A stretch of DNA of 57,330 bases. Origin: an uncultured bacterium (GTDB lineage Bacteria; Planctomycetota; UBA1135; GCA-002686595). The DNA lies in NCBI GenBank assembly GCA_905480285.1, contig CAJQPT010000085.1, forward strand, positions 1 to 57,330, in the 5' to 3' direction. Position numbers and translations under genes: made by a program. The stretch's first letter is position 1; every line of letters starts with the position of its first letter. This document shows positions 1 through 57,330 of this stretch, in pieces. The notes beneath the pieces are model-generated. The model did no database searches, was not told the DNA's origin, and saw only the letters and a program-made list of their open reading frames with translations.

Positions 1-1
1 C

Positions 2-313
2 AACGCCGCGCGGCGCTGGGTCATCGTCTGGGCCTCCACCCTCACCGCCGCCGCCGTCGCCATCGGCGGCAACGTGGCCTTCGTCGGGCTCGTGGTCCCC
101 CACGCCCTCCGCCCATTCACAGGACCCGAGCACCGGGTCCTCATTCCCGCCTCGCTGGTTGGCGGAGCCGCGTTCCTGACCGCGGCCGACGTGCTCACGC
201 GCGTCCTCCCCACCGAGGGGACGATTCCGCTCGGCGTGGTGACCGGCCTCGTCGGGGCGCCGCTCTTCCTCATCCTCCTCGCCCGCGCCAGCCGCGAGGG
301 GAGGATCGCGTGA
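2..313 (+). CDS. FecCD/BtuC-type ABC importer permease, C-terminal part
   Basis: This is the 3' end of a gene that begins before the window. The frame is open from base 2 to the TGA at 311-313. The translated stretch contains GGNVAFVGLVVPHALRPFTG, followed by hydrophobic segments and a conserved proline/threonine turn near TEGTIPLGVVT. This is the typical last quarter of the FecCD/BtuC permease family, which moves iron-siderophore, heme or corrinoid across the inner membrane. The stop overlaps the GTG start of the ATPase gene by four bases (GTGA), so the two are probably translated together. An internal GTG at 74 is not a real start, because homology-like sequence continues upstream of it. 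The exact substrate cannot be told from this fragment. Confidence 0.88.
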   Translation, partial: NAARRWVIVWASTLTAAAVAIGGNVAFVGLVVPHALRPFTGPEHRVLIPASLVGGAAFLTAADVLTRVLPTEGTIPLGVVTGLVGAPLFLILLARASREGRIA

Positions 314-1083
314 GCGAAGGTCTTCAGGTACGTGGCCTCTGGGCCAGCTATCGGCGCGGTCCGGACGTGGTCCGTGGGATCGACCTCGACGCAGCGCGTG
401 GTTCGATCACCGCGCTCCTCGGGCCCAACGGGTCCGGCAAGAGCACGCTGCTCAAGGCGGTGGTTGGCCTCGTCGAGTCCCGGGGCGAGGTGTCCCTCGA
501 CGGCGAAGATCTCCGCTCGATCGCCCCCGAGCAACGCGCCCAGCGCGTCGCCTACGTGCCCCAGCGTTCACTGCTCACCGCACCGCTCCTCGTCCATGCG
601 GTCGTCGCGCAGGGCCGCTTCTCCCACCGCCGGGCGCTCGGGCGCCTCGGCATCGAAGACCGCGAGATCGTGGACCGCGCCCTCGAGGATGCCGATATCA
701 CTCACCTGGCGTGTCGTCCGTTCACGGAGCTCTCAGGAGGCGAGCAGCAGCGCGTCCTGCTCGCGCGGGCGCTCGCGACGGGCGCAGGCGTCCTGCTGAT
801 GGATGAGCCCACGAGCGCCCAGGATGTGCGGCACGCCCTCGAGCTGCACGCGATCCTGAGGCGCCTCAGGGAGCGCGGCGCCGCCATCCTCGTCTGCCTC
901 CACGACCTCTCCGAGGTGCGCGCCATCGCTGACCGCGCGGTCCTGCTCGAGTGCGGCGCGGTCCACGCGGACGGCCCCACGGACCAGATCGTCCATGACC
1001 GTCACATCACGCCCGTGTACGGCGTCGAGCTGATCGAGGGCGGCGGCCTCGGATTCAGGTTGGCGCAGGGAGGAGAGACCTAG
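310..1083 (+). CDS. ABC transporter ATP-binding protein (FecE/BtuD-like)
   Basis: The 257-residue nucleotide-binding subunit powers the importer whose permease precedes it. Walker A is GPNGSGKST at residues 38-46. The ABC signature LSGGEQQR lies near residue 138, Walker B VLLMDEP near 160, and the H-loop histidine in CLHDLSEV near 197. Length and motif order match the FecE/BtuD group. The GTG start overlaps the permease stop by four bases, and the TAG stop is immediately followed by the ATG of the binding-protein gene at 1084. Order and spacing indicate one operon: permease, ATPase, binding protein. It acts on the cytoplasmic face of the inner membrane. Confidence 0.93.
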   Translation: MSEGLQVRGLWASYRRGPDVVRGIDLDAARGSITALLGPNGSGKSTLLKAVVGLVESRGEVSLDGEDLRSIAPEQRAQRVAYVPQRSLLTAPLLVHAVVAQGRFSHRRALGRLGIEDREIVDRALEDADITHLACRPFTELSGGEQQRVLLARALATGAGVLLMDEPTSAQDVRHALELHAILRRLRERGAAILVCLHDLSEVRAIADRAVLLECGAVHADGPTDQIVHDRHITPVYGVELIEGGGLGFRLAQGGET

Positions 1084-2091
1084 ATGAAGACGGACATCCT
1101 CAACGGCGCGCTGCTGATCGCGACGCTCTCCGTTTCCATGTGGGCGGCGACCCTCCCAGGCAGCGCACGGACCGTCGTCCCGATGAATGGCGGGGCGGCT
1201 GACGCGCCCGACATCGAAGCGACCGAGGTGGTGGACGCCCGCGGGGTCGCCGTCCCCATCGCAAACTACCAGCGGATCGTCTCGCTCAGCACGATCTCCG
1301 ACCACGTGCTGCTCGAACTCGTCGAGCCCGAGCGAGTCGTCGCCATCACGGAGTACACCTCACGTCACCCGGTCGCGTGGCGCTTCGGCGACCGCCCCAC
1401 GATCTCGAGTTCAGGCGCGCTGGAGTCGGTCCTTTCCCTCCGGCCGGACCTCGTGACCGTGACCCTGTATGCCGACGAGGCCTACCTCGCCCGCCTGCGT
1501 GAGAACGGGGTCCAGGTGTTCGACCTCGGAGACATGCGCGGCGTCGGGACGACGCGCGCCAGTATCCGCGCGCTCGGGGCCCTCCTCGACGTCCGCGACC
1601 GCGCCGCGGCGCTGGAGCGAAGCTACGACCGCGAGCTGGCGGCGCTGGATGCGATGGTCCCCGACGACGAGCTCGTCCCCGGCATCTACCTGTCGGTCTA
1701 TGGCGACACGTTCTTCGGCGCCACGGCGAACACAAGCTACGCAGACACCCTTCACCTCGGCGGGGTCCGGGACATGGCCGCCGAGCGCGGCTTCGAGGAC
1801 TGGCCTCAGTACACGGCCGAGCAGCTCCTCGCGCTGGACCCGCCGCTCATCGTCACGCTCGAGGGGATGGGCAGCGTCATCCGCAGCCACGCGCTCCTCT
1901 CCACGCTCAAGGCCTGCGGCTCCAAGGGCCGGATCGTCGAGATCGACGGTGCCTTCAACGGAGACGCGGGGCTCGGGATCGTCGAGGCTGCCCACCAGGT
2001 TCTCTCCCGAGTCCACCCTGCGCGGGTCTCGCCTCCGGGCAAGAACACGGCGGCCCCGACCGGGGCTGCTCCAGCCAAGGACGGCCGCTGA
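1084..2091 (+). CDS. Periplasmic substrate-binding protein of the iron/corrinoid ABC importer
   Basis: The 335-residue protein starts with a hydrophobic signal-like segment (residues 8-29) ending near GSART. The mature part reads like the helical-backbone metal-receptor fold (BtuF/FecB/FepB): RIVSLSTISDHVLLEL, then ALESVLSLRPDLVTV, then YTAEQLLALDPPLIV. The C-terminus is a short Pro/Ala tail (about residues 316-335), possibly disordered. It directly abuts the ATPase gene, so it very likely delivers substrate to this importer. Whether the ligand is a ferric siderophore, heme or cobalamin cannot be decided. The signal peptide lacks a lipobox cysteine, so a soluble periplasmic protein is expected. 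Confidence 0.87.
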   Translation: MKTDILNGALLIATLSVSMWAATLPGSARTVVPMNGGAADAPDIEATEVVDARGVAVPIANYQRIVSLSTISDHVLLELVEPERVVAITEYTSRHPVAWRFGDRPTISSSGALESVLSLRPDLVTVTLYADEAYLARLRENGVQVFDLGDMRGVGTTRASIRALGALLDVRDRAAALERSYDRELAALDAMVPDDELVPGIYLSVYGDTFFGATANTSYADTLHLGGVRDMAAERGFEDWPQYTAEQLLALDPPLIVTLEGMGSVIRSHALLSTLKACGSKGRIVEIDGAFNGDAGLGIVEAAHQVLSRVHPARVSPPGKNTAAPTGAAPAKDGR

Positions 2092-2162
2092 CTCACGGAA
2101 CAAGACTAGACACTCTCCTCCGCTGCCTCAGCTTTCCGGGGCAGCTCAACCCACTGATACCA

Positions 2163-3491
2163 ATGAAGACCTTCTCGACTCTCGTCGCCGCAGCCCTTGT
2201 GGGAACGGCTCTCACCTCCACGACCCAGGCCCAGGTCGTTGCCAACGCCGGATATTCGGTCGCTGGTTCGATCGACCTGTCCCCCTACTGCGGGACGTTT
2301 CCCGCAGTTCACGTCTTCACCGACGGCTCCGTCCTGATCTTCGACGGCTCGAACACGTCACACCGCTCCGCGGACGGGACCATCCTCCGCGACTATGGCA
2401 CGCGGCCCTCCTCGGTCTTCGCCAGCTTCGTGCGGGTGAACGAGGCGGACAGGCTCGCGTACATCGGAGAGTCCTCGTTCGGCACGATCTCGGAGCTCGA
2501 CCTCGACACGGGGACCTCGCGCATCCTGAACACCCTCGTGTTCAACTTCGATCTCGCCTTCGACGTTGTCCCCGGGCTCGCTTACGTCACCGGCTCACCT
2601 GGCGGATTCGGGGCGAACGCTCTGTACCGACTCGACCTGGTGAGCGGCGACCTGTCCCAGGTGGCCCAGCTGGATGGGTTCTCAGGGCCCGTGGAGGTGG
2701 ACTCGCTCGGCAACGTCGTGGTGTCCGTCGACCCTGGCCTCTTCCCCATCCCCGCGGACTCGGTCAAGCTCGTCCGATTCGACAGCGTTGAGGTCACGCT
2801 CGGCACCGTGCTGACCGACGAGGCCGACGGTGAGGACTTCTCCGTCGCCTACGACGGGATCTCCTCCATGGACTACGACGCCCAAACGGACCGCTATTCG
2901 GTGATCGAGGTCAACTCAGGGCCCACGGCCTCCACGAGCTACGCGTGGAGCGTGAACAGCCTGGGCGACCGCGTCGACCTGGTGGCTAGCGTCCCCGGCT
3001 TCGCCGGGGGCGCCCAGCTAGTCCAGTCCGGCCTCGGCACCGCCTTCGCTGGGTACCAGCCGGAGTACAGCTCGCTTCGGATCTCCTACTCCCAGTGCTT
3101 TGGCAACGGTTCGGCGGACATTTTCAACGTCGTTCCCCAGCAGGCGACGGCGGTCTTCTCGGGCCCCGGCCCGATGATGACCGGGCCTGCCTTCATCGAC
3201 GTCGAAGGTGGGGTCCCGAACGGCTTCGCCTCCCTCTGGGTCGCGCGCTCGTCGGCCTGGGAATCGATCCCGCTGATCGATGACATCGGCGGACTCTACC
3301 CCGTCGCGCTGCAGGCCTCTTCAGCCGCCTTCGGACGCCGCTTCTCGCCCATCCTGCTCAACAGCAGCGGCGCCGGGGGTCTTCTCTTCACCCAGACACC
3401 TGCGATCGAAGGAGGCTTCTTGTTCCAGTGGATCATCCAGGACACCTCGCTTCAGGTCATCTCAACGTCCACAGCGACGATCAACCAGTAG
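2163..3491 (+). CDS. Secreted protein of unknown function, propeller-like
   Basis: The 442-residue protein has a clear signal peptide (MKTFSTLVAAALVGTALTS, cleavage near TQA-QVV at about residue 24). I do not recognise a family. The body contains repeated short beta-strand-like pieces such as VFTDGSVLIFDGSNT, GTISELDLDTGTSRIL and LYRLDLVSGDLSQVAQLDG, which suggests a beta-propeller with WD/YVTN-like blades over residues 30-310. The last about 110 residues look like a separate beta domain resembling the extra C-terminal domains on other secreted proteins of this genome type. It lies alone between the ABC operon and the histidine kinase gene and is followed by a strong terminator, so it is probably a single-gene transcript. 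Confidence 0.8.
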   Translation: MKTFSTLVAAALVGTALTSTTQAQVVANAGYSVAGSIDLSPYCGTFPAVHVFTDGSVLIFDGSNTSHRSADGTILRDYGTRPSSVFASFVRVNEADRLAYIGESSFGTISELDLDTGTSRILNTLVFNFDLAFDVVPGLAYVTGSPGGFGANALYRLDLVSGDLSQVAQLDGFSGPVEVDSLGNVVVSVDPGLFPIPADSVKLVRFDSVEVTLGTVLTDEADGEDFSVAYDGISSMDYDAQTDRYSVIEVNSGPTASTSYAWSVNSLGDRVDLVASVPGFAGGAQLVQSGLGTAFAGYQPEYSSLRISYSQCFGNGSADIFNVVPQQATAVFSGPGPMMTGPAFIDVEGGVPNGFASLWVARSSAWESIPLIDDIGGLYPVALQASSAAFGRRFSPILLNSSGAGGLLFTQTPAIEGGFLFQWIIQDTSLQVISTSTATINQ

Positions 3492-3521
3492 CAGGACAGC
3501 GTCTGAAGCGCCACAACGGCG

Positions 3522-3572
3522 CGAGACGACCCGTGCTGACCTCCCGGGCCAGCACGGGTCGTTCTCGTTTGC
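3522..3572 (+). terminator. Rho-independent terminator after the secreted protein gene
   Basis: A near-perfect inverted repeat, CGACCCGTGCTG (3527-3538) with CAGCACGGGTCG (3550-3561), extends outward through CGAGA/TTCTCG with one bulged base. It is followed by a modestly T-rich tail (TTCTCGTTT). It sits about 35 bases after the stop at 3491 and before the next gene, where a terminator is expected. Confidence 0.8.
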
Positions 3573-3678
3573 AGTCCAGACCCGCCGGTCACTTATAGTC
3601 CGATAGGTTGCCCGACCCTCAACGAGCCAGGATGGCCCTCGTTGAACGGCCTCACTCCCATCCTGCCGAGACACAAGC

Positions 3679-6600
3679 ATGGCGCTCCCCCGACTGATGG
3701 CCCTCGCGGCCGTCGCCCTTGCCCTCACTCCGGCCGTCACGGCGCAGGTCAGGGAGGACCACTACTTCGAGCTTCAGTTCTCCACCAAGGACGGCCTCCC
3801 ATCGAACTCGATCCGCGCCCTGGAGTTTGATGCCGACGGCCAGCTCTGGATCGGGACCCTCGCCGGACTGACCATGTTTGACGGGAACGTGTTCACGGAC
3901 ATTCCCGTCACGAACGGAGGTCCGTCCCTTGCACATCGGATCACCGCGCTCCAATTCGATGCAAACGGCGAACTCCTGATCGGTTCGATGAGCGGCGACT
4001 TGCTCCGATACTCGAATGGGGCCTTCGAGCGGCTCCTCCCCGGCGGCTCGGGTGCTATTCGCCAGATCAGAGTTCGCTCGGACGGATCAATTGTGACGGC
4101 AGGCACCGACCTGCTGGTCCTGCGGGGCGGGAAGGTGGAGACGCTCGCCTCGTCCAGCAGTAAGCAGCAGGCCACGGGGCTCGAGGAGCACGAGGGCGTC
4201 CTGTACGCCGCCGGCCCTTGGGGCCTCTGGAGGATGAGCGGGGACGATCACGTTCTGCTGGACGAGGGCGAGTATCACTCGCTGTTCTTTGCTCCGGATG
4301 GGGACCTCTACTCCGGCAAGCGCGGCCTGGCCGCCCCCGTCAGAGCCCCGAGCGAGGCCATTGAACTGGACCTCCCGGTCGTCTACGCCTCGAAGAAGGT
4401 CAGCGACAAGATGACGATGCTCGCGTGCGAGAAGTCGACCCAACTCCTCTTCGCCACGCCGGGCGCGCCGGGCCGCTTCCAACTGCTCGCCGACAAGACA
4501 GCGAGAAGGCCGCGGGCGATCGCGGTCCGAGGGAGCGGGTCATGGATCGGTTCGGATCGCGACGGCCTGCTCTATATCGAACGGACACCTGCATTCCAGT
4601 TTGTCAATCGAGCGGGAGAGCCCTACGTCTATGCGCGCAGCGTCATCGAGCTAGGGCCCGACTCGGCCATCATCCAGCCCCAGAATGGACCGGCTGCACT
4701 CTACTCCCAACCCTCTGCCCAGGCCTTCGGCACCATGGCGGAGATCCCGTTCACAGGCATGGCACCGAAGCGCATCTTCGACTGCACGCGCCTGCGAGAC
4801 GGGACGGCCTGGATGGCCTCGCCGGCCGGCGTCCTCCGGTACGAGGGGGGGGCGATCCGTCCAACGCGGTGCGCCACCGGTCCAGTCCGCGCCATCGTCG
4901 AGACCCTTGAGGGTGAGGTCTGGGCCACGGAACCGGGGAGCTTCTTCCGCGTGCTCCCTGACGGAGAGCGTGGCCGTTCCCTGCCTGGACCCTCGGAGGC
5001 CCCCACCGTCGTCGCGGGCAGCCAGGGGGGCATCTTCTACGTCGGGGCCGAGGGCATCTATCACATCAACACGACGGCTGAGGGCGGCCCCATCGAACGA
5101 GTCCTCGAACTCAGCGGGGCTGTGGAGCCTCGCCAACTGAAGATCGGGCCCCGAGGAGACCTCTGGCTGACCACTTACGGCGACGGGCTCTTCAACATCC
5201 GCGACCGTGAAGTGAGACAGTTCACGGCCGCCTCGGGCCTGAACTGCAATTACCTCGGGTGGATTGACTTCCTCGAGGTCGAGGATATCGACCGCACCTC
5301 GATCCTCCTGAACTCGAACAGGGGCCTGATCTCCGTTGCCCTCGATGAGTTCGAGGATGAGTCGACCACCTGGTTGGACTCCCTTCAGGTGCTATCCGCC
5401 GAGGAGAGCGAGGGCCCCACCGGCGCCCGACTCGCGTGCGGCACCATTCTGCTCCCGACGCTGGGTGGCCTCTTCGGCTACAGCCTCTACCAGCCGAGCA
5501 GCGCAAAGCAGGCGCCACGGCCAATGATCGATGCCGTCGTCGTGAACGGCAAGGACCGAGACACCCCCACCGGCGTGCAAGTCACCGAGGTGTTTGGCAA
5601 AGCAGATGTCGACATTGGCTTCACCGCCATCGCGCTGCCCAGCACCGCGGAAGCCACGTTCTCCTACCGCCTGCTGAACACACGCGAGGCAGATGGCTCA
5701 GACGTCGCGTGGGTCGACAGTTTCTCGGCCAGGTCCGTGCAGTACTTCAACCTGCCCCCAGGCGACTACTCCTTCCAGGTACGGTCGAGATTCCCCGGCA
5801 CCAACTGGTCAGCCCCGGAGACGATCAAGGTGGCGAGCGTTCTCCCGTACCTCTACCAGCGCCCTGAGGCCCAGATCGCGCTCCTCCTAGGTCTCTTGAT
5901 GATGACCGTCTACAGCTTCGCTCGCTTCCTGCGCGCTGAGGGGACCTCTCAAAAGCTCTCATCACAGGTCGAGCAGACCAAGACACTCGCGGCCCAGGCT
6001 GCGCTACGGGAGGACCGCTACGCTCGGCTTCTGGACTCCTCCCATGACGGAATCGTGCTGATCGAACTCGACGAGCAGATCTCGTTCGCGAACGACGCGG
6101 TGACCCGCAGCTTCGGATTCGATCGAGCGGAGCTGCTGAAGAAGGACGCCTCATGGCTCGGCATCACGGACACCAAGTCCATCCTCGCAGCCGCCGAGGG
6201 AAGTGGGTCTGCCCCCTTGTTCTCACGCAACGTCCAGGTCACCGACAAGTTCGGCATCCCCCATGAGGCGGACATCATCGCCGCGCGGACCGAGCTCGAT
6301 GGGAAGGGCTGCCTCCTCGTGGTCATCCGAGATCTCACCGCGGACAACCTGCTGCTCGACCGCCTGAACACCAGCGAGCGGCGCTTCCAGGCGCTCTTCC
6401 AGGGGGCACCTGCCGCCCTCATCACCTTCGCTCCCGACCTCCGGATCATTGATTGGAACCGGCGCGCTGAAGCGCTGCTCGGCCCGATCGAAGAGGTTGA
6501 CGCCCAGCTCTCCAGCGCCTTTGAGTTTGGCCCCGCCCAGCTGAGCTTCGTGGACCAGGTTCATCGGACCACCGAGGCGCGGTCTGAGACCCAGGCGATT

Positions 6601-7416
6601 CACAAGACGAGAGGTCCAGCCGGTGAGTCGCTCCGGGTCGCCTGGACCATCTCCCCCCTCACCACGGTACAGGGTGAGGTGACGGTCCTGATGGCTGTCG
6701 CCAAGGACCTACGCGAAGAGGAGCAGGCGCAGGCTCGCCTCGTCGACCTTCAACGCCGGCTCGCCAAGGCCCAGGAGTCAGAGCGGAGCCGGATCGCGCG
6801 CGAGATCCACGACGACCTCTCCCAGCGCCTCGCCGCAACCACCATGAACGCGGCGACGATCCGCGCCCGCCTGCCCAGGACGGACGATGAGGAGGTGCCG
6901 CTGATGCTCGACGGCCTCCACGATGACCTCGACCGCCTGACCACTGACATTCACGCCCTCTCCCGCCAGCTCCACCCGACCGTCCTGGATGACCTGGGGC
7001 TCGTACGGGCCATCGACTCCGAGTGCGTGCGCCAGAACAGTCTCACCCAGGCCAACATCCTCTTTGATGGCCCGGGCGTGAAGCTCGAGCTCCCCTCGGA
7101 CGTTGGCTTGACCTACTTCCGAATCGCCCAGGAGTCGATTCGGAACGCCATCAAGCACGGGAGCCCAGAGTCCATCAACGTGGGGCTCGAGCTTGCCGAT
7201 CATCACCTCCGCCTCTCGGTCCACGACGACGGAGTGGGGTTCGAGCTCATCAACGATCGCCCAGAAGCCCACTCGGGGCTCGGGCTCATCAGCATGGGAG
7301 AGCGCGCTCGACTCATCGGGGCCAACTTCTCCATGGACAGCACGCCAGGCGAGGGCACCGAGGTCGTGGTGGAGCTCATGCTCGAGGACGACCAGGCCTT
7401 CAGAGCCACCCCCTGA
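3679..7416 (+). CDS. Two-component propeller sensor histidine kinase with two PAS domains
   Basis: The 1245-residue membrane sensor kinase has a signal peptide (residues 1-22). Periplasmic propeller repeats (reg_prop type, e.g. TKDGLPSNSIRALEFDADGQ) cover about residues 30-620, followed by a Y_Y_Y-like Ig domain (636-720) and a transmembrane helix near 730-750. The cytoplasmic part has PAS-like domains at about 775-880 and 898-1010, and then a NarX/DesK-type HisKA_3 domain. The phospho-acceptor is His1044 in AREIHDDLSQRLAA. The HATPase_c has an N box in IAQESIRNAIKHG and glycine boxes DDGVGFE and GLGLISMGERARLIGA. No receiver or HTH domain is fused and no response regulator gene is adjacent. 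The stop TGA shares one base with the next ATG (7414-7418). Confidence 0.92.
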   Translation: MALPRLMALAAVALALTPAVTAQVREDHYFELQFSTKDGLPSNSIRALEFDADGQLWIGTLAGLTMFDGNVFTDIPVTNGGPSLAHRITALQFDANGELLIGSMSGDLLRYSNGAFERLLPGGSGAIRQIRVRSDGSIVTAGTDLLVLRGGKVETLASSSSKQQATGLEEHEGVLYAAGPWGLWRMSGDDHVLLDEGEYHSLFFAPDGDLYSGKRGLAAPVRAPSEAIELDLPVVYASKKVSDKMTMLACEKSTQLLFATPGAPGRFQLLADKTARRPRAIAVRGSGSWIGSDRDGLLYIERTPAFQFVNRAGEPYVYARSVIELGPDSAIIQPQNGPAALYSQPSAQAFGTMAEIPFTGMAPKRIFDCTRLRDGTAWMASPAGVLRYEGGAIRPTRCATGPVRAIVETLEGEVWATEPGSFFRVLPDGERGRSLPGPSEAPTVVAGSQGGIFYVGAEGIYHINTTAEGGPIERVLELSGAVEPRQLKIGPRGDLWLTTYGDGLFNIRDREVRQFTAASGLNCNYLGWIDFLEVEDIDRTSILLNSNRGLISVALDEFEDESTTWLDSLQVLSAEESEGPTGARLACGTILLPTLGGLFGYSLYQPSSAKQAPRPMIDAVVVNGKDRDTPTGVQVTEVFGKADVDIGFTAIALPSTAEATFSYRLLNTREADGSDVAWVDSFSARSVQYFNLPPGDYSFQVRSRFPGTNWSAPETIKVASVLPYLYQRPEAQIALLLGLLMMTVYSFARFLRAEGTSQKLSSQVEQTKTLAAQAALREDRYARLLDSSHDGIVLIELDEQISFANDAVTRSFGFDRAELLKKDASWLGITDTKSILAAAEGSGSAPLFSRNVQVTDKFGIPHEADIIAARTELDGKGCLLVVIRDLTADNLLLDRLNTSERRFQALFQGAPAALITFAPDLRIIDWNRRAEALLGPIEEVDAQLSSAFEFGPAQLSFVDQVHRTTEARSETQAIHKTRGPAGESLRVAWTISPLTTVQGEVTVLMAVAKDLREEEQAQARLVDLQRRLAKAQESERSRIAREIHDDLSQRLAATTMNAATIRARLPRTDDEEVPLMLDGLHDDLDRLTTDIHALSRQLHPTVLDDLGLVRAIDSECVRQNSLTQANILFDGPGVKLELPSDVGLTYFRIAQESIRNAIKHGSPESINVGLELADHHLRLSVHDDGVGFELINDRPEAHSGLGLISMGERARLIGANFSMDSTPGEGTEVVVELMLEDDQAFRATP

Positions 7417-8330
7417 TGCCCGGAACGGAGCTGCTTCGCCGCCGACTCTCCGGCCCAGAGCCTCTCATCCTGGACGGCGCGACCGCGACAGGGCTGTGCG
7501 CGATCCGGCCGGAGGTGCACCCCGGAGGCGGGCTTGAGCGGCTGAGTCTCGACCAGCCTGACGCCGTGGTCGAGCTGTACACCGAATTCCTGAGCGCCGG
7601 GGCCCAGGTCCTGCGGACGAACACGTTCTGCGCGAGCGAGCGCGAGCTGAGACGGCTCGGCCTCACCCATCAGGCAGAAGATCTCTCGCGTCGAGCCGCT
7701 GAGCTGGCTCGCGAGGCAGCCGACCGCTGCGACCTCGACCCGCTCTGCCTGGGGGTCATCGGACCAGGTACGACCTCGGCCCATGAGGGCGGCGAAGCGG
7801 GCACCGACCCGGGCCGAATCCGAGGGCTCCTGGATGGAGGGGTGGACGGGATCCTCGCAGAGACGCTGCCCTCTCTCCGCGTCGCCCGGCGCATCGCCGA
7901 CGCGGTCCGGCAGGTCAGCCGGGAGGTCAGCCGGGAGGTGCCGTTCCTGGCCAGCTTCAGCCTCACGGCGGACGGCGAGCTGCCCGGGGGCGGCGACGCC
8001 GGCGACCTCGCCCGCCTGGCCGAGGAGCTGGACCTGGATCTGCTGGGACTCAACTGCGCCTTTGGGCCCGAGCCCATGGACGCTCCCCTCGCCGCGGTAC
8101 GCGCCGCCTGGCGAGGGCCGCTCGGCGCCTGGCCGAACGCCGGGCTACCCGACACCTCCGGGGATCACCCGGTCTGGCCCATTGACCCAGACGCCCTCGC
8201 CGCGTGGTGCAGCCGCGCGGCCAGGTCCCACGACCTGCGGGTGGTCGGAGGCTGCTGTGGCACCTCGGCGGCGCACGTCGCGGCCATCGCCCACGCCCTC
8301 GGTCAGTCCGGCGGCGCGACCTGCCCCTGA
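7416..8330 (+). CDS. Homocysteine S-methyltransferase family protein
   Basis: The 304-residue protein is a single Hcy-binding TIM barrel. Such enzymes transfer a methyl group (often from S-methylmethionine or a related donor) to homocysteine to make methionine. The three zinc-binding cysteines of the family are present: Cys214 in LNCAFG and Cys280/Cys281 in GGCCGTS. The N-terminus has the expected LILDGATAT-like start, and ELYTEFLSAGAQVLRTNTF is the family pattern. The ATG shares one base with the kinase gene's stop, implying translational coupling to a sensor kinase, an unexpected partner. Its 3' end overlaps the convergent transporter gene by 28 bases. The methyl donor cannot be assigned. 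Confidence 0.88.
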   Translation: MPGTELLRRRLSGPEPLILDGATATGLCAIRPEVHPGGGLERLSLDQPDAVVELYTEFLSAGAQVLRTNTFCASERELRRLGLTHQAEDLSRRAAELAREAADRCDLDPLCLGVIGPGTTSAHEGGEAGTDPGRIRGLLDGGVDGILAETLPSLRVARRIADAVRQVSREVSREVPFLASFSLTADGELPGGGDAGDLARLAEELDLDLLGLNCAFGPEPMDAPLAAVRAAWRGPLGAWPNAGLPDTSGDHPVWPIDPDALAAWCSRAARSHDLRVVGGCCGTSAAHVAAIAHALGQSGGATCP

Positions 8331-9208
8331 TCGGAAGCTGAGATCCCTGCGCCGACGAGGAGCAGCGCCGCCCCGAGCACCTCCTCGAGGCCGAAGGACT
8401 GACCGAGCGCGACCCAGGCCAGCGCCGCGGCCCCCGCAGGCTCGAGCAGCACCGTCAGCGAGACCACGTGCACGGGCAAGGACCTCGCCGCCCAGTTCAT
8501 GGATCCGTGCCCGATCAGCCCCGGGCCAAGGCCGAGCCAGAGGATCGCGATCACCTCGACCCCACCGGCCTCCGGAACCCAGACCTCTCCGCCGCTGAGC
8601 AGGACCCATCCGCCAATCGTCAGGGCTGCGACCCCGTTGACCCAGGCCAGCAACGTCGGGAGGGGCAGCGCGTGCCCGACGCCCCGGTTCACCACGAGGT
8701 AAGCCGCGCTGCAGGCCCCCGCGAGGACCGCGAGACCGTCCCCTAGCAGCGTCGCGGTCCCTGCATCCGATCCCGTCAGGATGGCCGTCCCGAACAACGC
8801 TACCGCCACGCCGAAGGCCAGGCGCCAGGAGACTCGATCACCAAGGAAGAGACCGAAGAGGCCGGCGAAGAGCGTCTGCAACCCCACCAAGACCGCCCCG
8901 TGGGCGACGGAGGTGAGCGTCAGGCTGAGGATCCACAGGGAAAAATGCGCGCCGAGGAGCGCGCCGGAGATCCAAATCCGCCGCCGGGTCGCCCTGTCGA
9001 CCTGCGCCAACAGGAGCCCGGCTCCGCGCAGGCGGGCAATCAACGCCCAGGCGAGAGCCGTGATCGCAACCCTCGACGCCGCCACGGTCGCGGGCGGCGC
9101 CGGCGCGGCGATCACGATCACGACCGCGGCGCTGGAGAAGAGGAGCCAGCTGACCAGGAGGCTCAAGCCGAGCCGGCGGCGACGTTGTGAGGAGGGGGTC
9201 AAGGGCAC
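8303..9208 (-). CDS. EamA/DMT-family transporter
   Basis: The 301-residue protein is strongly hydrophobic with about ten predicted membrane helices in two five-helix halves, the layout of EamA (drug/metabolite transporter) permeases. Typical pieces are ISGALLGAHFSLWILSLTLT, SVAHGAVLVGLQTLFAGLF, and the second-half start VVSLTVLLEPAGAAALAWVAL. The start is GTG at 9208, followed by a basic segment (QRRRRLG) before helix one, consistent with the positive-inside rule. Its 3' end overlaps the methyltransferase gene on the other strand. The substrate is unknown; the family exports amino acids, metabolites or other small molecules. Confidence 0.88.
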   Translation of the reverse strand: MPLTPSSQRRRRLGLSLLVSWLLFSSAAVVIVIAAPAPPATVAASRVAITALAWALIARLRGAGLLLAQVDRATRRRIWISGALLGAHFSLWILSLTLTSVAHGAVLVGLQTLFAGLFGLFLGDRVSWRLAFGVAVALFGTAILTGSDAGTATLLGDGLAVLAGACSAAYLVVNRGVGHALPLPTLLAWVNGVAALTIGGWVLLSGGEVWVPEAGGVEVIAILWLGLGPGLIGHGSMNWAARSLPVHVVSLTVLLEPAGAAALAWVALGQSFGLEEVLGAALLLVGAGISASDQGQVAPPD

Positions 9209-9236
9209 CTCGCCGCGACCCAGCCAGGAAGGCTCG

Positions 9237-9320
9237 CCCGCCCAGCGGCCGAACCGGTGGCCCGCCCAGCGGCTGATCCAGCGACTGATCCAGCCCCTGG
9301 ATCGGCGACTGACCCGCTCA
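9237..9320. repeat. Degenerate 12-bp tandem repeat between transporter and rhomboid genes
   Basis: The gap between the two minus-strand genes contains GCCCGCCCAGCGG twice, followed by units of the type CAGCGGCTGATC, CAGCGACTGATC and CAGCCCCTGGATC. It fills most of the 165-base gap and is one of many GC-rich arrays in this window. Confidence 0.6.
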
Positions 9321-9373
9321 CCTGTGCAAGAGCCGCCCCTTGGCGCTCCTGATCCTCCAACCGCGAGTTCATC

Positions 9374-10519
9374 TCATCGCCTCCCGCTCGAGCGCTCGAT
9401 GAAGTCGATTCCCTCGCGTGCGATAGCCGCGGCCTCGCTCTGTGGCTCGAGATCGATGACGTCGAGGAAGTGCTGGTAGGCGGACGTGGGGCGCTCAAGG
9501 TTGCGGAGCTGCACGAGCCCAGCGCCGAGGTGTGCGTCGGCCGCCAGGACGCCGCTCGGGTGGCTCGCGAGCACTCGCCTGAAGGCCGAGAGCGCGGCGC
9601 GCGCATTGCCCTCCTCGGAGAGCCATCGACCGAGGACCAGCACCTCTCGCGGCGACTCTCGGTCGAGGATGTGGTCCGACGTCGCGAAGTAGGTGTCTGC
9701 TGCGTCACTCAACCGACCTGAGGCGACGAGGTCCGCGAACGACGGTCGCCGCGCCGCCGCGGGCCGGTGCCCCCTCGCCTCTCGGAACTCCCGCGGACGC
9801 GACTCGCGCTCCCGGCGGTCAACGAGGAACGCGGCGCCGAGCCCCGCGAAGAACCCGCCGATGTGGGCCCCGTACGCCACCCCGGACGGGCCGGCGTTTC
9901 CCTGCGCCAGCGCCGGGAGGATGTTGCTCAGGATGATGTAGCCCCCGAGCACCACCCTGGCCGGAACCCGAATCACCTGGATGAAGACGAAGAAGAGCAC
10001 GAAGACGTTCACCACGTTCCTCGGGAAGAGGAGGAAGTAGAACCCCATCACCCCGGAGATCGCACCGCTGGCCCCGACGAGCGGGATGTCTGATCCGCGT
10101 GACATCGCCGCGAAGAACAGCGTCGCCGCGGCGCCGGTCCCCAGGTAGGCCGCCAGGTAACCGAGGCGACCGAGCCGGTGCTCGACGTTGTCGCCGAAGA
10201 TCCACAGGAACAACATGTTCCCCGCGAGGTGGAGCAGGCCGCCATGCAAGAACATGGAGGTGAAGAGGGTCAAGAGCGACGCGTGCGCCGGCCTGAACCC
10301 GTACTCGAAGACGAGCACGTCGTAGTTGGACAGCCCCGGCGCGAGCACGCTGCGTCCAGCCTCCCGCATGTACTCCTGGACGAGCGGGTGCGAGGGGTCT
10401 GCCGCGCCGTGGAGCGCCGCCGTCGCGAGGAGATAGACCGCCACGTTGAGCCCGATCAGGGCCCAGGTGACCAGGGGCCGACCGGGCGGGTTAGGCGCGT
10501 CGCTGATGGGCAGGAACAA
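9374..10519 (-). CDS. Rhomboid-family intramembrane serine protease with C-terminal helical domain
   Basis: The 381-residue protein has an N-terminal rhomboid domain of about six membrane helices. The catalytic serine is Ser151 in GASGAISG and the histidine is His219 in YGAHIGGFFAG. The oxyanion-hole HxxxN motif is His97-Asn101 (HLAGN). The last about 130 residues are soluble, with TPR-like pieces (FADLVASGRLSDAADTYF; GNARAALSAFRRVLASHP). The start is TTG at 10519, because GGAGAG lies at a good distance upstream (minus strand) and the N-terminus PISDAPNPPGRPLVTW matches the usual rhomboid beginning. It cleaves substrates in the inner membrane; the substrate is unknown. Confidence 0.92.
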   Translation of the reverse strand: MFLPISDAPNPPGRPLVTWALIGLNVAVYLLATAALHGAADPSHPLVQEYMREAGRSVLAPGLSNYDVLVFEYGFRPAHASLLTLFTSMFLHGGLLHLAGNMLFLWIFGDNVEHRLGRLGYLAAYLGTGAAATLFFAAMSRGSDIPLVGASGAISGVMGFYFLLFPRNVVNVFVLFFVFIQVIRVPARVVLGGYIILSNILPALAQGNAGPSGVAYGAHIGGFFAGLGAAFLVDRRERESRPREFREARGHRPAAARRPSFADLVASGRLSDAADTYFATSDHILDRESPREVLVLGRWLSEEGNARAALSAFRRVLASHPSGVLAADAHLGAGLVQLRNLERPTSAYQHFLDVIDLEPQSEAAAIAREGIDFIERSSGRR

Positions 10520-10620
10520 TGGTCTCTCCAGGCTCTGGTGCGCCGCTGTTGCGCCGCATGAGCCGCGCGATCATAGGGCCCTGACACCCGCCTGCAGAGC
10601 CCCTCCGTCCCACCAATGGA

Positions 10621-10657
10621 GCGGCCCCGCTCCGCCAGGTGGCGCGAGCGGGGCCGC
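10621..10657 (-). terminator. GC-rich hairpin downstream of the subtilase gene
   Basis: A perfect 11-bp stem, GCGGCCCCGCT (10621-10631) with AGCGGGGCCGC (10647-10657), lies about 60 bases past the subtilase stop. No T run follows on the minus strand, so a terminator role is plausible but not shown. A second hairpin (10691-10698 with 10703-10710, GGGTCCTC/GAGGACCC, four-base loop) lies directly after the stop codon. Confidence 0.45.
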
Positions 10658-10716
10658 GGGTCCAGGGGGGAGCATCCCACCTGGAGGCCAGGGTCCTCCA
10701 TCGAGGACCCCTTGGC

Positions 10717-13242
10717 TCAGGGGCAGAAGGTGACGCTGAGACCGTCCGTCAGGTTGAACAGCGCGCCGCCGCCAGCGAGGTCGCGGTACAAGAACTGGAA
10801 GTTCCAGGTCTCGCCCACCGCGACCTGTCCGCTCGGGTTGGGCGGCGCCGTGTTGTCGAAGGGGAAGACCGCAGTCCCGAAGAAGTCCGCCGAGGCGACC
10901 CCCAGTCGGATCACCGAACCAAGGCAGAGCGTCCCGTTGCCGACCGGCGCGGTGGCACGGTCCGGCGCGTACGCGAAGATGCCAATCGTCCCACCGGGGC
11001 AGCCGGACGCCACGAGGAGGAGATCGTTCGCGCCAATGCTCGCGCTACCGCCGGGGAACATGACCGCGGAGAGGCCGGACGAGTTTGGAGACGAGGTGCA
11101 GTAGGACTGGAATCCGCAGTTCGCGGGGCACAGCTCGAAGACCTCGAGGTCGTCCACCGCGGCCTCGACGATCGAGCCGCTCCCCAGATCCGCCGCGATG
11201 AAACGCAGGGTCACCGAGCCCGTCGTGGGGACGAGGTCGCTGACGCGGAACGTCGTCCGCGCCCACCCGCCGGCCTCGGCTGCCGGTCCGAGGGTCTCGA
11301 CGTTCACCCAGGTGGAGCCGCCGTCCGCCGAGACGTCCACCGTGAAGACGTCGTCGGTGTTGGAGCCCGCCGAGTTGTTGTACGAGCGCCAGTAGCCGAT
11401 GTAGGGGTCGGCTGAGGTCGACACATCGATGGCCGGAGACAGCAGCGTGGTGAAGCCGCCGTCCACGTCATTCTCGCCCAGCGAGCCGCCGGGGCTTCCC
11501 TGCCCCGTGACGAAGCAGAGCGAGCCGCCGAGGGTGTGGTCGTCCTCGGGCTGCGCCGCCGTGCCAATCGGATCCACGAGCACCCACACACCGGTGGTCG
11601 CCGTGTCGCCCGCGAGGCCCGCGGTCCAGCCGCTGGTCGCCTCGAGGTCATCGGTGAAGACGATGTTCCGCTCGATGGCCTGGGCGGAGTACGCCGCGGC
11701 GGCTCCCGATGCCGGGGCCAGCGCGGTGCTGCCGCTCACGAGGGGGAACTCGAAGTAGTAGTCGATCTGCGACGGGCAAGCCGCCGCGGGGAAGGTGGCC
11801 CGGAAGGTGTCGTTCCCGATGAAGGGGAGCGGCTCCGAGACGAAGCCCGCACCGGTGTCGAACCAGACGAGGGCGGCGGCGGTGTCCGCCGCGTCGGTCC
11901 CGGGGGTGACGATCACGTCCAGGATATCTCCCCCAGCCGGGCTGACCTCATCCGGACGCGCCACGGGGAAGGAGATCCCCACCGACGTCGCCGGCGTCAT
12001 CTGCATCGCGATGTCCGAGTTGATCCGGCCGAAGCCGAAGTTGTCGTCGACGCCAGCGGCGCCGAGGTCGTCGCAGGACATGCGGAGCACGTCCTCCACC
12101 TGCTGCGGGGTCAGGCTCGGGTTCTTCGACCAGATCAGCGCGCAGAGCCCGGCCGTCATGGGGCAAGCGAAGCTCGTGCCGCTCACGTTGCTGTAGCCGC
12201 CGCTGTCATTGGTGGTCCGGACGCCCTGACCGGGCGCGGTGAGGTCCACGAACGAACCGCGGTTCGAGAAGGAGGCGAGCGCATCCGAGGAGGTCGTGGC
12301 GCCGACGACGATCACGTCGTCATCCCGGCTCCCTGAGAGGACGTCCGATGAGTTGCCTGCCGCCCAGACGAGGAGGGCGCCGAGGCCGCGGACGTAGGTG
12401 CCGGTCGAGTTCACCGAGCCGGACTGAACGCCGCTGTAGCTCACGCTGGCCACCTTGTCGCCGACCTCCGCAGCGGAGCGAGCCGCGCGGGTGAGGTTAG
12501 AGAGTGACGCGCCGCCGTTCGTGGAGTCGGTCACCCGCATGGTGCGGTGCCCGAGGTTCCAACCGACACCGGAGACCCCGATACCGTTGTCACCGTTGGC
12601 GGCGGAGGTGCCCACGCACAGCGTGCCGTGGCCGTTGATGTCCTCGATCGGACCGCCCTGGCTCTCCCAGGTGTCCGAGGGCGCGTGGTAGCCCTCCTGA
12701 CGGTGCAGCTGCAGGTCCGCGTGCGACAGCAGGATGCCCGTATCGCAGATCGCGACGACGATCGAGGGATCGCCGGTCTCTTGGTCCCAGGCCGCGCAGG
12801 AGGCCATGCGGTTCGCCTGGTGATGCCACTGCTGATTGAACTGACTGTCGTCAGGGCAAGCGATCGGATAGACGGTCCAGTCCGGCTCGACGTACTGGAA
12901 CGCGCCGGTCACGAGCAGGTCGTTCGCGACGCTGGTCTCGGTGGCACCCGAGGGGACGAAGAACAGGTACTCGTCGGTCGCCCCCACGTACTCCTTCAGC
13001 TCGAAGGACTCCAGCGCCCGACGAGCGAGCTCCTGGAGGCGGCGCGCCTCTTCCGGGGTCTGACCACGCTCAGCGGCGTTCGAGACCTGAAGCGGCCGGG
13101 CGCACATGACGCCCGAAAACTCAAGCTGCCCCTCGACCTCCTCGAATTCCACGAACGTGGTGGGGCTCGAGAGCTCCTGGGCGTGGGCGAGCGGCGCTGC
13201 CAGAAGAAGGGCAGCGGGAATCAAGCGCGGGAGACGTGTCAT
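10717..13242 (-). CDS. Secreted S8 (subtilisin-like) serine protease with C-terminal accessory domains
   Basis: The 841-residue protein starts at the ATG at 13242, which opens directly onto a signal peptide (MTRLPRLIPAALLLAAPLAHA). The open frame continues upstream to 13461, but that would overlap the neighbouring gene and adds a non-signal tail. An N-terminal propeptide-like part precedes the catalytic domain. The triad is Asp167 (AICDTGILL), His205 (INGHGT) and Ser357 (SGTSFACP). After residue about 400 come beta-rich domains: a MAM/jelly-roll-like segment (about 580-700), then a YCTSS...VTFCP module of about 130 residues at the extreme C-terminus. The last module resembles a recurring extra domain of secreted planctomycete proteins (recollection, not tested). 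Confidence 0.93.
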   Translation of the reverse strand: MTRLPRLIPAALLLAAPLAHAQELSSPTTFVEFEEVEGQLEFSGVMCARPLQVSNAAERGQTPEEARRLQELARRALESFELKEYVGATDEYLFFVPSGATETSVANDLLVTGAFQYVEPDWTVYPIACPDDSQFNQQWHHQANRMASCAAWDQETGDPSIVVAICDTGILLSHADLQLHRQEGYHAPSDTWESQGGPIEDINGHGTLCVGTSAANGDNGIGVSGVGWNLGHRTMRVTDSTNGGASLSNLTRAARSAAEVGDKVASVSYSGVQSGSVNSTGTYVRGLGALLVWAAGNSSDVLSGSRDDDVIVVGATTSSDALASFSNRGSFVDLTAPGQGVRTTNDSGGYSNVSGTSFACPMTAGLCALIWSKNPSLTPQQVEDVLRMSCDDLGAAGVDDNFGFGRINSDIAMQMTPATSVGISFPVARPDEVSPAGGDILDVIVTPGTDAADTAAALVWFDTGAGFVSEPLPFIGNDTFRATFPAAACPSQIDYYFEFPLVSGSTALAPASGAAAAYSAQAIERNIVFTDDLEATSGWTAGLAGDTATTGVWVLVDPIGTAAQPEDDHTLGGSLCFVTGQGSPGGSLGENDVDGGFTTLLSPAIDVSTSADPYIGYWRSYNNSAGSNTDDVFTVDVSADGGSTWVNVETLGPAAEAGGWARTTFRVSDLVPTTGSVTLRFIAADLGSGSIVEAAVDDLEVFELCPANCGFQSYCTSSPNSSGLSAVMFPGGSASIGANDLLLVASGCPGGTIGIFAYAPDRATAPVGNGTLCLGSVIRLGVASADFFGTAVFPFDNTAPPNPSGQVAVGETWNFQFLYRDLAGGGALFNLTDGLSVTFCP

Positions 13243-13342
13243 CGAGTTGGGGGTTGGGGGATCGTGAGGGGCCATGGGAGGGACGGCCCGCGTCCAAAAG
13301 ATGTTCCAGCAGTCCTCGAACCGCGTCGAACGAAAATGTGTC

Positions 13343-16300
13343 TCAGTTCCTGACCAGCACCACGTCGTCCACAAAGAGGACCTGGCCGCCAGAGGCGGTG
13401 GCCGTGAGGCGGAGCGTCTGAGCTCCGGCGGGAATGGACAGGCTGGCCCGCACGCACGCATAGGCCGAGGTTGCCGCCACGGGCACTGTGGTGGCGGCCA
13501 GGACCGCCTGGGTCGCGTCCAGGGCCTCTACGGAGAGGCTGGACGCCCCGCTCCCGCTGGCTCGGAGGAGGGCGTTCAGCTCGCAGCTGGTGGCCCCAGA
13601 GACCCCAGTGATCGCCCAAAGGGATGAGTCATCGAGCCGCACCGCGGGCGCCGCGACGCCTCCCGCCGACACAAGCTCGGCGAGCCCGGTGGACTGCCAC
13701 CCGGTGAGTCCCTCATCGAAGGAACCGTTCTCCAGCCCGTTCGGGTCGGCCAACTCGACTGCCGCCACGCCGTCGATGACCTCGAGGGTGTCGAGCTCCG
13801 GCGAGCCGCCCCGCCGCCCGGCACCGGAGGCCACGTAGATGCGGCCATCAACGGCTCCGATGCCGCCGCTGTGCCGCCCGTCCACGAGCGGCGGCAAGGT
13901 CGTCCACCGTTCGGCGATGACGTCCAAGGCCTCACACTCGTCGTGCGCGTCCAGCTGCGAGGTGCTCTCTCCCCCGATGACCACCGCGAAGCGACCCACC
14001 GACGTCGCCAGGGCGCCGGCCCTCGGGGTCGGAAGGTCGCGGGCAATGGTCGACCACTGCCCGGAGCTGAAGTCGTAGACATCAACCGCGCCGATCGTGT
14101 TCGCAAAGGGGTTGGGCTGCGTGGTCGTACGGCCGCCAGCCGCGACGAGGCGATTCCCGATCACGACGGTGCTGAAGTGGTCGCGGGCCCGCGGCGCGTC
14201 GGGGAGCACCTGCCACGACTGGGTCGCGGGGTCGTACTCATCGAACCAGGCGCGCGCGCCGCCGTTGTGCCCTTGGTTGTTGCCTCCGAGGAGGTAGATC
14301 TTCCCGTCGCGCACGAACACGCCGTTCGCGCCGCGGCGACGCGCAGCGGGGATCAGCGGCCCCTGCGTCCACTGATCTGTGGAGGGGTCCCAGGTCCAGA
14401 TGTTGGGGACGCTCGTCTCATTCGGATAGGACCCGGTGAATGCGCCGACGACATAGACCAGCCCACCGAGGACGACCGGCTGGAAGTGGTTGATCTCGAA
14501 CGGCGGGAGCCCCATGGAGGTCCACTCGCCCGTGGTCGTGTCGAAGGACTCGGTCGGGCGATTGCCCCGCCCCCCCATCAGGTAGAGCCTGCCGTTGACC
14601 GTGACCATCGCCGATTCGTGGCGGCAGGTCAGCACGGAGCCATCGGTGGACGGGAGCACCTCCCAGTTCACGGGGGCCGCGCGGCGGAGTCGGATCAACC
14701 GGGCGACCGAGGGGACCCCGTCGCCGTCGATCACGAAGAGCATGTAGGCGCCCGGCGGGGCGACGTTGCCGCTGAGCGGGCTCGTCAGGTCGAGTGAAGC
14801 GCCGCTCTGGGTGAACGAGAGCTCGAGGCAGCGCTGGTCGGTGTTGATCCCGTGGGTCGCGCTGCCAAGGCGAACGAGGGTGACCCGCGAGGTGTCGGTC
14901 GCGGCCGAGAGCTGGACCTGGAACGGCTCGTCATACGCCAGCGTCTCCGGCGCGGCGGCAATCTCGGGCCGCGGCGCGAGCTGTCCCGTGGCGGTCGAGA
15001 ACAGATAGGGCGGCCGGAAGATCTCCGCCGTGAGGGTGCCGACACCCGGACTGGAGACGCCGCCGCCCGTCCAGACGGTGGCGTCGGGTAGGAGGATCGA
15101 CGTGGAGCGATAGCCCCTGGGCTCGCTGGACGCGGCGCAGAAGGACCACTCGCCGGTCGCGGGGTCCCAGATCTCCGCGACGCGCACGGCGGTCGACGTC
15201 GAAACGGGGTTGTGGCGTCGGGACCCTCCGGTGATGAGCACCGTCCCGTCCGCGAGCACGGTGGCGTCGTGGTCCGCCCGCCGGAACATCATCTCCCCCG
15301 CGCTCGACACCGAGGGGGTCGGCCCGGTGACGTCGATCACCACCGCCGAGCGAGCCGCGTCAGGAACGCTCGAGAGCCGATCCACACCACCGAGCACCAG
15401 GATCCGGTCCGAGCCGATGCTGGCGGCGGACCCCCAGATTCGCTCCATGGACTCACGCTGCCCCTGGAAGGTCCATGCCCCTCCCCCCTCGGTATCGAAG
15501 ACCCCGAGGTTCGGATCCCAGCCGGCGACGACGATGTCGCCCTCGGGGCTCAGGTGGGTGAAGGGGAACAGCCCGTCCACGGCGCCGATCCCGGCGTTCA
15601 GCCAGGCACCGAGGTCCGCGCCGGGGAGCCGAGACCAGGCGACGCCGTCAAAGCGCGCGGGGACCGTGTTCACCGAGCCCGCGTCCCCGCCGCCGAGCGC
15701 CAGGAAGGAGCCGTCCCCGAGGGTGAGCCCCGCGGCGCCGTGGCGAGCCTCGCCTGAGGCCGCGAGAGGAATCCAGGTCCCTGTGGAGGAATCGAAGCGG
15801 CTGAGCTGATCCGCGCCAAGCGGCGCCGCCGAGGAGGTGCGCCCCGCGTAGCCGCCGAAGGCGAGGAGTTCGCCGCTTGAGAGCCGCGAGAGCGCAGCAC
15901 CGTAGAGCTCCTCACTCGGGTGGTTCGCGGACGTGTGGACCCCGCTGCTCGGGTCATAGAGGTCCACCACGGTCGTATCGTGGGAGTCCGCCGGGGGCAG
16001 CGTGCCGGGCCCGCTGCTGACGGCGCTCGAGAAGGTGAGGAGCTCGCCCGAGTCCAGCAGCGCGGCCTGGATCGGATCGACCGGCCAGGCCTCGGCGGAG
16101 AGCCACTCCCCGCGCGTTGGCCTGAGGGACGACCCGTCACCGGGCTGGAACCGCGGCGCGGAGAGGAAGGCGCCGGCCCAGTTGGCGAGGTCGTTCTGTG
16201 ACCCGTCCCCGCCATCTCGAACGACAAGGACCAGCTCACGGACGCCCCGGAGGTTCAACCGGCCGGTGAAGACCGGCGCGTCGGAGCCCGTCAAGAGGCC

Positions 16301-16705
16301 GGAGCTGTAGAGGACGGCGCCGTCCCCGAGGACCTCGAAGACCACCGATCCAGCGTTCCCCACGGAGTCATCCACGCCGACCCAGCTGCTGAACGCGAAG
16401 GCCCTTCGCCGCAGGTCAAAGGCAATCGCGCTGGTGGAGTGACAGCCGATGCCAGTCGCGAAGGTTTGACCTCCGATCGTCAGGGTGGCCCCGTCCCCCG
16501 GCGCCGCGGCACCGTTGCTCTCGTCGAGCTCGATGGGCCCGAGTCCATTCTGCGCCCACAGGGAGGGCACAGCCGACAGGGCCTTGCCTGCTCGTGCTGG
16601 CGCCCTCCTCGTTTGGCTCCCGATGTTCGTGGAGCTACTCCCGATCTGAGCCGCGGCCGGCGCCAGGGTGACGGCGCTGAGGAGGAGGAGGGTCAGACTT
16701 TGCAT
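13343..16705 (-). CDS. Secreted NPCBM / galactose-oxidase-like / kelch multidomain protein
   Basis: The protein has 1120 residues from the ATG at 16705, which begins a signal peptide (MQSLTLLLLSAVTLAPAAA); the frame is open to 16804 without it. Order: NPCBM-type carbohydrate-binding module (about 30-180, with TFATGIGCHSTSAIAFDL), a kelch propeller (200-580), a DUF1929-like Ig domain (about 582-690), a second kelch propeller (690-1000; GRLYLMGGRGN, GKIYLLGGNNQG), and a C-terminal jelly-roll module (1010-1120, ENGSFDEGLTGW). The first propeller plus DUF1929 is the galactose/glyoxal oxidase arrangement, but copper ligands are altered: the Tyr-His pair is Tyr532-Arg533 (GYRSTS). His618 (THGINTDQR) is kept. 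A binding role is more likely than oxidase. It lies 100 bases upstream of the subtilase on the same strand. Confidence 0.88.
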   Translation of the reverse strand: MQSLTLLLLSAVTLAPAAAQIGSSSTNIGSQTRRAPARAGKALSAVPSLWAQNGLGPIELDESNGAAAPGDGATLTIGGQTFATGIGCHSTSAIAFDLRRRAFAFSSWVGVDDSVGNAGSVVFEVLGDGAVLYSSGLLTGSDAPVFTGRLNLRGVRELVLVVRDGGDGSQNDLANWAGAFLSAPRFQPGDGSSLRPTRGEWLSAEAWPVDPIQAALLDSGELLTFSSAVSSGPGTLPPADSHDTTVVDLYDPSSGVHTSANHPSEELYGAALSRLSSGELLAFGGYAGRTSSAAPLGADQLSRFDSSTGTWIPLAASGEARHGAAGLTLGDGSFLALGGGDAGSVNTVPARFDGVAWSRLPGADLGAWLNAGIGAVDGLFPFTHLSPEGDIVVAGWDPNLGVFDTEGGGAWTFQGQRESMERIWGSAASIGSDRILVLGGVDRLSSVPDAARSAVVIDVTGPTPSVSSAGEMMFRRADHDATVLADGTVLITGGSRRHNPVSTSTAVRVAEIWDPATGEWSFCAASSEPRGYRSTSILLPDATVWTGGGVSSPGVGTLTAEIFRPPYLFSTATGQLAPRPEIAAAPETLAYDEPFQVQLSAATDTSRVTLVRLGSATHGINTDQRCLELSFTQSGASLDLTSPLSGNVAPPGAYMLFVIDGDGVPSVARLIRLRRAAPVNWEVLPSTDGSVLTCRHESAMVTVNGRLYLMGGRGNRPTESFDTTTGEWTSMGLPPFEINHFQPVVLGGLVYVVGAFTGSYPNETSVPNIWTWDPSTDQWTQGPLIPAARRRGANGVFVRDGKIYLLGGNNQGHNGGARAWFDEYDPATQSWQVLPDAPRARDHFSTVVIGNRLVAAGGRTTTQPNPFANTIGAVDVYDFSSGQWSTIARDLPTPRAGALATSVGRFAVVIGGESTSQLDAHDECEALDVIAERWTTLPPLVDGRHSGGIGAVDGRIYVASGAGRRGGSPELDTLEVIDGVAAVELADPNGLENGSFDEGLTGWQSTGLAELVSAGGVAAPAVRLDDSSLWAITGVSGATSCELNALLRASGSGASSLSVEALDATQAVLAATTVPVAATSAYACVRASLSIPAGAQTLRLTATASGGQVLFVDDVVLVRN

Positions 16706-16845
16706 GGGTGGACGCCGCGGTCGGGCCCGCAGCTCGCCAGAGGCCGCGTCCCGATCAGAGACCCAGCGCCGGCGAGCGGCCAGCGGGGGCGCTGAGAGGG
16801 CCAAGGGGCAATCTCTGGACGCCCATAACGGCCTCGCGGTTCCTG

Positions 16846-16875
16846 AAAGATACCCCGCTCCCGCTGGCGGGGCAC
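16846..16875 (-). terminator. Possible weak terminator after the FHA-like gene
   Basis: On the minus strand, about ten bases after the stop of the gene ending at 16883, a CCCCGC/GCGGGG stem with an eight-base loop is followed by TATCTTTC. The stem is short (six pairs) and the T run is interrupted. Confidence 0.4.
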
Positions 16876-16882
16876 CACCCGG

Positions 16883-18250
16883 TCATTCCACGCCGTTCGC
16901 CTCGGCGAAGGCGCGCATCTCGGGTTCCCCGATGAGCCGCTTGTAGCGGTAGGGCTGCGACGCGGGGTTCTTCCGCTTGTACCCCTTCAGGAGCTCCGGC
17001 GAGAACTCGCTGATCGCCAGCAAGCGCCCCACCGCGTCGGTCCGGAGCGCCTCGGTCTGGCAGCAGACGATGATCCGAACCATGTCATCGATCGCCTCCG
17101 AGGGGTCGTACTTCTTGGGGTACGTCACCCGGTCGTAGACCACGGCCGCGTCCGCGAGCTTCTCTTCGTAGAACTCCTTCTCGGCCGTGACCAGCTCCTG
17201 ACGCAGCTGCTCGGCTCCCGTCGCGTCCGGGCCGGCCGCCGATGCGGCGAATCGGTCAATGGCCCCGAAGCCGCCGCGGAAGTCCTTGGGCTCCGCTGCG
17301 GTCAGTCCCCAGACCTCCCACCGTACGTCCTCCAGGGTCTCAGCGCTCTCCAGCTCGGCGACGGGTCCAATCCGGTCCATCAGGCGCCGGACGCGATCCA
17401 CGTCCGGGTGGGTCGGGAACTCCTCGACGAACCACTTCGCTCGCTTCATGAATACCCGTGCGTGGGGGCGCTCCCCCTTGGGGTTCCATCGGCTCTCCGA
17501 GTAGTTGATCAGCCTCGCGTCCTTCCAGGGGTTGATGCCGGTGTTGCGGACGGAGTCGTCCAGCCCCTCCATCAGCTCATCCTTGACGATCTCGGCCTGC
17601 TCGACCATGCGCCGCTGCTCCGGCGTCAGCTGCTCGGCGGCGAGCTGTGTCAGGGTCGCTCGTGCACCGACGGGGTCGTCCTGCCGCTCGCGCTGATAGC
17701 GATTCCACTCGACGTTGAAGTCGAAGTTCTCCCCCTCCAGCCCCTTGTTGGTCTCGCTCATCAGCATGTAGACCACGACCACCAGGGCCAAGACCACGGC
17801 GGCAAGCACCACACCGGTAGGAATCGCCGGCCCCTTGGATTGTTGGCGACGGCTCGAGGAGACACGTCCCCCGCCCGACCGGCCCCTCGTTCGAGCCGAC
17901 GAGCCCCCGCCTGAGGCGGCGGTACCCGACGCGGCGCTCCGCGGCTTCGCGGGCCCCTCGCCCTCGTCGTACTCGATGGTGAGCTTCGCGCCTCCGATGG
18001 AGACCGCCTGGCCGTCCTTCATGAGGTACGAGCCCGAGACCTGAGCGCCGGCCGCCTTGGCCGGCATGACCCCCTTGGCCATTCGAAGGGTAGCGCCCTC
18101 GGGGCCCATCTCGATGACGCCGTGTCGCTCCGCCACGTCCTCTGAGCTGAGCTTGAGAGTCGCGCCCTCGCCGCTCCCGAAGGTGAGCTTGCCGGAAGAG
18201 AGCTTGAACCTGCGGACCTCGCCGCCTTCATCGAGTGTGAGTCTCGCCAT
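16883..18250 (-). CDS. FHA-like domain protein with a single transmembrane helix
   Basis: The 455-residue protein has an N-terminal beta-rich domain (residues 1-95) reading like a forkhead-associated fold: KLTFGSGEGATLKLSSEDVA, then ERHGVIEM, then a closing strand KLTIEYDE. The histidine of the FHA signature is present, but the usual Gly-Arg and Ser/Asn positions are not clean, so phosphothreonine binding is uncertain. A basic, Gly/Ser-rich linker (95-140) leads to a membrane helix (about 143-166, GVVLAAVVLALVVVVYMLM). The remaining about 290 residues are charged and helical, with no recognised domain. It lies 113 bases downstream of the sigma-54 activator gene on the same strand and may share its transcript. 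Confidence 0.72.
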   Translation of the reverse strand: MARLTLDEGGEVRRFKLSSGKLTFGSGEGATLKLSSEDVAERHGVIEMGPEGATLRMAKGVMPAKAAGAQVSGSYLMKDGQAVSIGGAKLTIEYDEGEGPAKPRSAASGTAASGGGSSARTRGRSGGGRVSSSRRQQSKGPAIPTGVVLAAVVLALVVVVYMLMSETNKGLEGENFDFNVEWNRYQRERQDDPVGARATLTQLAAEQLTPEQRRMVEQAEIVKDELMEGLDDSVRNTGINPWKDARLINYSESRWNPKGERPHARVFMKRAKWFVEEFPTHPDVDRVRRLMDRIGPVAELESAETLEDVRWEVWGLTAAEPKDFRGGFGAIDRFAASAAGPDATGAEQLRQELVTAEKEFYEEKLADAAVVYDRVTYPKKYDPSEAIDDMVRIIVCCQTEALRTDAVGRLLAISEFSPELLKGYKRKNPASQPYRYKRLIGEPEMRAFAEANGVE

Positions 18251-18363
18251 GGCCCTATTGGAGCCGGGACGAGAACTCCCTGTCGAGAGGCAATCGGACC
18301 TAGCCAGGATCCCGCGCCGCGCTCGCCCCCGGTCGGGCCTTCCCGGAATCCGCGCCCCCGGGC

Positions 18364-19301
18364 TCAGACCGCCGCGATTCGAGGCGACAGGTCCTCGGGC
18401 CGGATCACCCCGCCGGAGAGCGCCACCGCGCGGCGCAGCTCGTTCTCAAGCTCACGGACATTCCCGGGCCAGGACCAACCAGCCAGGGCGGCGAGGGCCT
18501 CCTCGCTGATGGAGGCCTCCCGGCCGACCTCTTCGGCGATCCCCGGGAGGATGGCCCGGGCGATGGCACGCACGTCGTCCCCGCGGTCCCGCAGGGGCGG
18601 GAGGTGGAGGGTGACGACGTTCAACCGAAACATCAGGTCCTCCCTGAAGTCGCCGCTGGCCACGGCGGAGGGGAGGTCCCGGTGGGTCGCCGCCAGGATC
18701 CTCACGTCCACCTTCTTGGTCGTGTTGGCGCCAACGGCGCGGACCTCGCCGTCCTGCAGGACTCGCAAGAGCTTGGCCTGCATGGGGAGGGGCATGTCCC
18801 CGATCTCATCCAGGAAGACCGTCCCCCCGTCCGCCACCACGAAGTGCCCGGGGCGATCCGCCACGGCCCCCGTGAACGCACCCTTCTTGTGGCCGAAGAG
18901 CTCGCTCTCCAGCAGGTTCTCGGAGATGGCGGCGCAGTTCTCCGCGAGGAAGGGCCCCGCCTTGCGGGGGCTCGCGTCGTGGAGAGCCCGGGCGACGAGC
19001 TCCTTCCCCGTTCCCGTTTCGCCCTGGATCAGGACCGGCACGCCAGAGGCCGCGACCCGATCGATCATCGCAAACAGCTCGAGCATGGGCGGGCTCGACC
19101 CGATCATGCCGAAGCGGCCGCCCGGCTCCGGAGCAGGCGGCGCGGTCGACGCGCACGAGGCCTCGGCGGCATCCAGGACCCGCCGTGCGTGAGCTGCCAG
19201 AGGCGCCACGACGCCCCGCTCCTGCGCCTGCACGAGGACACGGTCGAACGCCTCCTGCACCTCTAAGGGCAGGGGCTGCGCCCCCCCGGCATCCTCGGCG
19301 C

Positions 19302-19305
<4 letters not shown>
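18364..19305 (-). CDS. Sigma-54 AAA+ activator without receiver or HTH domain
   Basis: The 313-residue protein contains a nearly complete bacterial enhancer-binding-protein ATPase. Walker A is GETGTGKE (95-102), the sigma-54 contact loop is GAFTGA (142-147), Walker B is VFLDEIGD (163-170), the arginine-finger region is FREDLMFRLNVVTLHLPPLR, and the sensor II part is WPGNVRELENELRR. The N-terminal 65 residues are short, helical and not a receiver, PAS or GAF domain. The protein ends at GGVIRPEDLSPRIAAV, where other family members carry a Fis-type HTH, so DNA binding is missing. The start ATG at 19305 overlaps the helicase stop by four bases (ATGA); the open frame further upstream merely shadows the helicase gene. 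Confidence 0.92.
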
Positions 19306-21518
<2,213 letters not shown>

Positions 21519-21567
21519 CGCGGCGGCGAGTCTACCCGCCGCGCGCTCCCTGGCCACGCGCCGCCCG

Positions 21568-22992
21568 TCAGCTTCGGTCTGGATCGCGGATGACCATGAG
21601 GCGTAGCTCGGTCATCTCCTCCACCGCGCTCGCCGGCCCCTCACGACCGAGGCCCGAGTCCTTGACCCCGCCGTAGGGCATCACATCCGCCCGCCAGGAG
21701 GGGACATCTCCGACGATGACGGCCCCCACCTCGAGCTCGTCCCAGGCCCGGTGAGCCCGGTGGAGGTCCCGGGTGAAGACCCCTGCCTGAAGGCCAAACC
21801 GGGTCCTGTTGGCCTCCACGAGCGCCCGGTCAAAGTCGCTCGCGCGGACGAGGCAGACGACCGGACCGAAGACCTCCTCGTCCAGCACTGGCTCCCCGGC
21901 AGGGACGCCCTCGAGGAGCGTCGCGGGCATCACGGAGCCCTCTCGTTCCCCGCCCCACAACTTCGTTGCGCCGGACTGGCACGCACCCCGGACCCACTGC
22001 TCCACACGCGCCGCGTCACCCTCCGAGATCAGCGGGCCCACGCTCACCCCTTCCTGAGATGGGTCCCCGTGAACGACCTTGGAGACCTCCTCGATGAGGA
22101 GCGCCCGGAAGGCCGCGTAGACCTCATCGACGACGATGACCCGCTGCACGCTGATGCAGCTCTGGCCCGCCTGGTAGTAGCCGCCGAACGCGACCCGCCG
22201 CGCGGCGTCCGCCAGGTCCGCGGTCTCATCAACGATGGCCGCTGCGTTCCCCCCGAGCTCGAGCGTGACGCGCTTCTTTCCGGCCCTCCGCCTGAGCATC
22301 CACCCCACCTCGTCGGAGCCGGTGAAGGAGAGCTTCGCGACCCGATCGTCGGTGGCGAGGGCTTCCGCGTCAGCGCCCCTGGCAGGCAGGACCGAGAAGG
22401 CACCCTCCGGCAGCCCACTCTCCGCGAGCAGCTCACCCAGGATCAACGCGCTGATGGGCGTGCTGCTCGCAGGCTTGAGGACGAAGGGGCAGCCCGCAGC
22501 GATGGCCGGCGCGACCTTGTGCACCACGAGATTGAGCGGGAAGTTGAACGGCGTGATGAACCCGCAGACCCCGACCGGGACCCGCATCTGGCTCCCCCGA
22601 TATCCGGTGTTCGCGGGGCTGGAGGAGAGTGGCAGGAGCCCGCCCGGTGAGTCCATGGCCACCCGCGCCGAGATCCGGATCGTCTCCAGCGCCCGGTCGA
22701 CCTCCCCCGCGGCGAACTGGCGTGGTTTCCCTGCCTCCCGAACCAGGATGTCCGTGAGCTCGTCGCGCCGCGCCAGCACCCCTGCTGCCAATCGCTCCAG
22801 CACCGCCGCCCGCTCATGACCCGCCATGCGGCGCATGGCCTCCCGGCAACGGCTGGCTGCCGCGATCCCATCGCGGACCGTCTCCGGGGATGCCAGGGCC
22901 ACCTCTTCGAAGGCCTCTCCCGTGAACTTGTCCGAGACCGTCAGCCGCTCTGCCGAGGAACAGGCCTTGCTCGCGAGGTAGAAGGGTCTCAT
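21568..22992 (-). CDS. Aldehyde dehydrogenase family protein
   Basis: The protein has 474 residues from the ATG at 22992 (MRPFYLASKACSSAERLTVS). The frame is open to 23196, but the extra 68 residues are low-complexity, cross the 15-bp repeat, and are atypical. It oxidises an aldehyde to an acid with NAD(P). The catalytic cysteine is Cys279 in YYQAGQSCISVQR, and the general base glutamate is in VTLELGGNAAA. Nucleotide-binding pieces include FITPFNFPLN and LSFTGSDEVGW. The pattern is closest to the lactaldehyde/semialdehyde-type branch, but substrate cannot be fixed from sequence. An intrinsic terminator on the same strand lies about 180 bases upstream of the start, so its leader may be regulated. 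Confidence 0.93.
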   Translation of the reverse strand: MRPFYLASKACSSAERLTVSDKFTGEAFEEVALASPETVRDGIAAASRCREAMRRMAGHERAAVLERLAAGVLARRDELTDILVREAGKPRQFAAGEVDRALETIRISARVAMDSPGGLLPLSSSPANTGYRGSQMRVPVGVCGFITPFNFPLNLVVHKVAPAIAAGCPFVLKPASSTPISALILGELLAESGLPEGAFSVLPARGADAEALATDDRVAKLSFTGSDEVGWMLRRRAGKKRVTLELGGNAAAIVDETADLADAARRVAFGGYYQAGQSCISVQRVIVVDEVYAAFRALLIEEVSKVVHGDPSQEGVSVGPLISEGDAARVEQWVRGACQSGATKLWGGEREGSVMPATLLEGVPAGEPVLDEEVFGPVVCLVRASDFDRALVEANRTRFGLQAGVFTRDLHRAHRAWDELEVGAVIVGDVPSWRADVMPYGGVKDSGLGREGPASAVEEMTELRLMVIRDPDRS

Positions 22993-23025
22993 GGGGCGCG
23001 CGCCGGCGGGCGCGGGGTCCCCCAT

Positions 23026-23070
23026 GATAGGGACCCCAACAGCAGGGACCCCAACAGCAGGGACCCGGGA
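23026..23070. repeat. 15-bp tandem repeat in the aldehyde dehydrogenase leader
   Basis: The unit GGACCCCAACAGCAG is present about 2.7 times, just upstream of the ALDH start (between the intrinsic terminator and the ATG on the minus strand). Confidence 0.7.
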
Positions 23071-23165
23071 CACACAGCTTCTCCCTGCGGCGGACCGTTC
23101 TGCGGGCCTCATCGCCCCGGTGGGGATGCTCCGGCCGGAAAGTTCCGGTCGAGACGTCCCGCGAC

Positions 23166-23214
23166 CCGAATAAAAAAAGGACTCCTCGGTCGGCAAGAGC
23201 CGATCGAGGAGTGA
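23166..23214 (-). terminator. Intrinsic terminator pointing to the minus strand, upstream of ALDH
   Basis: The arms ACTCCTCGGTCGGC (plus-strand 23182-23195) and GCCGATCGAGGAGT (23200-23213) form a 14-position stem with a four-base loop. Read on the minus strand it is followed by CC and seven T residues (plus-strand 23172-23178 AAAAAAA). This is the best intrinsic terminator in the window. No minus-strand gene ends nearby, so it must end a short RNA or an attenuated ALDH leader. Confidence 0.85.
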
Positions 23215-23370
23215 GGCCCGGCGTCATGTGAACGGATCGCCTGCCAAGAAAAACCCGAGGCGCCGTGCCTATTCGATGGATGGAGGGCAGTTGCGCCGCT
23301 CCCTGCGGGGACTATCGGTAATTTGCCACCCGCACTCAACTCCAATACTAGCAATTATCCCACGGGTCTC
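23215..23370 (-). ncRNA. Candidate small RNA or structured ALDH leader
   Basis: This stretch of the 538-base gap between the ALDH start (22992) and the kinase-like gene (23531) has no convincing ORF on either strand. It contains the most AT-rich patch of the region (minus strand GGATAATTGCTAGTATTGG, then GGTGGCAAATTACC at plus 23317-23330). It ends in the intrinsic terminator at 23166-23214. That arrangement fits a 120-150 nt RNA transcribed leftward, either free-standing or as a cis-acting leader of ALDH. I could not match it to tmRNA, SRP RNA, 6S or a known riboswitch; the strings GGTGGCAAATTACC and CGCAACTGCC faintly recall cobalamin riboswitches, but no B12 box is seen. Confidence 0.4.
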
Positions 23371-23435
23371 CTCCCCATCCACCATCCCAAGCCTGCGGGA
23401 GGAGAGGCCATCCAGACCAGGGGAGCAGCCCAGGC

Positions 23436-23480
23436 CCTTCTTGGGGCCCTTTTTGGGCCCTCCCCGGGGCCCGAACTGGG
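23436..23480. other. GGGCCC-rich hairpin cluster upstream of the kinase-like gene
   Basis: Three GGGCCC blocks separated by TTTTT and TCCCCG can form alternative hairpins about 50-95 bases before the ATG at 23531. It is possibly a structured 5' leader. The rest of 23371-23530 shows nothing recognisable. Confidence 0.4.
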
Positions 23481-23530
23481 GCGCTCCCGAGGCCACCGCC
23501 GGCCAAAGGGAGGGGCTAGGCTTGAGCGAC

Positions 23531-24484
23531 ATGACCTCCGCGCGGCCGCTCAACAGGGACCTCCTTCGCCGGATCCGAGTGATGCCCGAGCACCAGACCG
23601 GTGCCCTGTTGGACCTCGCCCGGCGCTGCACCGCCCCGGCATCTGAAGAGACTCAAGCCCCCCTCATGCTCATCCAGATTGGAGGGGTGGAGGTGGAAGG
23701 GACCATCAAGGGCGGGCCTCTGCCCCTTCGCCGCTGCCTGCAGCTCGGCCTCCGGCGCTGGGTCCTGGGTGCCCCCGCCCCGTGCGAGGCCGAGGCCAAT
23801 CATCTCACCTGGCTGAGAAAGCGGCTCTTCCGCGCCGCCGACCCCCTGGGGTCGGTCACCCTCCATCATCTCGGGTTCCCCTCACGCGAACTCTTGGTCA
23901 CCCGCGCCGTCCACGGGGCGCTTCCCCTCCGCGAAGCCAGCGCAGCCGCGGACTCCAGCCGCCGGGCCCAGCTCTTCGCCGAGTTCGGGAGAGAGGTCGG
24001 GCGCATGCACGCGCTTCGATTCCTGCATGCCGAACTGCACCCAGGGAACGTCCTCGCCACCGAGCCGTGCGACGAACCGGGGCCGGGGTTTGGCCGGTCG
24101 CTGATCTGGCTTGGGAGCGCCAAGGGGGGCCCCACCGCCTGGCGCCGTGGCAACCTGGATCGGCTGGAGGATGACCTGGGCGCCTGGTTCAGCCTCGCTG
24201 CGGACTGGATGCAGGGAGAGGACACGGAAGCCCTGCTGCTCGCCTACGCCGCCTCCCGGCTGGCGAACGGCCGTCCAGTCTCCGGGCTCCCCTCGCTCGT
24301 GAGCTCGATCCAGCGCTCTCGCCGCCGGGAGCTGGCTCGATTCGAGCGCTCCCCGCGCCTCCTCGGCGGCGCGGAGTTCCCCGTCGCCGGATGGGATCCC
24401 GATGTGGGCCGGCTTCAGAGGCTCTGGGACCTCGGAGCCCACTGGGCGCTCCGACCCGTTGTTTCAGGGCCAGATCTGGTCTAG
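23531..24484 (+). CDS. LPS-kinase-like (WaaP/InaA-type) protein, degenerate active site
   Basis: The protein has 317 residues from the ATG at 23531; upstream in-frame sequence to 23228 is low-complexity leader and was excluded. The layout resembles the Kdo/WaaP/InaA small kinase family: VTLHHLGFPSRELLVTRAV (hinge region), FGREVGRMHALRFLHAELHP (catalytic-loop region), then GNVLA. The expected H-x-D-L-x-x-x-N loop here reads HAELHPGNVL, with Glu for the catalytic Asp. The expected metal-binding Asp (LIDxxR-like) is replaced in SLIWLGSAKGG. It may therefore be a pseudokinase or a divergent kinase. The role could be phosphorylation or recognition of a cell-surface sugar lipid, but that is inference. 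The FmdB gene follows 20 bases later. Confidence 0.72.
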   Translation: MTSARPLNRDLLRRIRVMPEHQTGALLDLARRCTAPASEETQAPLMLIQIGGVEVEGTIKGGPLPLRRCLQLGLRRWVLGAPAPCEAEANHLTWLRKRLFRAADPLGSVTLHHLGFPSRELLVTRAVHGALPLREASAAADSSRRAQLFAEFGREVGRMHALRFLHAELHPGNVLATEPCDEPGPGFGRSLIWLGSAKGGPTAWRRGNLDRLEDDLGAWFSLAADWMQGEDTEALLLAYAASRLANGRPVSGLPSLVSSIQRSRRRELARFERSPRLLGGAEFPVAGWDPDVGRLQRLWDLGAHWALRPVVSGPDLV

Positions 24485-24504
24485 TAGAGTCGAAGGAGAA
24501 GACC

Positions 24505-24750
24505 ATGCCGATCTACGACTTCGACTGCGCCAGCTGCGGACACACCTTCGAGGAGCTCATCCTCGGCGGCGAAGCCCCCGAGTGCCCCAAGTGCTCCAGC
24601 ACCAAGGCCGAGAAGCGGATCTCGTCGTTCAGCATCGGCACGCCCGCGTATCTCCGCGGGAGCGTCCCCATGCCCGAGAGCCCGGCGAGCGGCTTCGCCG
24701 CGGGATCCTGTGACGATGCCGGCGGTCCTGGCACCTGCTCCTCCCACTAG
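24505..24750 (+). CDS. FmdB-family zinc-ribbon protein
   Basis: The 81-residue protein starts MPIYDFDCASCGHTFEELI, the usual FmdB opening, with two CxxC pairs (CASC and CPKC) forming a small zinc ribbon in residues 1-40. The C-terminal half is Gly/Ser/Pro-rich and variable. The ATG at 24505 has a good ribosome site (GAAGGAGAAG at about 24491-24500). The frame is open further upstream but overlaps the kinase-like gene. The function of the family is not established; some members are regulatory. Its 3' end overlaps the lipoprotein gene by 35-41 bases in a different frame. Confidence 0.9.
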   Translation: MPIYDFDCASCGHTFEELILGGEAPECPKCSSTKAEKRISSFSIGTPAYLRGSVPMPESPASGFAAGSCDDAGGPGTCSSH

Positions 24751-25987
24751 TCGACTGGCGATCGCTGCCGCGGTATCGCTCGTGCTCTGCGCTGGCTGCG
24801 GCGAGCGAGAGCATGGGACGGAGAGCGGCCCGGCAGAATCCGCCGGCGCCTCCCAGATCGACGAGCTAGCGGCGCTCGGGTACTCCGGCTGGGATGAGGC
24901 GCCAGAACCCTCGCCCCCACCCGGCTCCTCGCCTGGCTCCCCGCTTGGCCCCCCGGCTGGCCCCCCGGCTGGCCCCTCGGCCCCGACCGGCCAAGGAACC
25001 GGGGCGTCGACGTGGCCGAGAGCCTTCGCCGACGACCGCAGCGGCGTGACGGTGGTCTCCGTCGGTGGTGAGACCCTGCGTGAGATCAACGTCCCTGGGC
25101 GTGGTCAGGTGGAGTTCGCGCGCTTCCTGCCAGGGGGCCGAATCGCATGCGTGTCAGTGGACGAGGGGCTCACCCTGCTGGACGTCGACGGCTCCGTGCT
25201 GTGGGCGGTAGACCTCCCCTGTCACCATGAGGTCGCGCTGGTCCCCGAGGGTCGGGAGGAGGGGAGCCGGCGGCTCGCGGTCGCCGTCCATCACGAGGTC
25301 ACGCACCGCGGACGCCGCGTGCGCTTCGACGAGGTGGTCTTCCTGGAGGAGTCCTCCGGCGCTCCGGCGACGGACCTCAAGACCTGGAACACCTGGGAAC
25401 ACATGGACGCGCTCAGGGAGCGGTCGGTAGCCGAGCACCCGCTGGATGGGTTCGCCCCGAACCCGGGCGCCGACCCGACGGTCTACGACTACTTCCACCT
25501 CAACTCGATCGCCTTCGGCGGACCGCGCTCCATGCTGGTCTGCCTCCGGAACGTCAACCTCGTGGTGGAGGTCGACCTCCCGAGCGGCGACCTCGGCCGG
25601 TCCTTCGGTCCCGGCACCCTGGACTGGCCCCACGCGCCGACCCCCGTGGCCGGTGGCGAGCGGTGGCTGATCTTCGACAACGGCAAGCACCGGGGATGGT
25701 CTCGGGTCATCGAGGTTGATCCCGACCGCGGCGAGGTGACGTGGACCTACCCCCCCGGCAATGCACGCAGCCTCTTCAGCGAGGTTCGAGGGTTCGCCCA
25801 GCGCCTCCCCGGCGGGACCACCTTGATCACCGAGTCGGAGCGGGGCCGCGCGCTGGAGGTCAACCGCGCCGGGGACCTCCTCTGGGAGTTCTGGAACCCC
25901 GAGGTTCGCCGGGCCGGAGACGGCCGCGAGGCGAGGCGCCGGATCTACCGCATGACCGCTGTCCCGCCCTCGGACGTGGGCCTCTAG
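24716..25987 (+). CDS. Lipoprotein with arylsulfotransferase-like propeller
   Basis: The protein has 423 residues from the ATG at 24716 (a GTG two codons upstream is also possible). The hydrophobic signal ends in CAGC, a lipobox-like sequence with the lipidated Cys at residue 28. Residues about 70-92 are a five-fold 12-bp-encoded Gly/Pro/Ser repeat, a flexible linker. The body reads as a six-bladed propeller of the ASST type: FARFLPGGRIACVS, DYFHLNSIAF, RWLIFDNGKHRGWSRV, FAQRLPGGTTLITESERG, GDLLWEFWNPE. Typical aryl-sulfotransferase histidines are not confidently aligned, so enzymatic activity is uncertain. It overlaps the FmdB gene and is followed 24 bases later by pyrE. Confidence 0.82.
   Translation: MPAVLAPAPPTSRLAIAAAVSLVLCAGCGEREHGTESGPAESAGASQIDELAALGYSGWDEAPEPSPPPGSSPGSPLGPPAGPPAGPSAPTGQGTGASTWPRAFADDRSGVTVVSVGGETLREINVPGRGQVEFARFLPGGRIACVSVDEGLTLLDVDGSVLWAVDLPCHHEVALVPEGREEGSRRLAVAVHHEVTHRGRRVRFDEVVFLEESSGAPATDLKTWNTWEHMDALRERSVAEHPLDGFAPNPGADPTVYDYFHLNSIAFGGPRSMLVCLRNVNLVVEVDLPSGDLGRSFGPGTLDWPHAPTPVAGGERWLIFDNGKHRGWSRVIEVDPDRGEVTWTYPPGNARSLFSEVRGFAQRLPGGTTLITESERGRALEVNRAGDLLWEFWNPEVRRAGDGREARRRIYRMTAVPPSDVGL
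24923..24982 (+). repeat. In-frame 12-bp tandem repeat inside the propeller lipoprotein gene
   Basis: Five consecutive 12-base units (GGCTCCTCGCCT, GGCTCCCCGCTT, GGCCCCCCGGCT twice, GGCCCCTCGGCC) encode a Gly-Ser/Pro-rich linker after the lipidated N-terminus. Confidence 0.85.
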
Positions 25988-26011
25988 GGCCAAGTTGTTA
26001 GCCTCCGCGTC

Positions 26012-26710
26012 ATGGACCACTCCAAGCGCGACTTCATCGACTTCATGTGCTCGGCCGAGGTGCTGACCTTCGGAGACTTCGTCACGAAGAGCGGACGGAG
26101 CACGCCGTACTTCGTGAACACCGGCCGCTACACCACGGGTGCTCAGATGGAGGCCCTCGGCGCCGCGTACGCGAGGTCGATCGTCGACCGCTTCGGTGAC
26201 CGCTTCGACGTGCTCTTTGGGCCCGCCTACAAGGGCATCCCCCTCGTGGTCGCCACGGCCTCCGCGCTGGCGCGGGAGCATGGACGTGATGTCCCTCTCT
26301 GCTTCAACCGCAAGGAGGCCAAGGACCACGGGGAAGGCGGCGTGCTCGTTGGGCACCCGATGCGCGACGGGGACAGAGTCCTGATCGTCGAGGACGTGAC
26401 CACCGCGGGGACGTCGATCCGCGAGACCGTCCCCATCCTGCGAGCCGCCGCGGACATCGAGCTCGCTGGCCTGATCGTCAGCGTCGACCGGATGGAGCGG
26501 GGCCAAGCGGGAGCGGGGTCCGCCCTCGCCGAGGTCGGGCGGGAGTTCGGCATGCAGGTCGAGGCCATCGTTGACCTGGACGACGTCGTCGAGCACCTGC
26601 AGCCCGGCGGCGGGGCCACCCACGAAATTGGCGCCGATGACCTCACGCGCATCGAGGCCTATCGCGCGGAATACGGCGTCCCCGGCCGGCTCACCGCTGG
26701 ACCGGGTTGA
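26012..26710 (+). CDS. pyrE: Orotate phosphoribosyltransferase
   Basis: The 232-residue enzyme joins orotate to PRPP to make orotidine 5'-phosphate in UMP synthesis. The PRPP-binding signature is VLIVEDVTTAGTSIRE (about residues 124-139). The FGPAYKGIPLVVATASALA segment and the NRKEAKDHGEGG catalytic-loop lysine/histidine region are also typical. KSGRSTPYFVNTGRY near the N-terminus matches the orotate-side KSGxxSPxFxN pattern. Length is normal for bacterial PyrE. The start ATG lies 24 bases after the lipoprotein stop. The gene ends just before a tandem-repeat gap and converges on hutU. Confidence 0.96.
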   Translation: MDHSKRDFIDFMCSAEVLTFGDFVTKSGRSTPYFVNTGRYTTGAQMEALGAAYARSIVDRFGDRFDVLFGPAYKGIPLVVATASALAREHGRDVPLCFNRKEAKDHGEGGVLVGHPMRDGDRVLIVEDVTTAGTSIRETVPILRAAADIELAGLIVSVDRMERGQAGAGSALAEVGREFGMQVEAIVDLDDVVEHLQPGGGATHEIGADDLTRIEAYRAEYGVPGRLTAGPG

Positions 26711-26722
26711 GCCCCCCCCCCA

Positions 26723-26762
26723 GGGCTAGACCGGGCTAGACCGGGCTAGACCGGGCTAGACC
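26723..26762. repeat. 10-bp tandem repeat after pyrE
   Basis: There are four perfect copies of GGGCTAGACC followed by a degenerate copy, starting 13 bases after the pyrE stop and downstream of a C run. Confidence 0.95.
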
Positions 26763-26819
26763 GAGCTGAGCGGCCCGAGGAGGGTGGAGGCGCCTGAGGC
26801 TCCGCCCTCGGCCCTGGCA

Positions 26820-26946
26820 CCAGTGGGGTTCCGTGGCCCCAGTCGGGTTCAGTAGCCCCAGTCGGGTTCAGTAGCCCCAGTCGGGTTCCGTGGCCCCAGT
26901 CGGATTCAGTGGCCCCAGCGGGATGCAGTGGGCCCACTGGGGTTCC
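26820..26946. repeat. 19-bp tandem array between pyrE and hutU
   Basis: Five clear units of GCCCCAGTCGGGTTCAGTA type (starts 26836, 26855, 26874, 26893, 26912) plus flanking partial copies fill the convergent gap right up to the hutU stop codon. There are no spacers between units, so it is not a CRISPR array. The period is not a multiple of three. Confidence 0.95.
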
Positions 26947-26947
26947 G

Positions 26948-28633
26948 TCAGCCCATCGGGACATCGACACCGCGCTCGGAAGCGCAGGCCGCCGCCTCGT
27001 CGTAGCCGGCGTCTACGTGGCGAATGACTCCCATGCCGGGGTCCGCGGTCAGCACACGCTCGAGAGCCGCCTCGGCCTCCGGAGTTCCGTCCGCCACGGT
27101 GACCTGCCCGGCGTGCAGGCTGTAGCCCATCCCGACCCCGCCGCCGTGGTGGAAGCTCACCCAGCTCGCGCCGCAGGCCGTGTTCACCAGCGCGTTCAGG
27201 ATCGCCCAGTCGGCGACCGCGTCCGTGCCGTCCTTCATCGCCTCGGTCTCGCGGTTCGGCGAGGCCACCGACCCACAGTCGAGGTGATCGCGGCCGATGA
27301 CCACGGGCGCCTTGAGCTCGCCGCTGCGAACGGCGTCGTTGAAGGCCTTCCCTGCCTTCGCGCGGGCGCCGTAGCCGAGCCAGCAAATCCGCGCGGGGAG
27401 CCCCTGGAAGGCCACCCGTTCCCCGGCCATCTTGATCCAGCGCGCCAGGAGCTTGTCCTCGGGGAACAGCTCCAGGAGGATCCGGTCCGTCACGGCGATG
27501 TCCTCGGGATCGCCCGAGAGCGCCACCCAGCGGAAGGGGCCCTTGCCCTCGCAGAACAGGGGCCGGATGTACTTCGGCACGAACCCCTCGAAGTCGAAGG
27601 CGTTCTCGAGCCCCGCCTCCTTGGCGAAGCCGCGCAGGTTGTTGCCGTAGTCGAAGGTGTCCGCGCCGCGCGCCTGCAGCTCGATCATGAGCTTGCAGTG
27701 CTCGACCATCGTGGCGAGCGAGCGACGCTCGTACTCATCCGGATCCGCCGCGCGGAGCGCGTCCGCATCCTCGAGCGAGACGCCGTCGGGGACGTAGCCG
27801 TTCAGGGGGTCATGGGCGCTCGTCTGGTCGGTGAGCACGTCGGGCGTCACGTCTCGCTCGATCAGGCGTCGCAGCAGCTGCACGGCGTTGCAGGGCACGC
27901 CGATGGACTTCGCGACGCCGGCGGCCTTCCACTCGAGGGCCTTGTCGATGGCCTCGTCGAGATCGTCAATCCGGACGTCCACGTAGCGCGTCCGGAGACG
28001 GAAGTCGATGTGCGCCGGATCCACGTCCGCGGCGAGGCAGGTGGCCTCGTTCATGGTCGCAGCGAGGGGCTGGGCGCCGCCCATGCCGCCGAGCCCGCCG
28101 GTGACCACCAGCTTCTTCGCCAGGGTCCCGCCGAAGTGCTTGTTGGCGGAGGCCGCGAAGGTCTCGTACGTGCCCTGAAGGATCCCCTGGGTGCCGATGT
28201 AAATCCACGAGCCCGCGGTCATCTGGCCGTACATCATCTTCCCCGCCTCCTCGAGCTTGCGGAAGTGGTCCCAGTTGGCCCAGTTCCCCACGAGGTTCGA
28301 GTTGGCGATCAGCACCCGCGGCGCGCCGGCGTGGGTGCGGAACACACCGACGGGCTTGCCGGACTGCACCAGCAGGGTCTCGTCCGCCTCGAGGCGCTGC
28401 AGGGTCCGGACGATTCCCTGGAAGCACTCCCAGTTGCGCGCCGCCTTGCCCGTCCCGCCGTAGACGACGAGCTCCTCGGGGAGCTCTGCCACCTCGGGGT
28501 CGAGGTTGTTCATGAGCATCCTCATGGCCGCCTCGGCGCCCCAGGTCTTGCAGGTACGCTCCGGCCCGCGAGGCGCGCGTTGGGGACCGGTGGGGATGTC
28601 GACGGAGGGTTGGGCCGGGGTATCGAGCGTCAT
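26948..28633 (-). CDS. hutU: Urocanate hydratase
   Basis: The protein has 561 residues from the ATG at 28633 (the open frame to 28702 adds 23 residues and was not used). It converts urocanate to imidazolonepropionate, the second step of histidine breakdown, using a tightly bound NAD. Family landmarks are the N-terminal [20 protein letters not shown], the NAD-binding [11 protein letters not shown], the active-site cysteine region [15 protein letters not shown], and the C-terminal [18 protein letters not shown]. Length is typical for HutU (about 555-560). No hutH, hutI or hutG lies in the window. Its start is divergent from the TetR gene, 142 bases apart, and may share control with it. Confidence 0.97.
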
Positions 28634-28747
28634 GATGGGCGCCAATGTAGCCCCCACCAGGGACCAGTGAAGCCGCCATGAACCGGGAATGGGGCATTCC
28701 ACAATCGGTCAACGCGCGAGTTTTTTGGGGGTCGAGGCGTGACTTTC

Positions 28748-28760
28748 TGACGATCCGTCA
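28748..28760. promoter_or_regulatory. Palindrome before the TetR gene, likely operator
   Basis: TGACGATCCGTCA is a perfect inverted repeat with five-base arms and a three-base centre. It ends 15 bases before the TetR ATG and is flanked by the only poly-T/poly-A rich bases of this gap. Position and shape fit a TetR self-operator; it could also affect hutU on the other strand. Confidence 0.55.
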
Positions 28761-28775
28761 AAAAATGGCATCGCC

Positions 28776-29501
28776 ATGCTCAGCCCCAAGCAGCAAGAGA
28801 TCCGTGACCGCGAGGAGCTCCTCCTCGACGTCGCCCAGCGCATGCTGCTGGAGCGAGGCTTCGAGGACCTGCGCATGGACAGGGTCGCCGAGGCCATCGG
28901 GGTGTCCAAGGGGACGGTCTATCAGCACTTCGGAAGCCGAGACGACCTGCTCGCGGCGGTCGCGGCCCGCAGCGCCGCGACCCGCGCAGCGCTCTTCGAA
29001 CGGGCCCGGGACTTCGCCGGATCCCCGCGGGAACGGATGGGCGCCGTGGAGGCCGCCGCCGAGGTGTTCTTCGCGCTCTTCCCCCATCACGAGCAAGCGG
29101 AGCGCCTCGTACGCGGAGCTCACCTCTCACCGCGGATCAGCGCAGAGCGCGTCGCGACGCTCGAGAAGAGCACCCAGCGGTGCTTCGGGGTCGCCACGCA
29201 GATTGCCACCGAGGGCGTGGCATCCGGGGACCTCCCCCTGCGCGAAGGCCAGTCGGTGGCGCAGCTCTGCGTCGGCCTCTGGAACCTCTACCAGGGAGCC
29301 TTCCTGATGCGAGACCTCGAGAAGTTCATGTCGGACCCCGCCGTCGACGATGCCATCGGAACGCTCCAGCGCAACGCCCGGGTCTTCCTCGACGGCTTCG
29401 GCTGGCGACCCCTCTCCACCGAAGTCGACTACACCGCGGCCCGCGAGCGAGCTCTGGCCGAGCTCTTCGCCGTCGAGGCCGAGGCGGCTGGCCTCCGCTG
29501 A
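28776..29501 (+). CDS. TetR/AcrR-family transcriptional regulator
   Basis: The 241-residue protein has an N-terminal HTH, with AQRMLLERGFEDLRMDRVAE and then AIGVSKGTVYQHFGSRDDLL (residues about 20-65), the standard TetR DNA-binding pattern. The rest is a helical ligand-binding domain that I cannot assign to a ligand. It is followed 18 bases later by a membrane fusion protein gene and then an RND pump gene, the usual local-repressor arrangement for efflux operons. A palindrome just before its start suggests autoregulation. A C-terminal extension (FLDGFGWRPLSTEVDYTAAR) is somewhat longer than usual. It is transcribed away from hutU. Confidence 0.93.
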   Translation: MLSPKQQEIRDREELLLDVAQRMLLERGFEDLRMDRVAEAIGVSKGTVYQHFGSRDDLLAAVAARSAATRAALFERARDFAGSPRERMGAVEAAAEVFFALFPHHEQAERLVRGAHLSPRISAERVATLEKSTQRCFGVATQIATEGVASGDLPLREGQSVAQLCVGLWNLYQGAFLMRDLEKFMSDPAVDDAIGTLQRNARVFLDGFGWRPLSTEVDYTAARERALAELFAVEAEAAGLR

Positions 29502-29519
29502 GCTCGCCACCACTCCCCC

Positions 29520-30899
29520 ATGAGAAAGATCCTCCCTACCCTCGTCGGACTCGCCGCCCTGTGCGCGGTCGGCCTGGGCCTGAATCACCTGATCGCCCAA
29601 CGAGCTCAGCTCGCCATGGAGCGCCTCGGGGAATCCGATGAGCCACGCGTCCTCCCCGTCGAGGTGGCCCAGCTGAGCTACCAGAGTTCGTTCACGAGCA
29701 CACGGCACTTCACCGGCACCGTGTCGGCCAAGCGGCGCGCGGAGCTCTCGTTCGAGGGCACCGGGAGGGTCGCAGCCGTGCTCGTGGATGACGGCGACGA
29801 GGTCAGCGCGGGCGCCACCCTCGCTCGGCTCGATATCCGGCAGCTCAGCGCGCGTCGCGCGGAGGTCGAGGCCCGGCGGGTCCGGCTCGAGGCCCAGCTG
29901 CAAGAGCTCTTAGCGGGGCCCCGGGAAGAGGTGATTGACGCAGCCAAGGCCAACGTGGATGCCCTGGCTGAGGAGCTCAAGCTCGCTGTCCGCCTCCTTG
30001 AGCGCCGAACTGAGCTCGCGGAGAAGGGGTCGGTGAGCGCCGAACAACTCGACACGGCGAGGGCCCAGGTCAGGACGATCGAGGCCCGCCTCGCAGGAGC
30101 GAGCGCGAACCTCGAAGAGCTGAACCAGGGCACGCGGGAGGAGTCCATCGCCGCTCAGCGCGGCTCCCTCGGGGAGCTCGACGCAGCCCTCGCCGCCATG
30201 GACGTCCAGATCGGCAACATGACCCTGGTCGCCCCCTTCGCAGGCACGGTGGAGGCACGCCAGCTGGACGAGGGCGCGGTGGTCTCCCAGCAGATGCCCC
30301 GGACCGCCTTCGTCCTCTCCGAGACGTCCGCCCTCGAGGCGCGCGTCGGACTCCCCGGCGCCCTTGTCCCCGGGCTCTGCGAGGATCCGGCCAGCGCGAA
30401 GCTCACCTTCGGCGGCCGCCCCATCGAGGTCACCGGCGCGCGCGCCCTCCCAGTGGTGGACAGCGCGACCCGCACCATCAAGATCATCCTCTCGCTGGCG
30501 GAGGGCACCTCCGCGGTGCGCCCTGGCGACCTCGTCCGACTGGAGGTCTCGGTCCAGCAGCCCGAGCGCGGCGCATGGCTCTCGATCTCCGCGCTCTCCG
30601 AGAGCCAGCGCGGACTCTGGAGCGCCTTCTGGGTGGAGGAGGCTGCCGGCGGCGAGGGCATCGTCCGCCGTGCGGAGCTCGAGGTCCTCCACGTGGAGGC
30701 CGACCGAGCCTTCGTGCGCGGCACGCTTGAGCCCGGCGCCGCCGTCGTGGTGTCCGGGATCCATCGATTGACCCCGGGCCAGAGGGTCTCGAAGGTCTCG
30801 GCGGCCCCCGGGCCGGCTGAATCACTCGGCGGGTCACTCGGTGGCTCGCCCGGCGCACTCAGCGGCGACGGCGAGGAGCCCTTCGGGGCCCAAGACTGA
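29520..30899 (+). CDS. RND efflux periplasmic adaptor (membrane fusion protein)
   Basis: The 459-residue protein begins with an uncleaved or signal-type helix (residues 4-26). The first lipoyl-like half motif is SFEGTGRVAAVLVDDGDEVS (about 76-95), followed by a coiled-coil hairpin (about 110-235) with repeated Glu/Ala/Leu heptads. The second lipoyl half is MTLVAPFAGTVEARQLDEGA, followed by beta-barrel and membrane-proximal domains. This is the HlyD/AcrA adaptor layout. The C-terminal 25 residues are Gly/Ser/Pro repeats. The pump gene begins 12 bases after its stop, so it almost certainly links that inner-membrane pump to an outer-membrane channel. No TolC-like gene is in the window. Confidence 0.93.
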   Translation: MRKILPTLVGLAALCAVGLGLNHLIAQRAQLAMERLGESDEPRVLPVEVAQLSYQSSFTSTRHFTGTVSAKRRAELSFEGTGRVAAVLVDDGDEVSAGATLARLDIRQLSARRAEVEARRVRLEAQLQELLAGPREEVIDAAKANVDALAEELKLAVRLLERRTELAEKGSVSAEQLDTARAQVRTIEARLAGASANLEELNQGTREESIAAQRGSLGELDAALAAMDVQIGNMTLVAPFAGTVEARQLDEGAVVSQQMPRTAFVLSETSALEARVGLPGALVPGLCEDPASAKLTFGGRPIEVTGARALPVVDSATRTIKIILSLAEGTSAVRPGDLVRLEVSVQQPERGAWLSISALSESQRGLWSAFWVEEAAGGEGIVRRAELEVLHVEADRAFVRGTLEPGAAVVVSGIHRLTPGQRVSKVSAAPGPAESLGGSLGGSPGALSGDGEEPFGAQD

Positions 30900-30911
30900 G
30901 CCTGGGATTCG

Positions 30912-33900
30912 ATGCAGCTCACCAACCTGTTCTATCGGAGCCCGCGGCTCCTCACGCTCACGCTCCTGCTCATCCTCACGGCCGGCTCATCGGCCCTGGT
31001 GTCGCTGCCCCGGGCCGAGGACCCGACCCTCTCGCAGAGGAACGCCACCGTCTTCACGGTGTTCCCAGGCGCCGACGCCGAGCGGGTCGAGGCCCTGGTC
31101 ACGGAGATCATCGAGGACACCCTCGCCGAGTTCGAGGAGATCAAGGAGATCAAGTCCACCTCGCGCGCGGGCCTCTCGACCATCGCGATCGAGCTGAACG
31201 ACGACGAGTACCTCGTGGATGAGGTCTGGGCCCGCATGCGCGATGACCTGGAGAGCACGAGGGGTGAGCTCCCGCTGACCTCCGGGGCGCCGGATCTCGT
31301 GGAGTTTGAGCTCGCGGCGTTCACCCTCATGGTCGGCCTCACCTGGGACGCCGACATTCCCGTCGAACGCGCCATCCTCGGGCGGTTGAGCGAGGGCGTG
31401 GCCGATCGGCTCCGCTCGGTGGCCGGCACCAGCGACGTCGAGATCCACGGCGCTCCGGACGAGGAGGTCCTCGTCGACCTCGACCCCGGGCGGGCGGCCG
31501 CCCTGGGGCTCGACGCGGCCTCCCTGGCGCTGTCCCTCCTGCGCCGTGACGCGAAGGTGGGCGCGGGCGAGGTCTCTGGAGGCGATAACGAGCTACAGAT
31601 CGAGGTCTCGGGCGAATTCGAGTCGCTGGAGGCGATCCGGAACGTCATCGTCGACCGAGATCGCGAGGGCGGTTCATTCGTCCGGCTCGGTGACATCGCG
31701 CAGGTGCGTAAGGCGGAGCGACTGCCCCGCGCCACCGCTGCCCTCATCGACGGTCAGCCTGGCGTCGTCGTCGCGGCGCGCATGGAGACCGGTCGGCGTG
31801 TGGACCTCTGGTCCAAGGCCGCGCGGGCCGCGACCGACGAGGCGATCGCCGGGCTGCCCAGCGGGGTCAAAGGCGAGGTCCTCTTCGAACAGGCGCGGTA
31901 CACCGAGGAGCGCCTCGGCGGCCTCGTCAGTAACTTCGCCATCGGCGCGGGCCTCGTGATGCTGGTGATCCTCTTCACCATGGGGTGGCGCTCCGCGATC
32001 ATCGTCGGAACCGCGCTCCCCCTGACGACCCTTGTGGTCCTCCAGGGCCTGCTCCTCCTGGACATCCCACTCCACCAGATGTCGGTGACGGGGATGATCA
32101 TCGCCCTCGGGCTCCTGATCGACAACGCGATCGTCGTCGTCGACGAGGTCAGGCATCGCCTGGTCGGAGGAGAGACCCGTGCCGGGGCGGTCTCCCATGC
32201 GGTGCGGCACCTCGCGATTCCGCTGCTCGGCTCCACCGTGACGACGGCCCTCGCCTTCGCCCCCATCGCCCTCATGCCCGGGGGCGCGGGCGAATTCGTG
32301 GGCCCGATCGCCGTCAGCGTGGTCTTGGCGGTCACCACCTCGTTCCTGCTCGCCCTGTCCGTCACCCCGGCCCTCGCGGCGCACCTGGACCGACTCGTGC
32401 CGAGCTCGGAGAGCGGCGGCTTCCTCGCGCGGGGCGTCTATCTCCCCCGCGTGGATCGCATCTACGGAGTCTCTCTCCGCTTCCTCCTCGGCAGGCCAAG
32501 CCTCGCCTTCGGCGTCGCCCTCCTGCCTCCGGCGCTCGGCTTCATCGCGGCGACGGCCCTGCCGGAGCAGTTCTTCCCGCCGGCCGACCGCGACCAGTTC
32601 AACGTGGAGCTCGAGCTGCACCGCAGCGCGTCCCTCGAGGTCACCGAGGAGGTCGCACTCGCGGCCCGGGAGCTGATGCTGGAGCACCCCCGCGTCGAAC
32701 GCGTCCAGCTCTTCCTCGGAGGGAGCGGCCCGAAGTACTACTACAACCTCGTCGAGAACCAGCGGGACGCCCCTTACTTCGCCCAGGCGATGGTCCAGCT
32801 GGACGGCCCCAAGGACTCCATGCGTGTGGTGCGCGAGATCCAGGAGCGGCTCGACCGGGAGCTGCCTCAGGCCCGCTTCCTCGCCCGACAGATCGAGCAG
32901 GGCCCGCCCTTCGACGCTCCCGTCGAGCTGCACCTCTATGGCCCTGATCTCACCCGGCTCCGGTCCACCGGCGAGGACCTGCGGCGGCTCCTCAGCCAGA
33001 CGCCGGACGTGACCCACGCCAACTCCACTCTTCGGGGCGGGGCGCCCAAGCTCCGCCTCCAGCTAGGAGAGGAGGCCGCAAGCCTCGCGGGGACAGATAA
33101 CGTCGGCGTCGCTGCCGCGCTGGAGTCCACGCTGAACGGCATCGTCGGCGGCTCGTTGATCGAGGCGAACGAGGAACTCGACGTCCGGGTGCGCCTCGCG
33201 CCGGGAGCCGACGACGGCGTTGCTCGCATCGAGGATCTCGAGCTCCCGACCCGGGCCGGCTGGACCAACCTCGCGTCCCTGGGCGAGCTCTCCCTCGTCC
33301 CGGACACCTCGTCCATCGCGCACAGGAACCGGCGCAGGGTCGTCACGACCCAGGGCTTCCTGAGAGCCGGGACCCTCCCGAGTCGCGCGCTCGACCGGTT
33401 CCTCGCGACCCCCGGGGTCGCCGACCGGGAGCTCCCGGTCGGCTTCGAGCTGGAGGTCGGCGGTGAGTCCGCCAAGCGGGACGAGGCCGTGGGCAACCTC
33501 GTGGGGTCCGCCGCGCTCCTGATGGTGCTGATGGCCGCCTCCTTGGTCCTGACATTCAACTCGTTCCGGCTCGCCGCGGTGATCGGCGTCGTCGGCGTGT
33601 CCTCCATCGGGCTCGCCATGCTCGCGGTGGCGGTCTACGGCGCGCCCTTCGGCTTCATGACGATCGTGGGCGCCATGGGGTTGATCGGAATCGCGATCAA
33701 TGACTCCATTGTGGTGCTGGCCGCCCTGCGCGAGAACCCGATGGCCCGGTCCGGTGACCTCGACGCGTCAGTTCGCGTGATCCAGCGAGCCTCCCGGCAC
33801 GTGATCTCCACCTCGCTCACGACCATGGCAGGATTCGCTCCGCTGATCCTGGCGGGAGGAGGCTTCTGGCCGCCCCTCGCCGTGGCCATCGCCGGCGGCG

Positions 33901-34046
33901 TGGCCGGCGCGACCCTCATCGCGGTCACCCTCGTGCCAGCCGCTCACCTGCTGATCGCGCGCAGCATGATCCGCGCCGAGCTCCGTGCGGAGTCGCGCCG
34001 CGCTCAGCGGCGCGCCGCCTTCGCGGCTCGCTCTTCGAGCGCTTGA
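30912..34046 (+). CDS. RND-family efflux pump, inner-membrane subunit
   Basis: The 1044-residue protein has the AcrB-like layout: TM1 near residues 12-32, the PRAEDPTL motif, a large periplasmic loop, a bundle of helices, a second large loop and a second bundle. In TM4 the proton-relay pair (AcrB Asp407/Asp408) is Asp404/Asn405 (GLLIDNAIVVVDE). In TM10 the AcrB Lys940-Asn941 position is Asn930-Asp931 (GIAINDSIVVLAAL). One acidic residue is thus kept in each helix while the lysine is absent, so the relay differs from AcrB. Exported substrates are unknown. It forms an operon with the TetR and adaptor genes. Confidence 0.94.
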   Translation: MQLTNLFYRSPRLLTLTLLLILTAGSSALVSLPRAEDPTLSQRNATVFTVFPGADAERVEALVTEIIEDTLAEFEEIKEIKSTSRAGLSTIAIELNDDEYLVDEVWARMRDDLESTRGELPLTSGAPDLVEFELAAFTLMVGLTWDADIPVERAILGRLSEGVADRLRSVAGTSDVEIHGAPDEEVLVDLDPGRAAALGLDAASLALSLLRRDAKVGAGEVSGGDNELQIEVSGEFESLEAIRNVIVDRDREGGSFVRLGDIAQVRKAERLPRATAALIDGQPGVVVAARMETGRRVDLWSKAARAATDEAIAGLPSGVKGEVLFEQARYTEERLGGLVSNFAIGAGLVMLVILFTMGWRSAIIVGTALPLTTLVVLQGLLLLDIPLHQMSVTGMIIALGLLIDNAIVVVDEVRHRLVGGETRAGAVSHAVRHLAIPLLGSTVTTALAFAPIALMPGGAGEFVGPIAVSVVLAVTTSFLLALSVTPALAAHLDRLVPSSESGGFLARGVYLPRVDRIYGVSLRFLLGRPSLAFGVALLPPALGFIAATALPEQFFPPADRDQFNVELELHRSASLEVTEEVALAARELMLEHPRVERVQLFLGGSGPKYYYNLVENQRDAPYFAQAMVQLDGPKDSMRVVREIQERLDRELPQARFLARQIEQGPPFDAPVELHLYGPDLTRLRSTGEDLRRLLSQTPDVTHANSTLRGGAPKLRLQLGEEAASLAGTDNVGVAAALESTLNGIVGGSLIEANEELDVRVRLAPGADDGVARIEDLELPTRAGWTNLASLGELSLVPDTSSIAHRNRRRVVTTQGFLRAGTLPSRALDRFLATPGVADRELPVGFELEVGGESAKRDEAVGNLVGSAALLMVLMAASLVLTFNSFRLAAVIGVVGVSSIGLAMLAVAVYGAPFGFMTIVGAMGLIGIAINDSIVVLAALRENPMARSGDLDASVRVIQRASRHVISTSLTTMAGFAPLILAGGGFWPPLAVAIAGGVAGATLIAVTLVPAAHLLIARSMIRAELRAESRRAQRRAAFAARSSSA

Positions 34047-34049
34047 CCC

Positions 34050-35702
34050 TCAGGCGGCCAGGCGAGCGGGGAGGGGCGCGTGCTCTCCGAGCAGGAGCTC
34101 CCTGGCCTGATCGGCAGGCACCGGAGGGCTGAAGTAATACCCCTGCACCTCGTTGCACTGCAGCACCTTCAGGAAGGCCAGCTGGCTCTCGGTCTCCACG
34201 CCCTCGGCCACGACCTTCAGGTTCAAGCTGTGACCCATCAGGATGATGGCCGTGGTGATCGCCGCGTCATTGGGGTTGCCGGTCACATCACTGATGAAGG
34301 TCCGGTCGATCTTCAACGAGTTGATCGGGAAGCTCTTGAGGTAGGCCAGGGAAGAGTAGCCCGTGCCGAAGTCGTCGATCGACACATGGACGCCTCGGCT
34401 CTGCAGCCGACCGAGGATCGCCGCCGCCGCCTTGGGGTCGTCCATCAGGAGACTCTCGGTCACCTCGAGCTCGAGGCCATTGGCCGGGAGGCCCGAGTCC
34501 TCCAGCGCGCTGGAGACCGTCTCCTCGAGGTCCGCGCTGCGGAACTGGATGCTGGAGAGGTTCACCGAGACCCGGATCGGAGCGATGCCCTGCGCCCGCC
34601 ACTCGGCGTTCTGGCGGCAGGCCTCCCGAAGGACCCACTCGCCGATCGGGACAATGAGCCCGGTCTCCTCGGCGATCGGAATGAACTGGGCCGGCGAGAC
34701 CAGCCCGAAGACCGGGTGCTTCCACCGAACCAGGGCCTCCATCCCGTTCATGCCCCTCGTCTCCATGTCCACCCGAGGCTGGTAGTAGACGGTGATCTCA
34801 CCGTTGTGCAGGGCGCTCCGCAGGCTCGTCTCGAGCGCGAGTCGCTCGAACGCCCACCGCTCCATCGACTCGGTGAAGAACCTGATCTTGTTGCCGTCGG
34901 GCTGCTGCTCTCGTTGGGCTGCCTCGCGCGCGCGCCGGGTGATCTGGACGGGCTCGATGCCGTCGTCTGGCGAGCACGAGATCCCCACGCGGCACTCGTT
35001 GCCACGGCTCGAGGAGAGGGTGCTCTGGAGACGCTTGCCGAGCAGCGCGGCGTCATGAATGAGATGGATCGAGGGCAGGCAGAAGACGACCGAACCGTCC
35101 TCGAACTCGCTCACGATCATTCTTGAATGGGAGAAGGCGGCCTCTCGGGCATCCTCAAGCGCCTCGGACTGCTCCTGGACAGCCAGCTGAACGAAGGCGG
35201 CGAAGTCCGAGCCCCCCCCGTCACTCTCCTGCACACAGAAGATCACCAGAGGCCGCTCGCGCTCCCGCGCGCGCTCGAGCTGCACACCGATGCTCGAGTG
35301 GAAGTGCTCCAGGCGGTACGACCCGAGGGTACGAGATACCTGGTCGCCTGCTCGCGGCTCGGCCCCGCCGAGTCGCTGGACGATCAGCTCGGGAGGGGTC
35401 GACGGATGAAAGACCTCGGTGACGCCGAGTCCCAACAAGGTGGCCTCATCGAGCTCTTCTGTGACCAGCGCCACCACGGCGGTGTAGCGATCGACCATGG
35501 CCTCGATGAATCGGCCGGCGGTCATGCCCTCAGGTGCCATGGCTGGATCGACCACGATCCGGGTGAGCGCCTCGCCCGTCGTCTCGTAGGCCCCGGGGCA
35601 CGCCACCAGCGCCGGCTTCAGCCCGGAGATCGTGAAGAGTCGAGCCAGGGAGCCGCGGAGGTCAGCGTCGCCGAGGGTGATGTGAACAGAGGTGGAGGCC
35701 AT
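34050..35702 (-). CDS. EAL-domain cyclic-di-GMP phosphodiesterase with degenerate N-terminal domains
   Basis: The protein has 550 residues from the ATG at 35702 (MASTSVHITLGDADLRG). The in-frame sequence to 35954 is Gly/Pro/Glu-rich and crosses a repeat array, so it was excluded. The C-terminal EAL domain (about 300-545) hydrolyses c-di-GMP, and key motifs are intact: MEALVRWKHP, EVTESLLMD, IDDFGTGYSSLAYLK, LKIDRTFI, VVAEGVETE, CNEVQGYYFSPP. Residues about 150-290 resemble a GGDEF fold without the GGDEF motif (RVGISCSPDDG only). The first about 130 residues look like a receiver without a clear phospho-aspartate. It is cytoplasmic. It ends three bases from the RND gene on the other strand. Confidence 0.93.
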   Translation of the reverse strand: MASTSVHITLGDADLRGSLARLFTISGLKPALVACPGAYETTGEALTRIVVDPAMAPEGMTAGRFIEAMVDRYTAVVALVTEELDEATLLGLGVTEVFHPSTPPELIVQRLGGAEPRAGDQVSRTLGSYRLEHFHSSIGVQLERARERERPLVIFCVQESDGGGSDFAAFVQLAVQEQSEALEDAREAAFSHSRMIVSEFEDGSVVFCLPSIHLIHDAALLGKRLQSTLSSSRGNECRVGISCSPDDGIEPVQITRRAREAAQREQQPDGNKIRFFTESMERWAFERLALETSLRSALHNGEITVYYQPRVDMETRGMNGMEALVRWKHPVFGLVSPAQFIPIAEETGLIVPIGEWVLREACRQNAEWRAQGIAPIRVSVNLSSIQFRSADLEETVSSALEDSGLPANGLELEVTESLLMDDPKAAAAILGRLQSRGVHVSIDDFGTGYSSLAYLKSFPINSLKIDRTFISDVTGNPNDAAITTAIILMGHSLNLKVVAEGVETESQLAFLKVLQCNEVQGYYFSPPVPADQARELLLGEHAPLPARLAA

Positions 35703-36009
35703 GACTGGGGGGCCGTTCGGCCCTCCGGGACCATTCTTCGGCCAGATCCGGTCCGCTTCCTGAGCCCCTTGCGCGGGCGGGCGGCAGGATTTGCGAGCGA
35801 GCCCTACGGATCCAGGTCGATTGGAGCGCCCCACGGCGGGCTCCCCGGCCGGCTCCTCGGCCGGCTCCTCGGGCTGCTTCCCCGCTGGCTCCCCTAGGGC
35901 TCCGGGCGGGCTCCGGGCGGGCTCCGGGCGGAACAACGGACTCCAGAGGCGCACCCGAAGATCGTGGAGGGGCGACTCGGCGGGCCCAGGCCCCTATCGT
36001 TGCCCGATA
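35703..36009. other. Divergent gap with two short tandem arrays
   Basis: The 307-base gap separates the EAL gene and the lipoprotein gene. It contains 12-bp units of GGCTCCTCGGCC type (about 35839-35895) and three 11-bp units GGGCTCCGGGC (35897-35929). No promoter is recognisable by eye. Confidence 0.6.
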
Positions 36010-36579
36010 ATGAGTCACACCTCCAGACCCCGCCGGCTGTCCTCTCCCCTCGCCCTCCTCGTCCTCGCAGCGTCACTTCTCGCCTGCCGGTCCACGAGCG
36101 TGCCGTTCCGCTTCACCCCAAGCCCCCTAGAGCTCCTCGTGCAGGAGAGCCCGGACCAGCCGATCCTGGCTCGGGTCCTGGTCGGCATCCCGGGTGCCGA
36201 GAGGGTCGGACGCGCCGCGGAGGGATATCCCGAGCTCCTGGTGAGGCTCCGGTGTGAGAACAAGGGCACCGGCCCCCTGTCCATCGACCCCGCGACCTGC
36301 ACCTTGCTGGGCTCCGACCTGGCCCGCTTCGGCGACGCGCGCCCCGAGCGGCCGGGTCCGCTCGCCGTCGCGCCCGGCGAGTCGGAGGCCATCCTCCTGC
36401 GCTTCCCCTTCCCCATGGATGGCGACCTGGAGGCCCCGCTGCTCACGGGCGTCAACCTCCAGTTCCAGGTGGAGGTGGACGGCCGCGCGGTCGAGGCCAG
36501 CGTGACGATCGAGCGCGTGTTCCCCGTGGATATCGGACCCACGACGACCTTCAGCACGGGCTTCTACTACGGGATGTAG
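36010..36579 (+). CDS. Small outer-envelope lipoprotein, unknown function
   Basis: The protein has 189 residues from the ATG at 36010; longer in-frame starts run through the repeat array. A signal peptide with lipobox LLAC gives a lipidated Cys at residue 26. The mature part (about 160 residues) is beta-rich and looks like an immunoglobulin-like fold: ELLVRLRCENKGTGPLSIDP, then LAVAPGESEAILLRFPFPMD, then FQVEVDGRAVEASVTIE. I do not recognise a family. The ending TFSTGFYYGM is unusual. It is flanked by the EAL gene (divergent) and the aconitase gene (convergent). Confidence 0.75.
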   Translation: MSHTSRPRRLSSPLALLVLAASLLACRSTSVPFRFTPSPLELLVQESPDQPILARVLVGIPGAERVGRAAEGYPELLVRLRCENKGTGPLSIDPATCTLLGSDLARFGDARPERPGPLAVAPGESEAILLRFPFPMDGDLEAPLLTGVNLQFQVEVDGRAVEASVTIERVFPVDIGPTTTFSTGFYYGM

Positions 36580-36611
36580 GCCCCCCGCGGAGGCGCGTGC
36601 GTCGCGGGGCC
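36579..36611. terminator. GC-rich hairpin between convergent lipoprotein and aconitase genes
   Basis: GGCCCCCCGCG pairs with CGCGGGGCC with a two-base bulge, starting at the last base of the lipoprotein stop. It has no T run. It could serve as a bidirectional stop; beyond it are two copies of GAGGGCGCCC. Confidence 0.4.
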
Positions 36612-36668
36612 GCCGGAGCCCGCGCGGCGAAGGAGGGCGCCCGCGACGAAGAGAGGGCGCCCCCAACC

Positions 36669-37151
36669 TCAGCGCGCGAGGCGCCGCAGGACGTAGTTCA
36701 AGATCCCGTTGTTGCGGAAGTAGTCCGCCTCGGCCGGCGTATCGATGCGCACCACCGCCTTGAACTCCACGGACACGCCGTCGGTCCGGGTGGCCTTGAC
36801 CTCCACGGTCCCCCCAGTGGGTGAATCCTCGGCGCTGAAGCGCGCCGCGAGGCCCACGAGGTCGTAGGTCTCGGAGCCGTCGAGACCGAGACTGTCGGCG
36901 CCTTGACCCGCCTCGAACTGGAGAGGCAGGATGCCCATGCCGATCAGGTTCGAGCGGTGGATCCGCTCGAAGCTCTCCACAATCACAGCCCGCACCCCCT
37001 GAAGCGCTGGCCCCTTGGCTGCCCAGTCACGGGACGAGCCCATGCCGTACTCCTTGCCCCCGAGCACGATGCTCGCGACACCCTCCGCGCGGTACTCCAT
37101 GGCCGCGTCATAGATCGACATTTGCTTGCCCGACGGGAAGTGAACGGTCAC
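36669..37151 (-). CDS. acnA: Aconitate hydratase, C-terminal (swivel) domain, separated by frameshift
   Basis: The 160 residues continue the aconitase sequence in the -1 frame: [20 protein letters not shown], then [16 protein letters not shown] and [20 protein letters not shown], which form the mobile domain 4 with substrate-binding Ser/Arg. A GTG at 37151 overlaps the upstream TGA (GTGA), so independent start-stop translation is possible. A simpler view is that one G is missing from the five-G run (plus-strand C run 37153-37157): adding it restores the expected join PGVEGGVTVH and a single protein of about 896 residues, normal for AcnA. The cause may be an assembly error, a mutation or programmed slippage. 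Confidence 0.88.
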
Positions 37152-39358
37152 GCCCCCTCCACCCCCGGCACCAGGCGGTTCTTGATGCGAACGTTGCCAA
37201 ACGTGCCCCGCATCATCACCTCGTGGTTGCCGCGACGGGAGCCGAAGGAGTTGAAGTCCTGCTTCTCCACGCCGAGCGAGCGCAGGTACTGACCCGCGGG
37301 GCTGTCGACCGGGATCGTCCCCGCCGGGGAGATGTGATCCGTGGTGAGGTTGTCGCCGAAGAGGCCGAGCACACGGGCGCCCTGGATGTCCTCGACCGGT
37401 CGAGTCTCGAGCCCCATTCCCTCGAAGTACGGGGGCAGGCGGACGTAGGTGCTGTCGGCCTGCCAGTCGAACGTGCTCGACCCGGCCGCCTCGATGGCCT
37501 GCCACGCCTCGGTGCCATCGAAGACGCCGGCGTAGCTCTCCGCGAACATCTCTCGGGTCACCGAGCCGCCGACGATCTCCTGGATCTCGGCGTTCGTGGG
37601 CCAGATGTCGCGGAGGTATACATCGGAGCCGTCATCCGCGACGCCGATCCGCTCCCTCACGAGGTCGATGTTCACGTCCCCTGCCAGGGCGTAGGCGACG
37701 ACCAGCGGTGGCGAGGCCAGGTAGTTGGCGCGCGTCTTGGCGTGGACACGACCCTCGAAGTTCCGGTTACCAGAGAGCACCGAGGCCGACACGAGGTTGC
37801 CCGCGTCGATGGCGTCCACAATCTCGTCGGCGAGGGGACCTGAGTTCCCGATGCAGGTGGTGCACCCGAACCCGACAACGTCGAAGCCCAGGGCGTTGAG
37901 GTATGGCGTCAGCCCTCCCGCTTCGAGGTAGTCGGTGACCACCTTCGAGCCCGGCGCGAGGCTCGTCTTGACCCAGGGCTTGGTGCGGAGCCCGCGCAGC
38001 GCGGCCTTCCTGGCCACGAGCCCCGCTGCGACCATCACCGAGGGGTTGGAGGTGTTGGTGCAGGACGTGATCGCTGCGATGACCACCGAGCCGTTCTTCA
38101 GCTCGAAGGTCTCGTCGTCCATGGAGACGGAGACGCGGTGGTCGTGGTCCTCGGCCCCTGCGCCGGCGAGGATCTCCCTGCGGTCTCCCTGGAACTGGGT
38201 GCTGAGGTCGGCGAGCGAGACGCGGTCCTGTGGGCGCTTGGGGCCCGCGAGGCTCGGGACCACGGAGCCCATGTCGAGCTCGAGCAGGTCCGTGTAGTCC
38301 GCGGCCGGGGAGTCCGCGGTGTGGAACATCTCCTGCTCCTTCATGTAACGCTCGGTGAGCTCGACCTGCTCCTCGGAACGGCCCGAGAGGCGCAAGTAGT
38401 TCAGCGTCTCCTGGTCCACCGGGAAGAGGCCGCACGTGGCCCCGTACTCGGGGGCCATGTTGGCGATGGTCGCGCGGTCCGCCAGGGAGAGGTGCTGCAG
38501 GCCCGGGCCGGTGAACTCGACGAACTTGCCCACGACGCCGTGAGCCCGGAGCAGCTCGGTCACCTGGAGGACGAGGTCCGTGGCGGTCGCGCCCTCGGGC
38601 ATCTCACCCGAGAGCCGGACGCCCACGACCTGAGGGATCAGCATGGACACCGGCTGCCCGAGCATGGCCGCCTCGGCCTCGATGCCGCCCACGCCCCACC
38701 CGAGGACGCCGAGCCCGTTGATCATGGTCGTGTGAGAGTCGGTGCCCACCAGGGTGTCGGGGAAGGCGTAACCGCTCTCCCCCGCCATGACGACCCGCGC
38801 CAGGAACTCCAGGTTGACCTGATGGCAGATGCCCATCCCCGGCGGCACGACGGCGAAGTTGTCGAAGGCCCCCTGGCCCCACTTGAGGAACGCGTAGCGC
38901 TCGCCGTTGCGCGCGTACTCGCGCTCGAGGTTCTCCCCGAGGGCCCCGGGCGAGCCGAAGGCGTCCACCTGGACCGAGTGATCGATGACGAGCTCCGCCG
39001 GCTGAAGCGGGTTGATCCTGGATGGATCGCCTCCGAGGGCCTGCATGGCATCGCGCATTGCCGCGAGGTCCACGACCGCCGGCACGCCGGTGAAGTCCTG
39101 CATGAGCACACGCGCAGGTCGATAGGCGATCTCGACCGACGGCTCCGCCGACGGGTCCCACCCGGCGACCGCCTCGATGTCCGAGGAGGTCACGCTCACG
39201 CCATCCTCGTGCCGCAGGAGGTTCTCCAGCAGGATGCGGAGCGCGAAGGGCAGCCGGGAGACATCGTGGCCGTGCGCCTTGAGTGCCGTGAGCCGCGCGA
39301 TCTTGTGGCTCTTGCCACCGACGTCAAAGGAACCGCGGGACCGAAAGGTGTCTTGCAT
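37148..39358 (-). CDS. acnA: Aconitate hydratase, domains 1-3, truncated by frameshift
   Basis: The 736-residue N-terminal four-fifths of AcnA (citrate to isocitrate in the TCA cycle) starts at the ATG at 39358 ([20 protein letters not shown]). Iron-sulfur cysteines are present: one in [13 protein letters not shown] and two in [14 protein letters not shown]. Other family pieces are [20 protein letters not shown] and [20 protein letters not shown]. The frame ends at a TGA (37148-37150) right after RLVPGVEGA, where full-length enzymes continue GGVTVHYPSG; that continuation is found in the adjacent frame. Everything else looks conserved and under normal coding use, so the gene is not decayed. 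Confidence 0.95.
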
Positions 39359-39454
39359 CGAGGTCGAGGACGGCGCGCGAGGGGAGGCAGAGCGGAGTGC
39401 CGCGGCCGATTTTGGGGACCCCAGGCTAGCCGCGCCCCCGCCGCCGCGCAGCCC

Positions 39455-42400
39455 TTAGCGCGGCCGAAGCGGCTCGACTTCCAGGCGCATTGTGGGCGGG
39501 ACGACCTGGCCCTCCCCCACGAGGTGGAAGAACCGCGGACCCACCCTGAGCCCGCCCGGCTGCCGCCCAAGGGGATCCCGAGGCACGTCGATGACCACGC
39601 CAGCCAGGACACCTCGATCCACGTGATACAGGCCCAGGTTCGTCCCGCGAAGCAGACACTCGCGGGCGACCAGGTGGCCCGCCCTGGGGGCCTGGATGAG
39701 CGTCCGGGCCCCCGCGTCGAGCACGCTCCGGTCCATGGAGTTCTCGCTCTCGTCGGAGAGGTAGATGGACCCGGCGTTCAGGTAAGACGAACGGAGACTC
39801 ATCCGGCAGCGCCCGAGCTGGCGGATGGCCCACTGCGACGGCTTCCCTGACGCCGACGCGCCTTCGAGGCGTGACTCGACCATCTCCAGGTCACTGTGTT
39901 GGAGGAAGACGACCGTCCCGGCGCTCGCGACCCTGGACCGGAGGAGGACCAGGTGCCCGCCCTCCAGCACATTGACCGCCGTCGAGGCGGCGCTGATCAG
40001 CGTCAGGTCCTGGAGCACCACGTCCCGCGCCCCGCGGACCCGCAGGGCGGCTCGTATCTCCACCTTCGCCTCGGGCGAAGAGGGCATCAACCGCACGCCA
40101 GGAGCGAGGATTTCCAGGGTCCTCGCGGGTGCCCCTGACGCGTCCTCGTAGACCCCCGGCGGGAGCAGGAGGTCCACGCCCTCCACCGGGTCCTCCACCG
40201 GGCCCTCCTGCGCCCTCCGAACGGCGCGATCGGCGGCCTCGCCGAGGGCCACCTCGAGGAGGTCGAGGCTCGGCGCCTCGATGATGACCGAGCGCCGGGC
40301 GCTCGCCCGAGCAGAGGGTGAGGCGAGGCGCCGATCGGAGACCTCTCGCCGCGCCATCAGCTCCTCGAACTCTCCTCCGACCAACCCTGCGGCGGCCTCA
40401 AGGAGCGGGCGAGGGTCCTCGGCGGAGCGGGCTCGCTCCACGAGGCGCAGGCAGAGCTCCGCCGTCCGAGCGTCGTAGTCAAAGAGCCGCGCGTCGCTCT
40501 CCCCACCCCATCGCCCGGCGGAGCGGTCCGCGGAGCGAAGCCAGTGGAGCAGCTGCGCGAGGGGCGGGCCGAGGTCGAGGTCGGCAAGCTCGGGTCGGCT
40601 CTCGAGCTGCCAGGCCAACTCCTCGGCGGCGCCGGGCAGGTCCGTCCAGTTCGCCCCGGGGAGCGGGCTCTCGCTGATCCCAGAGGAGCCGTCGGGCAAG
40701 AACGCCGGCCGCTCCGCCTCGAAGGAGGACATGGAGGGCACGACCCCCAGCGTCGCCACGAAGCCTGCGACCTTGCGAGCACCGGGGTCCGGCTCCGTCT
40801 GAGCGATCGCCTTGGCCCAGATCCGCGCCACCTCGCAGTCGTCCCGCAGGTCGCCCGGCGCCGCGCCCTCGCGGAGCACCCCGCGTTCGGCCCGGTCGAT
40901 GAACTCCAGGAGACCGTGAAGCCGTTCGCCCGGCTCCTCGAAGCGCAGCTCCGGCTCCAGCTCCGTGAACAGCGAGAGGCGCGCCTCATCCGAGAGCTTG
41001 CCCAGGCGCGGCGCCTCCACGGCGAGCTCGAGCGCCCGCCTCCGGAACCGACGCGCCAGACCCGCGCCGCTGCCATCCGCGCTCTCGATGGCCTCGAGGA
41101 TCGACTGCGCTGCCAGCGCTCGGGGAGAACGAGGCCCCCTCGCGAGCTCCATCAACGGCTCCCTGGCGTCTTCCCTGAGGGAGAGGAGGACGCCGCGTGA
41201 CTCCAGCCGCCGCTGGAAGTCCTCGGCATCAACGCCCGCGAGGGCGGCGTCGAGGAGGGCGCCACGGCCGGGCTCATCAGCGCCGACCGAGAGCAGGTCG
41301 AGCGCAGCGGACGGATGAGACAGCCCGCCCGAGACCAGCCGGTGTCGAAAGCGAAGGCGGACGATGGAGGCCGCCCCTTCGAAGAGGTCGGAGAGCACAA
41401 GGGAGCGGGAACCCGCTGCCGACTCGCTGAGGATCGACCAGTCTCCCTGACCGAAGAGGACCTCTCGCTCGGCCACCAAGATCACGCGCCCGGGCTCCAC
41501 CCCCGTCCGGCGATCGAGCTCAGAGAAGGTCAGCTCGACCTCTCCGGCGTCACCGCGCTGCACCTCGGGGGACGCATCGGGCGGGCGCGGCAGGAGGCGG
41601 TCTCCGCCCATCGCGAGCTGCCGACGCAGCCTGCAGTTGGTCCCACGCTCGTCGTCGACGGAGAGCCGGCCCAGGGTCCCATCGGGCAGCCGGAACTGGA
41701 GCTCGCCGCCCGGCGCGACCATCGCGGTGCGGCCGGGGACGTAGCGGCGATCAGACCCGGGAGTCATCCACCAGCTCTGGTCCTGGACGAGGGATGACTT
41801 CTTCTCCAGTGCGAAGCGGACGCCCTCGAGCGGCTTGAGCGCGATGGATCCGGTGGCTCCGCTGTGGACCTCGATATGCGCCAGATCGTCGGGGCCGACG
41901 ACTCGCCCGGAGACGAGGTCCACGCGGTCGCCGGTGTCCACGACGAGCGCCCACTCTCCAGGTGTCTCCACCCGCGCGGCCTCGATCACTCGACCCAGGC
42001 ACCCCGGGAGCACGCGCCCATCAGCATCGCAACGGACGACCTCGTAGTGGAAGATCTCGCCCCAGGGAGCCTCCTGCTCGGTGAACTCGCCACCACGGAC
42101 GATCGCCAGCGTCTTCCACTCTTCTGGACCCGTCGACGGCGTGGAGGTCTTCTTGAGGCCGTCTCCCACGTCTCCGCCCGGAGCCTGGGTGGTCATCCGG
42201 CGTCGAACCCTGTAGGTGGCGCCGGTGTCCGCCTCCGAGCGCTCCCAGCGGAGCCGAAAGGCACCGCCGGTCGAGCTCACCCGCAGCCCCCCCGGCGAGC
42301 GGCGCAGGGCTGGAATCGAGCGCGGCGCTCTGGCCACCTCCAGGTGAACGCGATCCACGGCCACGTCGAGGACCCGCAGGTAGCACCAGAGGTCGCCCTC

Positions 42401-42913
42401 CGCTGGCTCGACGATGAACTCGGCCCCGACCTCGACCCGCAGGTCTTGAACGTCGCCCGCGGCAGCCGCCGCTCTGGAGATGCGCTCCGAGGGCGTGAAG
42501 GCTCCGCTGAACTCGAGTCGGGTCACGACGTGTGTGCCGTCGAACCGGAGACCTGTGAGCCCCTGAATCGGGTCCGGCGTCACGGTCTTGATGGGGACCA
42601 GTGAGAGGGTCGGGCCGGTCCGCTCCTCCCCCGCCGAGAACGTGCGCGCGGTCTCCAGGTCGAGGGCGTTGGCGAGCCCGAGCTCCACGCGGGCTGCCCA
42701 GACCCCCTCGGTGGCCTGTGCCTCCGAGGGTTGGATGCTCAAAGGCCGGATACTCAAGGGCCCGATACTCAAGGGCCCGATACTCAAGGGCTGGGGGCCA
42801 GAGCCCCCACGCATGAGGCTGGCCCCCTGAGCGGGCGCGAGCGCCGCCGCTGCTGCGAGGACGAGAGGCGCCATCGCGCCCCGCCTCCAACCATGCCCAA
42901 GGACCTTTCCCAT
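39455..42913 (-). CDS. Large secreted protein with C-terminal beta-helix, unknown function
   Basis: The 1152-residue protein has a signal peptide (about residues 1-31, MAPLVLAAAAALAPAQG core; a start at Met14 is also possible). Right after it is a five-residue repeat PLSI[GRQ] four to five times, encoded by 15-bp DNA repeats. Residues about 195-250 look like a fibronectin type III-type strand set (GGAFRLRWERSEADTGATYRV). The middle (500-900) is helical and charged, with no known domain. From about 930 on there is a parallel beta-helix pattern (VDLLLPPGVYEDASG, ALRVRGARDVVLQDLTLIS, GHLVLLRSRVASAG, HLVARECLLRGTNLGLYHV). It may be a cell-surface or periplasmic carbohydrate-related protein, which is a guess. 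Confidence 0.75.
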   Translation of the reverse strand: MGKVLGHGWRRGAMAPLVLAAAAALAPAQGASLMRGGSGPQPLSIGPLSIGPLSIRPLSIQPSEAQATEGVWAARVELGLANALDLETARTFSAGEERTGPTLSLVPIKTVTPDPIQGLTGLRFDGTHVVTRLEFSGAFTPSERISRAAAAAGDVQDLRVEVGAEFIVEPAEGDLWCYLRVLDVAVDRVHLEVARAPRSIPALRRSPGGLRVSSTGGAFRLRWERSEADTGATYRVRRRMTTQAPGGDVGDGLKKTSTPSTGPEEWKTLAIVRGGEFTEQEAPWGEIFHYEVVRCDADGRVLPGCLGRVIEAARVETPGEWALVVDTGDRVDLVSGRVVGPDDLAHIEVHSGATGSIALKPLEGVRFALEKKSSLVQDQSWWMTPGSDRRYVPGRTAMVAPGGELQFRLPDGTLGRLSVDDERGTNCRLRRQLAMGGDRLLPRPPDASPEVQRGDAGEVELTFSELDRRTGVEPGRVILVAEREVLFGQGDWSILSESAAGSRSLVLSDLFEGAASIVRLRFRHRLVSGGLSHPSAALDLLSVGADEPGRGALLDAALAGVDAEDFQRRLESRGVLLSLREDAREPLMELARGPRSPRALAAQSILEAIESADGSGAGLARRFRRRALELAVEAPRLGKLSDEARLSLFTELEPELRFEEPGERLHGLLEFIDRAERGVLREGAAPGDLRDDCEVARIWAKAIAQTEPDPGARKVAGFVATLGVVPSMSSFEAERPAFLPDGSSGISESPLPGANWTDLPGAAEELAWQLESRPELADLDLGPPLAQLLHWLRSADRSAGRWGGESDARLFDYDARTAELCLRLVERARSAEDPRPLLEAAAGLVGGEFEELMARREVSDRRLASPSARASARRSVIIEAPSLDLLEVALGEAADRAVRRAQEGPVEDPVEGVDLLLPPGVYEDASGAPARTLEILAPGVRLMPSSPEAKVEIRAALRVRGARDVVLQDLTLISAASTAVNVLEGGHLVLLRSRVASAGTVVFLQHSDLEMVESRLEGASASGKPSQWAIRQLGRCRMSLRSSYLNAGSIYLSDESENSMDRSVLDAGARTLIQAPRAGHLVARECLLRGTNLGLYHVDRGVLAGVVIDVPRDPLGRQPGGLRVGPRFFHLVGEGQVVPPTMRLEVEPLRPR
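42733..42795 (-). repeat. In-frame 15-bp tandem repeat in the beta-helix protein gene
   Basis: Four to five units of the plus-strand type CGATACTCAAGGGCC encode PLSIG/PLSIR/PLSIQ repeats just behind the signal peptide. Confidence 0.9.
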
Positions 42914-43063
42914 CGCTGGAGAATAGCCCGTCCAGGGCCCAAGGGTCGGCGTCTGTCGTGCTCCGACCGCCGCTGCGGCCGGCCGAAGCGCACGGCAGCA
43001 CAGAGAACCGGCATTTGAGGACTGGTGCCCATCGCCTGGATCCGTATCATCCGCGGCTCGAAA

Positions 43064-43139
43064 GGGGACGTAGCTCAGTTGGTAGAGTGTCGCGTTCGCA
43101 ATGCGAAGGTCAGGGGTTCGACTCCCCTCGTCTCCACCA
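43064..43139 (+). tRNA. tRNA-Ala (anticodon CGC)
   Basis: This is a complete 76-nt cloverleaf. Acceptor GGGGACG pairs with CGTCTCC, including the G3:U70 wobble that marks tRNA-Ala. The D arm is GCTCAGTTGGTAGAG. The anticodon stem TCGCG/TGCGA encloses loop TTCGCAA with anticodon CGC, reading GCG. The T arm is AGGGGTTCGACTCCCCT. The discriminator A and CCA end are encoded. Confidence 0.96.
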
Positions 43140-43146
43140 TGTTCAA

Positions 43147-43187
43147 GGGACCCCGTGATGACTCGTCATCGCGGGGTCCTTCTTTGT
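43147..43187 (+). terminator. Terminator of tRNA-Ala
   Basis: GGACCCCGTGATGA (43148-43161) pairs with TCATCGCGGGGTCC (43166-43179) with one mismatch. It is followed by TTCTTTG and starts eight bases after the tRNA. Confidence 0.88.
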
Positions 43188-43387
43188 TGGCCCCGGAGAA
43201 GCTCCGGAGAGGCCCCGGAGAGGCCTCAGCGACGCCCCACGCCACTGGGACCACCTCAACAGGGACAACCTCTGGTCCCGAAGGTGCGGCGGGCACCGCA
43301 GAACGCAGGGGCCACCGCGCATGGGGCCACCGCGCATGGGGCCAATCGCGAGACTGCAGCGCTCCCCCTATCGGGGAGCGCGGCCGG
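43188..43387. repeat. Gap with GC-rich direct repeats between tRNA-Ala and RNase D
   Basis: It contains GGCCCCGGAGA-type units (about 43189-43235) and GGGGCCACCGCGCAT in 2.6 tandem copies (about 43308-43350, 15-bp period). No gene is seen. Confidence 0.65.
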
Positions 43388-44620
43388 TCAGCGTCGACCG
43401 CGGCCGCCCCGCCGCCGCCCGCGCCGGCGAGTCGGGATCACTCCCTTCGACGCGTCGTCCTTGAAGCGGCGGACCACCTCGACGATGTCGTCGGCGAACC
43501 ACTCCAGCTGCCAGGGCTCGAGCAGCTCGAGCGCCTCCACCGCCGCCCTGTCCGCCGGCGCCGCCGCGGCGAGGCGCTGGAGGGTGCTCCGATGGAGGAG
43601 GTAGGACGACTCGATCTGTCGCTCCGTCGAGACGTCCCGGCGCAAGCGCTTGAGGCGCTCGTGGAGCTCAACCCCCAGCTCATCGAGGTCGACCTGCTCC
43701 CCTCGTCGTGGCGTGGCGGGGAGCCGCTCGATCGGCCCGTTTCGCTCCGCGCGATCAAGGGCACGCTGGAGCCTGTCTCCGAGCCGCGTCAATACGCGGC
43801 TCGTGATCCCCTCGACGCGGAGCAGCTCTCGCTCGGACTGCGGCCGGCGCTCCGCCAGCTGGATCAGCGACTTGTTGCCGAGGATTCGGAACGGAGGGCT
43901 GTCATGCTTCTCCGCGAGCTTGTCTCGCATGATGAAGAGCTCACGGAGCGCGCTCGCCCCCGCCGGATCCAGCGTCCGCGCCCCCTTGATCTTGACGAAG
44001 TCATCGGGGTTGGACTCGGCCGGCGGAGCCTCGAGGTCCTCGAGGCGTCGGCACTCCGAATCGACGATCATCATCCTGCCGCGCTCCTCAAGGGCCGCTC
44101 GCTGGCGATCCATGAGGGGTAGCAAGAAGCGCGTATCAAGCCGCGCGTAGGCGATCTGCTTGGGGCTCAGGGGGCGCTGGGCCCAGTTAGATCGCTGCTG
44201 CGACTTGTCCAGCCGAACGCCGAACTCACCCTCGAGCACCGAGGCGAGCCCAGGGGTCTGGCTCCCGAGGACGGCCGCGGCGACGCGCGTGTCAAACAGA
44301 CCCTCGAAGCGGAACCCGTACTCGCGGCCCAGGATGAGGACGTCGTACTCCGCGTCGTGGAAGATCTTGACGATCTCTGGATCCTCGAAGATCGGCGCGA
44401 AGCGGCCGAGGTCAAGGTCGGCGAAGGGATCCACCAGCCAATCCTCGCCTCCGGCGGTCACCTGGATCAGGCAGACCTTGTCCCGGTAGCTGAAGAAGGA
44501 GTCGGCCTCCGTGTCCACCGCGATGGCCTCGTCACCATCGATGGCCTCCAGGAGGCGACTGAAGTCAGCCTCGGTCTGCACCAGCGTGGGAGGGGGGAGG
44601 TCTTCGATCCGCTGGTCCAT
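43388..44620 (-). CDS. rnd: Ribonuclease D
   Basis: The protein has 410 residues from the ATG at 44620 (MDQRIEDLPPPTLVQTEADF). The frame is open to 44977, but that would run through a repeat array and into tRNA-Asp. It is a 3'-5' exoribonuclease that trims tRNA precursors. DEDDy motifs are present: AVDTEADSF (Exo I), IFHDAEYDVLIL (Exo II) and YARLDTRFLL (Exo III Tyr/Asp). An HRDC domain covers about residues 205-285 (FRILGNKSLIQLAERRP). A second helical stretch and a basic tail (RRGRRRGGRGRR) end the protein and may help RNA binding. It sits between two tRNA genes, tRNA-Asp directly upstream on the same strand. Confidence 0.94.
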   Translation of the reverse strand: MDQRIEDLPPPTLVQTEADFSRLLEAIDGDEAIAVDTEADSFFSYRDKVCLIQVTAGGEDWLVDPFADLDLGRFAPIFEDPEIVKIFHDAEYDVLILGREYGFRFEGLFDTRVAAAVLGSQTPGLASVLEGEFGVRLDKSQQRSNWAQRPLSPKQIAYARLDTRFLLPLMDRQRAALEERGRMMIVDSECRRLEDLEAPPAESNPDDFVKIKGARTLDPAGASALRELFIMRDKLAEKHDSPPFRILGNKSLIQLAERRPQSERELLRVEGITSRVLTRLGDRLQRALDRAERNGPIERLPATPRRGEQVDLDELGVELHERLKRLRRDVSTERQIESSYLLHRSTLQRLAAAAPADRAAVEALELLEPWQLEWFADDIVEVVRRFKDDASKGVIPTRRRGRRRGGRGRR

Positions 44621-44947
44621 GGGCGGACCATACGACTTCGCCCCCCCCCCATGCGAGCGTCTCCGCGCTGCGGGGTTGTCCCGGACAGGACACCGCCGGA
44701 TCGGCGCCACCACGGCCCGCCCCTGGGGCGGGACCAACGAGGCCGGCCAGCCTGAGGACCCCGGCAGGAGATGGGGCCAGGGCCCAGCGGAGGCCCAGCG
44801 CAGACCCAGCGGAAGGCCCAGCGGAAGGCCCAGCGGAAGGCCCAGCGCAAACCCGGCGGAGGCCCAAACGAAGGCCGCCCCGCAATCCGTAGGACGGTCG
44901 GGGCGGTGCTCGAACCTCTCCGCGGCTTGGAGAGGCGAGGGGCGGGA
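44621..44947. repeat. Gap with 12-bp array upstream of RNase D
   Basis: Between tRNA-Asp and rnd lie five to seven units of AGCGGAAGGCCC type (about 44785-44865, period 11-12 bp) and a nine- to ten-C run (44641-44650). No gene is seen. If tRNA-Asp and rnd are co-transcribed, this is the spacer. Confidence 0.75.
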
Positions 44948-45024
44948 TGGCGAGGATGACGGGACTTGAACCCGCAACCTCCGGCGTGACAGGCCGGCAC
45001 TCTAACCAATTGAGCTACATCCCC
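44948..45024 (-). tRNA. tRNA-Asp (anticodon GTC)
   Basis: This is a 77-nt cloverleaf on the minus strand. Acceptor GGGGATG pairs with CATCCTC. The D arm is GCTCAATTGGTTAGAG. Stem CCGGC/GCCGG encloses loop CTGTCAC with anticodon GTC. The T arm is GCGGGTTCAAGTCCCGT. The discriminator is G73 as expected for Asp, and CCA is encoded (plus-strand TGG 44948-44950). Confidence 0.97.
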
Positions 45025-45118
45025 GCTTGTTGGCGCGAAGAATAGCGACTGGGGCGATTGTGTCCAGCCCTTCACTAAACTTCTCAGGGCCTCGGGCCGT
45101 CCCACCCCCCTCGGTGCC

Positions 45119-48010
45119 TCACTTCCCGTCGCTCAGAGCCCCCAGGTCCACCTCCAGCACGACCCCCTCACCGGGCGTCACTGGACGCAGGGTGGCGCGG
45201 GTCCACGGCCAAGGGGCTCGCCCATCACGGCCAGGCGCATCGGCCCGCACCGTGTAGCTCGCGTCCGCGTCGAAGATCGGGAGCCGGTTCGGGCCGGCGG
45301 GCACGAGCCGGGTGTAGAGCACCTCGGGGTCGTCCCCCTCCCTCACCACCTGGAGCACCGAGGGAGCGGCGAGGCGTAGCTCTGGCAGCCAGCCCGCAGG
45401 AGCCCGCCCGTCAGCTTCCGACAGGCCGAAGCGCACCGGCCAGCCCGCGTAAGGTCGCGCCCCTTCCGAGTCGGGGTCCATGTGTCGCGGCCAGGCCTCC
45501 AGCTGGACGGTGGCCGAGCTGCGATCCACCCGCGCGATCCCGTACCCGGGAGCCCGGTCATTGAGACGTGTGGGCTCGATGCCCTCCGACCTGGGATTGG
45601 CGACCGCGAGCACCGTCATGCGGTTCCCGAACCCATCCAGGTAGCGCCCGGTATAACCGGGTCCGCCGGCGTCCGCGGCGCCGCCCGACTCCCGCTGCAT
45701 CGGATCCGGGAACCAGCGGCGCGGCCAGGTGTTCGCCACGGCCGGCGAAGAGAGGACGAACCCCGCGTCATCGAAGTCATCCACCCCGTAGCGCAGGGTC
45801 GAGCCCAGGTGCTGATCCCCGGTCAGGTGGAAGGCCCCCGCCGAACGGAGCAGCCGTACGGCGGCGTCCCGACCCGACTGCGGCCACCCGTTGGAGTCCA
45901 TATCTGCCGCCCGCTTGTCGCCGGGGACGTACTCCCCCGGCGAGGGGACCTTGAGCGAGGGGATCACGCTGCCAGAGCTCGCGGACTCGGGGATGGTGGC
46001 CACGTTCGCAAACGGCGTCTGCGACAGGCAGGCCTTGAACCAGGCGTCCGACGGCCACGAGGCGCCCCACTCCTCGAGCATCCCGAGCTGCGACGCCCCG
46101 AGCAGCACCGCCCCTTCCACGTCCGCACCCGTCGCAGGATCGAAGTCCGGATTCAGGGACCAGCCGTTACGGACGCGGCCCTCCGTGACGACCACCGCCG
46201 GCGGCGACTTGTACATCCGGTCTGCGAGCACGGCGAAGCTGCCTCCGCCCCAGTTCAGGGTCGTGTGGTACGTCGTGATGCCGACATCGAGGCGCGCCTC
46301 GCCGCGCGGCGCCGGCAGGTGCTCCACCTGGGTGCGGTGGACCGCGTTCACGAACTCGGGGGGCATCTTGTACCCCCCTCGGTCCTGGACGGTGAGGTCG
46401 CCGGGGTCGGGCTCCCGCACGCCGGCGTTGCCCCACACGTTCCCGTGATACACGTCGTGGTCGTCTGGCACCACGACGGAGGGCAGGCGGCGCGTCAGCT
46501 CGCCGAAGGACCAGCCGTGGCGATACCACTTGTGGAGGTAGTCGAGCAGCGCGTCCTCGATCGGTCGAGTGATGGCCGGCGTCAGGTCGCCCTCGTAGAT
46601 CTGATCCCCGGCAAAGTACAAGAGGTGCGGCTCCTGGGCCGCCACGTGCTGGGCGACCTTGGCGTGCGGGAACCAGAGCCCGGTCTCGTTCCAGCGCAGG
46701 TCGCCGGTGAAGGACTTTTGACAGTTCACCACGGCGATCGTCATGGCGTCCCCGGCGGGTCGAGCCGCCAGGACGCCTCCATAGAGGGCCACCGACGCGA
46801 GGTCAGGCGCGGCCTCCCCCGCGGCGTCGATACGCCGGGGGACGTAGCGCACACGGAAGGGCGTGTCGCGGGTCGCGTCCACCCCGTCCACCGCGAAGTG
46901 AAAGGTCTCGCTCCCGCGGACAAAGGGCGCCGTCGCCACCTGTGCGAACTCCCCGTCCTCGTCCGCGAGCTCGAGGCTCGCCACCAGGGTGTCCTCTGCC
47001 CCCAGCGGAACCGACTGCGCCGTCAGCTCGAGGCGAGCGTCGGTCGGGCCTCCCGCCTCATCCAGGGCGTAGTGCACGAACGCGATCGGGCCGAAGCCGC
47101 GGGTCGTGTCCTCCCCCACCAGCTCGCCCGCCAAGGTCCAGTCCTCGAACCGATATCCGCGGCCCGAGCCTGCGGGCCCCCGGTGGGAGACGAGCGCCAC
47201 CGCGCCGTCGAAGAGCCCCTCCGGTGCATCGTCCCAACTCGCGGTCGAGAGGACCGCGCCGGAGCTACCATCACGCACCGCGGCGGTCACCGTGTGACGA
47301 CCGTCGAACGACGCGCCGGTCACCTCGAGCTCAACTGGACGGGGTCCACCGTCCGTGAAGCCCTCGCCCTGGTAGCGCACGCCCTCCACCGCGGCCAGCG
47401 CGGAAAGGGCGTGGTTGCTCTTCATGGACCACAGCCCGCCGCCCTCCACCGGCTGCTCGAAGTCGAGCACGGAGAGACGACCGGCTCCATCCACCAGCAG
47501 CAGGTATCCGCCGTCCTCGGCGGGGCTCCCGTGGACCTGCGAGGTGAGCCTGTGATCCACGCCGCCCCCACCCGCGCCCAGCAGGAAGCCCGCAGCGCTC
47601 TCCGCTCGATCGCCCGGGTCGGCGCTGATTCGAACCGTCGCCCTGAAGGACCCCTCCTGCTCCGCCTCGAGCCAGTGGGTCAAGAGGTGGAGGGTCCGGA
47701 TCCCGAACCGCGGTCGAGCCTCCAGGCAAACGGCTCCGCCGGACTCCAGCTCCCAGTCCTGGAGCCGGTTGGCCCAGTGGTCTCGCCCGATCCAGACGCG
47801 GTCGGGGTGCTCCGCCCAGTCGCTCTCGAAGGCGTTGCGCTCCGGGGGCGCCTCGACGACGAGGAGCTGGCAGGCGCCGAGGGTTCCCAGGCCGCCGAGC
47901 GAGATGAGGAGGGCCCGGAAGAGGTGTCCTGGGCGGCGTCCGGGGAGGCGTCCGAAGGGAGGCCAGGGGAGAGATCGTGGAGAGAGGGCGCGGAGGTGGG
48001 GTCGCTTCAT
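45119..48010 (-). CDS. Lipoprotein with PhoD-like metallophosphatase domain
   Basis: The protein has 963 residues with an unusually long basic N-terminal region, then a hydrophobic core and lipobox LGAC (Cys47). Residues about 60-300 are beta-rich (possibly a laminin-G/jelly-roll-like domain: WIGRDHWANRLQDWEL, YLLLVDGAGRLSVLDFE). The PhoD-like catalytic region is about 420-850, with metal motifs NCQKS, LLYFAGDQIYEGD, VVPDDHDVYHGN and AFHLTGDQHLGST. PhoD enzymes cleave phosphate mono- or diesters outside the cytoplasm; the substrate here is unknown. The C-terminal about 110 residues form an added beta domain. It lies 110 bases downstream of mazG on the same strand. Confidence 0.87.
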   Translation of the reverse strand: MKRPHLRALSPRSLPWPPFGRLPGRRPGHLFRALLISLGGLGTLGACQLLVVEAPPERNAFESDWAEHPDRVWIGRDHWANRLQDWELESGGAVCLEARPRFGIRTLHLLTHWLEAEQEGSFRATVRISADPGDRAESAAGFLLGAGGGGVDHRLTSQVHGSPAEDGGYLLLVDGAGRLSVLDFEQPVEGGGLWSMKSNHALSALAAVEGVRYQGEGFTDGGPRPVELEVTGASFDGRHTVTAAVRDGSSGAVLSTASWDDAPEGLFDGAVALVSHRGPAGSGRGYRFEDWTLAGELVGEDTTRGFGPIAFVHYALDEAGGPTDARLELTAQSVPLGAEDTLVASLELADEDGEFAQVATAPFVRGSETFHFAVDGVDATRDTPFRVRYVPRRIDAAGEAAPDLASVALYGGVLAARPAGDAMTIAVVNCQKSFTGDLRWNETGLWFPHAKVAQHVAAQEPHLLYFAGDQIYEGDLTPAITRPIEDALLDYLHKWYRHGWSFGELTRRLPSVVVPDDHDVYHGNVWGNAGVREPDPGDLTVQDRGGYKMPPEFVNAVHRTQVEHLPAPRGEARLDVGITTYHTTLNWGGGSFAVLADRMYKSPPAVVVTEGRVRNGWSLNPDFDPATGADVEGAVLLGASQLGMLEEWGASWPSDAWFKACLSQTPFANVATIPESASSGSVIPSLKVPSPGEYVPGDKRAADMDSNGWPQSGRDAAVRLLRSAGAFHLTGDQHLGSTLRYGVDDFDDAGFVLSSPAVANTWPRRWFPDPMQRESGGAADAGGPGYTGRYLDGFGNRMTVLAVANPRSEGIEPTRLNDRAPGYGIARVDRSSATVQLEAWPRHMDPDSEGARPYAGWPVRFGLSEADGRAPAGWLPELRLAAPSVLQVVREGDDPEVLYTRLVPAGPNRLPIFDADASYTVRADAPGRDGRAPWPWTRATLRPVTPGEGVVLEVDLGALSDGK

Positions 48011-48120
48011 GGTGGCTCTGGCCGCGGCGGCGCCCGCGGAGAGATCCCGGGAGGTCGCAGGCCCGCGCTACCCTGCCCTCGGCGTGTCGCCGGTTCCAGC
48101 CTGGAGGCCCAGAGCGGCCC

Positions 48121-49002
48121 TCACTCCGGCCCGCCGAGCTCGGCCTTGGCCCGCACCCACGCCGCCATCATCTCCCCCAGGCTGCGCTCATTGAGCGGAC
48201 CCTCGAACTGGCCCTCCATGTTGCGGAAGCGAGCCTCGAAGCGGGCGAGGGCGGACCGGCACATGGCCTCGGGGTCCAGCTGGAGGTATCCACCGAGGAA
48301 CGCAGAGGCCATGAGAAGGTCCCCCAGCTCATGCTCCACCCGCTCCCGCACGGCGGGGTCCAGCTGCGGCCGCGCGCTGCTCCGCAGGGACGCCTCCGGC
48401 AGGACCTCGATGAGCTCCTCGAGCTCCTCCTCCACCTTGCCCAGCGCGCCGCGCGCGTCCTCCCAGTGGAACCCAGCGGCCACCGCCTTCTGACACACGC
48501 GGCTGGCACGGTGGAGGGAGGAGAGCCCCCTGGGAACCCCAGCCAGCGCGCTCGTGTCCTCCTCGGCATCCGCCCGCTCGCGACGCTTGATGTCCTCCCA
48601 GGACTCCAGGACCTCCCCGGCAGAACCCGCGACGGCGGTCCCGAAGACGTGTGGATGCCGCCGCACCAGCTTCTCCGTGGCAGCACGCGCGGCCGCCCCG
48701 AGGTCAAACCGCTCGCTCTGCTCCGCGATCCGGCAGATCAACATGAGCACCGTGAGGCAGTCACCAGCCTCGGAGGCCGCTGCCTCCGCGCTCGACTCCG
48801 CGATCGCCTCCGCCAGCTCATGGGCCTCCTCCACCGCGTACGGGGCCATGGAAGCCTCGGTTTGCTCGAGGTCCCAGGGGCATCCGTCCGGTTCGCGCAG
48901 CCGATCAACGATCGCGATCAGCGAGGCGAGCGCGGAGAGGCGCGGATCATCCGCGGGGACCGGCTCGGGCACAGACCGGGGGTCTCTCTTGGAATCGCTC
49001 AT
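48121..49002 (-). CDS. mazG: Nucleoside triphosphate pyrophosphohydrolase
   Basis: The 293-residue protein has two MazG helical repeats. The first opens with the diagnostic LREPDGCPWDLEQTEASMAP and has EEAHELAEAI plus EAGDCLTVL. The second has EEELEELIEV and ELGDLLMASAFLGGYLQLD, with a conserved C-terminal RFEARFRNMEG. MazG removes pyrophosphate from (d)NTPs, cleaning aberrant nucleotides and affecting ppGpp. The first repeat has EAGDCL where E-L-G-D-L-L is usual, so that half may be weaker. It ends 110 bases from the PhoD-like gene and starts 37 bases after queC; all three are on minus, possibly one operon. Confidence 0.95.
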   Translation of the reverse strand: MSDSKRDPRSVPEPVPADDPRLSALASLIAIVDRLREPDGCPWDLEQTEASMAPYAVEEAHELAEAIAESSAEAAASEAGDCLTVLMLICRIAEQSERFDLGAAARAATEKLVRRHPHVFGTAVAGSAGEVLESWEDIKRRERADAEEDTSALAGVPRGLSSLHRASRVCQKAVAAGFHWEDARGALGKVEEELEELIEVLPEASLRSSARPQLDPAVRERVEHELGDLLMASAFLGGYLQLDPEAMCRSALARFEARFRNMEGQFEGPLNERSLGEMMAAWVRAKAELGGPE

Positions 49003-49039
49003 GACTGGCGGGGCTCGGACCCCGGTAGGAGTGCTGGCG

Positions 49040-49747
49040 TCAGGCGTATGGAACGGGGTCGGCGTGACCCGCCTCCGCGAAGCCCGCCAGGCGCAGCTGA
49101 CATGCGTCGCACCGGCCGCAGGCGAGGGGCCTCGCGCCGGGCGCCTCCACCGGGTCGTAGCAGGTGTGGGTCAGGCCGAGGTCGACGCCGAGCTCCGCCG
49201 CTCGATGGACGATGCCCGCCTTGGAGAGCTCCATGAGCGGCGCGTGCACCTTGAAGCGCTGCCCCTCCTCGGCGCCAGCCGCCGTGGCGAGGGTGGCCAG
49301 CGCCTCGAATGCGGCCAGGAATTCAGGCCGGCAATCGGGGTACCCCGAGTAGTCCACGGCGTTGACGCCCACGAAGAGGTCCGTCGCCCCGAGGACCTCC
49401 GCCCAGCCGAGGGCCACCGCGAGGAACACCGTGTTGCGCGCGGGGACATACGTGCTCGGTACGCCCTGACCGATCTCGTCATGGCCCCGGTCCTTGGGCA
49501 CCACGATGTCATCGGTCAGCGACGAGCCCCCGAGGGTCGAGAGGTCCACGGCGACGGTCCGGTGATCTCGGGCGCCGAGCACCTCGGCCACGCGGGCCGC
49601 CGCGTCCAGCTCGCAGGAGTGCCGTTGGCCGTAGCTGAATGACAGGGCGTGGGCGTCGAATCCCATGGCCTTCGCCTCGGCGAGGACCACGGCGGAGTCC
49701 ATGCCCCCGGAGAGGAGGCAGACGGCGGGACGGGGGCTGGGAGTCAT
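49040..49747 (-). CDS. queC: 7-cyano-7-deazaguanine synthase
   Basis: The protein has 235 residues from the ATG at 49747 (MTPSPRPAVCLLSGGMDSAV); the longer open frame to 50467 shadows the neighbouring gene. It makes preQ0 from 7-carboxy-7-deazaguanine and ammonia with ATP, on the queuosine path. The PP-loop is SGGMDS. The zinc-binding cysteines are the set C-Y-D-P ... C-G-R-C-D-A-C near the C-terminus. The FVGVNAVDYSGYPDCRPEFL block is the family signature. Length matches QueC (about 220-235). queD, queE and queF are not in the window. It is divergent from the Mrp gene (about 148 bases). Confidence 0.97.
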   Translation of the reverse strand: MTPSPRPAVCLLSGGMDSAVVLAEAKAMGFDAHALSFSYGQRHSCELDAAARVAEVLGARDHRTVAVDLSTLGGSSLTDDIVVPKDRGHDEIGQGVPSTYVPARNTVFLAVALGWAEVLGATDLFVGVNAVDYSGYPDCRPEFLAAFEALATLATAAGAEEGQRFKVHAPLMELSKAGIVHRAAELGVDLGLTHTCYDPVEAPGARPLACGRCDACQLRLAGFAEAGHADPVPYA

Positions 49748-49895
49748 GGGAGAGCGGGCAGCAGGGGCGTTCCTGGGCGCACGATATCCCGCGACGGCCG
49801 GGCCCGGGGGCTGATCTCGAGGCGATCCTCCCGAGGCAGCGGATGCCGCGTTGAGATTCCCGGCGGCGGGCCTAGGCTGGTGCGCCGCAACCTGA

Positions 49896-51110
49896 GTGAC
49901 CAGCGCTCCTCCCCCCCGCCCCAAGCACCCCGTGTCCCACCCCGCCCCCACCCGCGACGCCGTCCTCCAAGCCCTCCGCGGCGTCATCGACCCCGACCTC
50001 GGCAAGGACATCGTCGTGCTCGGCTTCATCACTCGCTGCGAGATCAGCGAAGGCGGCGGCGTGGATGTGGTGATCAACCTCACCACCCCGGCCTGCCCCG
50101 TGAAGGACCAGATGCGGGACCAGGCTCGCGGCTTCATCGAGGCCCTCGACGGCGTCACCTCGGTGGAGATCGAGATGACCGCCGAGGTGAAGGGGCCCAG
50201 CGGTCCGCCGCGGGACGCGGCCAAGGATGTACGCCACATCGTCGCCGTGTCGTCCGGCAAGGGCGGCGTTGGCAAGAGCACCGTCACCGTCAACCTCGCC
50301 TGCGCCCTGGCCCAGACCGGGGCCCGCGTCGGCCTCTTGGACTGCGATGTCCATGGCCCGGACGTGCCGATGATGATGGGGCTGGGCGGCCAGCCCGACC
50401 AGGCCGAGATCGACGGCAAGACCAAGCTCGTGCCCAAGGAGCGGCGCGGCGTGAAGACCATGTCCATCGGCTACCTGGTCCCCGACGACCAGCCCGTGAT
50501 CTGGCGCGGCCCGATGGTGCACAGCTTCATCCAGCAGATGCTCACGGACGTGGTCTGGGGCGAGCTGGACTATCTGCTCGTGGACATGCCCCCGGGCACC
50601 GGGGACGCTCAGCTCTCCCTCGCCCAGGTCGTCCCGCTCTCCGGAGCGGTGCTCGTCACGACGCCTCAAGCCGTCGCGGCGTTCGACGTGACCAAGGCGA
50701 TCTCCATGTTCCGGCAGGTCGATGTGCCGATCCTCGGCATCGTCGAGAACATGTCCGGGCTCGTGATGGAGGGCACCGTCGAGGGCGGCGAGGCGGGCGC
50801 CACCGTCGAGCTTCAGCTCGGCGCCGAGACCGCAAAGGTCCAGCTCGAGGCGGGCGGGAAGTTCCGCTCCACCTTCGAGGTCTTCGGGTCGGGCGGCGCT
50901 GAGCGGCTCGGACAGACCCACGGGTTCCCCGTGCTCGGGCACGTGCCCATTGACCCGGGCGTCCGCGCCGGCGGCGACCAGGGCGAGCCCATCGTGTCGG
51001 CCACCGGTGACGGCGACTCCGCCTCGGCGGACGCGCTTCGAGAGGTCGCGGGCCGGCTCGCCCAACGCCTGGCGGTGAAGGCCTTCGCGAGCCTGCCGAT
51101 CCTAGACTGA
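49896..51110 (+). CDS. mrp: Mrp/ApbC-family Fe-S carrier ATPase lacking the CxxC motif
   Basis: The protein has 404 residues from the GTG at 49896 (another GTG at 49932 is possible; no clear ribosome site at either). The N-terminal MIP18/DUF59 domain is residues 19-95 (VIDPDLGKDIVVLGFI, TTPACPVKDQM). The P-loop ATPase has SSGKGGVGKST (deviant Walker A, 119-129), LLDCDVHGPDVPMMMG, and LLVDMPPGTGDAQLSL. These proteins carry iron-sulfur clusters to targets. The canonical CPxC after ENMS, which bridges the cluster in the dimer, is absent; instead residues about 291-325 are an acidic/Gly-rich insertion (VMEGTVEGGEAGATVEL...). Fe-S transfer by the usual mechanism is doubtful. Confidence 0.92.
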   Translation: MTSAPPPRPKHPVSHPAPTRDAVLQALRGVIDPDLGKDIVVLGFITRCEISEGGGVDVVINLTTPACPVKDQMRDQARGFIEALDGVTSVEIEMTAEVKGPSGPPRDAAKDVRHIVAVSSGKGGVGKSTVTVNLACALAQTGARVGLLDCDVHGPDVPMMMGLGGQPDQAEIDGKTKLVPKERRGVKTMSIGYLVPDDQPVIWRGPMVHSFIQQMLTDVVWGELDYLLVDMPPGTGDAQLSLAQVVPLSGAVLVTTPQAVAAFDVTKAISMFRQVDVPILGIVENMSGLVMEGTVEGGEAGATVELQLGAETAKVQLEAGGKFRSTFEVFGSGGAERLGQTHGFPVLGHVPIDPGVRAGGDQGEPIVSATGDGDSASADALREVAGRLAQRLAVKAFASLPILD

Positions 51111-51149
51111 CCGACGCACGGGCCCGGGGCGTGACGCGCCAGCTTGTCC

Positions 51150-51265
51150 CAGGCGGCAGGGTCTCCCAGGCGTCAGGGTCTCCCAGGCGGCAGGGTGCTC
51201 CAGGCGTCAGGGTATCCCGGGCGGCAGGGTGTCCCGGGCGGCAGGGTGTCCCGGGGGCCAGAGCG
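51150..51265. repeat. 17-bp tandem array between convergent genes
   Basis: Six to seven units of GGCAGGGTGTCCCGGGC type (earlier copies read GGCAGGGTCTCCCAGGC) fill the 164-base gap between the Mrp stop and the hydrolase stop. The period is not a multiple of three. Confidence 0.9.
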
Positions 51266-51274
51266 CGGCCAGCG

Positions 51275-53170
51275 TCAGAGTCGCTCGCGGGCCTGACGGA
51301 GGATCACCAGGGAGCCCGCGGGGTCCTCGATGACCACCTGTCGGACGCCGCTCGTCAGGCGGCGCTCGGGGACCACGATCCGCAGGGCGTCGCCCAGGGT
51401 GACCAGCTCCGCGTTCAGGTTCGTCACCTCGAGCAGCAGGATCGCCGGGCCGGGTCGGAGGGTCACCTCGGGCAGGTCCTCGCGCAGGCTCGCGAGCGAC
51501 TGCAGGACGACCGTCGCGCCGTCGCGAACCAGCGTGACGGCCTCGCCCGACCGCGGCTGCTCCCCCGGCTCGCACTCCAGCTCCTCAAATCGAAGCCGCT
51601 CCGTGTAGAACTCCTGCGTCGCCGCCACATCCTCGCAGCGGACGATGGGTCCGAGCGACAGCAGCTGCGCCTCGGATCCGGGCTCCGGGGCCGGCGCGAC
51701 CTCCGTGAGGACGCGGCCGAGGGCAGCCTGGAAGCGCTCTGGCGCCTCGAGGTGGGGCCAGTGGCCGGTCGCCTCGAGGAGCTCGACCTCAAAGGACGGC
51801 AGCAGCCCGCGGTTTCCGTCGACGTCCGTTGGCGTGACGTCCGCGTTGATGCACAGGACGGGGCTGTCGATGATCCTCGTCGCTGGCTTGGGGTCGTAGG
51901 TGCCGAAGTGCTCCACGAGGGCGACGGCCATCGCGGCGTCACACCCGACGGAGTCGGCGACGATCCGCGCTCTCGTGGCAGGCGAGGTGTCCGCGCGGAC
52001 CAGGGCCGCGGTGAACTCACCCATGGCTGCCGGGAAGTCCTGCCTGAACCGGGCCACGTAGGGCGCCATCCGCTCGGGGTCCGCCTCGCCCGTCAGGCGG
52101 TGCAGCGACTCCACCCCCACGATGGCAGCGACCCGTCCAGGAGCGCGCGCCGCCGCCTCGAGCGCGACCGGGCCGCCCATCGAATGGCCGACCAGTACCA
52201 CTTCACGGAGCCTCTCCCTCTCGAGTAGCCGCGCCACGTCGTTGCCGAAGGCTGCGATGGTCCAGCTGCTGCGGACCTGGCCCGCCGAGGTACCGTGCCC
52301 GACCAGGTCCACCGTGTAGACCCGATAGGAGCGCGCCAGCGCCGCGGCGATCTCGGACCACTGCTCCCCGTTGCCACACCAGCCATGGATCAGGACGACA
52401 GGGCGGCCCTGCCCGCTCACCTCGAACCCCATGGAGAGGCCGTCCGCCGTCTCCACCGCTCGGGGGGGGGCAGCGCCCGAGGCGCCGGTGAGCGGGACCA
52501 TCTCGCGCGGGGCGGTGGCGCGCTCACTGTCCGCCGGCTCCTTCTCACCGGCGAGGACGGAACCACCCGCCCGGAGTGGCTCGCTGCTTGTCAACGAAGC
52601 CCACGGGACCTCGAGGCGGTCCGCGCCCAGTAGTCCCTGGGCGAGGGTCGGGCCGATCGAGGGGACCTGGCCCGCCAGGGCATCCTGCCGCGCGCTCACG
52701 GCCTCCATCGCGGCGCGATCCGACCCGGCAGTGAGGTCCGGCGTGGCCGCCAGATCCAGCTTGGCCGCAGGAGACGGCCCCTCGACGGAGCCAGCCCCAT
52801 CAGACGCCTCAGGGCTCACCCTGGCCTCGCCCGGGCCGTCGCCCACCGACCCGGCAGATGCCGGCGACAGCGCCGTCGCGCCGCCCGGTTCGGCCTCCGG
52901 GGGCCCGGACTCCGAAGGCGCACTGACGCAGCCCTGGAACAGCACGGAGGCTGCCACGAAGAGGCCGGTGATCGTCTGGCTAGCGATGGTCAGCTGGGCA
53001 AGAGATGGGTGTGGCGCGCAGGAGTGAAGAGATCCACTCCGACGGTCGATGAGGGGACCGGAAGGGGGCTCCGAGATCCGGGCCCCCTCTCCGCCGGAGG
53101 AACAGTCTGCCGAGCAGGCCCCTGAGTGCAACTGTCCGCCCCCCGGTGCCTCGATCTGATCGCACGCCAC
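51275..53170 (-). CDS. Alpha/beta hydrolase fused to a VOC (glyoxalase-like) domain, membrane-anchored
   Basis: The frame has 631 residues from a GTG at 53170, but the first about 60 residues do not look coding, so the start is uncertain (a TTG inside may be real). A hydrophobic segment with TGLFVAASVLFQGC suggests a lipoprotein signal. Then comes a Ser/Pro/Ala-rich linker (about 80-240). The hydrolase (about 245-500) has RPVVLIHGWCGNGEQW (oxyanion), nucleophile GHSMGG, a likely acid in CINADVTPTDVDG, and base His in EATGHWPHLEAPERF. The last about 125 residues are a VOC domain (IVRCEDVAATQEFYTERLRF ... VVIEDPAGSLVILRQ). This fusion is unusual to me. It is divergent from the BNR gene. Confidence 0.82.
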   Translation of the reverse strand: MACDQIEAPGGGQLHSGACSADCSSGGEGARISEPPSGPLIDRRSGSLHSCAPHPSLAQLTIASQTITGLFVAASVLFQGCVSAPSESGPPEAEPGGATALSPASAGSVGDGPGEARVSPEASDGAGSVEGPSPAAKLDLAATPDLTAGSDRAAMEAVSARQDALAGQVPSIGPTLAQGLLGADRLEVPWASLTSSEPLRAGGSVLAGEKEPADSERATAPREMVPLTGASGAAPPRAVETADGLSMGFEVSGQGRPVVLIHGWCGNGEQWSEIAAALARSYRVYTVDLVGHGTSAGQVRSSWTIAAFGNDVARLLERERLREVVLVGHSMGGPVALEAAARAPGRVAAIVGVESLHRLTGEADPERMAPYVARFRQDFPAAMGEFTAALVRADTSPATRARIVADSVGCDAAMAVALVEHFGTYDPKPATRIIDSPVLCINADVTPTDVDGNRGLLPSFEVELLEATGHWPHLEAPERFQAALGRVLTEVAPAPEPGSEAQLLSLGPIVRCEDVAATQEFYTERLRFEELECEPGEQPRSGEAVTLVRDGATVVLQSLASLREDLPEVTLRPGPAILLLEVTNLNAELVTLGDALRIVVPERRLTSGVRQVVIEDPAGSLVILRQARERL

Positions 53171-53259
53171 ATAACCCGAACTCCGACATCGGCAAAGGAC
53201 GGTTATCGTCCCTCTGGCCCTGATCCAAGCCCACGTGGCTGCGCCCGCCCCTCCTCGAC

Positions 53260-56200
53260 ATGATTCTCCCCGACGTCGCCCTCCACATCCGCTCCCTCGC
53301 CCGCACCCACGCGCCGCTCCTCAGGTCCAGCGCCATGGCGCTGCCGGCATCGCTCCTGGTCGCCGCGCTGGCCGGAGCTGCGCCACAGGAAGAGGGCGCC
53401 GCCGAGGTCGTCCCGGGCCTCGAAGCCCAGGCCCCCACGGAGGAGGGCCCCGAAGCTGAAGAGCCGGAGCGAGAGCTCCCCGAGCGTCGTCCGACCAAGG
53501 TCGAGGGGACGCTCCCCCTCGACTGGGTCGACACCCTCGAGTGGCGCTCCATCGGACCGGCGAACATGGGCGGGCGGATCACGGACATCGCCGTCAACCC
53601 GGCGGACTCCTCGGAGTACTGGATCTCCACGGCGGCCAGCGGCGTGCTCCACACGACGAACAACGGCGTCACCTACGAGCACCAGTTCACCCAGCAGCGC
53701 ACCTCCTCGGTGGGCGCGCTCGCGGTCGCTCCCTCTGACCCGACACAGGTCTGGGCTGGAACCGGCGAGAACAACCCCCGCAACTCGGTCTCCTGGGGTG
53801 ACGGCGTCTACGTCTCCAAGGACAGCGGCGCGACCTGGCGCTATGCGGGCCTCGGCCAGTCCTTCCAGATCAGCACCATCATCGTCCACCCCGAGGATCC
53901 CAACGTCGTCTACGTGGGCGCGCTCGGCCGCCTCTGGGGGCCCAACGACGAGCGCGGCCTCTACAAGACCACGGACGGCGGCTTCACCTGGGAGCGGGTC
54001 TTCTTCGTCGACGAAGATACGGGCGTGATCGAGGTGAAGATGCACCCCGAGGACCCCGACACCATCGTGATCGCGAGCTACGAGCGGCGCCGTGACATGT
54101 TCGACACCAACGACCCTGCGGTGAAGTGGGGCGACGGCTCGGGCATCCACCGCACCACCGACGGCGGCGCCACGTGGGAGCGGCTCAGCGAGGGCCTCCC
54201 CACCACCGAGCTCGGCCGGATCGGCCTGAGCTGGTCCGCCTCTCAGCCGGACAACATCTTCGCCGTGGTCGAGACCAATCGGATCACCCAGGAGCCGGAG
54301 AACGCCGCATGGTTCGGAGTCTCCTTCGAGAGCGCGGAGCTCGGCGCACGGGTCCGTTCGATCACCGAGGACTCCCCGGCCTCCTCGGCCGGCATGGAGG
54401 AGGGCGACATCATCCTGCGCATCGCGGACACCGCGATCCTGGACCAGACGCGGCTGCGCCGCGTGCTGCGCGACTACGTGGCCGGCGACGCCGCGAAGGT
54501 CGAGGCGGTCCGCGACGGCGAGCTCGTGGAGATGGAGATCACCTTCGACCGCAAGCCCGAGGAGGAGGAGGAGCGCCTCGACGTGCACGGCCGACGCCGC
54601 GACGGCCCCTTCGGCATCGGGCTCGGCGGCCAGCGCTCCAACGCTCAGGACGAGCAGGGCGCGGACGGGCATCAGTACGGCGGGATCTTCAAGTCCGAGG
54701 ACCGCGGCACGACCTGGGCGCGCATCAACTCGCTCAACCCGCGCCCGATGTACTACAGCGAGATCCGCGTGGATCCGAGCGACGAGAGCTTCATCTACGT
54801 CGCGGGCACGCGGCTCCACAAGTCCAGCGACGGCGGCGTGACCTTCACCAATGACGGCCACGGCGGCGACGTCCACGTGGACCACCACGCCATGTGGGTG
54901 GACCCCGCCGATGGCCGGCACATCATCCTCGGGAACGACGGCGGCGTGTACGTGACCTACGATCGGATGGCCAACTGGAACCACCACAACCGGATGGCCA
55001 TCGGGCAGTTCTACAACGTCACGGTCGGCCCCCGCATGAACTACATGGTCTACGGCGGCCTCCAGGACAACGGCTCCTGGGGCGGTCCGTCGCGGACCAA
55101 CGACAGCGGCGCCACCAACGATGACTGGTTCAACGTGGGCGGCGGCGACGGCTTCCGCTGCATCGTCGACCCGGGCAACCCCGACCTCGTCTACTACGAG
55201 AGCCAGAACGGCGGCATGGGCCGGCGCGACTTCGCCTCGGGCGAGGGCGGGTACCTGAAGCCGCGCGCAGGGCGCGGTGACGACACCCAGTACCGCTTCA
55301 ACTGGAACACTCCGTTCCTGCTCTCGAACTTCAACAGCGAGATCTACTACAGCGCCGGCAACTACGTGTTCAAGTCGGTCCAGAAGGGCACCGGCCAGCG
55401 GCGCATCTCTCCGGAGATCACGGCCACCGACCGCGGGAGCGCGGTGGCGCTCACCGAGTCCCCGCTCAGCCAGGACGTGCTCTACGTCGGTACCGATGAT
55501 GGCGGCCTGTGGATGACCGAGGACGGCGGCACCGAGTGGGTCGACCTGATGGCCCTCAACGGCCCCTCAGAGCTCGATCCCGAGCCCGCTCCCGAGCCGG
55601 CCGCCGGGCCCGCCACCGGGGAAGAAGAGGGGGCGTCCGGTGAGGCCGAGAGCTCCCCCACCCCCAGGGCCAGTCGCGTCTCGCTCGGGGCCCTCGCCGC
55701 CGACGGGACCCTCCAGGGCACTTGGGAGTGCAAGGCAGAGGGCAGCGGGATCGAGTCCGATGACGACGGCAAGTTCACGGTGACGCTCGCGGTCGACGAG
55801 GCCGGGAAGGTCACGGGGACCCTCGACTCCGAGATCGGCGCCGGCCCCATCGAGGGCGCCGTGTGGAGCTCGGAATCGGGCCGACTGACCTTCTCCTTTG
55901 AGGGTGATGCCCTGACCCTCGTCTTCGACGCCAAGGCGGACCTCGAGGAGGGCACCATCAGCGGCACCATCGAGGCCGCTGGCGGCGCGTTCAGCTTCAC
56001 CTGGACCGGTACCCGAGGCGCTGAGGCAGAGGTCGCCGCGCCCAAGGCTGAGGCTGCTGAGGCTGAGGCTGCTGAGGGAGAGGCCGCTCTCACCGAGGTC
56101 TTGGTGACCGAAGAGGAGCCTCCGGCCCCGGGAGTCGAGGAGCCGAAGAAGGCCAAGAAGAAGAAAAAGAAGAAGCTCAAGAACACCCTCGACCAGCTTC

Positions 56201-57087
56201 TCCCCGGTCGGCGCTACGTGAGTGATCTGAAGGCCTCGAGGCACGACCGCAAGACGGTCTACGCGACCTTCGACGGGCACCGTTCCAACGACCTGGTCCC
56301 CCACGTCTTCGCCTCCAGCGACCTCGGCCGCACCTGGCGCTCGTTGCGCGCCAACCTCCCCGACTCCGCTGGCTCGGCCCGCGCCATCCTCGAGGACGCC
56401 CGCAACGAGAACGTGCTCTACCTCGGCTGCGAGTTCGGGATCTACGTCTCCGTCGACAAGGGCGAGTCATGGACCCGCTTCAACAGCAACCTCCCCACCG
56501 TCCCGGTGCACGACCTCGCCCAGCACGAGGGCATGAACGAGCTCGTCGCAGGCACCCACGGCCGAAGCATCTGGATCCTCGACGTCGGGGCCATCTCACA
56601 GATGACCGAGGCGATCATGGAGGCGGACGCCACCCTGCTCAAGCCCACCGATGTGCACCTGATGGCGCGCGGCAAGCGGCACGGACAGACCGGCAACCAC
56701 CTGTTCACGGGGACCAACCCCGAGCAGGGCGCCACCATCAGCTACGTGCTGAATCGGCGCGCTCGAGACCTGACGATGGAGATTCTCGACAGCGCCGGCA
56801 ACGTCATCTCGACCCTGGAGGCCGACGGCTCGAAGGGCATGCACTCCGTGCGCTGGAACCTCCGCCGATCCGGGAATAACTCGGGCCGGAGTCGACGCGG
56901 CAGCCGGCGCTCCACGCCCGGCGTCTACGTCGTCCGGATGACCGCTGGGGGCGCGGTGCAGACCCAGTCCTTCGAGGTCCACAACGACCCCAAGCAGACC
57001 TCGACGGAATGGATCGCCTTCGAGGAGGCCGAGGAGGAGCTTCAGCGCCAGTTCGACGAGAACAGCGCGGCCTCCGAGCGAGACTGA
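53260..57087 (+). CDS. Secreted BNR/VPS10-like propeller protein with inserted PDZ domain
   Basis: The 1275-residue protein has an N-terminal signal-like segment (a start at Met26, 53335, is possible). It has many Asp-box/BNR turns (SKDSGATW, TTDGGFTW, TTDGGATW, SEDRGTTW, SSDLGRTW, SVDKGESW), giving the sortilin-type multi-bladed propeller. Inside it a PDZ-like domain sits at about 345-445 (ENAAWFGVSFESAELG, EEGDIILRIADTAI). A second insertion at about 800-975 has a beta-sheet domain (GTLQGTWECKAEG, KVTGTLDSEIG) and a Glu/Ala then poly-Lys linker (KKAKKKKKKK). Propeller blades resume after it, and a C-terminal FlgD-like Ig domain (TMEILDSAGNVIS, LRRSGNNSGRS) ends the protein. The role is likely protein binding or peptidase-associated at the cell surface. 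Confidence 0.85.
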   Translation: MILPDVALHIRSLARTHAPLLRSSAMALPASLLVAALAGAAPQEEGAAEVVPGLEAQAPTEEGPEAEEPERELPERRPTKVEGTLPLDWVDTLEWRSIGPANMGGRITDIAVNPADSSEYWISTAASGVLHTTNNGVTYEHQFTQQRTSSVGALAVAPSDPTQVWAGTGENNPRNSVSWGDGVYVSKDSGATWRYAGLGQSFQISTIIVHPEDPNVVYVGALGRLWGPNDERGLYKTTDGGFTWERVFFVDEDTGVIEVKMHPEDPDTIVIASYERRRDMFDTNDPAVKWGDGSGIHRTTDGGATWERLSEGLPTTELGRIGLSWSASQPDNIFAVVETNRITQEPENAAWFGVSFESAELGARVRSITEDSPASSAGMEEGDIILRIADTAILDQTRLRRVLRDYVAGDAAKVEAVRDGELVEMEITFDRKPEEEEERLDVHGRRRDGPFGIGLGGQRSNAQDEQGADGHQYGGIFKSEDRGTTWARINSLNPRPMYYSEIRVDPSDESFIYVAGTRLHKSSDGGVTFTNDGHGGDVHVDHHAMWVDPADGRHIILGNDGGVYVTYDRMANWNHHNRMAIGQFYNVTVGPRMNYMVYGGLQDNGSWGGPSRTNDSGATNDDWFNVGGGDGFRCIVDPGNPDLVYYESQNGGMGRRDFASGEGGYLKPRAGRGDDTQYRFNWNTPFLLSNFNSEIYYSAGNYVFKSVQKGTGQRRISPEITATDRGSAVALTESPLSQDVLYVGTDDGGLWMTEDGGTEWVDLMALNGPSELDPEPAPEPAAGPATGEEEGASGEAESSPTPRASRVSLGALAADGTLQGTWECKAEGSGIESDDDGKFTVTLAVDEAGKVTGTLDSEIGAGPIEGAVWSSESGRLTFSFEGDALTLVFDAKADLEEGTISGTIEAAGGAFSFTWTGTRGAEAEVAAPKAEAAEAEAAEGEAALTEVLVTEEEPPAPGVEEPKKAKKKKKKKLKNTLDQLLPGRRYVSDLKASRHDRKTVYATFDGHRSNDLVPHVFASSDLGRTWRSLRANLPDSAGSARAILEDARNENVLYLGCEFGIYVSVDKGESWTRFNSNLPTVPVHDLAQHEGMNELVAGTHGRSIWILDVGAISQMTEAIMEADATLLKPTDVHLMARGKRHGQTGNHLFTGTNPEQGATISYVLNRRARDLTMEILDSAGNVISTLEADGSKGMHSVRWNLRRSGNNSGRSRRGSRRSTPGVYVVRMTAGGAVQTQSFEVHNDPKQTSTEWIAFEEAEEELQRQFDENSAASERD

Positions 57088-57105
57088 GGAGAGGCCGCCC
57101 TTGGA

Positions 57106-57132
57106 GGGGAGGGCTCCCGCTGCGCCCTCCCC
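57106..57132 (+). terminator. GC-rich hairpin after the BNR gene
   Basis: A perfect nine-base stem, GGGGAGGGC/GCCCTCCCC, with a nine-base loop lies 19 bases after the stop. No T run follows, so termination is plausible only. Confidence 0.5.
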
Positions 57133-57330
57133 CACCGGGCCCGTCCACACCGGGTCCGTCCACACCGGGTCCGCCCCAAGAGCGGGATCACTCCGCCAAG
57201 GTGGGCCCGCCTCGAGCGTGGGGCTCTCGGCTGGACCTGCCGCTGGGCCTCCCGCTGGGGCTCTCAGCTGGAGCCCAACACCAGGGCCGCCTGGCCGCCA
57301 TGGGCGCGAGGACGGGCCCATGCCCCCGTC
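57133..57330. repeat. End-of-window gap with 15-bp direct repeats
   Basis: CGTCCACACCGGGTC is repeated about 2.5 times (about 57139-57172), then loose CCGCTGGGCCTC-type units follow (57240-57275). No gene is supported. Confidence 0.6.

Follow-up and report, generated by a model that had tools for sequence, protein, structure and literature searches.

Organization of the locus

The window, by which we mean the whole 57,330-nucleotide stretch of DNA that was analysed (69.7% GC), carries a run of minus-strand genes and, at higher coordinates, a divergent gene on the plus strand. Between them lies a non-coding interval with an intrinsic terminator. The genes and the terminator are as follows:

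18364-19791, minus strand: AAA+ protein of the sigma-54 activator type (PF00158), start uncertain
19302-21557, minus strand: UvrD/PcrA-type helicase (PF00580, PF13361; the best NCBIfam match is pcrA, below its cut-off)
21568-22992, minus strand: aldehyde dehydrogenase (ALDH; PF00171, E 1.3e-131), the first protein gene downstream of the RNA described below
23172-23212, minus strand: intrinsic terminator, a 14-position stem (23212-23181) with one A-C mismatch followed by seven U residues (23178-23172)
23531-24484, plus strand: Kdo/WaaP-kinase-like gene (PF06293, E 3e-6), divergent from the RNA and a conserved neighbour

A preliminary description of this DNA reported a minus-strand terminator with a 14-position stem and seven U residues that stands behind no gene on its strand, an AT-rich non-coding patch, and an ALDH start about 180 bases downstream of the terminator, all of which held up on measurement. 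The terminator folds at -23.8 kcal/mol compared with a mean of -9.7 kcal/mol for shuffled sequences (z -5.96), and none of 200 shuffles equalled it. No protein gene precedes it on the minus strand, and its neighbour on the high-coordinate side, the kinase-like gene, is on the plus strand and points away. From the U tract to the ALDH start codon (22992-22990) is 179 nt. The terminator lies downstream of the patch (23317-23359), which has 44% GC and whose AT-richness is matched by 0.05% of the 43-nt stretches in the window. Two overlapping plus-strand terminator-like matches, rich in GGGCCC, are found just before the kinase-like gene at 23429-23448.

Structure and covariation of the element

Conservation, covariation and synteny point to a structured small RNA gene on the minus strand. 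Its 3' end lies in the U tract, and its 5' end would be near 23338 if the upstream -10 box is used or near 23304 if the inner promoter is used. The gene and its parts are:

about 23338 or about 23304 down to 23172, minus strand: structured small RNA gene, 5' end predicted
23282-23303, minus strand: 5' hairpin GGGAGCGGCGCAACTGCCCTCC
23214-23270, minus strand: core element, an 11-bp outer stem (23270-23259 with 23225-23214) around the inner hairpin
23233-23257, minus strand: inner hairpin CGGGT...ATCCG with the conserved loop TCTTGGCAGGCGA at 23249-23237

The RNA is recognised by a hairpin whose loop, UGGCAGGCRA, is almost invariant. All 16 members carry TGGCAGGC, which is followed by R-A in 15 of them and by TA in the other (G009), and which is also invariant in an alignment of ten deeper members. 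The best-conserved stretch is AGGCAcGGcGCCTCGGGTTTTTCTTGGCAGGCGAyCCG...GCCt plus the terminator. The hairpin GGGAGCGGCGCAACTGCCCTCC folds in the window, and relatives carry different hairpins in its place. Deep members possess a second motif, GCGAGCGA, repeated at the 5' end and in an upstream hairpin, and they also keep a AATCCTCC...GAGG hairpin in the 5' part, which the subclade of the window has replaced, as well as an AUCCUCC stretch, which is not consistently retained in the window and its close relatives. No conserved reading frame was seen within the RNA, and a small encoded peptide was rejected because the start codons that occur within it are not conserved.

When 14 members were aligned to the model, 94.9% of paired cells formed standard pairs compared with 77.2% in shuffles, and 23 of the 34 pairs had changes on both sides, including nine of the 11 pairs in the outer stem and 11 of the 14 in the terminator stem. 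The covariation score was 0.635 versus 0.280 for shuffled sequences, and fell to 0.12 or less when partners were slid by one to three columns. These figures are somewhat inflated since the alignment was fitted to the structure, as is the contrast with the shuffles by the kinship of the sequences. Run independently on the five closest sequences, MAFFT/RNAalifold gave the same fold as the model. The preliminary description had named conservation of the stem in relatives and covariation among homologous leaders as the evidence to look for; the wider element proves to be conserved, the terminator is both kept and covarying, and the structure is compensated.

Distribution of the RNA

In a DNA search with 23000-23530, four genomes of the genus proved to have the element, at the same site, with the kinase gene on one side and ALDH on the other. 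A covariance model built from five sequences found one significant copy in the organism's own genome and matched all nine genomes of the genus that were examined, including Saltatorellus ferox Poly30; four of the nine had been missed by BLAST and were recovered by the model with E values of 4e-6 to 2.6e-8. The complete genome of Planctomycetes bacterium Poly30 (CP036434.1), which we take to be Saltatorellus ferox, carries the RNA, its core and terminator occupying 2359836-2359936. Iteration of the model (R2) added five genomes from other genera (G018, G081, G069, G096 and G021), and reading of the regions upstream of UvrD added G090 and G009. Besides the genus itself, at least four further genera of the family have the RNA.

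In a sample of 392 genomes of the phylum, searched with strict filters, there was no accepted member beyond the family. Since that search also missed G090, a weak member from within the family, it does not prove that the RNA is absent elsewhere. The regions upstream of UvrD in 40 further loci, several of them ending at a contig edge, showed the motif with its hairpins only in G090 and G009. A pattern scan of 84,980 species returned five contigs, all of which carry the RNA by the model and appear to be family members already found. Weak model matches without the loop core were left out of membership. These included three matches from the phylum search (L182-L184) and L024 (G006:C173), together with L069 and L070 from a search of the order, in all of which the alignment or, for L182-L184, the sequence shows the terminator and part of the outer stem only, and six more from the order search (L072-L077), in which the loop motif was sought at the match and not found. 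Viral contigs gave 29 exact matches to the loop pattern, which were treated as chance because none was supported by the model.

Promoters and downstream genes

The AT-rich patch and the region behind the terminator contain these promoter-like sequences:

23345-23350, minus strand: putative -10 box TAGTAT in the AT-rich patch, predicted promoter of the RNA
23311-23339, minus strand: putative alternative promoter from a five-genome alignment, TTGAGT (23339-23334), 17 nt, GATAGT (23316-23311)
23024-23029, minus strand: putative -10 box for the ALDH operon, TATCAT, located behind the terminator of the RNA

In most of the 16 members an AT-rich box, often containing TA, precedes the loop motif by about 100-110 nt, and mean GC across the members is lowest at -101 to -109 from that motif. 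The alternative promoter TTGAGT/GATAGT is kept in the closest relatives only. A sigma-70 scan found no promoter for the RNA, and the -10-like box has no clear -35 partner. Three genomes (L020, L021 and L022) share the sequence CCCCTTC some 20 nt before the -10-like box, and it may be the -35 element of a promoter of a type other than sigma-70. The RNA probably has a promoter of its own.

The RNA is upstream of the ALDH/UvrD cluster and co-directional with it in nearly all contiguous members, and in many genomes no more than about 200 nt separate the terminator from the start of the next gene. The identity of that gene varies. The window, G001, G081 and G096 have ALDH at this position; UvrD comes directly after the terminator in G006 and G007 and farther off in G018 and G090; and a PHP-like gene (named from its translation) follows in G009. 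In G021, for which the evidence is one 3.7-kb contig of a draft assembly, nothing was recognised within 370 nt after the terminator, and UvrD is on another contig behind an operon labelled CcoG-type from translations rather than from a profile search. On the divergent side of the RNA, G009 (L109, 2481-3227) and G018 (L064, 4373-5122) have a methyltransferase-like open reading frame, which in G018 lies between the RNA and the kinase-like gene.

Boxes resembling -10 elements occur behind the terminator in most members checked. All five of the closest genomes have TATSAT 40-45 nt ahead of the ALDH start, TATGAT or TATGGT is right behind the U tract in G081, G069 and G096, and TAGAAT immediately precedes the start of UvrD in G007 and G006; G001 has a weak candidate only (CATATGGA). 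None of these boxes has a convincing -35 partner. The spacer behind the terminator is not conserved even in the nearest relative. Short direct repeats of CAGCAGGGACCCCAA units are present in the spacer of the window (23031-23066), and unrelated tandem repeats of GTCGAGCCGGGG units occupy the spacer between the RNA and ALDH in that nearest relative (G003).

Comparison with known RNA families

At the gathering cut-off, Rfam 15 identified two tRNAs elsewhere in the window and nothing at the RNA. At E<=10 there were chance-level matches only, and a search of distant members at E<=1 gave nothing of use. The Rfam scan of the leader that the preliminary description called for thus matched no family. 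That description had also likened two short strings to pieces of a cobalamin riboswitch, a fold that it could not complete. Both strings, GGTGGCAAATTACC and CGCAACTGCC, are present and look alike by eye, but the cobalamin model (RF00174) does not match even at E<=10.

Two known families came into consideration and differ from the element. 6S RNA (RF00013) was rejected, there being no covariance-model match at the locus and the genome's own 6S candidate being situated on another contig (G000:C35:3-168). That candidate clears the Rfam cut-off only narrowly in five of the nine genomes of the genus and was not found in two, which indicates a poor fit of the 6S model to this lineage. The anti-hemB RNA (RF02837) gave a sub-threshold match in one distant member (L013; 23.3 bits versus the 49.5 needed), and deep members carry an AUCCUCC stretch, which is not consistently present in the window or its close relatives.

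A further comparison is with the Pxr sRNA of Myxococcus, a lineage-restricted RNA of about 110 nt with three stem-loops, whose gene is between nla19 and a NADH dehydrogenase gene and beside a sigma-54 regulator (PMC5568312, PMC5684412). The element resembles Pxr, compared by features alone, in being restricted to a lineage, in its syntenic locus and in having a sigma-54 regulator nearby; identity with Pxr was rejected given the different locus and phylum. Like the Rho-independent, trans-encoded sRNAs of bacteria, it is intergenic, with a promoter-like patch, modular hairpins, a U-tailed terminator and a conserved exposed stretch. It differs from these sRNAs generally in matching no Rfam family and in being confined, as found, to one planctomycete family. 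The element is not described in the titles and abstracts of a partial collection of literature on planctomycete sRNAs and uvrD-linked structured RNAs. The RNA appears to be a previously uncatalogued one that is conserved, through compensatory changes, across a single planctomycete family.

Proposed function of the RNA

The feature is likely to be a stand-alone gene for a small non-coding RNA on the minus strand at a syntenic locus, one of the two possibilities raised in the preliminary description. The covarying structure, the conserved terminator, the AT-rich patch at a fixed distance, the single copy in the organism's own genome and the family-wide conservation all support this reading. Transcription would start in or just after the AT-rich patch and yield a transcript predicted to be about 130-170 nt long, ending at the terminator (23212-23172). 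The predicted fold has three parts: a 5' region that varies, the conserved hairpin of two tiers that displays the loop UCUUGGCAGGCGA, and the U-tailed terminator hairpin. The loop, exposed and conserved on a stem whose bases change while their pairing is kept, is the likely working surface, and it could serve either as a seed for pairing with mRNA or as a protein-binding site. The RNA is probably trans-acting. No target was found, the own genome holding no perfect 12-nt complement of the loop outside the RNA gene, so any pairing with mRNA would be shorter or imperfect.

The preliminary description's other possibility was a cis-acting attenuation leader that senses a metabolite or protein and uses the terminator to set readthrough into the ALDH-UvrD-activator operon. 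The short distance from terminator to gene and the complex conserved structure with its invariant loop are compatible with such a leader, and the orientation and locus, constant across several genera, would be expected of a leader as well as of an independent gene. We nevertheless regard it as unlikely. The downstream gene differs among genomes, with UvrD separate in G021, and an RNA that is not tied to one downstream gene is what is expected of an independent sRNA gene. The -10-like boxes after the terminator, which are evidence at the level of sequence, suggest that ALDH and UvrD are most likely transcribed from a promoter of their own. Moreover, in nascent folds of 16 members, a simple minimum-energy test, the partners of the 5' arm of the terminator scatter or are absent, giving no consistent antiterminator, and the non-conserved spacer and the lack of a match to any Rfam riboswitch, cobalamin included, also speak against a leader. 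Three or four of the nearest relatives of the window pair this arm weakly near the 5' end of the RNA, so a switch specific to the subclade is possible; since the RNA is genuinely linked in position to the ALDH-UvrD-activator cluster, and this linkage is conserved, some effect in cis is likewise conceivable. The independent gene is favoured because of the upstream AT-rich box, the varying downstream gene, the -10 boxes behind the terminator and the lack of a shared antiterminator.

A variant of the stand-alone RNA, which takes up a small share of the likelihood given to it, would bind and sequester a protein instead of pairing with mRNA, an action like that of RNAs that sequester CsrA but directed at a different protein. 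Fixation of both the loop and its closing stem, the repeated GCGAGCGA motif of deep members and the missing long mRNA complement fit this variant, which is quite unlikely given that the loop is not a known GGA site for CsrA and that the subclade to which the window belongs shows no evident GCGAGCGA repeat. It is highly improbable that the terminator is a chance or decayed one in conserved DNA that yields no functional RNA. Terminator-like matches do arise by chance in the region (six were found and 3.0 expected), but the outer and inner stems covary outside the terminator and the element is conserved over several genera.

The analysis provides a defined RNA family, with a fold supported by covariation, a fixed locus and a member in a complete genome (CP036434.1, Poly30), and it corrects the easy reading, as a terminator upstream of an enzyme gene need not mean a riboswitch. 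Regulatory RNAs are little known in the Planctomycetota, with few characterised sRNAs in the phylum. Saltatorellus, a shape-shifting planctomycete, is within the family that has the RNA. It is possible, though we hold it only tentatively, that this is a new regulatory-RNA family private to Saltatorellus-type planctomycetes that may act as a global regulator through mimicry of ribosome sites or sequestration of a protein, for which the surfaces would be the GCGAGCGA repeats and AUCCUCC in deep members and the UGGCAGGCRA loop in nearly all.
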